64,000 nt of DNA from positions 186,001 to 250,000 of the forward strand of contig NZ_LBNQ01000009.1 of assembly GCF_001005215.1 (NCBI RefSeq), written 5' to 3'. Position 1 is the first letter of the stretch. Every line of letters begins with the position of its first letter. The notes under the pieces are model-generated. The model saw only the letters and a program-made list of their open reading frames with translations. It was not told where the DNA came from and did no database searches. A program made the position numbers and the translations under genes. The stretch is from Lampropedia cohaerens (GTDB lineage: Bacteria > Pseudomonadota > Gammaproteobacteria > Burkholderiales > Burkholderiaceae_C). Of the stretch, positions 1 to 64,000 are shown piece after piece.

Positions 1-22
1 ACCATCTAGAGGAGCCCCCACG

Positions 23-976
23 ATGCTCTCCTACCTTCTCAGGCGCCTGGGCTATGCGTTGCCGATCATGCTCGGCGTGTCCTTTCTGTGCTTTCTGCTG
101 GTCCATCTGGCCCCCGGCGATCCGCTGGTGTCCATCCTGCCGGCCGATGCCTCCATCGAGCTGCAGCAGCAGATGATGCAGCTGTACGGCTTCGACAAGA
201 GCCTGCCGGAGCAGTTCGTGCACTGGATCTGGCGGGCGCTGCACGGCGATCTGGGCACCTCGATCGCCACCAGCAGGCCGGTGACCACGGAAGTGCTGAC
301 CGCCGTCGTCAACACCGTGATGCTGGCCGTGCTGGCTACGGTGATCGGCTTTTTCCTCGGCAGCCTGTTCGGCTTTGTTGCGGGGTACTTTCGCAATTCA
401 TGGGCCGATCGCACGGCGTCCTTCATTTCCATCATCGGCGTGAGCATGCCGCACTACTGGCTGGGCATGGTGCTGGTCATCATTTTCTCGGTCAAGCTGA
501 TGTGGCTGCCGCCCACCGGCGCGGGGCCGGGTGGTTCGTCGAGCTGGGCCTGGGACTGGGCGCACGTGCAGTACATGATCCTGCCGGCCATCACCATGGC
601 CTTCATCCCGATGGGCATCGTCGCGCGCACGGTGCGCGCGCTGGTGGCCGACATTCTTTCCCAGGAGTTCGTGGTGGGCCTGCGCGCACGGGGCCTGGGC
701 GAGTGGGAGGTCTTCAAGCATGTGGTCAAGAACAGCGCGCCCACCGCATTGGCGGTCATGGGGTTGCAGCTGGGCTACCTGCTGGGCGGCTCCATCCTGG
801 TGGAGACCGTGTTCTCGTGGCCCGGCACTGGCTTTCTGCTGAACCAGGCGATCTTCCAGCGCGACCTGCCGCTGCTGCAGGGCACGATTCTTGTGCTGGC
901 GATGTTCTTCGTGCTGCTGAACCTGCTGGTGGACGTGCTGCAGACGCTGTTCGATCCCCGCATCGAGAGGAGCTAG
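23..976 (+). CDS. Peptide-type ABC transporter permease (DppB/GsiC-like)
   Basis: Inner-membrane permease of a peptide/opine/nickel-type ABC importer, 317 aa, the usual length for the DppB family. The first membrane helix lies at about residues 9-27, followed by a periplasmic stretch and a C-terminal block of about five helices. The cytoplasmic EAA loop that contacts the ATPases is visible near residues 215-245 (EFVVGLRARGLGEWEVF). An AGGAG ribosome site lies just upstream of the ATG. It is the first gene seen of an operon: the second permease follows after 5 nt. The solute-binding protein is not in the window and is probably just upstream. The substrate cannot be read from the permease alone. 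Confidence 0.9.
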   Translation: MLSYLLRRLGYALPIMLGVSFLCFLLVHLAPGDPLVSILPADASIELQQQMMQLYGFDKSLPEQFVHWIWRALHGDLGTSIATSRPVTTEVLTAVVNTVMLAVLATVIGFFLGSLFGFVAGYFRNSWADRTASFISIIGVSMPHYWLGMVLVIIFSVKLMWLPPTGAGPGGSSSWAWDWAHVQYMILPAITMAFIPMGIVARTVRALVADILSQEFVVGLRARGLGEWEVFKHVVKNSAPTALAVMGLQLGYLLGGSILVETVFSWPGTGFLLNQAIFQRDLPLLQGTILVLAMFFVLLNLLVDVLQTLFDPRIERS

Positions 977-981
977 AGGCC

Positions 982-1887
982 ATGAGCAGTTTCACAGCGG
1001 TTTCACCATCTGGCGCGGTGCAGCCGGCGTCCACGCCGCTGGCGCGCTCGCCCAGCCACCTCGCCAACGTGATGGCGCGCCTGGTGCGCAATCCCGTGGC
1101 GATGGCGGCGGCGGCCGTCATCGCCATCCTGCTGCTGGTGGCCCTCTTGGCGCCGTGGCTGATGCCTGCCGATCCGTATGCCACGTCGATGCTCAACCGT
1201 CTCAAGCCCGTAGGGACCGAAGGCTACCTGCTCGGCACCGATGAGCTGGGGCGCGACATGCTCTCACGCCTGATGCTGGGCGCACGCCTATCGCTTTTCA
1301 TGGGCATCGTGCCGGTGATTCTGGCGTTCGTCATCGGCAGTGCCATCGGCATTTTGGCGGGGTATGCCGGCGGCTGGCTGAACACCGTGGTAATGCGCTG
1401 CATTGATGTGCTGTATGCGTTTCCATCCGTGCTGTTGGCCATTGCACTGTCGGGTGCGCTGGGGGCGGGCATCACCAACTCGCTGATTTCATTGACCGTG
1501 GTGTTCGTGCCGCAGATCGCACGCATTGCCGAGAGCGTCACCACGCAGGTGCGGCGCAGCGATTACGTGGATGCCGCCCGCGCTTCAGGTGCCAGTGCGT
1601 TGACGATCGTGCGCCGCCATGTGCTGGGCAACGTCATCGGGCCGATCTTCGTGTATGCCACCAGCCTGATCTCGGTGGCGATGATTCTGGCCTCGGGGCT
1701 GTCCTTTCTGGGGCTGGGCGTCAAGCCGCCGCAGCCGGAGTGGGGGCTGATGCTCAACACGCTGCGCACGGCGATCTACACGCAGCCGCTGATTGCCGCG
1801 CTGCCGGGCGTGATGATTTTCATCACCTCGGTGTCGTTCAACATGTTGGCCGACGGTTTGCGTTCGGCCATGGAGGTCAAGTCATGA
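982..1887 (+). CDS. Peptide-type ABC transporter permease (DppC-like)
   Basis: Second permease subunit, 301 aa. It has an N-terminal cytoplasmic tail, a first helix at about residues 36-57, and the DppC-type periplasmic sequence LGTDELGRDMLSRLM. An EAA loop (YVDAARASGASALTIVRRH) is present in the C-terminal half. I chose the ATG at 982, 5 nt after the upstream stop, because the frame further upstream overlaps the first permease gene. The stop overlaps the next start by 4 nt (ATGA), indicating translational coupling in one operon. Confidence 0.9.
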   Translation: MSSFTAVSPSGAVQPASTPLARSPSHLANVMARLVRNPVAMAAAAVIAILLLVALLAPWLMPADPYATSMLNRLKPVGTEGYLLGTDELGRDMLSRLMLGARLSLFMGIVPVILAFVIGSAIGILAGYAGGWLNTVVMRCIDVLYAFPSVLLAIALSGALGAGITNSLISLTVVFVPQIARIAESVTTQVRRSDYVDAARASGASALTIVRRHVLGNVIGPIFVYATSLISVAMILASGLSFLGLGVKPPQPEWGLMLNTLRTAIYTQPLIAALPGVMIFITSVSFNMLADGLRSAMEVKS

Positions 1888-2963
1888 GCAAGGTCGTCAC
1901 AGCGCCCGAACCCGTTGATCTGGGTGGGCCGGCGCAGCCACTGCTGATGGTGCGCGGTCTGAAGAAGCACTTTCCGCTCAAGCACAAGGGCTTGGGCTTC
2001 CTGAGCAGGCGCGGCAAGCCCGCGGTGCGCGCTGTCGATGGCATCAGCTTCGACATCCTCAAGGGCGAGACGCTGGGGGTGGTGGGCGAGTCCGGATGCG
2101 GCAAGTCCACCACCGCCCGCTTGCTGATGCAGCTGACCCAGCAGGATGCGGGTGAGCTGGTCTTCGACGGGCTCGGCGTGGGCAGCGCGGCGTTGCCGCT
2201 GCGGGACTTCCGGCGGCAGACGCAGATGGTGTTTCAGGACAGCTATTCATCGCTGAATCCGCGCATGACCATAGAGGAGTCCATTGCCTTCGCACCGGCC
2301 GTGCATGGCGTGCCGCGGCGCGAGGCGCTGCAGCGCGCCCACGGCCTGCTCGCGCGCGTGGGGCTGGAGCCAGCGCGCTTTGCGGGGCGTTATCCGCACG
2401 AGCTCTCGGGCGGGCAGCGCCAGCGCGTGAACATCGCGCGCGCGCTGGCCTTGCGCCCGCGTCTGGTGATTCTCGATGAGGCCGTCTCGGCGCTGGACAA
2501 GTCGGTCGAGGCGCAGGTGCTAAACCTGCTGCAGGAGCTCAAGCAGGAGTTCAATCTGACCTACGTCTTCATCAGCCACGACCTGAATGTGGTGCGCTAC
2601 ATCTCCGATCGGGTGCTGGTGATGTACCTGGGGCAAGTGGTGGAAGTGGGCCCTGCCGAGCAGGTCTTCGAGAGCCCGCTGCACCCCTATACCCAGGCGC
2701 TGCTGCGCTCGATTCCAAGCACGAATCCCCTTGAGCGTACCCGCGAGGCGCCTCTGTCGGGGGATCCGCCCAACCCCATTGATCCGCCTGCGGGCTGTCG
2801 CTTTCACCCCCGTTGCGCGCTGGCGCAGCCCGTCTGTGCCCAGGTGCCACCACGGTTTGCGCAGGTGGCCCACGGTCGGCAGGTCGCGTGCCTGCGCCAT
2901 GAGCCGCAATCGGGCTATGTCGCCGCGCCCGCACAGCTGTCGCAGGAGGTCTGTCATGCGTGA
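1884..2963 (+). CDS. Peptide-type ABC transporter ATP-binding protein (DppF/OppF-like)
   Basis: ATPase subunit, 359 aa. Walker A GESGCGKSTT lies near residue 68, the signature LSGGQRQRVNIARAL near 174, and Walker B LVILDEAVSALD near 194-205. The C-terminal oligo/dipeptide-transporter extension is present, with the cysteine motif GCRFHPRCALAQPVC. The ATG at 1884 overlaps the preceding stop by 4 nt. It works with the next gene as a heteromeric ATPase pair, as in Dpp, Opp and Gsi systems. Confidence 0.92.
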   Translation: MSKVVTAPEPVDLGGPAQPLLMVRGLKKHFPLKHKGLGFLSRRGKPAVRAVDGISFDILKGETLGVVGESGCGKSTTARLLMQLTQQDAGELVFDGLGVGSAALPLRDFRRQTQMVFQDSYSSLNPRMTIEESIAFAPAVHGVPRREALQRAHGLLARVGLEPARFAGRYPHELSGGQRQRVNIARALALRPRLVILDEAVSALDKSVEAQVLNLLQELKQEFNLTYVFISHDLNVVRYISDRVLVMYLGQVVEVGPAEQVFESPLHPYTQALLRSIPSTNPLERTREAPLSGDPPNPIDPPAGCRFHPRCALAQPVCAQVPPRFAQVAHGRQVACLRHEPQSGYVAAPAQLSQEVCHA

Positions 2964-3963
2964 GCGCCATCCAGCACCATGGATGGTGCATCTGCAGGAC
3001 TTCCAGGTCGCGTTCCATTCCGGCAGCAAGCGCATCGCCGCGGTCAACGGCGTGGACCTGCAGGTGCGCCAGGGCGAGGTCATGGCCTTGATCGGCGAGT
3101 CTGGCTCCGGCAAGAGCGTGACGCTGCGGGCGCTGATGCGCCTGCATGACGAACGCACGACGCGCTACGGTGGCACTGCGCTGGTGGCGGGGCAGGATGT
3201 GCTGGCGATGCCGCGCCGTGCCCTGTCGCGCCTGCGCGGCAAGACGGTGGCGATGATCTTTCAGGAGCCGCTGCTTGCGCTCGATCCGGTCTACACGCTG
3301 GGCCAACAGATCGTCGAGACGATCATGCGGCACGAACCCGTTTCACGCGCCCAGGCGCGGGCGCGGGCACTGGCGCTGTTCGAAAAGGTGCGCATTCCCA
3401 GCCCGGCACGTCGGCTCGATGCCTATCCGCACGAAATGTCCGGTGGCATGCGCCAGCGCGCCATGATTGCCCTGGCGCTGGCCTGCAATCCGCAGATTCT
3501 GCTGGCCGATGAGCCCACAACGGCGCTGGATGCGACGGTGCAGATCCAGATCCTGCTGCTGCTGCGTGAGCTGCAGCGCGAGCTGGGCCTGTCGATCATC
3601 TTCGTGACGCATGACATCGGCGCGGCCGCCGAGGTGGCCGACCGCATGGCTGTCATGTATGCCGGTCGCATCGTCGAGCAGGGCAGTGCCGTCGAGTTGC
3701 TCACCCGGCCGCAACACCCTTACACGCAGGCGCTGCTTGGCAGCCGCAGCCATGGCGCCATGCGCCGTGGCCATCCGCTGGAGACGATCGGTGGCGCGCC
3801 GCCCGACCTGGCACGGCTGCCCGCCGGCTGCGCCTTCGCCGAGCGCTGCAGCTACACCACCGATGCCTGCTTGCACGCGCCGCCGCCGCCCATTGCGGTG
3901 GGGCGCCAACACCTCGTGCGCTGCGTGCGGGTACAGCCGCATGCGGCGGCCCACGTGGCATGA
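2956..3963 (+). CDS. Peptide-type ABC transporter ATP-binding protein (DppD/OppD-like)
   Basis: Second ATPase subunit, 335 aa. Walker A GESGSGKSVT lies near residue 48, signature MSGGMRQRAMIALAL near 161, and Walker B ILLADEPTTALD near 182. The family C-terminal cysteine cluster is present (GCAFAERCSYTTDAC). The ATG at 2956 sits 5 nt after a GGAGGT ribosome site inside the end of the previous gene, an 8-nt overlap. Order in the operon is permease, permease, ATPase, ATPase, then two hydrolases, which suggests the transporter feeds the enzymes encoded downstream. Confidence 0.92.
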   Translation: MRERHPAPWMVHLQDFQVAFHSGSKRIAAVNGVDLQVRQGEVMALIGESGSGKSVTLRALMRLHDERTTRYGGTALVAGQDVLAMPRRALSRLRGKTVAMIFQEPLLALDPVYTLGQQIVETIMRHEPVSRAQARARALALFEKVRIPSPARRLDAYPHEMSGGMRQRAMIALALACNPQILLADEPTTALDATVQIQILLLLRELQRELGLSIIFVTHDIGAAAEVADRMAVMYAGRIVEQGSAVELLTRPQHPYTQALLGSRSHGAMRRGHPLETIGGAPPDLARLPAGCAFAERCSYTTDACLHAPPPPIAVGRQHLVRCVRVQPHAAAHVA

Positions 3964-4005
3964 CGCCGAGCGCACTTTTTCCTCGGACTCAGGATGCATC
4001 ACCCC

Positions 4006-5181
4006 ATGTCGGACAACGTTTTCTGCTTCATTCCCTATCCGCCGGTCGAGGTGCCCCATGCCGCGCACGGCCCATTGGCCGGGGTGCGTATGGCGGTCAA
4101 GGACATCTACGACGTCGCCGGCTATCCCAGCAGCTGGGGCAATCCGCATGTGCTGGCCATGTCGGGCATCAAGACCCGCACCGCGCCAGCCATTGCCGCG
4201 TTGCTGGCTGCCGGTGCGCAGATGGTGGGCAAGACCGTCACCGACGAGCTGGCGTTTTCGATGACGGGCAAGAACGCCCACTTTGGCATGCCGCGCAACG
4301 GTGCCGCGCCCGATCGCATTCCCGGCGGCTCCAGTTCGGGTTCGGCCTCGGCCGTCGCCAACGGCCTGTGCGACTTGGCCATCGGCTCGGACACGGGTGG
4401 CTCGGTGCGCTGTCCGGCCAGCCACAACGGCATTCTGGGCATACGGCCCACCCATGGCCGGATCGCCCTGGATGGCTGCATGGCGCTGGCGCCCTCGCTG
4501 GATACTTTGGGCTGGTTCGCCCGTGACATGGACGTGTTTGCGGCAGTCGCGGACGTGCTTCTGGGCGAGGACTCGGCACCGCTGCCGGCCACGCCGCGCC
4601 TGCTGGTCGCCCAAGACGTGCTGGCTACGCTGGACGCGGCCGTCGGTGACGCCTTTGCAACGCAACTGGCGCAGCTGTGCACGCATCTGGGCGTCAGTGC
4701 GCAGCCTGTTGACGCCTGGCTGATGCCGCCAGAGCAGCTTTACTGGGCCTTTCGCTTCATCCAGGGCTATGAGGCCTGGCAGAGCCATGGCGCACTGATC
4801 GCGCACTATGGCCTACAACTGGGGCCCGGCGTGCGTGAGCGCTTCGAGTGGTCGCGCGGCATCAGCGCCAGCGATGTCGAGCCGCACCACCGCCTGCGCG
4901 TGGAGTTCTCGCGTGCCATCGATGCGCTGCTTGGGCAGGATGGTGTGCTGCTCATGCCGACGATGCCGCAGGTGGCCCCGCTGGCTGCGAGCGATGACGC
5001 TGCGCATGAGGACTACCGCAACCAGTCCATCCGCCAGCTGTGCGTGGCCGGGCTGGCCAAGCTGCCACAGATCTCGCTGCCAGTCATGGCCATCGAGGGG
5101 GTGCCGCTGGGCCTGTCGCTGATCGGCCCGCGCGGCAGCGACCGGTCGCTGGTGAAACTGGCCAAACGCATTTACCACTGA
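4006..5181 (+). CDS. Amidase-signature family hydrolase
   Basis: Amidase-signature enzyme, about 391 aa, short for the family (often 450-500 aa) but within the range of compact amidases. The Ser-cisSer-Lys triad is recognisable: Lys in MAVKDIYDVAG near residue 32, the cis-Ser in the glycine/serine loop GGSSSGSASA near 108-116, and the nucleophile Ser in GSDTGGSVRCPAS near 135. I prefer the ATG at 4006; an in-frame ATG at 3994 has no properly spaced ribosome site. It lies in the transporter operon and probably hydrolyses an imported amide, but the exact substrate is unknown. Confidence 0.85.
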   Translation: MSDNVFCFIPYPPVEVPHAAHGPLAGVRMAVKDIYDVAGYPSSWGNPHVLAMSGIKTRTAPAIAALLAAGAQMVGKTVTDELAFSMTGKNAHFGMPRNGAAPDRIPGGSSSGSASAVANGLCDLAIGSDTGGSVRCPASHNGILGIRPTHGRIALDGCMALAPSLDTLGWFARDMDVFAAVADVLLGEDSAPLPATPRLLVAQDVLATLDAAVGDAFATQLAQLCTHLGVSAQPVDAWLMPPEQLYWAFRFIQGYEAWQSHGALIAHYGLQLGPGVRERFEWSRGISASDVEPHHRLRVEFSRAIDALLGQDGVLLMPTMPQVAPLAASDDAAHEDYRNQSIRQLCVAGLAKLPQISLPVMAIEGVPLGLSLIGPRGSDRSLVKLAKRIYH

Positions 5182-5199
5182 CTTGACTGACCAAGGAAC

Positions 5200-6483
5200 A
5201 TGGACACCATGACCGATACCGCTGTACTTGAAACCGCTCCTGCCGCTGCATTGCGCATCAACGGCGAACGCCTGTGGCAGACGCTGATGGACCATGGCCG
5301 CATTGGCGCAACCGCCAAAGGGGGCGTGTGCCGTCTCGCACTCACCGAGCTGGACCGCCAGGGGCGCGACCTGTTCGTGCAGTGGTGCCGCGACGCCGGC
5401 ATGCAGGTGCGGGTGGATGCCATCGGCAACATCTTTGCACGCCGCGAGGGCAGCGACCCCACCCGCGCGGCCGTGGCCATGGGCAGCCACATCGACACCC
5501 AGCCCACTGGCGGCAAGTTCGACGGCATCTTCGGCGTGATGGCTGCACTCGAAGTCGTGCGCACGCTCAATGAGCGCGGCGTGACCACGGCTGCGCCGCT
5601 GGAGGTGGTGGCCTGGACCAACGAGGAAGGCTCGCGCTTCGTGCCGGTGATGATGGGCTCGGGCGTGTTTGCCGGGGCGTTTACGCTGGAGCACGCGCTG
5701 GCGGCGTCCGATGCACAGGGCCTCTCGGTTGCGCAGGAGCTGGCCCGCATCGGCTACGCTGGCGTGCAAACGCCTGGCGTGGTGCCGGGCGGCATGTACG
5801 CGGCGTACTTCGAGGCGCACATCGAGCAGGGACCGGTACTTGAGGCCCACGATCTGGTGATCGGCGTGGTGCCGGGCGCGCTGGGGCAGCGCTGGTACGA
5901 CGTGACCATCACCGGCGTGGAATCGCACGCGGGCACGACGCCGATGGACCTGCGCGGCGATGCGCTGCTGGCGGCCGCACGGCTGATCGAGGCCGTCAAC
6001 CGCATCGCCCTGCAGCGGGCACCCTACGGGCGCGGCACGGTCGGCCATCTGCAGGTGCTGCCGAACTCGCGCAACACCATCGCCGGAACCGTCCAGTGCA
6101 GCGTGGACCTGCGCGCCCTGGAGGATGCCGATCTGCTGGCCATGCAGGAGGACCTGATGGCCTGCGTGGCAGAGCTGCAAGGCCGCAATCCGCGCCTGCA
6201 CATTGCCGTCAAGCCGGTGGTGTACTTTCCGCCCTGCCATTTCGATGCGAAGTGCATTGCCAGTGTTCGCGAGGCCGCCGCTGGCCTTGGCTATCAGAGC
6301 ATGGAGGTCGTTAGCGGCGCAGGGCATGACGCGGTGTACGTCGCCAACGTGGCGCCCGCTGCGATGATCTTCGTGCCCTGCAAGGACGGCATCAGTCACA
6401 ACGAGGCCGAGTGGGCCGAGCCTGCGCATCTGGCAGCCGGTGCCGATGTGCTGCTGCATGCGGTGCTGCGCTACGCCAGCTAG
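5200..6483 (+). CDS. M20-family Zn-dependent hydrolase (allantoate amidohydrolase / N-carbamoyl-L-amino acid hydrolase / beta-ureidopropionase type)
   Basis: Metallo-amidohydrolase, 427 aa, of the HyuC/AllC/AmaB branch of peptidase family M20. Metal-binding motifs are visible: GSHIDTQPTGGKFDG (His and Asp ligands near residues 97 and 108), WTNEEGSRF (catalytic Glu pair near 145) and EAHIEQGPVLE. The dimerisation segment VESHAGTTPMDLRGD is also typical. The start is 5200 or the in-frame ATG at 5209; the AAGGA site at 5193-5197 is closer to ideal spacing for 5209. It is the last gene of the transporter-amidase operon. Family members remove carbamoyl or ureido groups from amino acids, so the operon may take up and degrade a ureido- or amide-containing nitrogen compound (inference). 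Confidence 0.87.
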   Translation: MDTMTDTAVLETAPAAALRINGERLWQTLMDHGRIGATAKGGVCRLALTELDRQGRDLFVQWCRDAGMQVRVDAIGNIFARREGSDPTRAAVAMGSHIDTQPTGGKFDGIFGVMAALEVVRTLNERGVTTAAPLEVVAWTNEEGSRFVPVMMGSGVFAGAFTLEHALAASDAQGLSVAQELARIGYAGVQTPGVVPGGMYAAYFEAHIEQGPVLEAHDLVIGVVPGALGQRWYDVTITGVESHAGTTPMDLRGDALLAAARLIEAVNRIALQRAPYGRGTVGHLQVLPNSRNTIAGTVQCSVDLRALEDADLLAMQEDLMACVAELQGRNPRLHIAVKPVVYFPPCHFDAKCIASVREAAAGLGYQSMEVVSGAGHDAVYVANVAPAAMIFVPCKDGISHNEAEWAEPAHLAAGADVLLHAVLRYAS

Positions 6484-6533
6484 CGTGCCTGCCGCACCTC
6501 TGCGCCCGTGTCAGACTAGGTGCGGCCTGAACG

Positions 6534-6575
6534 AAAAAAGTCGCCCGGCAGGCCTTGCCGCCGGGCGACTTTTTT
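6534..6575. terminator. Bidirectional rho-independent terminator
   Basis: A 16-nt inverted repeat, AAAAAAGTCGCCCGGC at 6534-6549 and its exact complement at 6560-6575, with a 10-nt loop. A T-run follows the stem in both orientations. It lies between the end of the M20 hydrolase operon and the end of yidC, and can stop both convergent transcripts. Confidence 0.92.
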
Positions 6576-6627
6576 GCGCTCCGCTACTGCCCCGTGCGCT
6601 GTGACGCGCAGGGCCTGCGGTTGGTCG

Positions 6628-8343
6628 CTACTTGCCGAACTTCGGCAGGTTGAACTGCGGCGGCACGCCCATGCGCACGTTGATGAGCCACTGCTGCGCA
6701 ATCGAGAGGATGTTGTTGGTCAGCCAGTACAGCACCAGGCCAGCCGGGAAGAAGAAGAACATCACGCTGAAGGCCAGTGGCATGATCCACATCATCTTGG
6801 CCTGCAGGGGATCTGGCGGTTGCGGGTTGAGAGCCACCTGCAGCAGCGAGGTCAGCATCATCAGCAGCGGCAGGATGAACCAGGGGTCAGGCACCGAGAG
6901 ATCCTGAATCCAGCCGATCCATGGCGCATGGCGCATCTCGACGCTGGACAGCAGCACCCAGTACAGCGCGATGAAGAACGGCATCTGGATCACGATCGGC
7001 AGGCAGCCGCCCAGCGGGTTGACCTTTTCCTCGCGGTAGATGCGCATCATCTCCTGCTGCATCTGCTGCGGATTGTCCTTATAGCGCTCACGCAGCTGCG
7101 TCACGCGCGGCGCAACCGCGCGCATCTTCGCCATGCTGGCATAGGCCTTGGCGTTGAGCCAGTAGAACGCGACCTTGAGCAGGAACACCAGCGCGACGAT
7201 GGACCAACCCCAGTTGCCGATGATGTCGTGCAGGTGGCTGAGCAGCCAGTACATCGGCTGCGCCAGCACCTTGATCATGCCGTAGTCCTTGAGCAGCTGC
7301 AGGCCTGGCGCGATGTCGGCCAGCTCGCGTTCGACCTGCGGGCCGGCAAAGAAGAGGGAGTCGATGGCCTGCGATGCGCCCGGCTCGATCGGCGGGAAGC
7401 TGGCGATCATGCCCACCGAGTACAGCCCCGCGCCGGGGCGGCGCACGAAGTTTTCGCGCGCGATGCCGTCCGGCAATATCCAGGCCGAGGCAAAGTAGTG
7501 CTGCACCATGGCCACGTAGCCAGTGTCGCTCAGTTTCTGGAAGCTGTTGCTGGCCTTCTGGTAGTTGCTTTCGATGTCCTTGAACGGCACCTTCTGGAAC
7601 TTTTCCTCGTCGGTGTAGATGGCCGGTCCGGTGTAGGTGCCGGTAAACATCACCCCGCCCGGGACCTCGCCACCGTCCCGCACGATCTGCTCGTACAGCT
7701 GCGGGGCCACCGGCGCCTGCCCGTGGTTGATCACCTCGTGGCGCACCTGAATGTCGTACCTGCCGCGTTGCAGCGTCCAGGTCTTGATGAGCTGCACGCC
7801 ATCCTGCACCGGGGACTCGAAACGGATTTGCAGCGTATCCTGGCCGTCGCCCAGCGTGCGCGGGCCATCGGCGACCTTGAGCAGTGTCTTGTGGTTGGGG
7901 AAATTGCCGCCGATCAGGCCGGTCTGTGCGACGTAAGCGCGGTTGGCACTTTGATCGAGCAGCACCACCGGGCCGTCGCGGCTGTCGTTCTCATAGGCGA
8001 GCAGCTCCGCGCGGATGAGCGAGCCGCCCTCTGTACTGAAGGTCAGACGCAAGACGTCGGTGGTGACGACAAACTGCTCGGCCTGGGCCGCCGGCGCTGC
8101 GGCTGCGGCACTGGCGCCAGGCACGTCGCCTGCGCCCGCCTGGCTGAGCTGCTGGCTGGCGGCGGGAATGTCCGGTGCCGGCGCAGCGGTTGGTGTTGCG
8201 GGAGGCTCTGGCGCGGCTGCGGTCTGCGTGGCCTGTGGAAAAAACAGCGCAGGCCGACCATTGTGAATCTGCCAGCGATCCCACAACAGGATCAGCGAGA
8301 ACGCAAAGATCACCCACAGGATGGAGCGGCGGATATCGTTCAT
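6628..8343 (-). CDS. yidC: Membrane protein insertase YidC
   Basis: Oxa1/YidC-family insertase, 571 aa, which inserts and folds inner-membrane proteins alone or with SecYEG. It has an N-terminal helix (about residues 7-22), an Ala/Pro-rich linker, a large periplasmic domain typical of Gram-negative YidC, and a C-terminal insertase core. The core carries the hallmark KVNPLGGCLPIVIQMPFFIA and further helices (FFFFPAGLVLYWLTNN). The start overlaps the yidD stop by 4 nt. The gene order rpmH-rnpA-yidD-yidC is the classical origin-proximal cluster. The usual downstream gene mnmE (trmE) is absent; a terminator and an unrelated convergent operon follow instead. Confidence 0.97.
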   Translation of the reverse strand: MNDIRRSILWVIFAFSLILLWDRWQIHNGRPALFFPQATQTAAAPEPPATPTAAPAPDIPAASQQLSQAGAGDVPGASAAAAAPAAQAEQFVVTTDVLRLTFSTEGGSLIRAELLAYENDSRDGPVVLLDQSANRAYVAQTGLIGGNFPNHKTLLKVADGPRTLGDGQDTLQIRFESPVQDGVQLIKTWTLQRGRYDIQVRHEVINHGQAPVAPQLYEQIVRDGGEVPGGVMFTGTYTGPAIYTDEEKFQKVPFKDIESNYQKASNSFQKLSDTGYVAMVQHYFASAWILPDGIARENFVRRPGAGLYSVGMIASFPPIEPGASQAIDSLFFAGPQVERELADIAPGLQLLKDYGMIKVLAQPMYWLLSHLHDIIGNWGWSIVALVFLLKVAFYWLNAKAYASMAKMRAVAPRVTQLRERYKDNPQQMQQEMMRIYREEKVNPLGGCLPIVIQMPFFIALYWVLLSSVEMRHAPWIGWIQDLSVPDPWFILPLLMMLTSLLQVALNPQPPDPLQAKMMWIMPLAFSVMFFFFPAGLVLYWLTNNILSIAQQWLINVRMGVPPQFNLPKFGK

Positions 8344-8633
8344 GAGGACTTCTCGGAAGACGAGGACTGCGCAGGCTGCGCGGTGGTCAGCAGGCGGGAA
8401 AACAGGTTCTGCGGCGGCTGCTCGGGCACGGGATCATGGCCGCCGGCACACCACGGATGACAGCGGCACAGGCGACGGACCGTCAGCCAGCTGCCGTGGG
8501 CGGCGCCATGGCGCTGCAGGGCAATCAGGGCATAGTGCGAACATGTCGGAGTGAACCGGCACGCGCTGCCCAGCCATGGGCTGAGCAGCAGGCGGTAGGC
8601 CTTGACCAGAGCAACGAGCAGCGTGCGCATCAT
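8340..8633 (-). CDS. yidD: Membrane protein insertion efficiency factor YidD
   Basis: Small YidD-family protein, 97 aa, that assists YidC-dependent insertion. The family signature is clear near the N-terminus: YRLLLSPWLGSACRFTPTCS followed by YALIALQRHG. Later cysteines and histidine (RCHPWCAGGHDPVP) are also family-typical. Its ATG overlaps the rnpA stop (ATGA, 8630-8633) and its stop overlaps the yidC start by 4 nt, so rnpA, yidD and yidC are translationally coupled. Confidence 0.95.
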   Translation of the reverse strand: MMRTLLVALVKAYRLLLSPWLGSACRFTPTCSHYALIALQRHGAAHGSWLTVRRLCRCHPWCAGGHDPVPEQPPQNLFSRLLTTAQPAQSSSSEKSS

Positions 8634-9127
8634 AGCTGTCGTTGCAGATCTGCGGCCGTCACGGCCATCAGCCTGGCACGTGCGAACAGGGTCAGCAGTT
8701 CCTGGCGCACGGCTGCACGCAGCGGTGCCGAGGCCGCACTGCGAAACACGGCAGCAGCGGAGTCGGTGGCTGCGGGGCTGCCGCCACGCTGGCGCGTGCG
8801 CGCGTGAAAACCGGCACGCAGCCGCACAAGGATGGCAACGGGTTCGGCATCAGTGGCGCGCGCGCGCACCGCCTCAAGCGCCACCGCATAAACCTGGCGG
8901 CGCAGTAGATTGCGCGTGGCCGCACGCCTAGCCCAGCGTTTGGGCAGCATGGCGCCAACTGCCATGGACGCGGAGGACGCGTTCGCTCCCGCGCTAAGCC
9001 CAAGCTCCGCCTCTGCCAGTTCGGACAGTGGCAGCAGATGCAGGCAGAAATGAGCGGTTCGTGCCACCGGCGGGTGCCCCAACAGGATCTGGAATTGCTT
9101 GCGCGTCTTGATGTGCCGCAGCGTCAT
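8630..9127 (-). CDS. rnpA: Ribonuclease P protein component
   Basis: Protein subunit of RNase P, which with the RnpB RNA matures tRNA 5' ends. At 165 aa it is longer than the E. coli protein (119 aa), with extra sequence in the middle (an alanine/serine-rich segment near residues 45-55 and a segment around GFHARTRQRGG). The diagnostic RNR-type motif KRWARRAATRNLLRRQ is present near residues 63-78. It sits 95 nt downstream of rpmH and is coupled to yidD. Confidence 0.92.
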   Translation of the reverse strand: MTLRHIKTRKQFQILLGHPPVARTAHFCLHLLPLSELAEAELGLSAGANASSASMAVGAMLPKRWARRAATRNLLRRQVYAVALEAVRARATDAEPVAILVRLRAGFHARTRQRGGSPAATDSAAAVFRSAASAPLRAAVRQELLTLFARARLMAVTAADLQRQL

Positions 9128-9222
9128 GCCAGCTACCGGTGCGCGGTGCAGTCAGGTGGCGCCGGCATCGGGCTTGCCAAGGCAGGCCCTGGGCCCGGCA
9201 GGATGCGCAGGCGCCCGCGCAA

Positions 9223-9360
9223 TCAGGACAGACCCAGACGCTTGCGACCCTTGGCGCGGCGCGCGTTGATCACGGCGCGGCCGCCGCGGGTCTTCATGCG
9301 AACGAGAAAGCCGTGGGTGCGGGCACGACGGATTTTGGAGGGTTGGTATGTACGTTTCAT
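9223..9360 (-). CDS. rpmH: 50S ribosomal protein L34
   Basis: A 45-aa basic protein beginning [19 protein letters not shown] and ending in GRKRLGLS, the near-invariant bacterial L34. It is preceded by the ribosome site AGGTGA 6 nt before the ATG. It forms the first gene of the leftward rpmH-rnpA-yidD-yidC cluster, divergent from dnaA. Confidence 0.98.
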
Positions 9361-9496
9361 GAAACTCACCTTTGGTCAAATGCAAATGCCAAGTTTGCAC
9401 AAACCCCCTGCAGGCCGCAGATCCCGGCAAGCAAAAGGGCAACGCGCATCCCGAAAACCCAGTCAAATTCCGGGGCCGGGCCAAAGCAAACCGCAG

Positions 9497-9526
9497 ATTA
9501 TCGCACGCGCTTGCCGCTTGTGCCAA
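9497..9526 (-). promoter_or_regulatory. Candidate sigma-70 promoter of rpmH
   Basis: On the minus strand, TTGGCA (9526-9521) and GATAAT (9502-9497) are separated by 18 nt; each matches the sigma-70 consensus at 5 of 6 positions. Transcription would start about 130 nt before rpmH. No experimental support; called by inspection. Confidence 0.45.
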
Positions 9527-9622
9527 ATTGGGGTGCTAAGGACATGCCAACGTGGCGCTGCGCGCCGTCCATTGTGATGCGTGGTGGTCCGCTGCGGCGG
9601 TGCGTCGCGTCCCCGTCTGGGC

Positions 9623-9631
9623 TGTGGATAA
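9623..9631 (-). promoter_or_regulatory. Perfect DnaA box
   Basis: TGTGGATAA on the plus strand, i.e. the consensus TTATCCACA on the minus strand. It lies directly before the -35 region of the candidate dnaA promoter, where DnaA binding could repress its own transcription. Confidence 0.7.
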
Positions 9632-9632
9632 C

Positions 9633-9662
9633 TTGGGTGAGCGAGTGGCCCGCGCCTATAAT
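9633..9662 (+). promoter_or_regulatory. Candidate dnaA promoter
   Basis: A perfect -10 TATAAT at 9657-9662 with a weak -35 TTGGGT at 9633-9638 (18-nt spacer). The upstream DnaA box ends at 9631, just before the -35. The leader to the dnaA start would be about 190 nt. Confidence 0.55.
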
Positions 9663-9859
9663 CGAGCCCTTTTTCTCCCTTTGCGCGCCAATCAGCCCAG
9701 CTGGTCGCTCGGCTTGGCCAGAGCTGGTCGGTTTGGCTTGATGGGCCAGCGCGGCACAGCGGTGCAGCCTTGGTCGCTGCCGGCCCTGGCCATAGTCATT
9801 TGCCGCAAGGGGGAGGCGCTTTAAGCGCGTGGCGGGCGCCAATAGTAGTCTGATTGCGG

Positions 9860-11464
9860 ATGGGAATGGAACAAGATTTTGCAGCGGCCGTGCCGCATGG
9901 CACGGAAGATGGTATCTGGCAGCTTTGTCTGGATCGGCTGGCCCTGGAAGTGCCGCCCCAGCAGTTCGGCACGTGGCTCAAGCCGCTGCAGGCACAGTAC
10001 GCATCGTCCGATGGGTGCCTGCGGTTGCTGGCACCCAACCGGATTGCGCTGGACTACATCCGGGGTCGCTATCTTGAGCGCATCGGTGCGCTGTTGCGAG
10101 AGCTCAGCGGCCAGCAGTCCCTGCGCATCGAGCTGGGCGTGGCGCGCCGGGCGACTGGCGCAGGGGGTGTCGCGCAACGCGCAGCGCGCGTGGCGGCAGT
10201 GGCCGCCTCCACTACCACTTCGGCACAGGGGCTGGCCGCACAGTTCGGGACCCAGCTGCGGGCCCGTGAACAGGCCCAGGGGCATCTGAATCTGACCAGG
10301 CAACCGGTTGCGCCGCTGCATGCTGCGGCGCAGGCGACCTATGACGACGCCAACGGCTATGGCATGCAGGCTGGGCTGGATCTGCCGGCCCCGCCTGCTG
10401 ATGCGCAGGATGAGGCGACGGCAGCCGGACCAGCGTCAGCGCCGCCGTCGCGGCTGAATCCGCAGCTGACCTTCGAGACCCTGATTGAGGGCTCGGCCAA
10501 CCGCATGGCGCGGGCAGCGGCGCTGCATGTGGCGCATGCGCCCGGCCAGCTCTACAACCCGCTGTTCATCTATGGCGGCGTCGGCTTGGGCAAGACCCAC
10601 CTGATGCATGCGGTGGGCAACCAGACGCTGGCCGACAAGCCGGATGCGAAGGTGCTCTACATCCATGCCGAGCAGTTCGTTACCGACGTGGTCAAGTCCT
10701 ACCAGCGCAAGACGTTCGATGCGCTCAAGCAACGCTATCACTCGCTGGATATCCTGCTGATCGACGATGTGCAATTCATCGCAGGCAAGGAGCGCACGCA
10801 GGAGGAGTTCTTCAATGCGTTTGAGGCGCTGCTGTCGAAGAAGTCGCACATCGTCATGACCAGCGATACCTATCCCAAGGGATTGACGGACATTCATGAG
10901 CGGCTGGTTTCGCGCTTTGACGCCGGGCTGACGGTGGCCATCGAGCCGCCCGAGTTGGAGATGCGCGTGGCGATCCTGATCAACAAGGCCAAGGCCGAGG
11001 GCATTGCGCTGTCGGAGGATGTGGCCTTCTTCATCGCCAAGAACGTGCGCTCGAACGTGCGCGAGCTCGAAGGCGCGCTGCGCAAGGTGCTGGCCTATGC
11101 ACGCTTTAATGGCAAGGACATCTCCATTCCCGTAGCGCGCGAGGCGCTGCGCGACCTGCTGTCGATCCAGAACCGCCAGATCAGCATCGAGAACATCCAG
11201 AAGACGGTGGCCGACTTCTACAAGATCAAGGTGGCCGACATGTACAGCAAGAAGCGCCCGGCCAGCATTGCGCGCCCGCGCCAGATTGCCATGTACCTGG
11301 CCAAGGAGCTGACCCAAAAGAGCCTGCCCGAGATTGGCGAGATGTTCGGCGGGCGTGACCACACCACGGTGCTGCACGCGGTGCGCAAGATCGGCCAGGA
11401 GCGCCAGCAGCAAATCGAGCTGAACCAGCAGCTGCACGTGCTGGAGCAGACCCTCAAGCGTTGA
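9860..11464 (+). CDS. dnaA: Chromosomal replication initiator protein DnaA
   Basis: Replication initiator, about 534 aa. An N-terminal domain I ([20 protein letters not shown]) is followed by a long variable linker, then the AAA+ domain. Walker A is [16 protein letters not shown] near residue 239 and Walker [21 protein letters not shown] near 300. The C-terminal DnaA-box-binding domain ends the protein, with [14 protein letters not shown]. Start codons at 9860 and 9866 are both possible (a TTG at 9854 is also in frame), and no strong ribosome site decides. It is followed by dnaN and gyrB. Confidence 0.97.
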
Positions 11465-11650
11465 TGCCGTTGCCGAGATGCGGGCTTTTCTCAACAAAAA
11501 CACGGGCTTGCCCGCGTTCTGTGGCCAACTGCCAAGTGGCTGATTTTTCGTAGAAAATAGGGTCTTTGCCCGTTTGTGGCAGAGAGTGGTCAGGCACCAG
11601 TGCTGCCGGTTTCCCACCCGCAACCCGAACCCGATACATGGAGTGACAAG

Positions 11651-12811
11651 GTGATTGTTTTCAAAGCCCCCCAGGACACGGTCCTTTCGGTTCTGCAATC
11701 CATCGCGGGCATCGTCGAGCGCAGGCACACGCTGCCGATTCTGGCCAACGTGCTGCTGCGCAAGACCGGCAATACCCTGCAGCTGACCACCAGCGATCTG
11801 GAAGTGCAGATTCGCACCAGTGCCGATCTCGGTGGGGATGCCGCAGCGGACTTTGCCACCACCATCGGCGCGCGCAAGCTCATCGAAATCCTGCGCACCT
11901 TCCAGCCGGATCAGACTGTTACGCTGGAGTCCTCGCAGGACCGCTTTGTCCTCAAGGGCGGCAAGAGCCGCTTTACCCTGCAGTCGCTGCCGGCAGCGGA
12001 CTTCCCGCTGGTGCAGGAGTCGCCCAACTACGGACCGGCGTTCTCGATTCCGCAGGCGGTGTTCAAGCACCTGCTCGGGCAAGTGGCCTTTGCGATGGCG
12101 GTGCAGGATATCCGCTACTACCTCAACGGCATCCTGTTCGTCGCCGAAGGGCGCACGCTGAGCTTGGTGGCGACCGACGGGCACCGGCTGGCGTTTGCCA
12201 GCGCGACGCTGGACGCGGACGTGCCCAAGCAGGAAGTGATCCTGCCGCGCAAGACGGTTGTCGAGCTGCAGCGCCTGCTGCGCAACGTGCCCGAACCCAA
12301 GGACACGCGGCAGAGCGACACCGCCGAGCCTGCTGAGGCACCGGCCATGATCCAGTTCCAGTTTGCCAACAACCAGGCCAAGCTGAGCTTCAATGGGCTC
12401 GAATTCGTCACCAAGCTGGTCGAGGGCAAGTTCCCGGACTACAACCGGGTCATCCCCGTGGGCTATACCAACAGCGTCACGCTGGGCCGCCAGGCCCTGC
12501 AGGCCAGCCTGCAGCGCATGACTATCATGACCAGCGACAAGTTCAAGGGCGTGCGCCTGAACTTCGAACCAGGCGTGCTGCGCATCAGCTCCGCCAACGC
12601 CGAGCAGGAGGAGGCGCAGGACGAGCTGGAAATCGACTATGGCGGCCCAAAGGTCGAGTCCGGCTTCAACGTCAGCTATCTGCTCGACGTGCTGGGCAAC
12701 ATCTCGCAGGACATGGTCAACTTTGCCTTCGAAGATGGCAGCAGCTCGGCACTGATCAGCATCCCGGGAGATGCCAACTTCAAGTACGTGGTGATGCCCA
12801 TGCGCATTTGA
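11651..12811 (+). CDS. dnaN: DNA polymerase III subunit beta (sliding clamp)
   Basis: Sliding clamp that tethers DNA polymerase III to DNA, 386 aa. The N-terminus MIVFKAPQDTVL and the segment SIAGIVERRHTLPILANVLL are strongly family-typical, and the protein ends in the clamp C-terminus YVVMPMRI. I start at the GTG at 11651: the reading frame is open further upstream, but the homologous N-terminus begins here, preceded by GGAG at suitable spacing. The central segment (PEPKDTRQSDTAEPAEAPA) looks like a short insertion relative to E. coli DnaN (366 aa). Confidence 0.96.
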   Translation: MIVFKAPQDTVLSVLQSIAGIVERRHTLPILANVLLRKTGNTLQLTTSDLEVQIRTSADLGGDAAADFATTIGARKLIEILRTFQPDQTVTLESSQDRFVLKGGKSRFTLQSLPAADFPLVQESPNYGPAFSIPQAVFKHLLGQVAFAMAVQDIRYYLNGILFVAEGRTLSLVATDGHRLAFASATLDADVPKQEVILPRKTVVELQRLLRNVPEPKDTRQSDTAEPAEAPAMIQFQFANNQAKLSFNGLEFVTKLVEGKFPDYNRVIPVGYTNSVTLGRQALQASLQRMTIMTSDKFKGVRLNFEPGVLRISSANAEQEEAQDELEIDYGGPKVESGFNVSYLLDVLGNISQDMVNFAFEDGSSSALISIPGDANFKYVVMPMRI

Positions 12812-12984
12812 TTGATGGCAGAGATAGGTGGTAAATGCTTGTTTTTCAAGGATTCGCCACCATGTCTACAGATAGAGATATCCATAAATAGAGTTCACCG
12901 CACGGCTGCACAGGGTTCCGGTGCAGCAGGTGTTTGGGGTCAGACCAAGAAGTCGCTGGATTTTGCGCGCTGGCCTTGCAGTAG

Positions 12985-15585
<2,601 letters not shown>

Positions 15586-15625
15586 AGTCCGGCCTCGCTG
15601 TCCCTGATAGATTCCCGACAGGCTC

Positions 15626-16021
15626 TCAGGCGGCGTGGCGTCTGTCGTAATCACGCTGGGCCTGTAGCACCTTCTCGATATGGGCCTCTGCCCATGCGGC
15701 CAGCGGCTCGATCAGCGCCGAGAGCGCAGAGCCTAGCTCTGTCAGCGCATATTCCACAGTCACTGGCACGGTCGCAAATGCCGTGCGGCTGACCAGCCCG
15801 TCGCGCTCGAGCTTCTGCAAGGTCTGGCTCAGGGACTTGGGGGATACCCCTTCTATGTCGCGGCGCAGCTGATTAAAGCGCTGCGGCCCTTGCGTGAGCC
15901 GCCGCACGATCAGCAGCGCCCACTTGTCTGCCAGGCGGTCGAACACCATTCGCGCCGGGCAATCCTTCCTGTATACGTTGTACGGTGCGGCAACTTCGGC
16001 CCCCGTGGTTTGCGTCTGCAT
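15626..16021 (-). CDS. HxlR-family transcriptional regulator
   Basis: Winged-helix regulator, 131 aa. It carries the typical HxlR arrangement: a conserved cysteine near the N-terminus (RKDCPARMVFDRLADKWALLI), the helix-turn-helix region RFNQLRRDIEGVSPKSLSQT, and the wing LVSRTAFATVPVTVEYALTE. HxlR proteins such as YodB and QorR respond to electrophiles or oxidants through that N-terminal cysteine and often repress a neighbouring reductase. Here the gene is divergent from a flavodoxin-like reductase, which fits that arrangement (inference). Confidence 0.92.
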   Translation of the reverse strand: MQTQTTGAEVAAPYNVYRKDCPARMVFDRLADKWALLIVRRLTQGPQRFNQLRRDIEGVSPKSLSQTLQKLERDGLVSRTAFATVPVTVEYALTELGSALSALIEPLAAWAEAHIEKVLQAQRDYDRRHAA

Positions 16022-16047
16022 GCCATTCTCCAGTAGCCAGTTGCCAC

Positions 16048-16087
16048 ATGGTAACTTCTTGTGGTGTTGATATCAAATATATACCAT
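16048..16087. promoter_or_regulatory. Candidate operator/promoter between HxlR regulator and flavodoxin-like gene
   Basis: The divergent intergenic region holds a perfect 10-nt palindrome TTGATATCAA (16067-16076) and flanking inverted half-sites ATGGTA (16048-16053) and TACCAT (16082-16087). The stretch is AT-rich compared with its surroundings. It is a plausible binding region for the HxlR regulator; assignment is inference. Confidence 0.4.
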
Positions 16088-16138
16088 CGGCTGCCTGCGT
16101 GTGCATGCGCGCATTTCCATGACTTTCAGGAGTGACTG

Positions 16139-16693
16139 ATGACGAATGCAGTGATTGTTCATTTTTCAGGCGATGGCCACACCAAGCGCATCGCCGAGGT
16201 GGCCGCTCAGGCTTCCGGAGCCGCGTTGATTGAGATCGACAGCGAGGGCAATCTGCCCGAGCCCGCATGGGCCCAGCTTGATGAGGCCAGGGCCATCCTC
16301 TTTGGCACACCGACCTACATGGGCAACGTGCCCTGGCAATTCAAGAAGTTTGCCGACGCAACGTCGAAGAAGTGGGGCACGCGCGCCTGGAGTGACAAGG
16401 TGTTCGGTGGCATCGTCAACAGCGCTAGTCTCAACGGCGACAAGCACGTGTCCATGATTTACCTGCAGACACTGGCGTCCCAGCACGGAGGGGTCTGGGT
16501 CAGCCTGGGCCTGCTGCCTGCCAACACGCAGGCGGCCACCCGCAACGATGTCAACAACCTCGGCGGCTCGGTGGGGGCGCTGGTGCAGTCGCCATCGGAT
16601 GCCGGGGCAGAAGCCATCCCCGAGGGCGATCTGGAGACGGTGCGCCAGTACGCCAAGCGCGTGGTCGATGTTGCCAGCCGCCTGCATGGCTGA
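16139..16693 (+). CDS. Flavodoxin-like NAD(P)H:quinone oxidoreductase (WrbA-type)
   Basis: Flavodoxin-fold protein, 184 aa. The N-terminal strand and phosphate-binding loop read AVIVHFSGDGHTKRIAE, and the later FMN-contact region is LFGTPTYMGNVPWQFKKFAD followed by GGIVNSASLNGDKH. Proteins of this group reduce quinones or related electrophiles in the cytosol. The divergent HxlR regulator suggests induction by reactive quinones or aldehydes. The loop is less canonical than in E. coli WrbA, so the exact subfamily is uncertain. Confidence 0.85.
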   Translation: MTNAVIVHFSGDGHTKRIAEVAAQASGAALIEIDSEGNLPEPAWAQLDEARAILFGTPTYMGNVPWQFKKFADATSKKWGTRAWSDKVFGGIVNSASLNGDKHVSMIYLQTLASQHGGVWVSLGLLPANTQAATRNDVNNLGGSVGALVQSPSDAGAEAIPEGDLETVRQYAKRVVDVASRLHG

Positions 16694-16780
16694 GCGCGAC
16701 ATTCCTGCCGCAGCCGCCGTGGCCGCCTTGGCGGTGCCCCGCGGCAGGGGGGGCTCCCATGCTGCCATTGCGAGACATAG

Positions 16781-17419
16781 ATGGTTAAGATCCTGCACTA
16801 CGTGTTTGATCCGCTGTGCGGCTGGTGCTATGGTGCCAGCCCAGGGCTGAATGCGCTGGCCGGGGTTCCGGACGTTCGTGTTCGACTGTTGCCCAGCGGC
16901 CTGTTTGCTGGCAGCGGCGCGCGCGCCATGGACGATGCGTTTGCGGCCTATGCCTGGAGCAACGACCAGCGGATCGCGCGCTTGAGCGGTCAGCGCTTTA
17001 CCGAGCGTTACCGTACGCAGGTGTTGGGCAACCATGCCCAGCGCTTCGACAGTGGCTTGGCCACGCTGGCACTCACGGCCGTCGCCCTGGCTGCGCCACA
17101 GCGTGAGCTGGAGGCGCTGGGCGCTATCCAGCTGGCGCGTTACGTCGATGGGCAGGATGTGACGCAGGTGCAGACGCTGCAAGCCCTGCTGCGCAGCCTG
17201 GATCTGGCCGAGGCGGCCGAGCGACTGCGTCAGCCCGATGCTGAACTGGAGGCCGCCAATCGCACGCGTGTGGAGTCGGCGCAGGCACTGCTGCGCAGAT
17301 TCGGCGCGCAGGGGGTGCCAACGCTCGTGCTGGAGCATGCCGGGGGGCAGACCTTGCTGCCAAGCGGGGCGCTTTTCACAGATCCCTATGCGCTTGCAAA
17401 CCAATTGGGACAGGCGTAA
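16781..17419 (+). CDS. DsbA-family oxidoreductase (cytoplasmic, FrnE/DsbA-like)
   Basis: Thioredoxin-fold protein, 212 aa, beginning directly with the first strand and a CxxC active site: MVKILHYVFDPLCGWCYGAS (Cys-Gly-Trp-Cys near residues 13-16). A helical insertion and a cis-proline motif (GVPTLVLEHAGG) follow. There is no signal peptide, so it is probably cytoplasmic. It lies 87 nt after the flavodoxin-like gene in the same direction and may be co-expressed with it in a redox-stress response (inference). Confidence 0.85.
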   Translation: MVKILHYVFDPLCGWCYGASPGLNALAGVPDVRVRLLPSGLFAGSGARAMDDAFAAYAWSNDQRIARLSGQRFTERYRTQVLGNHAQRFDSGLATLALTAVALAAPQRELEALGAIQLARYVDGQDVTQVQTLQALLRSLDLAEAAERLRQPDAELEAANRTRVESAQALLRRFGAQGVPTLVLEHAGGQTLLPSGALFTDPYALANQLGQA

Positions 17420-17635
17420 TGCACACCTGCACCTTGCCTGCGCGTGGGCGTGACATGCCGCCGCGCGGAGACAGGCGCTGGTTCTCGCAGTCGAGCGCGC
17501 CGCAAGGCTGAAGATGGCGCGCTAACCTTAGCGCCCGCTCGATCGGCCCGATTCCCCTGTTGCGCGTGAGCACATGGATTGCGCAGTACAGCTTCTGCGC
17601 AGATCCGATGGATCTGGCCGTGATGCCGCAGCGCG

Positions 17636-18526
17636 TCAGCGATGCAGTTCCTGCACTACACGGCGCACGCCATCCTGCCACGCGGGCAGCAGCAGTCCGA
17701 AGGTCTGCTGAAACAGCGTGGTATCCAGCCGACTGTTGTGCGGTCGCGTCGCCGGTGTCGGGTATTCGCTGGAGGCAATGGGCGTGAGCTGCGCATCCAG
17801 GCCCTGAGCGCCGAGGGCCCTGGCTGATTCCAGCACATACTGCGCAAAGTCAAACCAGCTGGCCTCACCGGCTGCCGTGACGTGGTAGATGCCCGAGAAG
17901 GCCGGGCTTCCGGGGATGGCCTGGCGCAGCGCCTGTGCAGTGGCATCGGCAAGCAGCTCGGCCCCGGTGGGCGCGCCTATCTGATCGGCAACGATGCGCA
18001 GCTGCTCACGCTCGCCAGCCAGCCGCAGCATGGTCTTGAGAAAGTTCTGGCCGTGTGCGCCATAGACCCAGCTGGTGCGCAGAATCAGGTGGCGTGCGCC
18101 GCTTTCGGTAATGTGCTTTTCTCCCTCCAGCTTGCTCTGGCCGTAGACCGAAAGGGGTGCGGTGGGCGCGTCCTCGCGCCATGGCTCCTCGCCGCTGCCA
18201 TCGAACACGTAATCCGTCGAGTAGTGCACCAGCCAGGCATCCAGTCGGGCGGCTTCCTCGGCCAGTACCTGCGGAGCGGCTGCATTGATGGCAAAGGCCT
18301 GTTCCGGCTCGGACTCCGCCCTGTCCACCGCGGTGTAGGCGGCCGCGTTGACGATGGCATCAGGGGCAACGGCGCGGATGGTTTCGCGCAGTCTTTCAGG
18401 CTGTGTCAGGTCGCCACACAGCGCGCCACCGTCGCGTTCTGGCGCAATGACCTCGCCGAGGACGGCTAGGCTGCGCTGCAGCTCCCAGCCGACCTGTCCG
18501 TTCTTGCCCAGCAGCAAAATTTTCAT
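17636..18526 (-). CDS. rfbD: dTDP-4-dehydrorhamnose reductase
   Basis: Last enzyme of dTDP-L-rhamnose synthesis, 296 aa, short-chain-dehydrogenase fold. It has the N-terminal nucleotide site MKILLLGKNGQVGWELQRSL, the sequence NAAAYTAVDRAESEPEQAFA, and the catalytic YxxxK region YGQSKLEGE. STDYVFDG is characteristic. I chose the ATG at 18526, preceded by GGAGA, because an upstream extension shows no family similarity. It lies 81 nt downstream of rfbB. The partner genes rfbA and rfbC are not in the window. Confidence 0.95.
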   Translation of the reverse strand: MKILLLGKNGQVGWELQRSLAVLGEVIAPERDGGALCGDLTQPERLRETIRAVAPDAIVNAAAYTAVDRAESEPEQAFAINAAAPQVLAEEAARLDAWLVHYSTDYVFDGSGEEPWREDAPTAPLSVYGQSKLEGEKHITESGARHLILRTSWVYGAHGQNFLKTMLRLAGEREQLRIVADQIGAPTGAELLADATAQALRQAIPGSPAFSGIYHVTAAGEASWFDFAQYVLESARALGAQGLDAQLTPIASSEYPTPATRPHNSRLDTTLFQQTFGLLLPAWQDGVRRVVQELHR

Positions 18527-18607
18527 TGCAGATCTCCCCGTGTGCCTCCACGGCGTCACCGGTGCGCCGCGGGCTGAATGGAGCGATGGTAAACAGGTTC
18601 TGAGGAT

Positions 18608-19666
18608 TTACGGCGCATACTGCCTGCGCAGCCAGTCGCGGTAGGCACCGGTGCGCACGCTCTCTACCCAGGCGGCATTGTCCAGATACCACTGGACGGT
18701 TTTGCGGATGCCGGAATCGAAGGTTTCGGCCGGTTGCCAGCCGAGCTCCCGCTGGATCTTGCTCGCATCGATGGCGTAGCGGCGGTCGTGGCCCGGGCGG
18801 TCGGCCACGAAGCGGATCTGCTCGGCATAGCTTTGGCCGTCGTGGCGTGGACGTAGCGCATCCAGCAGGGCGCAGATGTGGCGCACGATGGCGAGGTTGG
18901 TCATCTCGTTGTGGCCGCCGATGTTGTAGGTTTCGCCGGGGGTGCCGGCTTCCAGCACGCGGCGGATGCCGCTGCAGTGGTCCCTGACGTACAGCCAGTC
19001 GCGGATCTGCAGGCCATCGCCGTAGATCGGCAGCGGCTTGCCCTCCAGTGCGTTGAGGATGACCAGCGGGATGAGCTTTTCCGGAAAGTGCAGCGGGCCG
19101 TAGTTGTTGCTGCAGTTGGTGGTCAGCACCGGCAGACCGTAGGTGTGAAACCACGCCCGTACCAGGTGGTCACTGGCGGCCTTGGTGGCGCTGTAGGGGC
19201 TGTTGGGCTGGTAGGGATGCTGCTCCGTGAATGCAGGCGCCTGCGGCGCCAGTGAGCCGTAGACCTCGTCCGTAGAGACGTGCAGGAAGCGAAAGGCTGC
19301 CTGAGCCGCCGCATCCAGCCCGCTCCAGTAGGCACGCGCGGCTTCCAGCAGCCGGAAGGTGCCGACCACGTTGGTGTGCAGAAAGTCGCCGGGGCCGTCG
19401 ATGGAGCGATCCACATGGCTTTCGGCTGCAAAGTGCACGATCGCACGCGGGCGGTGCCGCGCCAACAGCTGCGTCACCAGTGCCGTATCGGCAATGTCGC
19501 CGCGCACGAACGTGTGCCGAGCGTCGCCGTCGAGGCTGGCCAGATTCTGCAGATTGCCGGCGTAGGTGAGCTTGTCCAGTGTGACGATAGGCTCGTCGCG
19601 CTGGGCAAGCCAGTCGAGCACGAAGTTGGCGCCAATGAAGCCGGCGCCGCCGGTGACGAGGATCAT
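18608..19666 (-). CDS. rfbB: dTDP-glucose 4,6-dehydratase
   Basis: Second enzyme of dTDP-L-rhamnose synthesis, 352 aa, extended SDR family. The N-terminal NAD site is [49 protein letters not shown] (catalytic Asp-Glu pair) and [16 protein letters not shown] (Tyr-Lys) are diagnostic, as is TNCSNNYGP. The start is fixed by the family N-terminus at 19666. With rfbD it supplies rhamnose, probably for the surface glycan encoded elsewhere in the region. Confidence 0.97.
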
Positions 19667-19691
19667 GTCTGTACGGCCGGATCCAGGGGAA

Positions 19692-20981
19692 TCAGTAGAC
19701 CTCGGCTTCAGGGTTGGTCTGCTCCAGCTCGTAGGCGGCGGCCAGCATGGCCAGGCGACCGATGACACCGTACATGTAGAAGCGGTTGGGCAGCGCCTCG
19801 CCCGGATGGCCCTGCGCGTCGACGATGTGCTCGGGCTCGAAAGCCAGAGGCAGGAACGTGGCACCGGGCGCGTTGAGATTCTCGTCGGCGCCCTTGCTGG
19901 CGTGGGTGCGGTAGAAACCCCCGACGACGTAGCGGTCCATCATGTAGACCACCGGCTCGGCGGTGGCCCCTTCGATGGACTCGATGGTGGGCACGCCTTC
20001 CTGCAGGATGAGGTCGCTGACCTGCTGGCCATCCTTGATGACCGACATCTTGTTCTTGGTGCGGCGGTTGACGCTGGCCAGCTCGGCGGCATCCTGCACC
20101 ATCATCACGCCCATGCCGTAGGTGCCGTTGTCGGCCTTGACGACGACGTAGGGCTTGTCGGTGATGCCGTATTCCTTGTACTTGCGGCGCACCTTGCCCA
20201 GCAGCGCGTGCACGGCATCCTGCAGCGCTTCGAGCCCCTGGCTTTCGGCGAAGTTGATGCCGCGAACGCCGCTGAACAGCGGGTTGATCAGCCAGGGATC
20301 GATGCCAAGCATCTTGCCGAAGCGCTTGGCCACTTCCTCATAGGCCTTGAAGTGGTTGGTCTTGCGGCGCACGCTCCAGCCTGCGTGCAGCGGCGGCAGC
20401 AGAAACTGCTCGTGGATATCCTCCAGGATACCTGGCGCGCCGGCTGACAGGTCGTTGTTGAGCAAGATGGTGCAGGGGTCGAAATGGTCGACCTCCAGCC
20501 GGTACTTGCTGCGGTTGACGGGCTCAAGCAGCAGTTCCTCCCCATTGGCCAGCTTGATCGTGGTGTTCTCGGTGATCTCCGGGCTGATGGAGCCAATGCG
20601 CACGTTCAGGCCGGCAGCGCGGAAGATGCGGCGCAGTTGCGCCACGTTGGCCAGATAGTGTGGATTGCGCGTGTGGTTCTCGGGAATCAGCAGCAGGTTG
20701 CGTGCTTCGGGGCAGATCTTTTCGATTGCGGCCATGGCCGCCTGCACGGCCAGCGGCACCATCTCGGGCGTGAGATTGTTCCAGCCGCCCGGAAACAGGT
20801 TGGTGTCGACCGGTGCGACCTTGAAGCCGGCGTTGCGCACGTCGACCGAGCTGTAGAACGGCGGGGTGTGCTCCATCCACTCCAGGCGGAACCAGCGTTC
20901 GACCGCCGGCATGGATTCGAGAATGCGTTGCTCAAGCTCGCTGATGGGGCCGGTCAGGGCAGTGACGAGGTGGGGGACCAT
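19692..20981 (-). CDS. gshA: Glutamate-cysteine ligase, proteobacterial type
   Basis: First enzyme of glutathione synthesis, 429 aa. It belongs to the GshA type found in betaproteobacteria and cyanobacteria-like lineages rather than the E. coli type. Recognisable stretches include [28 protein letters not shown], and the ATP-grasp-like [18 protein letters not shown]. The ATG at 20981 is preceded by AGGA. The gene lies just upstream of rfbB on the same strand, and the second pathway gene, gshB, is about 11 kb away on the other strand. Confidence 0.93.
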
Positions 20982-21151
20982 AGATGTCCTGTATGACAAA
21001 AAACGAGACGATTGTAGAAGAGGCGTGTGACCGGGCGCGATTGTGGCACCCGACTCAGGCGAGGGAATGGCAACTGCGGCACCCGCTAGCGGCGTGACGC
21101 GCCAGTGCAGGCCATGCAGGCGCGTGCAGGATGGCCGAGGTGGGTGTGTCG

Positions 21152-22213
21152 TCAGCGGCGGGCGACCGTGCGACACAGCTGCATCAGCAGCCGTTGCAAC
21201 GCGCCCTGAGCATCTTGGGGCCATTGCGGATCTTTCAAGCCCTTGCAGATGCCATCGACCACATGGGCCGATTGCACCAGCCGGGCCAGCAGCGGCAGGC
21301 GTACCTGGGGCAGCACACGCTCAAGCAGCTTCTCCTTCGGCCCCCAGGCGCGTGCCTGGCGCAACGCCTGCGGCAATGGGGCGCCGGCATCGAGCGCCTG
21401 GCGCGCGCGGTAGAGGCTGAGGATGTCGCCGGCAATCACAGTGTGCAGACGCACGGCAGGCTCGCCTTCTGCCAGCAGGCCATCAAGAACGCGCTGGGCG
21501 CGCAGCAGCTGTCCGCTCAGTGCAGCCTCGGAGAGGTCGGCCATGCTGTAGCGTGCGACATTGCGCACACTGGCCTCGATCTGCGCCAGCGACAGCGGAC
21601 CCGGTGGGTAGAGCAGGCCGAGCTTTTGCACCTCCTGGTGCGCGGCCATCAGGTTGCCCTCGACACAGTCGGTAAAGAATGCGAGTGCCTGCAGCCCTTC
21701 TTCGCCAGCCGCGACATGCTGGCCCTGGGCCTTGAGCCGCGTTGCCAGCCAGGCGGGCATGTCGCGCCGCGCCACGGGATCAATGCGCACGACCTCGCCT
21801 GCGCGCTCCATCGCGGCAAACCAGGAGGTCTGCTGCATGGTGCGGTCGGCGCGTGGCAGCACCACGATCAGCAAGGTCGCGTCGGCCTGCTTGCTGGCAG
21901 CGGCCTGTTCGGCCAGACGCTCCAGCACCTGCGCCCCTTCCTTGCCGGGCTTGCCGGTGGGCAGGCGGATCTCAACGATGCAGCGCTCGGCGAAAAGACT
22001 CTGGCTGGCACTGGCGGCCAGCACGGCGGACCAGTCGAACTGCGTGGCCGATGCGACAAAGGCACTGCGCTCGCTAAAGCCTTGCGCACGCGCGGCGGCG
22101 CGAATGGCATCCAGCGCTTCCTGCTCCAGCAGTGGCTCGTCGCCATGCAGCACGTACAGGGGAGCAAGCGGGTCTTGCAGGCGCGCTGGCAGTTGCAGGT
22201 TCGTCACGGCCAT
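21152..22213 (-). CDS. holA: DNA polymerase III subunit delta
   Basis: Clamp-loader delta subunit, 353 aa, which opens the beta clamp. The N-terminus LYVLHGDEPLLEQEALDAI matches the HolA AAA+-like domain I. Other family stretches are AFFTDCVEGNLMAAHQEVQK and the C-terminal VVDGICKGLKDPQWPQDAQG. It is usually downstream of lptE and leuS; here it follows mpl by 12 nt on the same strand, an unusual setting. Confidence 0.92.
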   Translation of the reverse strand: MAVTNLQLPARLQDPLAPLYVLHGDEPLLEQEALDAIRAAARAQGFSERSAFVASATQFDWSAVLAASASQSLFAERCIVEIRLPTGKPGKEGAQVLERLAEQAAASKQADATLLIVVLPRADRTMQQTSWFAAMERAGEVVRIDPVARRDMPAWLATRLKAQGQHVAAGEEGLQALAFFTDCVEGNLMAAHQEVQKLGLLYPPGPLSLAQIEASVRNVARYSMADLSEAALSGQLLRAQRVLDGLLAEGEPAVRLHTVIAGDILSLYRARQALDAGAPLPQALRQARAWGPKEKLLERVLPQVRLPLLARLVQSAHVVDGICKGLKDPQWPQDAQGALQRLLMQLCRTVARR

Positions 22214-22225
22214 GCGGTTGCTCCC

Positions 22226-23647
22226 TCAGGCAGCGTTGGCCAAAGCGGCCAGCAGTTGTTGGTGGATGCCGCCAAAGCTGCCGTTGCTCATGCAGACGAT
22301 GTGGTCACCGGGCCGCGCCTGGGCGACGATGGCGTGCACCAGGGTCGGCAGGTCGGCATAGGTGGTGGCCTTGGTCCCCAGCGGCGCCAGCGCGGCGGCG
22401 ACATCCCAGCCCAGTTGCGGGTTGTAGGCGAACACCAGATCGGCAGCCTGCAGCGCCGCAGGCAACTGGGCGGCCATGGTGCCCAGCTTCATGGTGTTGC
22501 TGCGTGGCTCGAACACGGCCAGCACGCGCGCGCCGTCCGCAAGGCTGCGGCGCAGGCCCTCCAGTGTCGTGGCAATGGCCGTGGGGTGGTGGGCGAAGTC
22601 GTCGTAGACCCGCACGCCGGCGGCCTCGCCGCGCAGTTCCATGCGGCGGCGCACGTTGCGGAACTGGCTCAGCGCCTGTGCTGCTGCCGCCGGCGGCACG
22701 CCCACGTGCATTGCGGCGGCAATTGCGGCCAGTGCATTGAGGCGGTTGTGGTGGCCGCTGAGCGCCCACTTTACCTTGCCGACAGGCCGGTCATCGAGCA
22801 GTACGGAAAACTGCTGATCGCTGCCATCGGCGCGCAGGCGAGGCACCTGCGACAGCGCAGGTGCCGCAGGCGAAGTGCGGCCAAACCACGCCAGTTCACT
22901 CCACAGGCCTTGTGCCAGCACGTTGGGCAGATTGGCATCCTCGCCGTTGACGACGATGCGCCCGCTGGCCGGAACGGTGCGGATCAGATGGTGGAACTGG
23001 CGCGCGATAGCGGCAAGGTCGTCGAAGATGTCCGCATGGTCAAACTCCAGGTTATTGAGTACCAGGGTACGCGGGCGGTAGTGGACGAACTTGCTGCGCT
23101 TGTCGAAAAATGCGGTGTCGTACTCGTCGGCCTCGATCACGAACAGGTTGCGCGCTTGGCCCGGTACCTGCGCGCCCAGCCGCGCGGAGACGGAAAAGTT
23201 CTGTGGAATGCCACCGATCAGAAAACCCGGCTGCAGGCCGTTGGCTTCCAGGATCCAGGCCAGCATGGCGCTGGTGGTGGTTTTGCCGTGAGTGCCAGCA
23301 ACAGCCAGCACATGGCGCCCGGACAGAACGTGTTCGGCCAGCCACTGCGGCCCACTGGTGTAGGGGGCTCCCGCGTCGAGAATGGCCTCCATCAGCGGAT
23401 AGCGTGGCGTGCCGCCCTCCAGTCGGGCGCGGCTGACGACATTGCCGATGACGAACAGGTCAGGCCTGATGGCGAGCTGGTCGGCGCCGTAGCCTTCGAT
23501 CAGTTCGATGCCCAAGGCGCGCAGCTGATCGCTCATGGGCGGGTAGACCTGTGCGTCGCAGCCCGTGACAGTGTGACCGCTGGCCTTGGCCAGCGCCGCC
23601 ACGCCGGCCATGAAGGTGCCGCAGATGCCGAGGATGTGAATGTGCAT
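22226..23647 (-). CDS. mpl: UDP-N-acetylmuramate:L-alanyl-gamma-D-glutamyl-meso-diaminopimelate ligase
   Basis: Peptidoglycan-recycling ligase, 473 aa, which attaches recovered tripeptide to UDP-MurNAc. The N-terminus MHIHILGICGTFMAGVAALA separates Mpl from MurC. The ATP site is AGTHGKTTTSAMLAW, followed by GFLIGGIPQNF and EADEYDTAFFDKRSKFVHY. The domain 3 motif VYDDFAHHPTAI is present. It is flanked by the PfkB kinase upstream and holA downstream on the same strand. Confidence 0.96.
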   Translation of the reverse strand: MHIHILGICGTFMAGVAALAKASGHTVTGCDAQVYPPMSDQLRALGIELIEGYGADQLAIRPDLFVIGNVVSRARLEGGTPRYPLMEAILDAGAPYTSGPQWLAEHVLSGRHVLAVAGTHGKTTTSAMLAWILEANGLQPGFLIGGIPQNFSVSARLGAQVPGQARNLFVIEADEYDTAFFDKRSKFVHYRPRTLVLNNLEFDHADIFDDLAAIARQFHHLIRTVPASGRIVVNGEDANLPNVLAQGLWSELAWFGRTSPAAPALSQVPRLRADGSDQQFSVLLDDRPVGKVKWALSGHHNRLNALAAIAAAMHVGVPPAAAAQALSQFRNVRRRMELRGEAAGVRVYDDFAHHPTAIATTLEGLRRSLADGARVLAVFEPRSNTMKLGTMAAQLPAALQAADLVFAYNPQLGWDVAAALAPLGTKATTYADLPTLVHAIVAQARPGDHIVCMSNGSFGGIHQQLLAALANAA

Positions 23648-23676
23648 GGCTGCTGAGAACGAGGCTTTGCGGAAAA

Positions 23677-24591
23677 TCAGGCGAAGGCGGCGAGGTCCAA
23701 CCCGTCCAGCGTGTAATTCTGCGGGCCACGCACGGCGACCTTGCGCGCTGCCACTGCGTTGCCCAGGCGCGCGCAGCGGGCAAGGCCCCAGCCGCGTTCC
23801 AGCCCGTAGAGCAGGGCGGCACGCCAGGCATCGCCACAGCCGGTCGGGTCCACCGCCTCGGCCACCGGCAGTGCATCAATATGCTGGCGGCTGCCATCTT
23901 CCCAGACGTCGCAGCCCTGCGCTGCCAGCGTGACAACCAGACCCTTGACGCGGCTGGCGATGGCATCGAACGACCAGCCGGTGCGCTCGCTGAGCATCTG
24001 GCCTTCATAGTCATTGACGGTGACCCAGCTGGCCTGATCGACGAACTGGCGCAGCTCCTGGCCGTCGAACATCGGCAGGCCCTGGCCGGGATCGAACACC
24101 CACGGAATGCCGGCCTGCGAGAGCTGCTGCGCATGCTGCAGCATGGCCTCGCGCCCGTCGGGCGAGATGATGGCCAGTGCCACGTCGGCGGTGTTGCTGG
24201 CGTCGATGCGCAACTGGTGCGCCTGCATCATCGCGCCGGGGTGGAAGGCGGTGATCTGGTTATTGTCGCGATCGGTCATGATCATGGCCTGCGCGGTGTA
24301 GCTGCCCTGCAGCTGCAGAATGTGGCGGCGGTCGATGCCCAGCGCGTCAAAGCGTGCGAGGTAGTCCGCACCGTCCTGACCTACGGCCGCCATGGGGCGT
24401 GGTTCACCACCCAGCAGCTTCAGGCCGTAGGCGATGTTGCCAGCGCAGCCGCCCCAGTCCCGCCGCAGCGTGTTGACGAGAAACGAGACGTTCAGGATGT
24501 GCAGCTGCTCGGGCAGGATCTGCTCGGCAAAGCTGCCTTCGAAGTTCATGATGGTGTCGAACGCAACGGAGCCACATACCAGTACGGCCAT
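23677..24591 (-). CDS. PfkB-family carbohydrate/nucleoside kinase
   Basis: Ribokinase-fold kinase, 304 aa. It starts MAVLVCGSVAFDTIMNFEG, has GGCAGNIAYGLKLLGGEP near residues 47-64, and the C-terminal catalytic signature DPTGCGDAWRAALLYGL containing the base Asp. Proteins of this type in betaproteobacteria are close to adenosine kinases or ribokinases; the substrate cannot be fixed here. It lies between the DUF3426 protein and mpl, a neighbourhood conserved in Comamonadaceae as I recall it. Confidence 0.9.
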   Translation of the reverse strand: MAVLVCGSVAFDTIMNFEGSFAEQILPEQLHILNVSFLVNTLRRDWGGCAGNIAYGLKLLGGEPRPMAAVGQDGADYLARFDALGIDRRHILQLQGSYTAQAMIMTDRDNNQITAFHPGAMMQAHQLRIDASNTADVALAIISPDGREAMLQHAQQLSQAGIPWVFDPGQGLPMFDGQELRQFVDQASWVTVNDYEGQMLSERTGWSFDAIASRVKGLVVTLAAQGCDVWEDGSRQHIDALPVAEAVDPTGCGDAWRAALLYGLERGWGLARCARLGNAVAARKVAVRGPQNYTLDGLDLAAFA

Positions 24592-24622
24592 GGGTAAGTC
24601 CTTTCAGAAAGCGGGATTCGGA

Positions 24623-25924
24623 TCAATGGGGCGAGTCTGTCGGATCCGGGTAGAAGATCGTCAACTGGTAGCCGGCAATGGCCTGCGGCTGGACGGTCAC
24701 CTGCAGCGCCTGCCGGCCCTGCCATGCGGCGCCGGGCGCCAGCATTGCGGGTCCTTGCAGCTGCGTCACATCGAAGCTACGGCGCAGCAGGGTCTGCCCT
24801 TGCGCATCACGCAGGCTCAGCATCAGGCTGGGCGTTTGCAGCCACAGGTCACTGCGGTTGCGCACTGACCAGGAGAGGGTAAAGAGGCCCGGGCCTTCCA
24901 CTTGGAAGGTCGAGCCGTCCAGCACAAGCTGGTCGAGCTGCTGCAGGGGCGTGATGCGGCACTGCAGCCGCTCGCACAGGGCCTGCATGCGGGCCTGCCA
25001 GGCCGGCGAGCGTGCAGCAATGCGGTCGCGCTGCTGCACGACAAGTTGCAGCGTCAGCAGGGCCAGCAACACGAAGGCGGCCAGCCACAGCACGGCACGC
25101 ACGGCCGGTCGGCGCCAGAAGGCCTTGCGCTCGGCCTCGCGCACAAAGCGCAGCGCCTTTGCAGCGTCGGTGCCGGCATCATCAGGATCCTGCGGTGGCG
25201 CAGCCGTTGCGTCTTGCTGCGGCTGCGGCGCACTGCGAGGCGCTGCACGATCAGACCGGACGGCCGCTTTTTCGTCGTGCGCGCCAAGCGTGCTGGCAGC
25301 GGCGACCGGCGCAATACTGGCGGGTGCGGGAGCGCTGGCGCCGGCAGTGTCGGCACTGGCCTTGCGCAGCGTCACGCCGGTATCTGGTGCCGCCATGTGT
25401 AACGGCGCAGCGGCGCGATCCGGAGCATCGGGGGATGTCGGTGCGGTGGTGATGGGTGGTAAGGCCTGTGGGGGGGCGCTGGCGGCTGTCTGTGCCTCAC
25501 GTGCGCGCTGGGCCTGCCAGCGCTGCAACTCCTGCTCGAAGGAGTCCGCAGCATCGGGGCTGGCGGAAGGCTCTGGCGCCACATCATCTGCGTCGGCCGC
25601 AGGTAATCTGCTTTCTGGCGCGGGGGAGGCGGTGGGGCTGAAGGTCTCGCTCAGCTCCTTGAGCCAACGCTCGGTAGGGCGCTCGGAAAGCGCATCGGCA
25701 TGGTAGGCGCGCCAGTCGAGTGGACCGGCATCGGCGGGATGCTCGAATCCCGGTGCGGTTCGTGCCGGCGAGGGCGCCTGGGTCGCGCCAGCCTCCAGGT
25801 GGCTTTGTGCATCGAAAATGCTGTTGCAGCGGCCGCAGCGCACCCAGCCTTCGGAGACGCGCAGCTGCTCAGGCGTGACCTTGAACTTGGTCGCACACGT
25901 GGGGCAGCGGGTGATGGCGTTCAT
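24623..25924 (-). CDS. Zinc-ribbon DUF3426 membrane protein
   Basis: A 433-aa protein of unknown function. It begins with an MJ0042-type zinc ribbon (two CxxC pairs: TRCPTCATKF and VRCGRCNSIF, residues 7-36). A long low-complexity Ala/Pro-rich cytoplasmic linker follows, then one transmembrane helix near residues 280-300 (VLWLAAFVLLALLTLQLVV), and a periplasmic DUF3426 domain. It sits between prmA and the PfkB kinase, its usual position in betaproteobacteria. Confidence 0.85.
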   Translation of the reverse strand: MNAITRCPTCATKFKVTPEQLRVSEGWVRCGRCNSIFDAQSHLEAGATQAPSPARTAPGFEHPADAGPLDWRAYHADALSERPTERWLKELSETFSPTASPAPESRLPAADADDVAPEPSASPDAADSFEQELQRWQAQRAREAQTAASAPPQALPPITTAPTSPDAPDRAAAPLHMAAPDTGVTLRKASADTAGASAPAPASIAPVAAASTLGAHDEKAAVRSDRAAPRSAPQPQQDATAAPPQDPDDAGTDAAKALRFVREAERKAFWRRPAVRAVLWLAAFVLLALLTLQLVVQQRDRIAARSPAWQARMQALCERLQCRITPLQQLDQLVLDGSTFQVEGPGLFTLSWSVRNRSDLWLQTPSLMLSLRDAQGQTLLRRSFDVTQLQGPAMLAPGAAWQGRQALQVTVQPQAIAGYQLTIFYPDPTDSPH

Positions 25925-26043
25925 GCGAGGTCAGAGAGGGCGCGCAAAGCCATCTATTGTGCCCGAGACACGGGCGCGGTGACAGGCGTGCTGCCGCATC
26001 GCCAGCACGCCGACGCCCATGGGGCAAAAGCGCCCGAACGGGT

Positions 26044-26967
26044 TCAGGCCGCCTGCTGCGCTGCCGCAGCCTGCTTGCGTCCGGTCATCAGAATCCAGCC
26101 GTCTTCCTCGTCGCTGACTTCGAGCGCAATCCAGGGCGCGTAGGCGGCCTTGAGCTGTTCGGCCTGACGCGCCAGAATGCCGGCCAACACTAGATCGCCG
26201 CCGTCACCGACGTGGCGGCACAGCAGTGGTGCAAGTACCTGCAGCGGGTTGGCGAGGATGTTGGCCAGCACGATGTCGTAGTGCGGCGCAATGATGTCGG
26301 GCAGGCCGCTGCGCAGTGCCACGTTGTTGTTCTCGGCATTGTGTGCGGTCGCGGCGATGGCGGCCTCGTCGATGTCGACCGCATCAACCTGGCGCGCTGC
26401 GAACTTGGCAGCGGCGATGGCCAGAATGCCCGAGCCGCAACCGTAGTCGAGCACGGAACGGCCCGCGATGGCGCCATCGCTCTCGTGGCGCGTGGCCAGC
26501 CAGCGCAGGCACATGCGCGTGGTGGGATGGGTGCCGGTGCCAAAGGCCATGCCGGGATCCAGCGCGATGGACGTTTTCGCCGCTTGCGGCACTTCATGCC
26601 AGCTGGGTACGATCCAGAACTGTGGCGTGATTTCCACCGGCGAGAATTGCGATTGCGTCAGGCTCACCCAGTCCATGTCCGGCACTTCCTGCAAGGGCTG
26701 GAACTGGCAGTCGCTGCAGAAGTCCTGCACGGCCAGCAGCTGCTGGGCCTCCTGTGCCTTGGCGTGCTCCGGGAACAGGGCGCTGATGACGCTGCGTTGC
26801 CAGGCCAGACGCTCTGGCTCCAGACCCGGCTCGCCAAACAGGGCCTGTTCATGGGGCGTCTGGGCGTCGGCGTCCTCGACCGAGACGCTGACGGCATCCA
26901 GCGCCTCCAGCGCTTCGGTGACGATGTCCACGCGCTCCTGCGGACAGAGCAGGGTCAAGGCGTACAT
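26044..26967 (-). CDS. prmA: Ribosomal protein L11 methyltransferase
   Basis: Methylates ribosomal protein L11 using S-adenosylmethionine, 307 aa. An N-terminal substrate-recognition domain leads to the Rossmann methyltransferase domain, with SAM motif VLDYGCGSGILAIAAAKF, the segment GMAFGTGTHPTTRMCL typical of PrmA, and the post-motif ANILANPLQVLAPLL. It directly follows accC (40-nt gap), a conserved accBC-prmA arrangement. Confidence 0.96.
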   Translation of the reverse strand: MYALTLLCPQERVDIVTEALEALDAVSVSVEDADAQTPHEQALFGEPGLEPERLAWQRSVISALFPEHAKAQEAQQLLAVQDFCSDCQFQPLQEVPDMDWVSLTQSQFSPVEITPQFWIVPSWHEVPQAAKTSIALDPGMAFGTGTHPTTRMCLRWLATRHESDGAIAGRSVLDYGCGSGILAIAAAKFAARQVDAVDIDEAAIAATAHNAENNNVALRSGLPDIIAPHYDIVLANILANPLQVLAPLLCRHVGDGGDLVLAGILARQAEQLKAAYAPWIALEVSDEEDGWILMTGRKQAAAAQQAA

Positions 26968-27007
26968 GGTGGTTTCCTTTGCGCGGATCTGCGCGAGGTG
27001 GCTGGAA

Positions 27008-28363
27008 TCACTGATGGTCAGCGCGCTGACTCAGCCATTTTTCCAGATAGTGGATATTGGTGCCGCCAGCCACGAAGTTGGCGTCCACCAGCAGTTCGCG
27101 GTGCAGCGGGATGTTGGTCTTGATGCCTTCGACCACGGTCTCCAGCAGCGCGCTGCTCATGCGCTTGAGTGCTTCCCCGCGCGTGTTGGCATGCACGATG
27201 ATCTTGCCGACCATCGAGTCGTAGTTGGGCGGCACCGTGTAGCCTGCATACATGTGCGAGTCCACCCGCACACCGGGCCCGCCCGGCGGATGCCAGGCCG
27301 TCAGCTTGCCCGGCGAAGGCGTGAACTTGTAGGGGTCCTCGGCATTGATGCGGCACTCGATGGCGTGGCCCCGCACCTCGATGTCACGCTGGGTAAAGGG
27401 CAGGGGCTCGCCGGCGGCCACGAGGATTTGCGTCTTGACGATGTCGATGCCGGTGACCATTTCCGTGACCGGGTGCTCGACCTGCACGCGCGTGTTCATC
27501 TCGATGAAGTAGAACTCGCCGTTCTCGTAGAGAAACTCGAACGTACCGGCGCCGCGGTAACCCAGCTTGCGGCAGGCGGCGGCGCAGCGTTCGCCGATCT
27601 TCTCGATGAGCTTGCGCGGAATGCCAAAGGCCGGCGCTTCCTCGATGACCTTCTGGTGGCGCCGCTGCATGGAGCAGTCACGCTCGCCCAGGTGCACGGC
27701 GTTCTTGAACGTGTCGGCCATGACCTGGATTTCGATATGGCGCGGATTCTCCAGGAACTTTTCCATGTAGACGGCCGGATTGCCAAAGGCCGCCTGTGCC
27801 TCGCTCTTGGTCATCTGCACGGCGCTGAGCAGCGCCCCTTCGGCATGCACGACGCGCATGCCGCGTCCGCCGCCGCCGCCAGCGGCCTTGATGATGACCG
27901 GGTAGCCGATGTCGCGTGCCAGGGCGCGCAGTTCGGCCGGATCGTCCGGCAGCTCACCCGCCGAGCCCGGCACGCAGGGCACGCCAGCCTTGAGCATGGC
28001 CTGCTTGGCCGAGACTTTGTCGCCCATGATGCGGATGGATTCGGCAGTCGGCCCGATGAAGGCAAAGCCGCTGCGCTCGACGCGTTCGGCAAAGTCCGCG
28101 TTCTCGCTCAGGAAGCCATATCCGGGGTGGATGGCCTGCGCACCGCTGACTTCGGCCGCCGAGATGATGGCGGGCATCTGCAGGTAGCTGCCGGCAGCCG
28201 GCGCTGGGCCGATGCAAATGGCCTCGTCGGCCAGCCGCACGTACATGGCGTCGCGGTCGGCCTCGGAATAGACCACGACGGACTTGATGTCCAGCTCGCG
28301 GCAGGCGCGCTGGATGCGCAGGGCGATTTCACCGCGATTGGCGATCAGGATTTTGTTGAACAT
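27008..28363 (-). CDS. accC: Acetyl-CoA carboxylase, biotin carboxylase subunit
   Basis: ATP-dependent carboxylation of the biotin on AccB, first step of fatty-acid synthesis; 451 aa. [17 protein letters not shown] starts the pre-ATP-grasp domain, the ATP loop is [14 protein letters not shown], and the catalytic region is [20 protein letters not shown]. The length equals E. coli AccC (449 aa). It is coupled with accB upstream (61-nt gap) and prmA downstream. Confidence 0.98.
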
Positions 28364-28424
28364 GGATGGGCCTCGTCAGCCTCTCGGCGGGCGGTTGATC
28401 CTATGCCAGGGGTTGGCCGGCGGT

Positions 28425-28886
28425 TTACTCGATGATGAACAGCGGCTGGCCATACTCGACCGCCTGCCCATTCTCGACCAGCACCTGCTTGATGGTGCCA
28501 GAGCGGTCAGCCTCGATCTCGTTGAGAATCTTCATGGCCTCGATGATGCACACCGTCTGGCCTTCCTTGACCTGGGTGCCCACTTCGACGAACGGATCTG
28601 CAGAAGGGTTGGGCGAGCGGTAAAACGTCCCGACCATGGGGGCGGTAATGGCTGCGCCGGATGCCGCGGCCTGCGGCTCGGCCGCGGGGGCTGCGGCGCT
28701 GGCTGCCGGCGTGGGCTGCGGCAATGCCGCCACAGCGCTGGCCTGCGCGGGCGCATAGGCCTGCACCGGGCCGGCCTGGCCGCCCTTGACGATACGCACC
28801 TTGCCGTCGGACTCGGTGATTTCCAGCTCCGTCACGTTTGACTCAGACACCAGATCGATCAGGGTCTTCAGTTTCCTCAAGTCCAT
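28425..28886 (-). CDS. accB: Acetyl-CoA carboxylase, biotin carboxyl carrier protein
   Basis: Biotin carrier subunit, 153 aa. The N-terminal part (MDLRKLKTLIDLVSESNVTE) is typical, followed by an Ala/Pro-rich linker and the biotinyl domain with the modification site EAMKILNEIEA (biotinyl Lys in EAMK). It starts the accB-accC-prmA operon. The commonly adjacent upstream gene aroQ is absent; an AT-rich 246-nt gap lies there instead. Confidence 0.98.
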   Translation of the reverse strand: MDLRKLKTLIDLVSESNVTELEITESDGKVRIVKGGQAGPVQAYAPAQASAVAALPQPTPAASAAAPAAEPQAAASGAAITAPMVGTFYRSPNPSADPFVEVGTQVKEGQTVCIIEAMKILNEIEADRSGTIKQVLVENGQAVEYGQPLFIIE

Positions 28887-28974
28887 GGCTGCAAGGCTCC
28901 AGTTGTGGGTTTGATGCGGACGGTGCGATTCGAGATTTGCATTAAATCTCTATAACGTCCGCAAAAATTCATGC

Positions 28975-29005
28975 ATTTTACGTCAAAAACGCTTAAATGC
29001 ATCAA
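28975..29005 (-). promoter_or_regulatory. Possible accB promoter in AT-rich leader
   Basis: On the minus strand TTGATG (29005-29000) and TAAAAT (28980-28975) are separated by 19 nt, a little longer than ideal. They sit in the AT-rich gap between the TlpA-like gene and accB, where other -10-like sequences also occur, so the exact promoter is uncertain. Confidence 0.3.
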
Positions 29006-29132
29006 ATTGATGTTTGGGAGGGTGGTGCGGAGTCCGTCCGCGCTCACCCGGAAGATGTTGCGCGACAGACTTGCGCAACTGGCCGGTACTTCACTGCCGT
29101 GAAGGCCAAAGGTCGGGCATTCTAAGCGCAAC

Positions 29133-29681
29133 TCACGCCATTTGCAGCCAGGAATCCAAGTCCTGGGCATGGATTTGTCCGGATTTCGTGGCGCGAATCC
29201 GCCCTGATGCGTCGCTCATCAGCGTAAATGGCAGCCCTCCAGTGCTGCCTAGCGACTGCGCCAGCTGCACCCCCTGGGCGCCCGCGATGCCAACGGGAAA
29301 CTGCAGGGAAAACCGCTTGACAAAGCGTGCGACATTCTCGGGCGTATCCACCGCCACGCCGACGACGCGCCACTGCGGCTGTGCCTGGTGAAAGGCGTTG
29401 AGCAGCGGCAGTTCCTGCACGCACGGCGCGCACCAGGTAGCCCAGAAGTTCACGATGATCGGATGCCCCAGCCATTGCCGCATGGCCATCGTCTGCCCAT
29501 CAAGCTGGGGCAGGGCAATATTCCATAGCCTATCGTCCACCGCATCGCTGGGCGCAGTCTGGCGTCGCAGGTGCCAGGCGCCACCAGCTGCCGCAGCGAC
29601 ACCGGCTGCCAGCGCGGCGGCAAGCCATGTGCGACGCTTGACGGGGGGGGATGCTGGCGCGGGTGTGGGAGAGCTTGTCAT
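29133..29681 (-). CDS. TlpA-family thiol:disulfide oxidoreductase
   Basis: Membrane-anchored periplasmic thioredoxin-like protein, 182 aa. An N-terminal signal-anchor helix lies near residues 19-39 (TWLAAALAAGVAAAAGG). The thioredoxin domain has the active site WATWCAPCVQELP (CxxC) and the cis-proline region GGLPFTLMSD. Such proteins reduce or isomerise periplasmic disulfides, often for cytochrome c or copper enzymes. The ATG at 29681 overlaps the stop of the upstream unknown gene by 4 nt (ATGA), so the two are translationally coupled. Confidence 0.9.
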   Translation of the reverse strand: MTSSPTPAPASPPVKRRTWLAAALAAGVAAAAGGAWHLRRQTAPSDAVDDRLWNIALPQLDGQTMAMRQWLGHPIIVNFWATWCAPCVQELPLLNAFHQAQPQWRVVGVAVDTPENVARFVKRFSLQFPVGIAGAQGVQLAQSLGSTGGLPFTLMSDASGRIRATKSGQIHAQDLDSWLQMA

Positions 29682-30277
29682 GTTTCTGATTCTGCCATGC
29701 GTGCCCGCAGCGCCTGCAGCGTGCCGCGCGGGCTCTGTCCGTCGGCGTCGGGCTGCAGGGCGCCACGCAACGCGCTGCTTGGATTGTTCCACAAGCATAC
29801 GGGCACCGGACTCTCCAACTGGGGCTCATGGGTGGCAACTTGCACCACCAGCACCTCGGTGGACAAGCCATGCAGACCGCGCTGCTCTTGCGTGTCAAAG
29901 CGCCATCGTCTGTCCAACAGCCACATGGGTAGCGCCTTGGCATCGTCGCAGAACAGCTGCAGATGGATCGCGCTGTGCCGTGTCGCGGTGCCGCTCCAGA
30001 CCGTACCGCCAAGCAGCGGCTGGAAGCTGCTGAGCTGCTGCATCCAGTGCAGCGCCAGCGCGCGCAGTGCGGCAAGCGCCTGCGGTTGCTCCTGCGCACA
30101 GAAGATCTGGATGTATTCACGCACGGCCGCTTCCAGCGTGCGGTTGTCTGGCAGGGGCGTGCCGCGTGGGGCATTCAGCTGGCGCAAGGCGCGTTGCTTG
30201 GCTGCGCCCAGTTCCATGCCTTCCTCGACCACCAGGGCGGCGGCGACCTGCGCAAGTTCCAATGTGAGTGGATGCAT
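29678..30277 (-). CDS. Conserved betaproteobacterial protein of unknown function (possible degenerate nucleotidyltransferase)
   Basis: A 199-aa soluble protein. I recognise it only as a family conserved in betaproteobacteria next to TlpA-like genes, sometimes mislabelled in databases as a Mur ligase. An N-terminal helical part (ALVVEEGMELGAAKQRALRQL) precedes GTATRHSAIHLQLFCDDAK, which resembles the GS...DxD pattern of minimal nucleotidyltransferases with the acidic pair altered; this resemblance is my inference. The ATG at 30277 gives the family N-terminus MHPLTLELAQ. It is coupled to the TlpA-like gene. Confidence 0.65.
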   Translation of the reverse strand: MHPLTLELAQVAAALVVEEGMELGAAKQRALRQLNAPRGTPLPDNRTLEAAVREYIQIFCAQEQPQALAALRALALHWMQQLSSFQPLLGGTVWSGTATRHSAIHLQLFCDDAKALPMWLLDRRWRFDTQEQRGLHGLSTEVLVVQVATHEPQLESPVPVCLWNNPSSALRGALQPDADGQSPRGTLQALRARMAESET

Positions 30278-30549
30278 CCGGCGAGTATGCCCTGCCCACC
30301 CAACACCAGCATGGTGTGCGGCCTTTGCACCGGCTGCGAGCCGGGTGAGCGCTGGAATCGATGTGCGCGTGGAAAGAGCGCAGATACAATTGTGAAAATA
30401 TTTTATAAGGCTGTTGGCCGGCGCAATGATGCCTGCAGTGGCTATGCAAGGATCCGAGGCCATTGCAGTGCGAGACTCTGTGGCAGGCTGCTGCAGCGAT
30501 ACGATGCGATGCTCCGTGGCACGGCAACCGGGATGAAAAGACAGGCGCC

Positions 30550-31083
30550 ATGCACGACTACACGATTCTGTTTGCCGGGCCTGCGGGTGCGGGCAAGACC
30601 ACGGCCATTGCCCGTATCAGCGAGACGGTGCCCACGGCTGCCGACCTTGCCGGCGTCGAATCCGTCGGCACCACGGGGCTGCTGCTCGAAAGCGGCCAAC
30701 TGACGCTGGATAACGGCGACCGGCTACGGCTGTTGGGCGCACCGGGACACGCACGCTGCGATGCGCTGCTGCCCGTGCTGGCTGCCAATGCGTTGGGGCT
30801 GGTCATCCTGCTTGACAATGCACGCGCCGACCCATTGGCCGATCTGGCCTACTACCTCGACGGTTTTGCGGCACAACTGGCCGTGCTGCCCTGCGCCGTG
30901 GCGGTGGGCCGCCTGCCCGAGCAGGCCAAGCCCGATCTTGATGACTACGCCCAGTTTCTCCATCTGCGCGGCCCGGTGCTGCCGGTGCTGGCCTGCGACG
31001 TGCGCCGCCGCCTCGATATCGTGACGGTGCTGGAGACCTTGTTGGCGCAGGTGGAGGCCTTCAATCTGGGGCCACGGCCATGA
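30550..31083 (+). CDS. Small Ras-like GTPase, COG2229/MglA-like
   Basis: A 177-aa P-loop GTPase of the MglA-related prokaryotic group. The Walker A/G1 motif is LFAGPAGAGKTTAIARI (residues 8-24). The switch II region is LLGAPGHARCD, where family members usually read GTPGQERFD, and the usual G4 (N/T-K/R-x-D) is replaced by VGRLPEQ, so nucleotide hydrolysis or specificity may be altered. The ATG at 30550 gives the family N-terminus. It is followed 57 nt later by a roadblock-like gene, its likely activator partner. Confidence 0.82.
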   Translation: MHDYTILFAGPAGAGKTTAIARISETVPTAADLAGVESVGTTGLLLESGQLTLDNGDRLRLLGAPGHARCDALLPVLAANALGLVILLDNARADPLADLAYYLDGFAAQLAVLPCAVAVGRLPEQAKPDLDDYAQFLHLRGPVLPVLACDVRRRLDIVTVLETLLAQVEAFNLGPRP

Positions 31084-31140
31084 CCGGTCAGCGTGCGCAT
31101 GTGATGCCGGGTTGGACGCAGTGCCCCTTGACGAATTCCT

Positions 31141-31545
31141 ATGCATAGTTCTACAGATTCCAATCAGCAATGGAAGGCGCGTTTTGGCGCCATGCAGGCG
31201 GCCATTGACGAGCTGCCCGGGCAGTTTCCCGCCGTGCAGGGATGCGCGCTGGTGGAAGTGGCCAGTGGGATGGTGGTGCACAGCGTTGGCAGCCTGCTCA
31301 AGGGCAGCGCACTGGCGGAAGCGGCCAGCGACTACTGGCGGCATTACCAGCGCCACAGCAGTTTTTTCGAGGCGCTTGGACCTTTGCGTTACTGCGTGCT
31401 CATGCATGCGCAGCAGCGCATCACCATACTGCCGTGCAGCGAGGCCATGGTGCTGGTGCTGGTCACGCGCGATGGTGTGGCGATTGACTGGGCCAGTGCG
31501 TTGCAGCGCGCCGGGGAAATCGGTGCGCTGCTCAGGACGCTGTGA
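31141..31545 (+). CDS. Roadblock/LC7-like protein, probable partner of the upstream GTPase
   Basis: A 134-aa protein with the strand-helix pattern of roadblock/LC7 domains: a helix then VQGCALVEVASGMVVHSVG, a central helix, RYCVLMHAQQRITILPC, and the final strand-helix MVLVLVTRDGVAIDWASALQ. Roadblock proteins such as MglB act as GTPase-activating or scaffold partners of MglA-type GTPases. The assignment rests on pattern and on adjacency to the GTPase gene rather than a sharp motif. Confidence 0.6.
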   Translation: MHSSTDSNQQWKARFGAMQAAIDELPGQFPAVQGCALVEVASGMVVHSVGSLLKGSALAEAASDYWRHYQRHSSFFEALGPLRYCVLMHAQQRITILPCSEAMVLVLVTRDGVAIDWASALQRAGEIGALLRTL

Positions 31546-31608
31546 AGGGGCGCAGCCCTGCAAAGGGGCATAGAGCACACAGGGTCAGTGTTGGCGTGAA
31601 GCCGTACG

Positions 31609-31638
31609 CTGGCAGGCGCTTGGCGGGGCGCGGATAAT
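31609..31638 (+). promoter_or_regulatory. Candidate gshB promoter
   Basis: CTGGCA (31609-31614) and GATAAT (31633-31638) with an 18-nt spacer, ending about 42 nt before the gshB start. Consensus matches are 4/6 and 5/6. Called by inspection only. Confidence 0.35.
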
Positions 31639-31679
31639 GCGGGGGCATTTTTCTCTTCTGCGCAACCTGGCGTACGCCC

Positions 31680-32657
31680 ATGCAACTGCTTTTCGTCATT
31701 GATCCCCTGGACAGCTTCAGGATTTACAAGGACACCACCTACGTGATGATGCGCGCGGCGCAGCAGCGCGGCCATCAGGTGGCTGTCTGCACCCAGCCGG
31801 CGCTGTACTGGCAAAAAGGCGGGCGTGTCAGCGCGCAGGTCGAATGGATTGCGCTGCTGGATGTCGATCCCGCTGCCTATGCGCGTGGTGAGATGGCGCC
31901 CTGGTGGCAGCTGCTGCGGCGCGAGGAGCGCGCGCTGGCCGATTTCGATGCGGTACTGATGCGCAAGGATCCGCCGTTTGACAACGAGTTCTTCTACACC
32001 ACGCACCTGCTGGGCCAGGCCGAGCGCGAAGGCGCCAAGGTGTTCAACCGGGCCGCGGCGCTGCGCGACCATCCGGAAAAGCTCGATATTCTGGAGTTTG
32101 CGCAGTTCATCGGTCCGACCCTGGTCACGCGCGATCCGCAGCGCATCCGCGACTTCCATGCCGAGCATGGCGACGTCATTCTCAAGCCGCTCGACGGCAT
32201 GGGCGGAATGGGTATTTTCCGTGTTGGCCCCGATGGACTGAATCTGGGCAGCATCATCGAGATGCTCAACGACCACGGTCGCAACAGCGTGATGGTGCAG
32301 CGCTACATTCCGGCGATCAAGGAAGGGGACAAGCGCATTCTGCTGATCGACGGCGAAGTGGTGCCGCACGCGCTGGCTCGCATCCCGCAGGGCAATGAGA
32401 TCAGGGGCAACATGGCAGTGGGCGGCAAGGCGGTGGCGCAGCCGCTGAGCGCGCGCGATCGGGAGATCGCCGCCCACATCGGCCCCATTCTTGCTGAACG
32501 TGGCCTGCTGCTGGTGGGACTGGACGTGATTGGCGACTATGTCACCGAAATCAATGTCACCAGCCCCACGGGCTTTCAGGAAATTGCCAACCAGACCGGC
32601 TTTGACGTTGCGGCGATGTTCATCGACGCGGTGCAGCGACGCCAGCCGCACTGGTGA
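31680..32657 (+). CDS. gshB: Glutathione synthetase
   Basis: ATP-grasp ligase joining gamma-glutamylcysteine and glycine, 325 aa. MQLLFVIDPLDSFRIYKDTT is the family start; VLMRKDPPFDNEFFYTT, VILKPLDGMGGMGIFRV and VTEINVTSPTGFQEI are hallmark stretches. The length is close to E. coli GshB (316 aa). It stands alone here, about 11 kb from gshA. Confidence 0.97.
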   Translation: MQLLFVIDPLDSFRIYKDTTYVMMRAAQQRGHQVAVCTQPALYWQKGGRVSAQVEWIALLDVDPAAYARGEMAPWWQLLRREERALADFDAVLMRKDPPFDNEFFYTTHLLGQAEREGAKVFNRAAALRDHPEKLDILEFAQFIGPTLVTRDPQRIRDFHAEHGDVILKPLDGMGGMGIFRVGPDGLNLGSIIEMLNDHGRNSVMVQRYIPAIKEGDKRILLIDGEVVPHALARIPQGNEIRGNMAVGGKAVAQPLSARDREIAAHIGPILAERGLLLVGLDVIGDYVTEINVTSPTGFQEIANQTGFDVAAMFIDAVQRRQPHW

Positions 32658-32699
32658 CAACCCGGAGCTGGGCTTCCCGCGATGAAGTGCGTCATATAA

Positions 32700-32721
32700 C
32701 CTGAGGTATTAAAAACTCAGG
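32700..32721. promoter_or_regulatory. Palindromic operator-like element upstream of fpr
   Basis: CCTGAG (32700-32705) and CTCAGG (32716-32721) form a perfect inverted repeat around GTATTAAAAA. A TATAAC sequence (32695-32700) overlaps its left edge. It lies 110 nt before the fpr start, where a redox or Fe-S regulator might bind; the regulator is not identified. Confidence 0.4.
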
Positions 32722-32831
32722 GACAATCCGTGCCATTTCGTGTCTCCCGCCTGCAGGCAGGCGGCGGCACGAACCGGCGATATCCCGCCAGCCGCAGCGG
32801 GCGATACGACAACCGAATCAAGAGCGCAAGC

Positions 32832-33605
32832 ATGAGTGCATTCAACGAAGAGAAGGTGATCTCGATTCACCACTGGAACGACACGCTGTTCAGTTTCAAG
32901 ACCACGCGCGATCCCTCGCTGCGGTTTTCCAACGGCCATTTCACGATGATCGGCCTCAAGGTCGATGGCAAGCCGCTGCTGCGCGCCTACAGCATTGCCA
33001 GTGCCAACTATGAGGACCACCTCGAATTCTTCAGCATCAAGGTGCCGGACGGCCCGCTGACCTCGCGTCTGCAGCACATCCAGGTGGGCGATACGCTGCT
33101 GGTGGGCAAGAAGCCGACGGGCACGCTGCTGTTGGACTACCTGCTGCCCGGCAAGCGTCTGTACCTGCTGTCCACCGGCACGGGTCTGGCGCCATTCCTG
33201 AGCACCATCCGTGACCCGGAGACCTACGAGCGTTTCGAGCAGGTCATCCTCGTGCACGGCACGCGCTTCGTCAATGAGCTGGCCTACCAGGAGCTGATCC
33301 ATCAGACCCTGCCCGAGCACGAATTCCTGGGCGAGTATGTCAAGGGCAAGCTGCGCTACTACCCGACTGTTACGCGCGAGGAATTCCGCAACCAAGGCCG
33401 CATCACCACGCTGATCGAGACCGGCAAGCTGTTCGAGGATCTGGGCGTGCCGGTGATTAACCGCGCCGAGGACCGCATCATGATCTGCGGCAGCCCTGCC
33501 ATGCTGTCGGATCTGCGCAGCCTGTTCGAGCAGCGCGGCTTCATCGAAGGCAACACCTCCACGCCGGGCGAGTTCGTGGTCGAGCGCGCCTTTGCCGACA
33601 AGTAA
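32832..33605 (+). CDS. fpr: Ferredoxin--NADP(+) reductase
   Basis: FAD-dependent reductase, 257 aa, of the bacterial Fpr subfamily, exchanging electrons between NADPH and ferredoxin or flavodoxin. The FAD-binding motif RAYSIASAN occurs near residue 51, the NADP region STGTGLAPFLSTIRD near 112, and ICGSPAML near 215. The C-terminus FVVERAFADK matches the type that contacts the flavin. Start at the ATG 32832, which gives the family N-terminus. A terminator follows. Confidence 0.95.
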   Translation: MSAFNEEKVISIHHWNDTLFSFKTTRDPSLRFSNGHFTMIGLKVDGKPLLRAYSIASANYEDHLEFFSIKVPDGPLTSRLQHIQVGDTLLVGKKPTGTLLLDYLLPGKRLYLLSTGTGLAPFLSTIRDPETYERFEQVILVHGTRFVNELAYQELIHQTLPEHEFLGEYVKGKLRYYPTVTREEFRNQGRITTLIETGKLFEDLGVPVINRAEDRIMICGSPAMLSDLRSLFEQRGFIEGNTSTPGEFVVERAFADK

Positions 33606-33627
33606 AGCGGCCGCGTGATGGTTCCAG

Positions 33628-33650
33628 ACCGGCCCGTGTGGCCGGTTTTG
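33628..33650 (+). terminator. Rho-independent terminator after fpr
   Basis: ACCGGCC (33628-33634), loop CGTGT, GGCCGGT (33640-33646), then TTTTG. It ends the fpr transcript before the permease gene. Confidence 0.75.
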
Positions 33651-33759
33651 TGTGTCGGGAGGCGCAGTGTTTGGCGGCCAGCATGCGCGATACGGTGTAT
33701 GCTCGCCGCCCGCTGCGCGCGCCGGCGCAGTTTTGCGACCACCGCAGCGAGAACGCACC

Positions 33760-35043
33760 ATGTTTCACTGGACCGAGAAATCCCCGCAGACGCTGGCCGA
33801 CGGCGGCGTCATCGCACCTGATGAACGCCTGCCCTGGCCGCAAACGAGCGTGATGGGCATCCAGCACGTCATCGCCATGTTTGGCTCGACCGTGCTGGCG
33901 CCTTTTCTGATGGGGTTTGACCCCAACATTGCGGTGCTGATGAGCGGCATCGGCACGTTGCTCTTTTTGCTCATCACCGGCGGCAAGGTGCCGAGCTACC
34001 TGGGATCGAGCTTTGCCTTCATCGCAGTGGTGATTGCAGCCACCGGCTACACGGGCATCGGCATCAATGCCAACATCGGCGTGGCGCTGGGGGGCATCGT
34101 CGTCTGCGGGCTGCTCTACACCCTCATCGGTCTGGTTGTCCAGGCTGTTGGCACCGGCTGGATCGAGCGCTGGGTGCCGCCGGTCGTCACCGGGGCCATC
34201 GTTGCCGTGATTGGCCTGAACCTGGCGGCCATTCCGATCAAGAACATGGCCGCCAGCAATTTCGACAGCTGGATGCAGGCCTTCACCTTCGTCTGTGTGG
34301 CACTGGTGGCAGTGTTCACGCGGGGTATGCTGCAGCGCCTGCTGATTCTGGCCGGACTGGTGGTGGCCACGCTGGTCTACATCCTGCTGACCAATGGACT
34401 GGGGCTGGGTACGCCGGTGAATTTCAGTGGCGTCGCGCAGGCCGCCTGGTTCGGCGTGCCGCAGTTCACCGCGCCGGTGTTCACCTGGAATGCGGCGGTG
34501 CTGATTGCGCCAGTGGCGATCATTCTGGTGGCCGAAAATCTCGGCCATATCAAGGCCGTGACCGCCATGACCGGCCGCGACATCGACCGCTACATGGGGC
34601 GCGCTTTCATGGGTGATGGCGTGGCTACGATGGTCAGTGGCAGCGTGGGCGGCACGGGTGTGACCACCTATGCGGAGAACATCGGCGTGATGGCCGCCAC
34701 CCGCATCTACTCCACCGCAGTCTTTCTGGTGGCGGCACTGCTGGCCATTGCGCTGGGTTTTTCGCCCAAGTTCGGCGAGGTGATCCGCGCCATCCCGCTG
34801 CCCGTCATGGGGGGCGTATCCATCGTGGTGTTTGGCCTGATCGCCGTGGCTGGCGCGAAGATCTGGGTCGACAACAAGGTTGACTTCTCGCAGAACAGGA
34901 ACCTGCTGGTGGCAGCGATCACGCTGATTCTCGGCACTGGCGATTTCACACTGCACTTTGGTGGCTTCGCGATGGCTGGCATCGGCACGGCCACGTTCGG
35001 TGCGATTCTGTTGCACGCGCTGCTCAGACGCAGTGGCAGGTAG
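33760..35043 (+). CDS. Uracil/xanthine permease (NCS2 family, UraA-like)
   Basis: Proton-coupled nucleobase importer of the inner membrane, 427 aa, about 14 helices. Family motifs include VPSYLGSSFAFIAVV, LVAENLGHIKAVTAMTGRD (transport-site Glu) and GGTGVTTYAENIGVMAATR with the substrate-binding Glu of the UraA/PyrP branch. The start at 33760 (MFHWTEKSPQ) agrees with related permeases. Uracil is the most likely substrate. The gene stands alone between fpr and the TonB receptor. Confidence 0.92.
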   Translation: MFHWTEKSPQTLADGGVIAPDERLPWPQTSVMGIQHVIAMFGSTVLAPFLMGFDPNIAVLMSGIGTLLFLLITGGKVPSYLGSSFAFIAVVIAATGYTGIGINANIGVALGGIVVCGLLYTLIGLVVQAVGTGWIERWVPPVVTGAIVAVIGLNLAAIPIKNMAASNFDSWMQAFTFVCVALVAVFTRGMLQRLLILAGLVVATLVYILLTNGLGLGTPVNFSGVAQAAWFGVPQFTAPVFTWNAAVLIAPVAIILVAENLGHIKAVTAMTGRDIDRYMGRAFMGDGVATMVSGSVGGTGVTTYAENIGVMAATRIYSTAVFLVAALLAIALGFSPKFGEVIRAIPLPVMGGVSIVVFGLIAVAGAKIWVDNKVDFSQNRNLLVAAITLILGTGDFTLHFGGFAMAGIGTATFGAILLHALLRRSGR

Positions 35044-35433
35044 GGCGCCGCATGCCGTTTCCGGCAGCAGTCTGGCGTGTTCCCATGCTGCCAAAATGGT
35101 AAATTTTTGTGTCCCGCCCCAATGAAGTGGCGCGCTGCGCTTATGGATTCGGCGCCGTTTCTCATTTCCGGGTATGGTGCCGCCCGGTATTGGCCGCATT
35201 AGACGGGTTTTCCTTTGGCCGCCGCGCGCGTGGCCTGGCGTAAGCCGTACGGTCAGCCACCGAATCGGCGACCTGGCCTGCCCGTTGTGTTCCTCGGGAA
35301 GGCGGGGTATGCCGCAATCACCATAACAAGCAAGCCCCGCGCCGAATCAGCTGTGTCTCTATCCGTACCTGGTGGTACGGGCCTGGCAGGCCGTTCGGCG
35401 CCTGTGCATGGCGAAAGCAGGAGTCGAGACAGC
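35044..35433 (+). other. Leader region upstream of the TonB receptor with two hairpins
   Basis: 390 nt without a recognised gene; the receptor frame happens to be open from 35215 but shows no family similarity there. A hairpin CCGTACC-TGGT-GGTACGG (35363-35380) overlaps a 13-nt palindrome GGCCTGGCAGGCC (35380-35392), about 45-70 nt before the start. I looked for a cobalamin riboswitch and did not find its conserved core. Confidence 0.4.
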
Positions 35434-37581
35434 ATGTGGGTGGATAGTCGCAAGTCGCAGGTGTTGTGGGCACTGGTGGTGGCAGTCGGTGCTGCCATGC
35501 CTGCCGTTGGCTGGACGCAGGGCGCTGACGCCGAGCCGGGCGCAGCGGATGTGCCGACGCTGGATACCGTGGAGGTCACCGCCACGCGGCAAGGCGGTAC
35601 GCTGCTGCAGACACCGGCATCGGTCCAGGTGGTCGAAGGCACCGCCTTTGCCAATGGCCTGCAGGTCAATCTCTCGGAAGCGCTCGGGCGGGTGCCGGGG
35701 CTGCAGGTGCAGAACCGCCACAACTACGCGCAGGATCTGCAGATCATCATGCGGGGATTCGGTGCCCGCTCCACGTTTGGCGTGCGCGGCATCCGCATCT
35801 ATGTGGACGACATTCCTGCCACCATGCCCGATGGGCAAGGGCAGACCTCGAACATCGACATCACTTCGCTGGACCGTATCGAGGTCCTCAATGGGCCGTT
35901 TTCCTCGATCTACGGCAATGCCGCAGGTGGCGTGCTGCAGATGTACACGGCCGCCGGCACGAACCCTCCGAGCGTGACGGTGCACACCGCCGCCGGCAGT
36001 GACGGTGCGTTGCGCTATGGCGTGCAGGCGCAGGGCCGCCGGGACGTCGAGCAGGGTCTGGAAGACTACAACCTCAGCGCCACCCGCTTCGAGACCGATG
36101 GCTACCGCGACCACAGCGAAGCGCGCCGCGGCATCGTCAACGCCCGTCTGGGCGTGCGGCTCAATGACACCAACCGGCTCAAGCTCGTCGCCAACCATGT
36201 GGACATCCGGGCCCAGGATCCGCTGGGCATGACGCGTGCGCAGATGGAAACCGACCGGCGCGCGGCGGTTAGTCGGGCGCATGATTACAACACCCGCAAG
36301 AAGGTCAAGCAGTCCCAGCTGGGCGCGGTGTGGGAGTCGCACCTGAACGCCGACAACCTGCTGCGCATGATGGCCTACCATGGCCAGCGCGAGACGCGCC
36401 AGTACCAGTCCATTCCGCCGGCACCACAGCTGAGCAACCGCGGCCATGCCGGAGGCATCATTGATCTGGAGCGCCAGTACTCGGGGCTGGACGTGCGTCT
36501 GACCAGTGCGCAGCAGTGGCAGGGCAGGGACGTGCTGCTGATTGCCGGGCTGGCCTATGACCACCTGCGCGAGCAGCGCCGCGGCTTCGAGAATTTCATT
36601 GGCAGCGGCGCCCAGCAGCAGCTGGGCGTGCAGGGCGCATTGCGGCGCGACGAGACCAATACGGTATGGAACATTGACCCCTACGTGCAGGCCAGCATCG
36701 GCTTTGCGCCGGGTTGGAACCTGGACGCCGGGCTGCGCTACAGCCGCGTGCGATTTCGCTCGCGCGACCATTACATCGCCGAGCGCAATGGCGATGACAG
36801 CGGCAGTGCCCGCTACAGTGCCCTGCTGCCATCACTGGCACTGCGCAAGGACCTGACCGACGAGGTCAGCGTGTACGGCTCGTACGGGCGCGGGTTCGAG
36901 ACCCCGACGACCAACGAGCTCTCCTACCGCCCGGATGGCTCGCCCGGACTGAACCTGGCGCTGCGGCCGGCCGAGAGCGACAACTGGGAGCTGGGGCTTA
37001 AGGCGGCCATGCCCTTTGATGGGCTGGCGACGGTGGCGCTGTTTCGCACCGACACCGATGACGAGATCGTCAATGCCGGCAGCAGCAATGGCCGCAGCAG
37101 TTTTCACAATGCGGGCAAAACCCGCCGCGACGGTCTGGAGCTGGCCTATAGCACCCGTTTTCTTGGAGAGGGTCGCATTGATGCCGCCTATACCTATCTG
37201 AAGGCGCAGTACCGCACCGGCAGCAATCGCTTCGCCAGCGGCGCATCGATTCCGGGTATCCCTAAGCAGTCGTTCTATCTGGGGGCGTCCTGGGCGCCTG
37301 CGCAGGGCTGGCAGGCGGGCGCCGAGCTGCGCCATGTAGGCCGGATATACGTCAACGATGCCAATTCCGATGCCGCCAGCGCCTATACGCTGCTGGGCCT
37401 GCACGCAGGGTATGTCTGGCAGCTCGGAGCCTGGAACCTGCGCAGCTTCGCGCGGCTGGACAACGCCCTGGACAAGAACTATGTGGGGTCGGTCATCGTC
37501 AACGACGGCAATGGGCGGTTCTTCGAGCCGGCACCGGGCCGCAGCTGGACGGCGGGCGTGACGTTGCGGCGCGATTTCTGA
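35434..37581 (+). CDS. pqqU: TonB-dependent outer-membrane receptor, PqqU (YncD)-like PQQ importer
   Basis: Outer-membrane receptor, 715 aa. Signal peptide about residues 1-30, TonB box DTVEVTA at 44-50, plug domain about 57-170, then the barrel. From memory it is strikingly similar along its length to E. coli YncD/PqqU, recently shown to import pyrroloquinoline quinone: shared stretches include VPGLQVQNR, NYAQDLQ, IPATMPDGQGQTSNID, FETPT-NELSYR, TDTDDEIV, NAGKTRR and YVGSVIVN. The start at 35434 has AGGAG about 10 nt upstream and gives a proper signal peptide. Next to it is a gene for a PQQ-dependent dehydrogenase, which supports the PQQ assignment. Confidence 0.85.
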   Translation: MWVDSRKSQVLWALVVAVGAAMPAVGWTQGADAEPGAADVPTLDTVEVTATRQGGTLLQTPASVQVVEGTAFANGLQVNLSEALGRVPGLQVQNRHNYAQDLQIIMRGFGARSTFGVRGIRIYVDDIPATMPDGQGQTSNIDITSLDRIEVLNGPFSSIYGNAAGGVLQMYTAAGTNPPSVTVHTAAGSDGALRYGVQAQGRRDVEQGLEDYNLSATRFETDGYRDHSEARRGIVNARLGVRLNDTNRLKLVANHVDIRAQDPLGMTRAQMETDRRAAVSRAHDYNTRKKVKQSQLGAVWESHLNADNLLRMMAYHGQRETRQYQSIPPAPQLSNRGHAGGIIDLERQYSGLDVRLTSAQQWQGRDVLLIAGLAYDHLREQRRGFENFIGSGAQQQLGVQGALRRDETNTVWNIDPYVQASIGFAPGWNLDAGLRYSRVRFRSRDHYIAERNGDDSGSARYSALLPSLALRKDLTDEVSVYGSYGRGFETPTTNELSYRPDGSPGLNLALRPAESDNWELGLKAAMPFDGLATVALFRTDTDDEIVNAGSSNGRSSFHNAGKTRRDGLELAYSTRFLGEGRIDAAYTYLKAQYRTGSNRFASGASIPGIPKQSFYLGASWAPAQGWQAGAELRHVGRIYVNDANSDAASAYTLLGLHAGYVWQLGAWNLRSFARLDNALDKNYVGSVIVNDGNGRFFEPAPGRSWTAGVTLRRDF

Positions 37582-37760
37582 CGGCTGCGCGCAGGCCGCG
37601 GCAAGGCGTGAGCGCAACAGGGCTGGAGGCGGCGCCCGGCGCCCACGACACGTTGGCTTGAGGGGCTTGGCGCGCTCGCGCAAGGCATGAGTGGTTGCAG
37701 GCGTGATGGCAGCGACGCGCGTGCAATTAGTTGTTCGTTCGCAGCCTTATCTGGGGAACC

Positions 37761-40277
37761 ATGAAAAACGACAATCATGAGCCGGGAGCATGGGGGACGG
37801 TCTACCGTTACCTGTTTCTTGTGCTGACATTGGTCACTGGTCTGGTACTGGTGACGTGGGGGGCAAGCTCGTCAGTCTGGGCGGCAGCGCCTATTACCTG
37901 ATCGCCGGCATCGCTTACCTGGCGATGGTGGTGCTGTACTTCCTGCGCCACAGGCTGGCGCTGTGGTTGTCTGCGCTGACGTTTGCGGCCACCGTGGTGT
38001 GGGCACTCTCGGAGGTGGGTTGAGCTTTTGGCTGCTGCTGCCGCGTCTGGTGGTGCCGGCGCTGCTCTTCATGCTCAGCCTGTGGCTGACGGGCCAGCTG
38101 CGCGGCGCTGCGAGCAAGGGCTGCTCGCGCATTGCCAACGGTGCGGGCGTGGTCGTTTTCGTGGCGCTGCTGGCAACGCTGGGCGCGGCATTCGTGCCAC
38201 AAGGCGTGATTCGTAACGAGGTGGCACTGGTGCAGGATCCGGCGCTGGCGACGGAGAATCCGGAAAATCCTGCCGACTGGCGTTACTTCGGTCGCAGCGA
38301 GAACGCCACCAAGTTCGCGCCGTACTCGGACATCACGCCCGAGAACGTTGACAAGCTGCAGGTGGCCTGGACGTACAAGACGGGCCGCGATGGCCGGGGC
38401 AATGACGCCAATACGCTGCAGCAAATCGGTGGCGTGCTGTATTCGTGCACGCCGTTGAATGTGGTCACGGCGCTGGATGTCGACACGGGCGAGGAGCTGT
38501 GGCGGTTCGATCCCAAGATCGAGCCAAGAACCTCGCACCTGACCTGTCGCGTTGGCTATTACGACGCCAGCACGGATCCGGTGGTGGCCTCGCCGGCGTT
38601 GGTACAGCCCCTGCAGGATGATGCATCGTCGGTACCGGACGTGGCCGCCGCCACTGCGCCGACGCAGCAGCCATCGGGCGCGTGCGTGCAGCGCATCCTG
38701 CTGTCGACGGTCGATGCCAACCTGTGGGCGCTGGATGCGCAGACCGGCAAGCCCTGCGAGGACTTCGGCAACGGTGGTGTGGTCGATCTGAAGGTCGTCG
38801 GCATGGGCGAGACGCAAAACGGCCGCTTCTACCACCCGACGGCGGCGCCGACGGTGGCCGGCAATCTGGTCATCATTGGCGGCTGGGTCATGGACATTGC
38901 GCCAACGGCAGCGCCTGGCGTGGTGCGGGCCTTTGACGCGCGCACGGGAGATCTGGTATGGGCCTTTGACCCGCGCACGGGAGATCTGGTATGGGCCTTT
39001 GACCCGGGCAACCCCGAAGGAAACCGCCACGGTCCCGCGCCGGGTGAGACCTATACCATGGGCACGCCCAATGTGTGGGGGCCGATGTCGTTCGACCTGG
39101 ATCTGGGCCTGGTGTTCATGCCCACCGGCAATGGGCCGACCGACTACTGGGGCGGCGCACGTACCGAGGCATCGGAGAAGTACGGCAGCGCGGTGGTCGC
39201 GCTGGATCTGGCCACGGGCGAAAACGCTGGGTGTTCCAGCTGGTGCACCACGATGTCTGGGACTATGACACGCCGTCGCAACCGACGCTGTATACGCTCA
39301 AGAACAAGCAGGGCGAGGATGTGCCGGCGCTGCTCCAGACCTCCAAGTCCGGGCAGATCTTCGTGCTGGATCGCCGCACGGGCCAGCCGCTGTACGACGT
39401 CGAAGAAAAGCCCGTCCCGCAAGAGGGGATGCTCGAAGGCGAACGCCTCTCGCCCACGCAACCCTTCTCGGTAGAGCTGCCCTCCATTGCCACGGATGAG
39501 CTGACGGAGGAGAAGATGTGGGGCATGACGAGGTTCGACCAGCTGTGGTGCCGCATCGACTTCAAGCAAACGGTCTACCAGGGCATTTTCCCGGTGCCGC
39601 AGGAGCGGCCCTATATCCAGTGGCCGGCGCTGCTTGGCGCGCTGAACTGGGGGGGCATCACCATCGACGAATCGCGCGGGCTGGCCTTCGTCAACTCCAT
39701 CGAGATGGCGGTGAAGATGTCGCTCAAGCGCCGTGAAGATCCCACGGTTACCGAGTACGACTACAACGGCAACAAGATGCCGAGCTTCTATGGCACGACG
39801 CGCCCGCAGGATTCCGGTCCGTACGGCGGCCTGCGGGTGGACTTCTTCGAGTCGCCGCTGGCCGTGCCTTGCACGCGCCCGCCATTTGGCACGATGACGG
39901 CGATCGACCTCAAGTCCAAGCAACTGGTGTGGCAGGTGCCCCTGGGCACCGCCGAGGAGCTGGGGCCAACGCTGTTTGGCAAGAAGACGCGGCTGGGCAT
40001 GCCGATGCCAATTGGCATGCCGTCCATCGCGGGCTCGACCGCCACGGCCTCCGGCCTGCTGTTCTTTGCCGGCACGCAGGACAAGTACATCCGCGCCTTC
40101 AACTCGCTGACTGGCGAGGAAGTCTGGCGCCATCGCCTGCCTGAAGGTGTTGCGGCGACACCGATCGTCTACCGCTCGCCCAAGACCGGCAAGCAGTACG
40201 TCGCGATTTCCGCAGGCGGCATCCGCAATGCCAAGCCGCAGACCGACGACATCATCGTCTTCGCGTTGCCGGATTAA
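37761..40277 (+). pseudogene. gcd: Frameshifted PQQ-dependent membrane glucose dehydrogenase
   Basis: A full-length homologue of membrane-bound quinoprotein glucose dehydrogenase is split over three frames. It starts at ATG 37761 (MKNDNHEPGAWG..., GGGGAA upstream). Frame breaks fall at the G6 run 37858-37863, at GGG 38017-38019, and at AAAA in the codons near 39221-39226; each is repaired by adding one base. Between them one reads the N-terminal helices (VSLGGSAYYLIAG), then the propeller (DWRYFGRSENATKF; VHHDVWDYDTPSQPTLY; PYGGLRV) to the end at FALPD. A 33-bp tandem duplication adds 11 residues. As written it cannot make the enzyme. Sequencing error is possible, but no other gene in the window shows such breaks. 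Confidence 0.85.
38939..39006 (+). repeat. 33-bp perfect tandem duplication inside gcd
   Basis: Two adjacent copies (38939-38971 and 38972-39004, matching slightly beyond) encode RTGDLVWAFDP twice, in frame. Homologous glucose dehydrogenases have the segment once, so this is a local duplication within the broken gene. Confidence 0.92.
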
Positions 40278-40335
40278 GCAGCAAAGCCATGGGGCGTGCG
40301 TGATCCGCATGCCCCATTTCCGCTACGAATAGATC

Positions 40336-40362
40336 AAAAGCCCGCACCCGTGCGGGCTTTTT
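40336..40362. terminator. Bidirectional terminator between gcd and pagL
   Basis: AAAAGCCCGCA (40336-40346), loop CCCG, TGCGGGCTTTT (40351-40361), with T-runs in both directions. It serves the convergent gcd and pagL. Confidence 0.92.
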
Positions 40363-40388
40363 GCTGCCAGTAGCGGATGCGTGTTCGT

Positions 40389-40946
40389 TCAGAATCGCTG
40401 CTTGTACTTGAGCTGAACGAGGTTCAGCCCCGGGTTGGGACGCTTGATGCCGGCATTGGAAAAGTGCGAGAAGCGCACGCCGATTTCCTTGTCGGCACTA
40501 ATCCGGTAGCCCACGCCAAGGTGGTCGCCGAACTGGAAGGCAGTGCTGATGGTCTTGTTGGCAAAGCGCGTGGTCGAAAAGAATGTCGCGCCAATGCCCG
40601 CCTCGGCATAGAAGCGCTGGCTGGCGCCGGGCCACCAGCGCAGCAATGGCGTGGCGCTGACTTGCCAGGCATCCTTGTCGGTGCGATTGCCGTCGGCGCG
40701 CCAATAGGCGATGCCAAACTCTCCCACGAGTGTCAGACGGCCCCAGCCGCTGCCCAGCGACGTCTGCCAAAGCGCAGGGGTCTCGTAATTGAGACCAGCG
40801 CGGCCGTAATGCTCGCCGATACCGAACTGCACGCTCATGGCGCCACGATCACCGCCCGCAGCCTCCTGTGCGAAGGCAGCGGGCGCGCAAAGGACGGCTA
40901 CGGCAGCCCACGCAGCCATAGCGAATGGGGAAATTCTTGTTGGCAT
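40389..40946 (-). CDS. pagL: Lipid A 3-O-deacylase (PagL family)
   Basis: Outer-membrane beta-barrel enzyme, 185 aa precursor, that removes the 3-O acyl chain of lipid A. A signal peptide spans about residues 1-26 (MAAWAAVAVLCAPAAFA). The C-terminal active-site region reads VRFSHFSNAGIKRPNPGLN, containing the catalytic His and Ser of PagL. The acidic residue expected about 12 residues after the Ser appears to be replaced (GLN), so activity is not certain. The start at 40946 gives the signal peptide. It stands alone, convergent with gcd. Confidence 0.85.
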   Translation of the reverse strand: MPTRISPFAMAAWAAVAVLCAPAAFAQEAAGGDRGAMSVQFGIGEHYGRAGLNYETPALWQTSLGSGWGRLTLVGEFGIAYWRADGNRTDKDAWQVSATPLLRWWPGASQRFYAEAGIGATFFSTTRFANKTISTAFQFGDHLGVGYRISADKEIGVRFSHFSNAGIKRPNPGLNLVQLKYKQRF

Positions 40947-41109
40947 GATGCGAGAAAGAGAAATAGTGGGTGGCTGCGGTGCAGCGCTGCGGAAGACGCA
41001 ATGCCAGGCCCCGGGCTGGGGCAAGAAACTGCGCAAACTCCCACTTCCCAGCCGCAGGCGGTTCGCATCCGAGGACGGAAGCAACTATAGCGCCTGCGGC
41101 AAAAACACG

Positions 41110-42273
<1,164 letters not shown>

Positions 42274-42534
42274 TCAGGCCGCGGGCGTGATTTCCACGAT
42301 GTGCTTGTTCAAAGCGCCTTTGTGGCGGAAGGACACGTGGCCGTCCACCAGAGCGTACAGAGTGTGGTCCTTGCCGGTACCCACGTTGGTGCCAGCGTGA
42401 AGGCGTGTGCCGCGCTGGCGCACGATGATGGAGCCTGCGCTCACCAGTTCGCCGCCGTAGGCTTTCACACCCAGCATCTTGGGCTTGGAATCCCGCCCGT
42501 TGCGCGTAGAGCCGCCGCCTTTTTTTTGTGCCAT
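42274..42534 (-). CDS. rpmA: 50S ribosomal protein L27
   Basis: 86-aa L27, starting [20 protein letters not shown] with the conserved GGxxTxNGRDS and [20 protein letters not shown] precedes the ATG. Encoded with rplU. Confidence 0.98.
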
Positions 42535-42568
42535 TTCAAATCCTTTCTTACCGTCGATTCAGACAGAC

Positions 42569-42880
42569 TCAGACGGTGATATCGCCAATCTGCAGCTCGG
42601 TGTAGCGCTGGCGATGGCCTTGGTGCTTGACGTAATGCTTGCGACGGCGCAGCTTGAAGATGCGCACCTTGTCGTGCTTGCCCTGCGAGATGACAGTTGC
42701 CTTGACGCTGGCACCAGAAACCAAAGGTGTGCCCACTTTGAGATCAGCGCCACTGCCAATGGCAAGCACTTGATCGAGCACGATTTCCTGGCCCACGTCC
42801 GCAGCAATCTGTTCTACTTTAATCTTTTCGCCAGCGGACACGCGATACTGCTTGCCACCGGTTTTTACGACTGCGTACAT
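42569..42880 (-). CDS. rplU: 50S ribosomal protein L21
   Basis: 103-aa L21, starting [20 protein letters not shown] and containing [20 protein letters not shown] typical of its C-terminal part. The start at 42880 is the family start. It is the first gene of the rplU-rpmA-obg group and has its own promoter candidate. Confidence 0.98.
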
Positions 42881-42992
42881 GTTTTCACCTTGATCGAAAT
42901 ACGGCCTGGCCCGCAGCAAACGCTGCCAAAACCAGCCTTGGGAGAATCACCCGCACCACAAAGCAACTGTCTGTGAACGAAATGAACCGCAC

Positions 42993-43021
42993 ATTGTAGT
43001 GCGTGGCCATCGCCGATGCAA
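42993..43021 (-). promoter_or_regulatory. Candidate rplU promoter
   Basis: On the minus strand TTGCAT (43021-43016), 17-nt spacer, TACAAT (42998-42993). Spacing is ideal; matches are 4/6 and 5/6. Leader to rplU about 105 nt. Confidence 0.5.
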
Positions 43022-43134
43022 GTTTTTGCCCTAGGTTTCTTGCGGCGATACCACGTTGGGGCGGTGAAGTGCGGCGCCGTGCGGTTAGGCTGCTTCGGGC
43101 GAGTCACCCAAAGGCAACGAAAAAGGAGATGCCC

Positions 43135-43704
43135 ATGCGCGAGGTTGTCAGCGACGCGGTCGTCAGCGACGCGGCCGCAACCGAGCTGGTGCTTTTCTGG
43201 CAGGCGGCCGGACCGCAGCGCTGGTTCAGCAAGGATGCGGCATTCGATGCCGTGTTTGCCGAACGGTTTCGCGCCGTGCATTTTGCAGCGGCCAGGCAGG
43301 AACTGGCGCACTGGCTGGGCGAAGCCGTTTCGGCGCTGGCATTGCTGTTGGCGCTGGACCAGTACCCACGCAACAGCTTTCGGGGCACGGCCCATATGTT
43401 TGCCACCGACTATCTGGCGCTGCATTGGGCCAGGCGTGCCGTTGACGAAGGACATGACCAGCGCGTTGCGCCCGCCTTGCGCAGTTTCTTTTATCTGCCT
43501 TTTATGCATTCGGAAACGTTGGCAGACCAGCAGCGCTGCGTGGCCCTGTGCGAGCCGCTGGGCGGGCAGACCCTGCACCATGCCCGGGAGCACCGCGACA
43601 TCATCGCCCGCTTCGGTCGGTTTCCGCATCGCAACGCGGTGCTGCTGCGTACCAGCTCTGCGCAGGAGCAGGCCTATCTGGATGCAGGCGGATTTGCCGG
43701 CTGA
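43135..43704 (+). CDS. DUF924-family protein
   Basis: A 189-aa all-helical cytosolic protein of the widespread DUF924 family, function unknown. Family features are the N-terminal FWQAAGPQRWFSKDAAFD, the strongly conserved LLLALDQYPRNSFRGTAHMF, and FFYLPFMHSETLADQ, then GRFPHRNAVLLR near the end. AAGGAG at 43123-43128 with 6-nt spacing favours the ATG at 43135 over 43129. It is divergent from rplU and upstream of the Mla operon. Confidence 0.9.
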   Translation: MREVVSDAVVSDAAATELVLFWQAAGPQRWFSKDAAFDAVFAERFRAVHFAAARQELAHWLGEAVSALALLLALDQYPRNSFRGTAHMFATDYLALHWARRAVDEGHDQRVAPALRSFFYLPFMHSETLADQQRCVALCEPLGGQTLHHAREHRDIIARFGRFPHRNAVLLRTSSAQEQAYLDAGGFAG

Positions 43705-43829
43705 CGGCGCGCCGCTCCGGCCGCGCCCAGGCGCAATCGCTACAATTGCCCGCTCATCAGCCCATCCCGGCCCGCGCCATTCGGACGTGGCGGCCGGGCG
43801 CTTCGCATGAGGCACGGCATCTCGCATCT

Positions 43830-44675
43830 ATGACTTTTGATACCCACTCATCCTCAAAGGCTGTGCCGCTGGTCGACATCCGCGACCTGCATTTCGGCTA
43901 TGGCGAGCGCCTGATTCTCTCTGGCGTCTCGCTGCAGGTGCCGCATGGCAAGGTCACGGCCATCATGGGTGCATCCGGTGGTGGCAAGACCACGTTGCTG
44001 CGATTGATCAGCGGCCAGAACATGCCGCCGCGCGGTGCCGTCTTCTTTGACGGCACGGACGTGGGCGCGCAGGACCAGCAGGGCCTGTATGCACTGCGCC
44101 GCCGCATGGGGATGCTGTTTCAGTTCGGCGCGCTGTTTACCGACATGACGGTGTTCGAGAATGTGGCGTTCCCGCTGCGAGAGCACACCCAATTGCCCGA
44201 GAGTCTGCTGCGCGATGTGGTGCTGATGAAGCTCAATGCGGTGGGGCTGCGCGGTGCGCGGGATCTGTACCCCAGCGAAATCTCCGGCGGCATGGCCCGG
44301 CGCGTGGCGCTGGCGCGTGCCATCGCGCTGGATCCGGAGCTGCTGATGTATGACGAGCCGTTCGCCGGGCTGGATCCGATTGCACTGGGCACGACGGCGC
44401 GTCTGATCCGGCGCCTCAATGACGCACTGGGAGCAACCACGGTGCTGGTCTCGCACGATCTGGACGAAACCTTCCAGATCGCCGATCACGTCATCATCCT
44501 GGCCAATGGCGCCATTGCCGAGCAGGGCACCCCTGCGCAGATCCGCGCCAGCAGCGATCCGCTGGTGCGGCAGTTTGTGCGTGGCGAGTTTGATGGGCCG
44601 GTGCGGTTCCATTACCCGGGCCCGACTTTGCAGCAGGATTTCGGCGCGCAGCGCGCCGCAGGAGGTCATCCATGA
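43830..44675 (+). CDS. mlaF: Mla phospholipid transport ATP-binding protein
   Basis: ATPase of the MlaFEDB complex, which moves phospholipids between the membranes to keep outer-membrane asymmetry; 281 aa. Walker A GASGGGKTTLL, signature ISGGMARRVALARA (an Mla-type variant of LSGGQ), and Walker B LLMYDEPFAGLDP. FQFGALFTDMTVFENVAFPL is typical of MlaF. Start at 43830; it overlaps mlaE by 4 nt at its end. Confidence 0.96.
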   Translation: MTFDTHSSSKAVPLVDIRDLHFGYGERLILSGVSLQVPHGKVTAIMGASGGGKTTLLRLISGQNMPPRGAVFFDGTDVGAQDQQGLYALRRRMGMLFQFGALFTDMTVFENVAFPLREHTQLPESLLRDVVLMKLNAVGLRGARDLYPSEISGGMARRVALARAIALDPELLMYDEPFAGLDPIALGTTARLIRRLNDALGATTVLVSHDLDETFQIADHVIILANGAIAEQGTPAQIRASSDPLVRQFVRGEFDGPVRFHYPGPTLQQDFGAQRAAGGHP

Positions 44676-45460
44676 TGCGCAGCTGGCATCCCGCCGAAGT
44701 AGGGTTTCGCACCCGGCGCCTGCTGGCGAACTGGGGCTACGCGGCGCGGTTGTTTGGGCGGCTGTGGCTGCCGGGTCTTGCCGCACTGGCGCGCTTTCGT
44801 CTGGTCAGTGAGCAGATCTTCTTTCTGGGCAACCGTTCGCTGACCATCATTGCCGTCTCCGGCTTTTTCGTCGGCAGCGTGCTCAGTCTGCAGCTGTACT
44901 ACATTCTGCAAAGCTTCGGCTCGGCAGAAACGCTGGGCATGGTTGTGGCGCTGGCGCTGGTGCGTGAGCTCGGCCCGGTCATCACCGCGCTGCTGTTTGC
45001 AGGCCGTGCCGGCACATCCCTGACGGCAGAGATCGGCCTGATGCGTGCGGGCGAGCAGCTCAGCGCGATGGAGATGATGGCGGTCGATCCGGTGCAGCGC
45101 ATTCTGGCGCCCCGGTTTTTCGCCGGCATCATTGCGTTGCCGCTGCTGGTGGCACTGTTCAATGCGGTTGGCATCTTCGGCAGCTGGTTGGTGGGCGTGG
45201 TGCTGCTGGGCGTCGACAGCGGCGCGTTCTGGGGGCAGATGCAAAGCGCCGTGACGGTGTTTGGCGATTTGCGCCAGGGCTTCGTCAAGAGTCTGGTGTT
45301 CGGCGTGGCGGTCACGTTCGTGGCGCTGCTGCAGGGGTATGTGGCGCGACCCACGCCCGAGGGCGTCTCGCAGGCTACCACGCGCACGGTGGTGTTGGCC
45401 TCCGTGTGGGCAGTGCTGGCGCTGAACTTCCTGCTCACGGCGGTCATGTTCACGCCTTGA
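44672..45460 (+). CDS. mlaE: Mla phospholipid transport permease
   Basis: Permease of the MlaFEDB complex, 262 aa, with about five helices. Family stretches include SVLSLQLYYILQSFGSAETL, VRELGPVITALLFAGRAGTS and AEIGLMRAGEQLSAMEMM. Its ATG overlaps the mlaF stop (ATGA). Confidence 0.96.
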   Translation: MMRSWHPAEVGFRTRRLLANWGYAARLFGRLWLPGLAALARFRLVSEQIFFLGNRSLTIIAVSGFFVGSVLSLQLYYILQSFGSAETLGMVVALALVRELGPVITALLFAGRAGTSLTAEIGLMRAGEQLSAMEMMAVDPVQRILAPRFFAGIIALPLLVALFNAVGIFGSWLVGVVLLGVDSGAFWGQMQSAVTVFGDLRQGFVKSLVFGVAVTFVALLQGYVARPTPEGVSQATTRTVVLASVWAVLALNFLLTAVMFTP

Positions 45461-45496
45461 GGCGCTACGGTCCACCGATACTGGAGAGAAACGAAA

Positions 45497-46021
45497 ATGC
45501 AGAAATCGAAGTCGGATGTGTGGGTTGGCCTGTTCGTGATGATCGGGTTTGCGGCGATCGCCTTCATGGCCATGCAGGCAGCCAATCTGCTGCAGATCAA
45601 CTGGCATAGCAATACCTATCAGGTCAGTGCGCATTTTGACAACATCGGCGGGCTCAAGCCGCGGGCGGCGGTGCGCAGCAGCGGGGTAGTGGTGGGTCGC
45701 GTAGCAGCGATCGGCTATGACGATTCGGTCTACCGCGCCAAAGTGGTGCTGGAGCTTGACGACCGGTACCACTTCTCGCGCGACAGTTCGCTCAAGATCC
45801 TCACCAGTGGGCTGCTGGGGGATCAGTATGTCGGGCTCGAACCCGGTTACGAAGACGAGAATCTGCGCGATGGCGACGTCATCACGCAGACCCAATCGGC
45901 ACTGGTGCTGGAGAATCTCATTTCTGCGTTCATGTTCAATTCCGCATCACGGGCCGGAGGGGCGTCGTCCGCCGGCGCGAATGCCACTTCCGATGACGCG
46001 CAGGCCGGGCAGCTGCCTTGA
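45497..46021 (+). CDS. mlaD: Mla phospholipid-binding MCE protein
   Basis: Periplasmic lipid-binding subunit, 174 aa, anchored by one helix (residues about 10-28). One MCE domain follows (VSAHFDNIGGLKPRAAVRSS; LTSGLLGDQYVGLEPG). MlaD hexamers form the lipid channel above MlaE. The C-terminal tail is Ala/Gly/Ser-rich. 36 nt after mlaE with GGAGA ribosome site. Confidence 0.95.
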   Translation: MQKSKSDVWVGLFVMIGFAAIAFMAMQAANLLQINWHSNTYQVSAHFDNIGGLKPRAAVRSSGVVVGRVAAIGYDDSVYRAKVVLELDDRYHFSRDSSLKILTSGLLGDQYVGLEPGYEDENLRDGDVITQTQSALVLENLISAFMFNSASRAGGASSAGANATSDDAQAGQLP

Positions 46022-46076
46022 TGCGAGCTTGCCGGCTGTCCCCACCACATTCCATTGCTAGCCCTGAGTGACAACC

Positions 46077-46898
46077 ATGCCAACTGAACCGACACGTTTC
46101 TCATTGCCAGCGCCGCGTGCCCTGCATCTGTGTGCAGCCATGGGCACTGCACTGACATTGGCTGCCTGCTCGACCACCGGACCGCAAGGCCAGCAGTACG
46201 GTCAGACGCCGGGCGATCCTTTCGAGTCCTTCAACCGCAGCATGTACAGTCTCAACGAAGGCCTGGACCGAGCAATTCTGCGACCGGTAGCCACCGGCTA
46301 CCAGACTGTGGTGCCGGAGCTGGCCCGCAAGGGGGTAGGCAACTTTTTTGGCAATCTCGGCGATGTCTGGTCCTTTGCCAACAACGTGGCGCAGCTCAAG
46401 GGGGAGGCGGCCATGAGCAGTTTCTTTCGCGTCGCTGTCAACACGACGTTTGGTCTTGGCGGGTTGCTCGACGTCGCCAGTGAAATGCGGCTGCAACGCT
46501 ACAAAAGCGATTTCGGTCTGACCTTGGCGCACTGGGGCGTGCCCAGCGGGCCTTACCTGGTGCTGCCGCTGCTGGGGCCGTCCACCGTGCGGGATACGGC
46601 GGCGTTGCCTGCGGACATTTATGGCAATCCGCTGTCTCATCTCAATCCCAGCGAACACCGTTACGGACTGCGCGCACTGAACATCGTTGACACCCGTGCG
46701 CGTTACCTGCGCGCCAGCGATCTGCTGGATCAGGCCGCGTTCGATCCCTACGTCATGGTGCGCGATCTGTATCTGCAGCAACGCACGGGCAGCACCACCG
46801 GCGATGGCGCCGTGGACGAGGACGGCTACATTCCCGATTACGATGAGGAGATGGGAAGTGGCTACGTCCCGGAAGTGGATGAAGCGCCGTTGCAGTAG
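46077..46898 (+). CDS. mlaA: Outer-membrane lipoprotein MlaA (VacJ)
   Basis: Outer-membrane component that extracts misplaced phospholipids, 273 aa. A lipoprotein signal ends in LTLAACSTT (lipobox Cys near residue 32). The MlaA core contains DPFESFNRSMYSLNEGLD, NFFGNLGDVWSFANN and DFGLTLAHWGVPSGPYLVL. A GTG at 46068 is an alternative start. The mlaA gene lies inside the mla operon, the usual arrangement in betaproteobacteria but not in E. coli. Confidence 0.95.
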   Translation: MPTEPTRFSLPAPRALHLCAAMGTALTLAACSTTGPQGQQYGQTPGDPFESFNRSMYSLNEGLDRAILRPVATGYQTVVPELARKGVGNFFGNLGDVWSFANNVAQLKGEAAMSSFFRVAVNTTFGLGGLLDVASEMRLQRYKSDFGLTLAHWGVPSGPYLVLPLLGPSTVRDTAALPADIYGNPLSHLNPSEHRYGLRALNIVDTRARYLRASDLLDQAAFDPYVMVRDLYLQQRTGSTTGDGAVDEDGYIPDYDEEMGSGYVPEVDEAPLQ

Positions 46899-47026
46899 CC
46901 AAGGGGCAGCCTGCGCGATGGCGCCATCTGCTGACAGCGTGCGCAGGAACTTTCCGCCACACTAGGCGACTCAACGGTTATGCCGTTTTTCAGCGCTACG
47001 AGAACCACGAAAGAGGAATGGACGTG

Positions 47027-47659
47027 ATGATGAAGAATTTGCTGCACAAGCTGCTCGGCGCCACGGTGGTGGCAGTGGCCGGCCTACTTGCGGCTGCGCC
47101 TGCCGTTGTGGCCGCGCAGGACATGGCGCCCGATGCCATGATCAAGAAGGTGACTGACGACGTGCTGCGCGAGTTGCGTGAGAACAAGGCGGTGCAGCAA
47201 GGCGACATTGCGGCGGCAACCGATGCCGTCAACCGTATCGTGATGCCGCACATCAATTTCACGCGCATGACGGCCGGTGCGGTCGGCCCCGCGTGGCGCA
47301 ACGCGACCCCCGAGCAACGTCAGCAGATCATCGAGGAATTCAAGGCCATGCTGATCCGTACTTATGCGGGCTCGCTGGACCAGATCGGTGATCTGGAAGT
47401 GGTGGTGCTGCCCATGCGCGCTCAGCCTGACGCCAATGACGTGCTGGTGCGCTCGGAAGTGCGCGGCGGCGAACAGCCCATCCAGCTTGACTATCGACTG
47501 CAGAAAACTCCGGGTGAAGGGCTCGGATGGAAGGTCTATAACGTCAACGTGATGGGGTCGTGGATCGTTGATTCGTACCGCAGCCAGTTCCAGCAGGAGA
47601 TCAATGCCAACGGTATCGATGGCCTGATCCGCGCGCTGCGCAGACGCTCTGCGGAATGA
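47027..47659 (+). CDS. mlaC: Periplasmic phospholipid-binding protein MlaC
   Basis: Soluble carrier shuttling phospholipid between MlaA and MlaD, about 210 aa with a signal peptide (cleavage around AVVAAQD). MlaC stretches include RIVMPHINFTRMTAGAVGPA, FKAMLIRTYAGSLDQ and GWKVYNVNVMGSWIVDSYRS. The ribosome site AGAGGA spacing favours the ATG at 47027 over the in-frame ATG at 47018. Confidence 0.95.
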   Translation: MMKNLLHKLLGATVVAVAGLLAAAPAVVAAQDMAPDAMIKKVTDDVLRELRENKAVQQGDIAAATDAVNRIVMPHINFTRMTAGAVGPAWRNATPEQRQQIIEEFKAMLIRTYAGSLDQIGDLEVVVLPMRAQPDANDVLVRSEVRGGEQPIQLDYRLQKTPGEGLGWKVYNVNVMGSWIVDSYRSQFQQEINANGIDGLIRALRRRSAE

Positions 47660-47762
47660 GCAGTTCCTAGTCAAAGCGCGCTGGCGAAACCAGGGAGTGC
47701 CTCTGACACCGTGCCTTTGGTATCCGCATCGTCTTGCCACCACAACAAGAAATTCGAGCATC

Positions 47763-48074
47763 ATGCCTATCACCCTGCCATTGCCAGCCCGCCTTACCCG
47801 TGACGAAGTGGTGACCTGGGTGCGCAGCGTACAGCCGCAGTTCCAGCAAGCCAAGGAGCATGCCGAGCCTATCCAGGTGGACGCTTCCGCATTGAAGCAG
47901 TTCGACTCCTCGGCGCTGGCAGCGTTGCTGGCAGTGCGCCGCGAGGCGCAGCAGCAGGGCGTGGTCTTTGCCGGTGTGGTGGGGATGTCGGCCACGCTGC
48001 GTTCGCTGGCCGACGTCTATGGCATCGACGAATTGCTGGACGAAGGCCGGGAAAAGCCGTCTGCCGGCCGCTGA
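47763..48074 (+). CDS. mlaB: STAS-domain protein MlaB
   Basis: Small cytosolic STAS-domain subunit, 103 aa, that stabilises and activates MlaF. The STAS core IQVDASALKQFDSSALAALL contains the conserved DSS-type loop. The start at 47763 gives the core domain. It ends the mlaF-E-D-A-C-B operon. Confidence 0.9.
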   Translation: MPITLPLPARLTRDEVVTWVRSVQPQFQQAKEHAEPIQVDASALKQFDSSALAALLAVRREAQQQGVVFAGVVGMSATLRSLADVYGIDELLDEGREKPSAGR

Positions 48075-48106
48075 CCTCGGGCCCGGCGCCGCGCTTGCGG
48101 GGTGTT

Positions 48107-48139
48107 GCGCATTGCCTCGCGTCCCATGGTGCAATGCGC
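48107..48139. terminator. Hairpin between convergent mlaB and proB
   Basis: GCGCATTGC (48107-48115) and GCAATGCGC (48131-48139) form a 9-bp inverted repeat with a 15-nt loop. There is no T-run, so intrinsic termination is doubtful. Confidence 0.35.
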
Positions 48140-48156
48140 CATGCGAGAACAGGTTC

Positions 48157-49320
48157 TTAGATCAGTACCAGGTTGTCCCGGTGCACCATTTCCGGCTCGG
48201 CAATGTAACCTAGCAGGTGCTCGATGTCCTCGCTGGAATGCCGGCTGAGTTTGCGGGCTTCCTCGGCGCTGTAGTTCGCCAGGCCCCGGGCGATCTGTGT
48301 GCCCGATTCATCCTCGATGCCGATTACCTCGCCGCGCGTGAAGCTGCCCTTGACGGCCACGATGCCGACCGGCAGCAGGCTTTTGCCTTCGTCGCGGATC
48401 TTGCGTACAGCTCCCGCATCCAGTACCACTGAGCCGTGCAGTTGCAGGTGGTCGGCGATCCACTGCTTGCGGGCCTGCAGCTTGTGCATCGGGGCGTAGA
48501 GCAGTGAGCCAAGATTGTGCTCGCCCGCCATCAGCCTGGGCAGAATGTCCGGCTCGCGGCCCCAGGCGATGATGGTGGATGCCCCTGAGCGCGCGGCGCG
48601 CTTTGCGGCGAGGATCTTGGTCAGCATCCCGCCAGTGCCGATATTGGTGCCGGCCCCCCCGGCCATGGCTTCGAGCGCCGGATCGCCCGCGCGGGCCAGG
48701 TGCACCTTGCGCGCTTGTGGGTCCTTGCGCGGATCGGCGGTGTAAAAGCCATTCTGGTCGGTCAGGATGACCAGCAGATCGGCCACGACGAGGTTGGCAA
48801 CCAGCGCCCCCAGCGTGTCATTGTCGCCAAAACGGATTTCGTCATTGACAACCGTGTCGTTCTCATTGATGACGGGCACGATGCCGCGTTTGAGCAATGT
48901 CAGCAGCGTCACGCGCGCATTGAGGTAGCGCTCGCGATCGGCCAGGTCGGCGTGCGTGAGCAGCACCTGCGCGCTGCCGAGCTGGTAGTGCCGCAGCATG
49001 CTCTCGTACATCTGGATCAGGCCCATCTGGCCAACGGCCGCCGCGGCCTGCAGTTCATGCAGTTCGCGGGGGCGCCGGCTCAGACCCATGCGCTTCATGC
49101 CCTCGGCAATGGCGCCACTGGAGACCAGGATGACTTCACGCCTGTCGTCGCCTGCGCCATGCACGATGTGGCTGATCTGCCGCGCCCATTCGCTGATGGC
49201 CTGCGCATCCAGCCCCTGGCCCTGGTTGGTTACCAGGCTGGAGCCGACCTTGACAACAATGCGCCGTGCGCGGTGCACGCTGTCCCATGGGGAGGCGTCT
49301 GTAGGCAAAGAGCAGACCAT
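48157..49320 (-). CDS. proB: Glutamate 5-kinase
   Basis: First enzyme of proline synthesis, 387 aa. The amino-acid-kinase domain has [58 protein letters not shown] and [17 protein letters not shown]-terminal PUA domain follows ([20 protein letters not shown]). Start at the ATG 49320; a TTG at 49335 is possible. In many betaproteobacteria proB follows obg; here it is separate. Confidence 0.97.
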
Positions 49321-49541
49321 CTTGCGTGAGCCCAATCAGTAAAACCCGTAATTCTCGCACGCCGTGGCGAATACGGGCGCTCGGGCATGCCGTGCGCGTG
49401 CTACGCTTGCCGCAGCCCAGACTGGCCGTCTGCGCAAGGTGGGTAACGCTGTCCGGTGCGCTTTTGCCTGGCTGTAGCATCCATGCGAAGATTGCAAACA
49501 GACTTTCGGTGCCGGGCAGGGATGAGAAAGAACGCTACCAG

Positions 49542-50240
49542 ATGCGCATGAGAAATCGGATGAGACCCACAACGCCCCTGGAAAGGACGCGTCCGCTGCG
49601 ACGTCGCAGCGTGGTGCGGGGTCTTCTCATCGGCGCGGCCGTCTGGCCGGTGACGCTCTGGTTGAGCGGCTGCGGACGCCAGGAGCTCGGTCAGCGCGTG
49701 CCGGCAGGAGCGACGGTGCTGGTATTGGGCGATTCACTGGCCGTGGGCGTTGGGGCGCCGCCGCACCAGGCATTTCCGCAGCTGCTGGCGCAGCAGACCG
49801 GCTGGAATGTGGTCAATGGCGGGGTTTCCGGGGACACTTCGGCACAGGCGTTGCAGCGCCTGCCGCAGCTGCTGGCAGGGCACCGGCCTGCGCTGGTCAT
49901 TGTCAGCATCGGTGGCAATGATTTCCTACGGCGGGTGCCGGCGACGCGCACGCGGGCGCAGATAGACCAGATCGTGCAGCTGTGCCAGCAAGCGGGCGCA
50001 CAGGTATTGTTGGTCGGCGTGCCGGGGTTGAACGTGTTGGCGGCCGCAGGGGTGCTGCGCGACCATCCGCTGTATGACGAGATCGCCGAGGAGCGCGGTG
50101 TGCCGCTGCTTGCCGACGCATGGTCTGTCGTACTTGCCAGCGAGGATCTGCGCTCCGACCAGGTGCATGGCAACGCGCAGGGCTACGCCCTGTTTACGCA
50201 GAAACTGCTGGAAGGCCTGCGCAGCGCAGGCATGTTGTAG
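49542..50240 (+). CDS. GDSL/SGNH-hydrolase lipoprotein (arylesterase/TesA-like)
   Basis: SGNH hydrolase, 232 aa, with an N-terminal twin-arginine-like/lipoprotein signal (RRRSVVRGLLIGAAVW, lipobox LSGC near residue 42). Block I VLVLGDSLAVGVG holds the catalytic Ser; later blocks are NGGVSGDTSAQAL, SIGGNDFLRR and DQVHGNAQGYALF (catalytic Asp-His). It hydrolyses ester or thioester bonds; the substrate is unknown. Alternative starts at 49548 and 49560. Divergent from proB. Confidence 0.88.
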   Translation: MRMRNRMRPTTPLERTRPLRRRSVVRGLLIGAAVWPVTLWLSGCGRQELGQRVPAGATVLVLGDSLAVGVGAPPHQAFPQLLAQQTGWNVVNGGVSGDTSAQALQRLPQLLAGHRPALVIVSIGGNDFLRRVPATRTRAQIDQIVQLCQQAGAQVLLVGVPGLNVLAAAGVLRDHPLYDEIAEERGVPLLADAWSVVLASEDLRSDQVHGNAQGYALFTQKLLEGLRSAGML

Positions 50241-50417
50241 CAACCGGTTGAAAAGTAGCGGCGCATCTACGCATGCCTGCGATGTTTGTGAACGCGTGCC
50301 ACGGGCGCGAACGGCCCGGCGCAAAAGCAGGTCGTCAACCGGCGCCTGCTGAAATTGCCACTGCGCGATGGCCGGGCAGGTCAGAAGGGATGGCGCCGCA
50401 TGGGACAATCGCAGCCC

Positions 50418-51263
50418 ATGACCCCACAGCAGTACGTAGAACAAAAGGCGGCCGAGTCGGGCAGCAGCTTTTACTACGCCTTCAAGTTTTTGTCCCCGCA
50501 GCGACGGGCTGCCATCACGGCGTTCTACGCGTTCTGCCGCGAGGTCGATGATGTCGTCGATGAAGTCCATGACTCCGGCGTGGCGGCCACCAAACTTGCC
50601 TGGTGGCAGGCTGAGGTGCAACAGGCCTTTGCGGGGCGGCCAAGCCATCCTGTGACGCAGGCGCTGGTGCCATTGGCTCCGCAGTTCGGCATCGAGATGC
50701 CGCACTTGCTTGCAGTCATTGAAGGCTGTGAGATGGACCTGCACCAGACGCGCTATCTGGACTTTGCCGGCCTCCAACGTTACTGCCATCTGGTGGCCGG
50801 CGTGGTGGGGGAAGTGGCTGCCCGCATATTCGGCCAGCAGCACCCGCAGACCACCCAGTACGCCCACACCCTGGGATTGGCCTTCCAGCTGACCAACATC
50901 ATCCGTGATGTCGGCGAGGATGCGATGCGCGGGCGTATCTACCTGCCGGTCGACGAGCTGCAGCAGTTTGATGTGCGCGCCCATGACATCAGCAATCGGA
51001 GCTACTCCGAGCGCTTTACGGCGCTGATGCGATTCCAGGCCGAGCGGGCGCACCGTCTGTATGACCAGGCGCTTGATCTGCTGCCAGCTGCCGACCGGCG
51101 CAGCCAGAAACCCGGATTGATGATGGCGCATATCTACCGCACGCTGCTGCGCGAGATCGAGCGTGGCGGTTTTCAGGTGCTGCACCAACGCATCCATCTC
51201 ACACCCGTGCGCAAGCTCTGGCTGGCATGGCAGGTGCAGGCCCTGGGCCGGATGCCGCGATGA
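50418..51263 (+). CDS. hpnD: Presqualene diphosphate synthase HpnD
   Basis: Squalene/phytoene-synthase-family enzyme, 281 aa, condensing two farnesyl diphosphates to presqualene diphosphate. Start region MTPQQYVEQKAAESGSSFYY and aspartate-rich motifs REVDDVVDE and IIRDVGEDAMRGRIYLP. A start at 50400 is also possible. It is coupled to hpnE by a 4-nt overlap. hpnC is not adjacent. Confidence 0.92.
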   Translation: MTPQQYVEQKAAESGSSFYYAFKFLSPQRRAAITAFYAFCREVDDVVDEVHDSGVAATKLAWWQAEVQQAFAGRPSHPVTQALVPLAPQFGIEMPHLLAVIEGCEMDLHQTRYLDFAGLQRYCHLVAGVVGEVAARIFGQQHPQTTQYAHTLGLAFQLTNIIRDVGEDAMRGRIYLPVDELQQFDVRAHDISNRSYSERFTALMRFQAERAHRLYDQALDLLPAADRRSQKPGLMMAHIYRTLLREIERGGFQVLHQRIHLTPVRKLWLAWQVQALGRMPR

Positions 51264-52651
51264 GTGCGCGGACGCACGCCAGACGCGTAGCCGTCATCGG
51301 CGCCGGTTGGGCCGGCCTGGCCGCTGCCGTGCATGCCTGCCAGTTGGGTGCGCAGGTGACGCTGTTCGAGGCGGCCAAGGTGGCGGGAGGGCGGGCGCGC
51401 ACCGTGCACCTGCTGCGTGCCGATGGCAGCAGCGTGGCGCTCGACAATGGCCAGCACATTCTGATCGGGGCATACCAGGCCTGCCTGGCGTTGATGGAGA
51501 CGGTCGGTGTGCGCCCACAGCATGTGTTGCAGCGCATGCCACTGGACCTGCGCGACGCCCACGGTCACGGTCTGCGCGTGCCACCCTGGCCGCGCCGGCC
51601 GCAGCTGGCGGGCCTTTATGGCATCGCGCGTGCGTGCGGTTGGACATGGCCGACACGGCTGGCCCTGCTGCGCCTGCTCGCAAGCTGGCAGCGCAGCGGC
51701 TTTGCGTGCCCGCCGGGTACCACCGTGGCGGCGCTGTGCCGGCATGCGCCGGTGCAGTTGATGCAGCAGTTTGTCGAGCCGCTGTGCGTTGCCGCCCTCA
51801 ACACGCCGGTGCAGGAGGCGTGCGGTCAGGTTTTTTTGCGCGTGCTGCGCGACACGCTCGCGGGAGGACCCGGCAGCGCGGACCTGCTGCTGCCCACCAA
51901 GCCGCTGGGTGCACTGCTGGCTGAACCCGCGCTTGTCTGGCTGGCGCGCCATGGGGCGCGCATCCGCTTGGGCGAGCGTGTCACCGCGGTGACGCGCTCG
52001 CGATCTGCTCCCGTCAGGGCCACAGAGCACAGCCGGCCCGGTTGGCAGGTCATGGATGAGCCGTTCGATGCGGTAATCATTGCCACACCCGTTTGGGAAA
52101 CGCGGCGCCTGCTCCATGGTTTGGCCGAAACCGCCGAGGGCATGGGCGATTGCCATGCGCTCGAGCGCTGGTGTGAACAGGCTGGAACGTTGTTTCACGA
52201 GGCCATTGGCACCGTCTACTTGGAGCGGGAGGCAGGCCGAGCCGCCACGCAGCCACTGCTGGAGCGCCCCATGCTCGCACAGCCTGGGGCGGTGGCTCAG
52301 TTCGCATTCGATCGCCAGCAGCTCACCGGTGACGAGGGGATTACAGCTTGGGTAGCCAGTGCATTGAAGACGGACAAGAATGCGTTGCAACAGGCAGTGC
52401 TGGCGCAGGCGCAAGCGATTTCTGCCGATGCCAGTAACTGGCGCGTACTGGCTACCATCGTGGAAAAGCGCGCGACGTTCGTGTGCCACGCGCAACTGCA
52501 CCGTCCACCAAGTCAGCCACTGACACGCTGGCCATCCCTGGCCGTTGCCGGCGATTACGTGGCGGGCCCCTATCCGGCGACGCTTGAGGCTGCCGTGCGC
52601 AGTGGGGCGGCGGCGGCAGGTCGCGTGCTGGTGCATACCATGCGCGTTTGA
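51260..52651 (+). CDS. hpnE: Hydroxysqualene dehydroxylase HpnE
   Basis: FAD-dependent amine-oxidase-type enzyme, 463 aa, reducing hydroxysqualene to squalene. The N-terminal Rossmann motif VAVIGAGWAGLAAAVHACQL precedes EAAKVAGGRART and ALDNGQHILIGAY, which are typical of HpnE. The C-terminal FAD part reads LAVAGDYVAGPYPATLEAAV. Its ATG overlaps the hpnD stop. Confidence 0.92.
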   Translation: MSARTHARRVAVIGAGWAGLAAAVHACQLGAQVTLFEAAKVAGGRARTVHLLRADGSSVALDNGQHILIGAYQACLALMETVGVRPQHVLQRMPLDLRDAHGHGLRVPPWPRRPQLAGLYGIARACGWTWPTRLALLRLLASWQRSGFACPPGTTVAALCRHAPVQLMQQFVEPLCVAALNTPVQEACGQVFLRVLRDTLAGGPGSADLLLPTKPLGALLAEPALVWLARHGARIRLGERVTAVTRSRSAPVRATEHSRPGWQVMDEPFDAVIIATPVWETRRLLHGLAETAEGMGDCHALERWCEQAGTLFHEAIGTVYLEREAGRAATQPLLERPMLAQPGAVAQFAFDRQQLTGDEGITAWVASALKTDKNALQQAVLAQAQAISADASNWRVLATIVEKRATFVCHAQLHRPPSQPLTRWPSLAVAGDYVAGPYPATLEAAVRSGAAAAGRVLVHTMRV

Positions 52652-53005
52652 CGGCTTGATTCGTAGGTATTTGGTGTCAATGCAACAACTCTGTCACAGT
52701 TTGCGACTTATCGGCGCCCGTACGCTGACGCAGCCTGCACGCGGTGGATAATCAAGCCGATAATGAAAAGTGATCCGTAGTCGGCTGGCGACTGTTTTTT
52801 CTCGGCAGCGTGTGTTCCTGTTGCCTTACTGACAGCCCTATACGGATGAAGTGCCGGCTCAGTTTATCAAGTGTCCAGGCGGTTGCTGTGCCATCGGCAG
52901 GTCACGCTTGTGCTCGTACCACCTACGGCATATGGCAGGCCCATCGTCGGGCAACCGTGGATGAATGCTATTCGGCCGACTGTGAGGGAGGTGGCTGCTT
53001 GCCCC
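52652..53005. other. Intergenic region before the glycan locus
   Basis: 354 nt without a convincing gene. An 8-nt inverted repeat TTATCGGC/GCCGATAA (52708-52715, 52756-52763) is separated by 40 nt, and GATAAT at 52759-52764 could be a -10 without a clear -35. GGAGGT at 52986-52995 lies 12 nt or more before the chosen glycosyltransferase start. Confidence 0.35.
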
Positions 53006-53824
53006 ATGATGACGCGCATGCATTCTCAACCTGTTGATCCACCACGCCTGACGATTGCAATCCTGACCTTCAACGAGGAGCGTCTGATAGGACGTTGTCT
53101 GGAGAGTGCGGCATTTGCGGACGAAGTGGTGGTAGTGGATTCCGGCAGCACCGATAAAACGGTCGAAGTTGCGCGATCCTATGGGGCAAAAGTCTTCGTC
53201 CACCCTGATTGGCGCGGATTCGCCGTGCAGCGCAATCGGCTGCTTTCGTACTGCACGGGTGACTTCGTCTTCTTCCTTGATGCCGATGAAGTCATTTCAC
53301 CAGCGTTTCAGCGCGAACTGCAGGCTGTGGTTGCAGCGGATGACCGCCGCGCAGTCTGGTGCGTCCGGTGGCAACTCGTTGCCTTCGGGCGGGTGTTGCC
53401 GCGCACAATGTCCAAGACTTGTGTCGTACGTCTGTTTCCTCGGTGCTTGATCGATCATTTCGAGGGTGTCGTGCATGAGGAGGCCTCATTGACGCAGTCC
53501 GGTGTGCCGCGTCGCATGATGCGGGAGCTGCTGGTGCATTACACCAATCCGGACGTTGCGACATCGCTGGCCAAAATGGTGCAGTATGCAATGCTGGGGG
53601 CATGCAAACGCAAGGCCAGCGGCAAGCGAGGGGGCGTGTTGCGTGGTTTGGCGGCCGGAGGCGTCGCCTTCACCCGCCACTACGTCATCCGGCTGGGTTT
53701 TCTAGGCGGGGGCGCGGGCTTTCTTTATTGCCTGTTCAAGGCGTTGGAGAGTTTTTTCCGTTATGCGGCTCTGCGATACGACTATGAGACGCTCAGTGAC
53801 GACGTGCAGCGCCGCAATGGTTGA
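53006..53824 (+). CDS. GT2 glycosyltransferase, LPS-core WaaE/KdtX-like
   Basis: About 272 aa. The N-terminal GT-A fold reads LTIAILTFNEERLIGRCLES, VVVDSGSTDKTVEVARSYGA and the metal-binding FFLDADEVIS. It most resembles WaaE-type beta-1,4-glucosyltransferases that decorate the LPS core heptose; the exact acceptor is unknown. Several starts are possible (53006, 53009, 53018). It opens the rightward glycan locus and overlaps the ligase gene by 8 nt. Confidence 0.85.
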   Translation: MMTRMHSQPVDPPRLTIAILTFNEERLIGRCLESAAFADEVVVVDSGSTDKTVEVARSYGAKVFVHPDWRGFAVQRNRLLSYCTGDFVFFLDADEVISPAFQRELQAVVAADDRRAVWCVRWQLVAFGRVLPRTMSKTCVVRLFPRCLIDHFEGVVHEEASLTQSGVPRRMMRELLVHYTNPDVATSLAKMVQYAMLGACKRKASGKRGGVLRGLAAGGVAFTRHYVIRLGFLGGGAGFLYCLFKALESFFRYAALRYDYETLSDDVQRRNG

Positions 53825-55178
53825 GATGTGTTCCGTGCCGCAAGGAACTGGATTGGCCAAGGCTACCAGCGTGTGTGCGTTTATGGTTCCGGGCCTGGCG
53901 CTTTGGATGCCTTCCGGATACTCCTGGGGGGCTTTGTTGCTGCTTGTGTTAGCGTTGGGCAGTGTGCATCGCTGGCTACCACGGTCTTTTCACACCGTTG
54001 ACACAGGCACTTGGTTGCTCGGCGCCACGATTCTAGGGATAGGGCTGATTTGGATCGTTCAGAGCGATCCTTCGCTCGGTGCTGCGCGGTGGGATCGTTT
54101 TTCCAAGCTAGCGCTCTCGTTGCCGTGTCTGGTGTACGCGGTGACCTACGCGCCCTCGGTGCGCTCTGTAGTGTGGGGAGTGGCGGTGGGCTGCTGGGGC
54201 GCAGGGTTGATCGCCATGTGGCAGGTGTATGGACTGGGCTTGCCCCGTGCCAATGGGCATACCAATGCGATCCAGTTCGGCAATCTGGCATTGTTGCTTG
54301 GTGCGCTCGCCGCCATTTTCCTTCTGTGTCTATACCAGTATCTGGGCAGGGTACTGCGACTGGGGCTGCTTCTGGGAATCGGGCTTGCCGCGCAGGCATC
54401 ACTGCTCTCGCTGAGTCGAGGTGGCTGGTTGGCACTTGTCTTCCTGCCAGTACTGGCATTTCCGAGTTTGGCATTGGTCGGCTGGCGATCGTTGAAGGTC
54501 GCCGTGCGTCGGCACTGTGTACTTGGACTTTCCCTGTTGGTGCTGGTGAGCGTGCCCATCGTGCTGAACGTGCCCCAGCTGCAAACGCGCATGGCTGCGC
54601 TGAATGCGGAATTGGCTGCTTATCAGCAATCCGGGGATGCCAGCACTTCCATCGGTCATCGCCTGGAGCATTGGCGCCTGGCTTGGCACATGGGGCTAGA
54701 GCGACCATGGCTAGGTTGGGGGGATGCCGGATACTCCTTGCGTAAGCATGAACTGGTCGCTGCAGGCCAGTTCGATGCATCCACGCTGGAGTTTGACCAT
54801 GCGCACAACGAAATGCTGGATATGTTTGCAAAACGAGGTGTGGCCGGATTGACAGCTCTGATGGCGCTGTATCTGGTTCCCCTTGCATTGTTCTGGCCCG
54901 GCGCAGGCTGGCGCAGACGCTGGCAGCAGCATGGCCTGCGCACGCGGGTTGGCGCGGCAGCTCCGGCGCTGCGACTAGGCGGCGTGGCCATTGTCCTTAT
55001 GTATGTGGGCTTTGGTTGGACGCAAGTATTTTTCGCGCATAACAGTGGCGTGATGTTCTACGTTTTTATGCTGATCCTCTTCTGGGCGGCGCTACGTTGC
55101 TTGGAGAAAGCCTCAGTCTCGACAGCCGGGCAACGGAATCGGCCTGGGCCTGTCGATGTGGTCGACACAGTGCCATAA
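53817..55178 (+). CDS. O-antigen ligase-family polysaccharide ligase/polymerase
   Basis: Polytopic membrane protein, about 453 aa, with roughly 11 helices. The large periplasmic loop contains an Arg-rich region (SIGHRLEHWRLAWHMGLERP) and the conserved His in FDHAHNEMLDMFAKRGVAGL, the hallmark of WaaL/Wzy_C proteins. It probably attaches glycan to lipid A-core, or polymerises it. Start at 53817 or 53826. It overlaps the WaaE-like gene. Confidence 0.88.
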   Translation: MVEMCSVPQGTGLAKATSVCAFMVPGLALWMPSGYSWGALLLLVLALGSVHRWLPRSFHTVDTGTWLLGATILGIGLIWIVQSDPSLGAARWDRFSKLALSLPCLVYAVTYAPSVRSVVWGVAVGCWGAGLIAMWQVYGLGLPRANGHTNAIQFGNLALLLGALAAIFLLCLYQYLGRVLRLGLLLGIGLAAQASLLSLSRGGWLALVFLPVLAFPSLALVGWRSLKVAVRRHCVLGLSLLVLVSVPIVLNVPQLQTRMAALNAELAAYQQSGDASTSIGHRLEHWRLAWHMGLERPWLGWGDAGYSLRKHELVAAGQFDASTLEFDHAHNEMLDMFAKRGVAGLTALMALYLVPLALFWPGAGWRRRWQQHGLRTRVGAAAPALRLGGVAIVLMYVGFGWTQVFFAHNSGVMFYVFMLILFWAALRCLEKASVSTAGQRNRPGPVDVVDTVP

Positions 55179-55249
55179 TTGCCCGGATTTGCAGGCCTTG
55201 GACGGCCGTTTCGCTGCCACTGCTGGGTAGCTCTAAGCAAGAAGGATGT

Positions 55250-55486
55250 ATGACCATGACGCAAGCGACAGCCTCCTCCCCCGTGGCCCGTGCAGATGTT
55301 GAAGTGCTGGCTAAGGATCTGAACGAGAACGGTGGAATTTTCTGCCCCAGCCCTCTTGCCGGCATGCAGCTGTGGAATGGCCATCCGCGCGTGTTTCTCG
55401 ATGTCGCACAGACTGGCAGCGCACGCTGCCCGTACTGCGGCACCGTCTATCGGCTAAGGGCGGGAGAGGTGTTTAAAGGTCATTGA
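55250..55486 (+). CDS. Small zinc-finger protein (zf-CHCC, NDUFS6-like)
   Basis: A 78-aa protein ending in the CHCC zinc motif: IFCPSPLAGMQLWNGHPRVF and ARCPYCGTVYRL. Related proteins are accessory Fe-S/complex I-like factors in mitochondria; in bacteria the role is unknown. It lies between the ligase and the GT4 gene and is probably a resident of the chromosome rather than part of the glycan pathway. Start at 55250 with GAAGGATG upstream. Confidence 0.88.
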   Translation: MTMTQATASSPVARADVEVLAKDLNENGGIFCPSPLAGMQLWNGHPRVFLDVAQTGSARCPYCGTVYRLRAGEVFKGH

Positions 55487-55519
55487 GGTGCGCCTTCCCG
55501 CTTACCGGGCGATTATCCA

Positions 55520-56728
55520 ATGAGGGCCTTGGCTGCTGCGCCGCTGTCGTCGGTGAAGGTGCAGGGTGTTCAGACCGTTGTGCGTCGAGCGCGCGTTCTG
55601 CATTTTGTCACCGGAGGATTCTCAGGCGCCACGCAGGTCGCGGCAGATCTGGTGCGAGCGCATCGTGACAACCGTATATTTGAAGCGCGATTGGTATTGC
55701 GTCAGAAACGGCACACCGATCCCCTGCGTATTGAAGCGTTGCGCCGCGAGGGTTTGGAGGTCGATGTCGTCACCGATGCGTTGCATAGCCTCACAATGTG
55801 GCAACTGCGCAGACTTTGTCTGCAGTGGAAGCCAGACATTCTGGTTGCTCATGGCTTCAGCGAGCATCTGTGGGGACGGTTTGCCGGTCTGTGGGCGGGT
55901 GTTCCGCACCTGGTGCACGTCGAACACAACAGCCGCGAACGTTATACCTGGTGGCGACTGGCACAGGCCCGATGGCTAGCTTCGCGCACGGATCGCATCA
56001 TTGGTTGCTCTGAGGGCGTGAAAGCGTCGCTGTTGGCGCTGGGTATGCCGCCGGAGAAGACCATCGCCATTTCCAATGGCATCAAGCTGGAGCCGTATCG
56101 GGAAGCTGCCCTACGACCCCTCGCCCAGCGTGAGCCGGGTATTGTGATGGCAGCGCGTTTTGCCAGGCAAAAGGACCATACAACGCTGCTGAAGGCGTTA
56201 CAGGTACTGCGGCAACGTGGGCTAACGCCGACGTGCTGGTTGCCAGGAGGTGGCCGCACGCGCGTGCGTGAACGCATGGAGCGTCTTGCCAGCAGACTGG
56301 GGGTGCAGGAGCAGGTGCGCTTCCTGGGGTTTCATGGTGACGTGCCAGGCTTGCTAATGCGCAACCGCATTTGCGTGCTTGCCAGTCATTACGAGGGCAT
56401 GCCGCTGTCGCTGATCGAGGGCATGGCAGCTGGCTGTGTTGTGGTTGGCAGTCAAGTACCTGGTGTCCAGGAAGTCGTGGAGCATGGACGCAACGGCTTG
56501 CTGGTGGCCCACCAGAATGCAGCCTCATTAGCCGATGCCCTGACATTGCTGCTCAGTGACGATGCGTTGGCCCAAAGGTTGGCCCAGCAGGGCATGCAAG
56601 ACGCCAGCGCGTTGTACAGTCTGGAGCGGATGACGGCCGCTTATGAGCGAGAATTTGCCGCGATTCTGGACGGGCAGTTGCCACTGCGGGCGGAGGCGAA
56701 CTCGTCGGCGGAGGCCAAGGTATGCTGA
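55520..56728 (+). CDS. GT4-family glycosyltransferase
   Basis: A 402-aa GT-B transferase. The N-terminal domain contains VLHFVTGGFSGATQVAADLV; the C-terminal donor-binding domain has IVMAARFARQKDHTTLLKAL, RVRFLGF-type sequence, and VLASHYEGMPLSLIEGMAAG, the GT4 EX7E region. It ends overlapping the next GT2 gene by 7 nt. Donor and acceptor unknown. Confidence 0.9.
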   Translation: MRALAAAPLSSVKVQGVQTVVRRARVLHFVTGGFSGATQVAADLVRAHRDNRIFEARLVLRQKRHTDPLRIEALRREGLEVDVVTDALHSLTMWQLRRLCLQWKPDILVAHGFSEHLWGRFAGLWAGVPHLVHVEHNSRERYTWWRLAQARWLASRTDRIIGCSEGVKASLLALGMPPEKTIAISNGIKLEPYREAALRPLAQREPGIVMAARFARQKDHTTLLKALQVLRQRGLTPTCWLPGGGRTRVRERMERLASRLGVQEQVRFLGFHGDVPGLLMRNRICVLASHYEGMPLSLIEGMAAGCVVVGSQVPGVQEVVEHGRNGLLVAHQNAASLADALTLLLSDDALAQRLAQQGMQDASALYSLERMTAAYEREFAAILDGQLPLRAEANSSAEAKVC

Positions 56729-57768
56729 TGACGGGAGATGGCGGCCGACCTTGGTTAAGCGTGCTGATACCGGTCTACAACGTTGCGACTTATCTGCGCG
56801 AATGCGTTGAATCGGTGCTGGTGCAGGCGGATCGGGGCGTCGAAATTCTGCTGCTTGACGACGGCTCCACCGACGGCTCTGAACGCATTGCGGCCCATCT
56901 ACAGACGCATTGGCCGCAGCAGATCACGCTGCTGCGGCATGCCGACAATCAAGGGTTGAGTGCAGCGCGTAATTCTTTGATGGCTGCTGCGCGAGGCAGA
57001 TATTTGTGGTTTCTTGATTCGGATGACTTCCTTTTGCCGGGGGCCATCGGGCAGCTGCGCGCCTGCATTCAAAGCCATGCGCCAGAACTGGTGCTGTGTG
57101 ACTTTCAAATGTGGCGCGCCAGGCCGCGTTTGAAGCATCGCCTCCGCGGCGAGTCACACCGCCGCAGTTTCGCAGGTCCGGCAAGGCAATTGGCGCACGA
57201 TCGCGTACAACTCTTGCGAGGCTTGATGTTGACTGGTCAGATGCATGCGTGGTCCAAAATTGCCAGTCGCACGCTGTGGCAGCGCAGCGGCCTGCAGTTC
57301 CCGCGCGGCGCGTACTATGAAGACATGGCAACCATGCCGCGTCTGGCGCTGGCCGCCCGCAGCTTCGCGTACGTGCCAGAGCCTTGGGTGGCTTACCGCC
57401 AGCGTGAAGGCAGCATTCTTTCTTCCACTTCCTTGGTCAAGGCCAGCGATCTGGCTTCAGCTTTGCTGGCATTTTCCGCCGACTATCAAGGGCATGTCGC
57501 ACACGATGGAGTGTTGCGCAATGCCGAGCTGGAGTTCGCCATTGCGCACTTGGCTACACGCAACTTCCTTGGCGCCATGCGTGCTTTCTCTGGCTTACCG
57601 CCTGACCAAAGGCGGGAGAATCCACAAGTGCCGGAACAATTTCTTGCGTACTACCAGACCATCAGTCCGTTGGCTCCACGGGCTTTGTTGCGCGCATACT
57701 TACGCCGGGGCTGGTGGTTGCGCTATTGGAAAGTACGGGGTTGGTTGCAAACGATGAAGGCGCTGTGA
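56722..57768 (+). CDS. GT2-family glycosyltransferase
   Basis: A 348-aa GT-A transferase. WLSVLIPVYNVATYLRECVE opens the fold, DDGSTDGSERI and FLDSDDFLLPGA give the DxD-type metal site. The C-terminal half is unassigned. Overlaps GT4 upstream and the following GT32 gene by 1 nt, so the locus is tightly coupled. Confidence 0.9.
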   Translation: MLMTGDGGRPWLSVLIPVYNVATYLRECVESVLVQADRGVEILLLDDGSTDGSERIAAHLQTHWPQQITLLRHADNQGLSAARNSLMAAARGRYLWFLDSDDFLLPGAIGQLRACIQSHAPELVLCDFQMWRARPRLKHRLRGESHRRSFAGPARQLAHDRVQLLRGLMLTGQMHAWSKIASRTLWQRSGLQFPRGAYYEDMATMPRLALAARSFAYVPEPWVAYRQREGSILSSTSLVKASDLASALLAFSADYQGHVAHDGVLRNAELEFAIAHLATRNFLGAMRAFSGLPPDQRRENPQVPEQFLAYYQTISPLAPRALLRAYLRRGWWLRYWKVRGWLQTMKAL

Positions 57769-58748
57769 TGGTGGTGCAACACGATCGCATGCATTGGCGC
57801 GTTCGGGCGGAACTGCAGATAGCACGCGGCTTGTTAGCATGGCGTCGCCATCGAGCACCTTTCTTGCCGGAGTTCGTACTGCCGTCGCCGCGTTTGGTAC
57901 AGGTGGGAAACAATCTGTCAGGTGAGGGCGGCGCGTCGTCAGCCATTCCCAAAATAATATGGGCATACTGGCATGATGGTGTGCTGCCCCCTCTGATTGC
58001 GCGCTGTGTGGCTGGCTGGCGACGTCTGCATCCCGATTGGCACATTCATGTGCTGAATGCGCGTACGGCTCGCGATTTCGTGCCCGATTGGCCGGACAAG
58101 CTGGCGCAGGCAACCGTGCATCAGTTGGCTGATTGGTTGCGCCTTTCTTTATTGCATGCTCATGGTGGTATCTGGCTGGATGCCAGTACGGTGCTGACGC
58201 AGCCGCTCGACTGGGTTTTGCAGGCGCATGCCCAGTTCAAGGTGCAGGCGCTAGGGCTGTATCTGGACCGTTTTACCAGCGAGCCAGATTATCCGGTGCT
58301 GGAGATTGGGTTGCTGGCAGCGCCGCCACATACGCGTTTTTTCGCCGATGTCTTGCAGGAGTTTGGTTGTTGGGTGATTGAGCGAGGTGCCCAGGCGTAT
58401 GTTGAGCATCTGCGGCAACTTCCCAATTACCTGAAGCTGCGTCAGCGTATTGACGTGCCGCAATACCTGACCACGCATTTGGCAATCCAGCGGACTTTGC
58501 AATGGACGGGAGCTAACTACCGCTTGGCCATGTGGCGCTCTGAAGATACCGGCTACCTCTACCATGTCCAGGCTGGTTGGAGCCGTGCGCGTCTGAAGGA
58601 GCGGTTGTTTCTCATGCGCGTCGGTAAGACGGTCTCACCGCTCATCAAACTGCGCGGGCCAGATCGGCGCAAGCTTGATGCCTACCTAGACGGTCACGTC
58701 TTTCTGCCCGATAGCCTAGCGGGGCTGCATTTGCAGGAGCTGGCGTGA
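57768..58748 (+). CDS. GT32-type glycosyltransferase (capsular polysaccharide synthesis family)
   Basis: A 326-aa protein with the Gly_transf_sug core: IPKIIWAYWHDGVLPPLIAR, WRRLHPDWHIHVLN, and the DxD-containing HGGIWLDASTVLTQPLDW. Its start overlaps the preceding stop (TGATG). It is a tandem paralogue of the next gene. Such enzymes transfer galactose or similar sugars in capsule or LPS synthesis; specificity unknown. Confidence 0.86.
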   Translation: MVVQHDRMHWRVRAELQIARGLLAWRRHRAPFLPEFVLPSPRLVQVGNNLSGEGGASSAIPKIIWAYWHDGVLPPLIARCVAGWRRLHPDWHIHVLNARTARDFVPDWPDKLAQATVHQLADWLRLSLLHAHGGIWLDASTVLTQPLDWVLQAHAQFKVQALGLYLDRFTSEPDYPVLEIGLLAAPPHTRFFADVLQEFGCWVIERGAQAYVEHLRQLPNYLKLRQRIDVPQYLTTHLAIQRTLQWTGANYRLAMWRSEDTGYLYHVQAGWSRARLKERLFLMRVGKTVSPLIKLRGPDRRKLDAYLDGHVFLPDSLAGLHLQELA

Positions 58749-59758
58749 ACGCATTCACTCTCTTGTCGCACGTGTTACAGATTGGCCTTGGCTTACTGTT
58801 GGCGATCGCCTTGGCGGTAATGGTCTGGCTTCGGCAATGCAGCCGCCTAGCGCCATTGCCAGTGCCTCAGCAACGGATCTTAGGTCGTGGCGCGCAATCA
58901 GGCGAACTCGTGCGTGACGCCATTCCCAAAGTGATCTGGACGTATTGGCACAGCGAAAGTTTGCCGCTGGTCGTGCAATGCTGCATCCAGGGCTGGCGAC
59001 GACTTCATCCACATTGGCGCATCGAAGTGTTGCATCCGGGGCGTGTGCATGAATTCCTGGATGCCATTCCTGCTGGCCTCACGCGCCTGAACATCGCCAA
59101 GCAGACGGACTGGATTCGCCTGGCTTTGCTGCAGCGCTACGGTGGCGTCTGGATAGACGCATCTATTATTCTCACGCGACCGTTGGATTGGGTGGAGCAA
59201 TTACGCGCACCGCAGCAGGCAGATTTCGTCGGGTTTTATCTGGATGGCTATACGATCAAACCGGATTACCCGGTGATAGAAAGCTGGTTTTTAGCTGCCG
59301 TTCCGGGAAGCGCTTTTGTCACGCAATGGCTGGCATTGTTTCAGCGCGCAGCGATTGATGGGAACACAGAAGATTATCTAAGCCGCTTGCGTAACGAAGG
59401 GCGCTATGCCGATCTGATCCAGCGTATTGGCGAACCAAGTTATCACACAATTCACGTGGTGGCGCAGGACGTTCTGCAACGTCACCCTGCAGATCGTGGG
59501 CCGTGGCAGCTGGCGCTGTTGCGCGCTGAGGAAAGCGCCTACTGGCTGCAATGGCAGTCGCACTGGAAACGCAGGCCGCTGTTTGCCAAGCTGCTCTGGG
59601 CAAGAGGTGATGATGGGCTCTGGCCTGCCTTGGTCAAACTACGTGGCGGCGAACGCAGCAAGCTGGAATTCTGGTTACAGCGCGGTTGGTATCGCAAGGG
59701 TAGTCTTGTTGATCTGGCGCTGAACGCAATGAGCAGGACTTCCTTGAAAAAGCGCTGA
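58745..59758 (+). CDS. GT32-type glycosyltransferase, paralogue
   Basis: A 337-aa paralogue of the preceding gene: IPKVIWTYWHSESLPLVVQC, WRRLHPHWRIEVLH and YGGVWIDASIILTRPLDW align with its neighbour. Unlike the neighbour it begins with a hydrophobic N-terminal helix (LLSHVLQIGLGLLLAIALAV), so it may be membrane-anchored. GTG start overlapping the upstream TGA. The pair looks like an old duplication. Confidence 0.86.
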   Translation: MNAFTLLSHVLQIGLGLLLAIALAVMVWLRQCSRLAPLPVPQQRILGRGAQSGELVRDAIPKVIWTYWHSESLPLVVQCCIQGWRRLHPHWRIEVLHPGRVHEFLDAIPAGLTRLNIAKQTDWIRLALLQRYGGVWIDASIILTRPLDWVEQLRAPQQADFVGFYLDGYTIKPDYPVIESWFLAAVPGSAFVTQWLALFQRAAIDGNTEDYLSRLRNEGRYADLIQRIGEPSYHTIHVVAQDVLQRHPADRGPWQLALLRAEESAYWLQWQSHWKRRPLFAKLLWARGDDGLWPALVKLRGGERSKLEFWLQRGWYRKGSLVDLALNAMSRTSLKKR

Positions 59759-59788
59759 TGGAATGGATGATTGGATGAAGGTTCTATC

Positions 59789-60712
59789 GTGAATAATGAA
59801 ATAACGATTGTCACCGCATTTTTTGATATCAGGCGAGGAGGATGGGGGAGCTTTGGGAGGAGTGGCGATAGGTATATATCTTATTTCAAACATTGGGCAA
59901 GGATAAAAAACAATCTTGTTGTCTATGTTGATGCATGCTATGCAGAAGAAGTGAAGGCTATTCGCAGTGCCTTTGGTTTGCTCGATAGAACGATCGTTGT
60001 GCCAGTGGATGAGGTGGAGCAGTGCGATCGAGATATTCTTCTGCGCATTGAGACGGCGATGCGTAGTCGGCACGCCTGGGTGTTTAGGCGGTGGCTGGAT
60101 AATCCGGAATCGTGGAGTGTAAAATATAATTACATTATGTTGATGAAATATTATTTCATCAATGAAGCAGTCAAGAAAGGGCTCGCGTCAGGGACCATTG
60201 CGTGGATGGATTTTGGCTTCAATCACGGAGGGGAGGTTTTTCCAGTGGCGGAGGAATTTGATTTTGAGTGGAATTATCCATTCTCGCCAAAAATTCATGC
60301 GTTCTTGAATCGGTCGGTAGATGAGTTGCCGATATTTGAGATAGTTAGAAACATGAATGTGTATATCAAGGGAAACCTCCTTGTCGCCGATGCTGGAAGT
60401 TGGTCGGAGTTGTGGCACCTTTGTCGTTCTGCAATGGTCAGCTTGACGGCATGCGGTTTTGCAGATGATGATCAAACGCTGCTTTTGATGGCTTACCGTG
60501 AGCGGCCGGATCTTTTTGAACTGCATGAAAGTGCGCAGTGGGGTGACGCATTAAAGAACTTTGGGGGTGGACACCTGACTATGAATGACGTGTCGCCTGA
60601 AGCACCAGAATCTCGTGGCAAGAGATGGAGAAGGATTCTGAGGGAGAAGTACATCGATTGGCAGCTGTACAAACGAAAGGGGTCGGCTATTTATGAGCAA
60701 TACAAGCGCTAG
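59789..60712 (+). CDS. HtrL/YibB (WlaTC)-family putative glycosyltransferase, AT-rich
   Basis: About 307 aa. ITIVTAFFDIRRGGWGSF and the DxD-like TIAWMDFGFNHGG resemble the HtrL/YibB family, sporadically found in LPS loci (E. coli yibB, Campylobacter wlaTC). The gene is visibly richer in A+T than every neighbour, with AT-rich codon use, which suggests recent transfer. The GTG at 59789, with GAAGG 7 nt upstream, is preferred over a TTG at 59771. Confidence 0.75.
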   Translation: MNNEITIVTAFFDIRRGGWGSFGRSGDRYISYFKHWARIKNNLVVYVDACYAEEVKAIRSAFGLLDRTIVVPVDEVEQCDRDILLRIETAMRSRHAWVFRRWLDNPESWSVKYNYIMLMKYYFINEAVKKGLASGTIAWMDFGFNHGGEVFPVAEEFDFEWNYPFSPKIHAFLNRSVDELPIFEIVRNMNVYIKGNLLVADAGSWSELWHLCRSAMVSLTACGFADDDQTLLLMAYRERPDLFELHESAQWGDALKNFGGGHLTMNDVSPEAPESRGKRWRRILREKYIDWQLYKRKGSAIYEQYKR

Positions 60713-60720
60713 TCTCTGCA

Positions 60721-61665
60721 ATGCTGCATGTCATCGCTGATTTCGAATCGGAACTGACACGGTTCATCTTCGATGGGGTGGCTCGGACAGATGTGCATCT
60801 GATTTGTCTGCCTCCGCGTGCACGAGGATTTGACGTACTCAAGCGCGCCGCCGAGTGCACACTGCCGAATACACGGCTCGATTGGCTGTATTCCGCGTCA
60901 CTGCTTGAGCAGTTGGCGCAAATTCGCCCTGGCGATCACGTGTTGTTGTTTTCCATCTTCAACCCCAAGAACTTGCAGGTGCTGGGCAAATACCTGCGCA
61001 AGGCGCAGGTGCATGTGTTTCTCTGGAATCCATTGCGGGAACATGGCGCAGATCCGCGCAAGGCCGAGCGCAGGCTGCAGGCGGTGCGAAGGTTGACGCC
61101 GCATATCGCCACCTTCGATCCCGAGGATGCCAAGGCGCACAAATTGAGGTTGGTGCCGCAGCCCTATCGCGAAGTCCCAGCACCAGCATATGCGGATTGC
61201 ACGGTAGATCTCTGCTTTATCGGGATGGACAAAGGGCGTTTGCCTTTTTTAATGCGGCTTGCTGACGTCGCAGAGCAAGCTGGGCTGCGGTGTTTTATGC
61301 ATGTGTTGCCGGATAAAGGCCAACGCTACACGCCGAGGCAACGGGCCTTCATGGCGCGAGGCTATCTCTCGTATGCAGAGAATTTGCGTCATGCCATGCA
61401 GGCGCGATGCTTGCTGGAGGTGGCTCAGGTGCATCAGGCCGGAGCCACTTTGCGCAGCGTGGAGGCGTTGTTTCTGGCGCGAAAATTGGTGACGACCCGT
61501 CAACATGCGCGCCACGAACCGGACTTTGATCCTCGGCGGGTCTTGCTCATGCTTGAACCGGATGCAGATGTGTTAACGGAGTTCTTGAACCAGCCGTGTC
61601 CCAGAGTTCCTCAGGAAACGCTGCGTCGCCACGAGATCAATCAATGGCTTGAAAACTTCTGCTGA
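60721..61665 (+). CDS. Unclassified glycan-locus protein, probable GT-B-like transferase
   Basis: A 314-aa protein I do not recognise precisely. The second half (VDLCFIGMDKGRLPFLMRLA ... GYLSYAENLRHAMQARCLLE ... ATLRSVEALFLARKLVT) matches the donor-domain pattern of putative LPS-locus transferases of the GT-B fold. Its stop lies 3 nt from the stop of convergent galE. Located 8 nt after the HtrL-like gene, so probably co-transcribed. Confidence 0.6.
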   Translation: MLHVIADFESELTRFIFDGVARTDVHLICLPPRARGFDVLKRAAECTLPNTRLDWLYSASLLEQLAQIRPGDHVLLFSIFNPKNLQVLGKYLRKAQVHVFLWNPLREHGADPRKAERRLQAVRRLTPHIATFDPEDAKAHKLRLVPQPYREVPAPAYADCTVDLCFIGMDKGRLPFLMRLADVAEQAGLRCFMHVLPDKGQRYTPRQRAFMARGYLSYAENLRHAMQARCLLEVAQVHQAGATLRSVEALFLARKLVTTRQHARHEPDFDPRRVLLMLEPDADVLTEFLNQPCPRVPQETLRRHEINQWLENFC

Positions 61666-61668
61666 TCG

Positions 61669-62715
61669 TCAGTGGGACGAATGGGTTGTGCTGTTATACC
61701 CGTCTGGATTGTTTGATTGCCACCGCCACGCATCCCTGAGCATGTCTTCCAGCGTATGGGTGGCGCGCCATTGCAGTTCCTGCTTGGCCAATGAAGGATC
61801 GGCCCAGAAGGCGGGCAGGTCGCCGTCGCGGCGGGGGGCGATGCGGTAGGGTACGTGCGCACCGGTGACGGCCTCGAATGTCCGCACGATTTCCAGCACC
61901 GAGGTGCCGCGGCCAGTGCCGAGATTCCAGGCACGCAGGCCGGCCGGAGAATCATGATCGGCGGTAAGTGCATCCAGCGCGGCCAGGTGACCTCGCGCGA
62001 GGTCGACGACATGCAGGTAGTCGCGAATGCACGTGCCGTCAGGGGTTTCATAGTCACCGCCGAAGATGGCCAGTTCCTCGCGCTGGCCAATGGCAACCTG
62101 CGTGACGAATGGCAGCAGGTTGTTGGGAATGCCCTGCGGGTCTTCGCCGATCAGACCGCTGGGATGTGCACCGATGGGATTGAAGTAACGCAGCGCCGCC
62201 GCGCGCCAGCGTGTATCGGCCCGGCACAGATCCACCAGCATGCGCTCGACCATGATTTTGCTGTTGCCGTAGGGATTGGAGGCCGTGCCCAGCGGCATGT
62301 CCTCCCGATAGGGGACCGGGGCATCCGGGCCGTAGACGGTTGCCGAGGAGCTGAACACGAAGGTACGCACGCCAGCAGCGTCCATGGCCTTGAGCAGGCT
62401 GAGGCTGCCGGCCACGTTGTTGTCGTAGTACGCCAGCGGCAGGCGTACGCTTTCGCCGACGGCCTTCAGGCCAGCAAAGTGGATCACGGCGTCAATGCCG
62501 CTGCCCTGCAGCACGGCCTGCAGGGCTGGGGTGTCGCGCACGTCCATTCGGAAAAAGGCGGGTGTGGTGCCGGAAATCGCACCGATCCGGTCAATGGCCT
62601 CGGCATGGCTGTTGCAGAGGTTGTCGACGATGGTCACCTGGTGGCCGGCGGCAAGGAGTTCAACGGCTGTGTGGGCGCCGATATAGCCGGCGCCTCCTGT
62701 GACGAGGACGTGCAT
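61669..62715 (-). CDS. galE: UDP-glucose 4-epimerase
   Basis: Interconverts UDP-glucose and UDP-galactose, 348 aa. NAD site MHVLVTGGAGYIGAHTAVEL; FSSSATVYGPD and the YGNSK catalytic Tyr-Lys motif (NPYGNSKIMVERML); GTCIRDYLHVVDLARGHLAA is typical of GalE. It supplies UDP-galactose to the adjacent convergent glycan locus, which fits the GT32-type genes (inference). Same strand as the histidine kinase. Confidence 0.96.
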   Translation of the reverse strand: MHVLVTGGAGYIGAHTAVELLAAGHQVTIVDNLCNSHAEAIDRIGAISGTTPAFFRMDVRDTPALQAVLQGSGIDAVIHFAGLKAVGESVRLPLAYYDNNVAGSLSLLKAMDAAGVRTFVFSSSATVYGPDAPVPYREDMPLGTASNPYGNSKIMVERMLVDLCRADTRWRAAALRYFNPIGAHPSGLIGEDPQGIPNNLLPFVTQVAIGQREELAIFGGDYETPDGTCIRDYLHVVDLARGHLAALDALTADHDSPAGLRAWNLGTGRGTSVLEIVRTFEAVTGAHVPYRIAPRRDGDLPAFWADPSLAKQELQWRATHTLEDMLRDAWRWQSNNPDGYNSTTHSSH

Positions 62716-62808
62716 GCGAGAAACAGGTGAAAGTGTCTGGGCGGGAAGGTCGCGCGCAATGGCTGCGCAGGCGCGCGACCACTGCCGATACTGTAGCGGA
62801 AACGGCTG

Positions 62809-63999
62809 TCAGCAATTTTTGGGCAGTCGCAGCACGAACACCGCGCCGCCGCCTTCGCGCGCTTCGCAATGCACGCTGCCGTGATGGTGTTCGGCAATGC
62901 TCTTGACCAATGACAGGCCCAGCCCCACGCCGCCCGAGCGCTCGCTCGCACCGGGTGCGCGGTAGAACGGCTCGAAGATGCGCTGGCGCTGCTCGGCCGG
63001 CACGCCGGGACCGCGGTCGGCCACGCGTATTTCGATCGTGGGGCCGCTGCGCTGTAGCGTGAGCGTAATTGGGCCTGCGCTGTAGCGGCGGGCATTTTCA
63101 AGAAGATTGCGGATGGCGCGGCGCAGCAGCTTGGCGTCGGCAAGCACCTCCAGCGCCGCCACGGCATCCTCGTGTTCCGCGACGGCTATGTCCAGCTCCG
63201 CGCCCACACGCGCCGTCTCTTCCGCACACAGGCCGATCAGGTCCACGAATTCGCGTTGCGTGGCAACGTCCTCGGCGAGGTCCAGGCGACTGGCCAGCAG
63301 GATCTCGTCGATGAGTTGGTCGAGCTCGGCGATGTTGCGTTGGATTTCCTGCACCGCTTGCGGCGATGGTGGGCTGTTTTCATGCAAGGCCAGCCCCATG
63401 CGGATGCGTGCCAGCGGTGAGCGCAGCTCGTGCGAGGCATTGGCCAGCAGCGCCTTATGCGAGCGCACCAGCGTTTCAATGCGCGCTGCGGCGGCATTGA
63501 ACTGCCCGCCCAGTTCCGCCACTTCATCATTGCCGGATACCGGAATGCGTACCGAGAGGTCGCCCTCGCCGAACTTCTGCACTCCCAGGCGCAAGGTCTC
63601 CAGCCGCTTCATCAAATGGCGGATGATGGGAAATACACCGATGATGACTGACAGGCCTACCAGACCCAGCAGCCAGAGGTAGCCAAACGGTGGCGCAGTC
63701 AGAAACGCCCATCCCTCCGAGGGGCGGGGGCGCCGCTCCTGGGGGGCAAAGCGGGCAATGTACTCGTGCCCATGTTCTGTCGTGATGCCCAGCGAGAAGC
63801 CCGGTTCGGAAGTCGGGATGAACACCGACATGGCGCGGATGTCCGGTGCTGGCTGGTCGACGCGGTGAATAACGACTTCCCGCGGCACGATGACACGCTC
63901 GCGCTCGCTGCGCTCGTCTGCCACCTTCCAGGCCCATGCGACAAGCAGCATCAGCACCGCTACGCAGCCGACCACGGCCAGCCAAATGCGCAGGTACAT
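62809..63999 (-). CDS. Sensor histidine kinase, possibly 5'-truncated by the window edge
   Basis: Two-component sensor, at least 396 aa. TM1 near residues 6-24, periplasmic sensor loop, TM2 near 109-129, HAMP domain, HisKA with phospho-His LLANASHELRSPLARIRMGL, and HATPase motifs AIRNLLENARRYS, DRGPGVP and GVGLGLSLVKSIAEHHHGS. The ATG at 63999 is possible, but related kinases carry a few more N-terminal residues, so the true start may lie beyond the window. The response regulator is expected just upstream. Confidence 0.9.
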   Translation of the reverse strand: MYLRIWLAVVGCVAVLMLLVAWAWKVADERSERERVIVPREVVIHRVDQPAPDIRAMSVFIPTSEPGFSLGITTEHGHEYIARFAPQERRPRPSEGWAFLTAPPFGYLWLLGLVGLSVIIGVFPIIRHLMKRLETLRLGVQKFGEGDLSVRIPVSGNDEVAELGGQFNAAAARIETLVRSHKALLANASHELRSPLARIRMGLALHENSPPSPQAVQEIQRNIAELDQLIDEILLASRLDLAEDVATQREFVDLIGLCAEETARVGAELDIAVAEHEDAVAALEVLADAKLLRRAIRNLLENARRYSAGPITLTLQRSGPTIEIRVADRGPGVPAEQRQRIFEPFYRAPGASERSGGVGLGLSLVKSIAEHHHGSVHCEAREGGGAVFVLRLPKNC

Positions 64000-64000
64000 G

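Follow-up and report, generated by a model that had tools for sequence, protein, structure and literature searches.

Locus Organization

The window, a 64,000-nucleotide stretch of the Lampropedia cohaerens genome, carries on its + strand an intact pqqU gene (35434-37581), predicted to encode a TonB-dependent receptor for the vitamin-like cofactor PQQ. It is followed on the same strand by a disrupted membrane-bound PQQ dehydrogenase gene of the TIGR03074 family (37761-40277), recognized by a profile match and by frame-by-frame alignment of relatives. A promoter and terminator scan of the region gave nothing above chance level, and no common context was found among the 10 ORFs scanned next to pqqU in loci L012, L013, L086, L087, and L088.

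The PqqU Receptor

The 715-residue pqqU product has an N-terminus that appears signal-like by eye, followed by Plug and barrel domains. A sequence-only reading of this DNA had likened it to E. coli PqqU (YncD) on the basis of three short motifs, all of which are present in the homolog encoded here. Full-length alignment places the protein in the PqqU family: across 663 aligned positions it is 49.6% identical to its E. coli counterpart, and there are phmmer matches to the PqqU structures (PDB entries 9c4o and 6v81) at E 1e-203. Other TonB-dependent receptor families are far weaker matches (681.8 bits for PqqU, 70.2 bits for the next other structure). PqqU is also the best NCBIfam model (835.4 bits; runner-up 182.1); the curated NF041535 cut-off of 1200 bits, which the receptor misses, is an annotation threshold and not a functional feature.

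In the published PqqU signature (Munder et al. 2025, PMC12124388), position 99 is aromatic and positions 304 and 365 are Arg; the window receptor carries F, R, and R there. That paper accepts Phe for Tyr99, and Phe occupies the position in all 118 sequences compared, the window receptor included. Ten of the 11 PQQ contact residues compared are identical to those of E. coli PqqU, among them R304, R365, K274, and R536, the exception being Y99, which is replaced by F. The available text of PMC12124388 speaks of 12 contacts; position 447 (W in E. coli) lies outside the 11, and the single N447E in that paper was taken as N477. Together, the full-length alignment and the binding-residue signature support identification of the receptor as PqqU, with predicted PQQ binding and transport.

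The Adjacent Dehydrogenase Gene

The dehydrogenase gene is divided into four consecutive stretches by three frame changes, near 37844-37868 and at approximately 38017-38029 and 39207-39228. The first stretch (37761-37853), comprising the start codon and first membrane helix in its own frame, was recognized by eye against relatives, with an inferred frame end, and was not recovered by tblastn with the relatives' proteins. The remaining three were assigned by frame comparison with relatives: further membrane helices ending at a stop codon (37853-38023), the N-terminal part of the propeller (38017-39222), and its C-terminal part, which runs to the normal stop (39216-40277), each in another frame. 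A 33-bp in-frame tandem repeat of 2.5 copies within the third stretch (38927-39010) is probably a duplication. In tblastn searches, the dehydrogenases of all 16 loci compared align to the gene in two frames that switch at approximately 39207-39228, and those of 15 also align in a third frame before 38029. Pieces in two frames score 331.1 and 406.4 bits, below the TIGR03074 cut-off of 832.65. The third stretch retains a His near position 262 of E. coli Gcd, and the C-terminal fourth stretch reads GGIRN and has the Asp and Lys that align with Gcd residues 466 and 493.

The sequence-only reading had described this neighbor as a PQQ-dependent glucose dehydrogenase gene. Its strand and its membership of the glucose/quinate/shikimate family stand, but it is not one open gene, and active-site comparison does not establish glucose as the substrate. 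With the dehydrogenase broken, pqqU and its neighbor are ruled out as a working pair in L. cohaerens.

PQQ Biosynthesis Genes

The same reading had seen no pqqABCDE genes. This holds for the window, where none of the 43 ORFs scanned is a pqq gene and none of the pqqC, pqqD, and pqqE matches from genome-wide searches is located, but not for the genome. Contig 33 carries pqqA (named by eye), pqqB, pqqC, and pqqD in the order of a pqqABCDE operon, which rules out a total absence of pqq genes. pqqB and pqqC score above their own cut-offs and pqqD above that of Pfam. Unlike in that operon, a stop codon plus a frameshift interrupt the pqqE gene that follows, leaving radical-SAM and SPASM pieces in different frames. 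These score 375.9 bits (with an internal TAG) and 136.1 bits, both below the family cut-off of 381.35. All ten related PqqE proteins compared, which come from sampled loci among the 46 genomes above the pqqE cut-off, span the break and match the gene in two frames. A second copy of pqqE was ruled out, as the two remaining matches in the genome span only profile positions 10-155 (52.6 and 47.6 bits).

PqqE is the first enzyme of PQQ synthesis. Separation of the radical-SAM core from the SPASM domain in pqqE would switch synthesis off, and we infer from the gene sequence that PqqE activity has probably been lost in L. cohaerens. A complete pqq operon elsewhere in the genome, which the earlier reading had itself named as evidence against scavenging, was not found, contig 33 having a cluster without an intact pqqE.

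Other Candidate PQQ Enzymes

As the window dehydrogenase is a pseudogene, any imported PQQ must go to different enzymes. Contig 20 encodes a membrane dehydrogenase that is full-length and free of stop codons, scores 1006.2 bits against the TIGR03074 cut-off of 832.65, and, as in E. coli Gcd, retains Asp and Lys at positions aligned to 466 and 493; the window copy differs from the family and from Gcd in being broken. Two soluble GSDH-type genes are also intact and above cut-off. On sequence grounds, the contig 20 dehydrogenase and the two GSDH-type enzymes are likely PQQ users. The contig 20 enzyme lacks residues aligned to His262 and His775-Gly776 of the Gcd active site, where it carries RCRG and GGARQ motifs; glucose is therefore not a safe guess for its substrate. 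In plasmid annotations (267 records), quinate dehydrogenase is named in 2 of the 25 rows listed, an observation with no bearing on substrate.

Distribution in the Family and Genus

Co-occurrence was examined in a family sample of 200 genomes and a genus set of 10, two of which are 77-80% complete; both comparisons ignore relatedness. PqqU is present in 113 of the 200 genomes overall, and in all 16 of those that have a membrane dehydrogenase and no intact pqqE. Every membrane-dehydrogenase genome of the sample (26/26) has an intact pqqE or PqqU, suggesting that across the family sample this membrane quinoprotein persists only where the cell can make or import PQQ. PqqU does not generally replace synthesis, since its association with pqqE across the family is positive rather than negative (35 of 46 genomes with pqqE, 78 of 154 without; p 0.002, kinship ignored). 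The PqqU and dehydrogenase pair proposed for this locus, broken in L. cohaerens, is intact in a single sampled genome, G105, where pqqE has no match.

Within the genus, three of the 10 genomes have PqqU, and those three are also the ones with the dehydrogenase. None of the 10 has a pqqE above cut-off, and L. cohaerens is the only one with a pqqC above cut-off. The two other species with PqqU and dehydrogenase have neither pqqE nor pqqC above cut-off (one of them, G202, has a weak pqqC-like match of 44 bits), as if they were further along the same road as L. cohaerens or had never been makers of PQQ.

Discussion

The explanation that best accounts for these observations, and one we consider rather probable, is that L. 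cohaerens CT6T is a recent PQQ auxotroph, with pqqE broken, whose PqqU imports the PQQ of its neighbors for the contig 20 dehydrogenase and probably the two GSDH-type enzymes. PqqU in the outer membrane would capture PQQ produced by neighboring bacteria and, driven by TonB, deliver it into the periplasm. There the cofactor would activate the intact membrane-bound quinoprotein of contig 20 and probably also the two soluble dehydrogenases, but would not activate the pseudogene beside pqqU. Both transport by PqqU and dependence on external PQQ are predictions from the gene content. The lesions in pqqE and the dehydrogenase are probably recent, because codon usage still marks three of the four dehydrogenase stretches and the radical-SAM piece, though not the SPASM piece, as coding.

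It is unlikely that the frame changes and stop codon are assembly or sequencing errors and that pqqE and two membrane dehydrogenases work. The lesions are read from one draft assembly rather than from sequencing reads; that assembly was made with ABySS 1.3.5, and the table in PMC5015223 gives coverage only as ">10x". However, the text available from that account describes Illumina HiSeq 2000 sequencing with 3.06 Gb of clean bases for 3.16 Mb, completeness of the assembly is listed as 100%, and pqqE has a stop codon besides its frame change. Moreover, 37 of the 40 other window ORFs matched Pfam, and no neighboring pair held consecutive parts of one family. A codon-usage scan over 511,903 bases met 91 same-strand frame switches and flagged three of them. 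One is the window dehydrogenase, another lies in L105, and the third, in L110, is probably a mere 58-base intergenic gap. The scan is a poor control, since its filter passed over the dehydrogenase break at 38017 and it did not mark the SPASM piece as coding; the argument therefore relies on the Pfam results and on how the genome was sequenced.

An improbable alternative is that the whole PQQ system is decaying, with PqqU a relic or serving another ligand and PQQ no longer used. Two PQQ genes are already broken, and the available part of PMC5015223 mentions an inability of L. cohaerens to use carbohydrates. Against this, pqqU is undamaged and its product keeps the residues that contact PQQ; the contig 20 dehydrogenase, with the Asp and Lys noted above, and both GSDH genes are likewise intact.

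Also improbable is that PQQ is still made by a PqqE assembled from two separate polypeptides, PqqU merely recovering leaked cofactor: pqqA-D look intact, pqqE and PqqU tend to co-occur family-wide, the SPASM piece begins with ATG and stays open over 124 codons, and a split PqqE may keep some activity because its two pieces together retain all 11 conserved cysteines, but a largely conserved 12-residue stretch is missing between them, the SPASM piece is not called coding and has no ribosome-binding-like stretch before its ATG (by eye), and the AuxI ligands Cys248, 268, 323, and 325 (roles from the available part of PMC5715301) would fall on two chains. In the same text, the AuxI mutants C268S and C323S of Methylobacterium PqqE are very unstable, although reconstituted C323S still cleaves SAM.

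The available part of PMC5015223, the only account found for "Lampropedia" with "PQQ" in open-licence PubMed Central, reports for this strain a PQQ synthase system, three glucose dehydrogenase copies, and no pseudogenes; the genome sequence suggests, to the contrary, a PQQ auxotroph with pseudogenes. Scavenging by PqqU as such is already known, and the words Lampropedia and pseudogene do not occur in the main text of PMC12124388. As described in the available part of that paper, E. coli obtains PQQ via PqqU for enzymes it cannot itself supply, and scavenging would operate likewise here. The two systems share a full-length homologous receptor with plug, barrel, and PQQ contact residues, and differ in sequence (49.6% identity), in Phe at the position of Tyr99, and in the host, which here possesses pqqABCD together with a broken pqqE.

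The proposal of a cofactor-scavenging module thus divides. Scavenging is supported, since the pqqE gene is broken and the genome yielded no second copy, but on other grounds and with other partner enzymes than had been proposed; the module fails in L. cohaerens because the adjacent dehydrogenase is a pseudogene. It is quite possible, and put forward tentatively, that L. cohaerens is in passage from PQQ maker to obligate scavenger: with PqqU in place, pqqE and one redundant quinoprotein would have decayed, whereas pqqABCD, PqqU, and the other quinoproteins remain intact. With its importer intact and both its PQQ pathway and the adjacent PQQ enzyme apparently broken, this hot-spring bacterium probably lives on the PQQ of its neighbors, and as a natural strain with a broken pqqE it would offer a clear and cheap test of dependence on PqqU and on neighbors' PQQ.

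The receptor encoded upstream of the dehydrogenase gene

The gene pqqU (35434–37581, + strand) is an ORF encoding a TonB-dependent receptor of 715 residues with plug and barrel domains. A search against the sequences of solved structures gave E. coli PqqU (9c4o, 681.8 bits) and YncD, the older name of PqqU (6v81, 681.6 bits), as top matches, the next-best structure scoring only 70.2 bits. Munder and colleagues (Sci Adv 2025, PMC12124388) recognize PqqU by arginines at positions 304 and 365 together with an aromatic side chain at 99; aligned with E. coli PqqU (49.6% identity over 663 positions), the window protein has both arginines and Phe at 99. Of the PQQ contacts that the paper names, 11 were compared and ten are identical (Q84, Q121, K274, R304, Q308, Q310, R365, N477, Y481, R536), and Y99, replaced by Phe, is the sole change. 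PqqU is also by far the top NCBIfam model (835.4 bits, under its 1200-bit cut-off). The sequence-only reading had called the receptor PqqU-like, and the alignment, signature, and contacts support this. Phe replaces the E. coli Tyr99 in 118/118 PqqU sequences compared (110 from the family sample, two from the genus, six from named genomes).

The adjacent dehydrogenase gene is a pseudogene

The neighboring gene (37761–40277, + strand) belongs to the membrane-bound PQQ dehydrogenase family TIGR03074. Its product opens at the start codon at 37761 (MKNDNHEPG...), and frame changes near 37844–37868, at about 38017–38029 and at about 39207–39228 divide it into four stretches. Neither of its two large pieces, at 331.1 and 406.4 bits, reaches the family cut-off of 832.65. 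Dehydrogenases from all 16 comparison loci (10 from the family sample and five from the genus; the G105 pair described below and the contig 20 gene are among the 16) match the gene in two frames with the switch at about 39207–39228, and for 15/16 there is a further match in the frame that precedes 38029. Positions 38927–39010, inside the gene, contain 2.5 copies of a 33-bp tandem repeat. The gene adjoining pqqU is a pseudogene; the PQQ dehydrogenase proposed as the receptor's partner is present, but dead in this genome.

The bearing of sequence error on these breaks was considered. The assembly (41 contigs, 3,158,922 bases; window GC 63.57%) corresponds to the published CT6T genome (3,158,922 bp, 41 contigs, 63.5% GC), sequenced by Illumina HiSeq 2000 with 3.06 Gb of clean bases and a fold coverage given as ">10x" in a table of the same paper (PMC5015223). 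Pfam matches (E up to 1e-6) were obtained for 37/40 other window ORFs scanned, a set that excludes the last 10 kb and some shorter ORFs, and none of the 40 showed consecutive parts of one family in neighboring ORFs. The codon-usage control for frame changes is insensitive, and no weight is placed on it. Elsewhere in the window, dnaA, dnaN, and gyrB occur in that order (9854–15582), an arrangement typical of a replication origin region.

PQQ synthesis genes

The sequence-only reading noted no pqqABCDE in the window; however, the cluster is not absent from the genome. On contig 33, pqqD is adjoined by pqqB and pqqC, both exceeding their family cut-offs, and by pqqA, assigned by eye (24 residues, MQWEKPAAQNLRLGFEITMYVFNR). 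A genome profile search returned pqqE split over two frames, with a TAG inside the first of its two matches, and 10/10 related PqqE queries (proteins of 10 loci, out of the 46 genomes over the pqqE cut-off) cross the break with a change of frame. When the two pieces are aligned separately, a largely conserved stretch of 12 residues is absent between them. All 11 conserved cysteines are kept, five on the first piece and six on the second, and with the residue roles given in PMC5715301 the AuxI cluster ligands would be split over two chains. A genome-wide search found no further PqqE. Given the two frames and TAG, the 12-residue loss, the divided AuxI ligands, and the lack of a second copy, PqqE is probably inactive, and a cluster disabled at this step favors scavenging. 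Separately, at the low-coordinate end of locus L105 (contig 33, 60001–80000; minus strand), a codon-usage scan flags a candidate frame change in a long coding stretch.

Possible users of PQQ

A PF01011 search of the genome found, besides the broken window gene, a single intact gene on contig 20; its weak match to a gene on contig 23 is far better explained by PF13360 (BamB-type). The contig 20 gene passes the TIGR03074 cut-off (1006.2 bits). In alignment with E. coli Gcd, its product retains the counterparts of Asp466 and Lys493, but those of His262 and His775-Gly776 are missing, and they are missing from the dehydrogenases of G105, G202, and G203 too. A PF07995 search added two intact GSDH-type genes, whose family membership suggests PQQ use. 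On contig 20 (L018, 4713–9914), a FepA-type siderophore receptor gene lies 3′ of the intact dehydrogenase on the same strand, a second TonB receptor–quinoprotein adjacency in the genome.

The published genome paper lists pqqB, D, and E, three copies of glucose dehydrogenase and no pseudogenes (PMC5015223). The contig 20 gene and pieces of the broken gene plausibly account for the three copies. Searches of open-licence papers turned up no account of a broken Lampropedia pqqE.

Distribution in the genus and family

Among 10 genus genomes (two of them 77–80% complete), PqqU occurs in three, the L. cohaerens genome studied, G202, and G203, and the same three carry a membrane dehydrogenase over cut-off (Fisher p = 0.008, uncorrected for relatedness). 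In G203, pqqU and the dehydrogenase gene face one another, 845 bases apart. The single pqqE match in the genus is the broken copy, and pqqC exceeds its cut-off solely in the L. cohaerens genome, with a weak match (44 bits) in G202.

The family sample comprised 200 genomes, 179 of them with a completeness of 90% or more. PqqU homologs (E up to 1e-60) occur in 113, and all 108 receptors for which DNA was retrieved carry the three-residue signature. The dehydrogenase exceeds its cut-off in 26 genomes, three others matching below it, and pqqE in 46. PqqU accompanies the dehydrogenase in 24/26 genomes versus 89/174 others (Fisher p = 3.4e-5, uncorrected for relatedness), and both exceptions possess pqqE. 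Intact pqqE is missing from 16/26 dehydrogenase genomes: L. cohaerens, 14 without a match, and G150, a draft from another genus whose pqqE lies in two pieces on contigs C6 and C97, perhaps reflecting an assembly gap. Signature-bearing PqqU is present in 16/16 of these (15/15 excluding G150). Simple replacement of synthesis by PqqU is disfavored, since pqqE and PqqU are positively associated (35/46 pqqE genomes vs 78/154 others, p = 0.002) and 62/200 genomes carry PqqU while lacking any above-cut-off match to pqqE or TIGR03074. PqqU and the dehydrogenase gene form an adjacent same-strand pair in 2/200 genomes, L. cohaerens (broken) and G105 (intact, 793 residues; no pqqE match).

Scavenging through PqqU is already in print, Burkholderiales included (PMC12124388). 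For L. cohaerens, the proposal that uptake feeds a periplasmic quinoprotein probably holds in essence, but the adjacent partner is dead, and the live quinoprotein partners of imported PQQ would be encoded away from pqqU.
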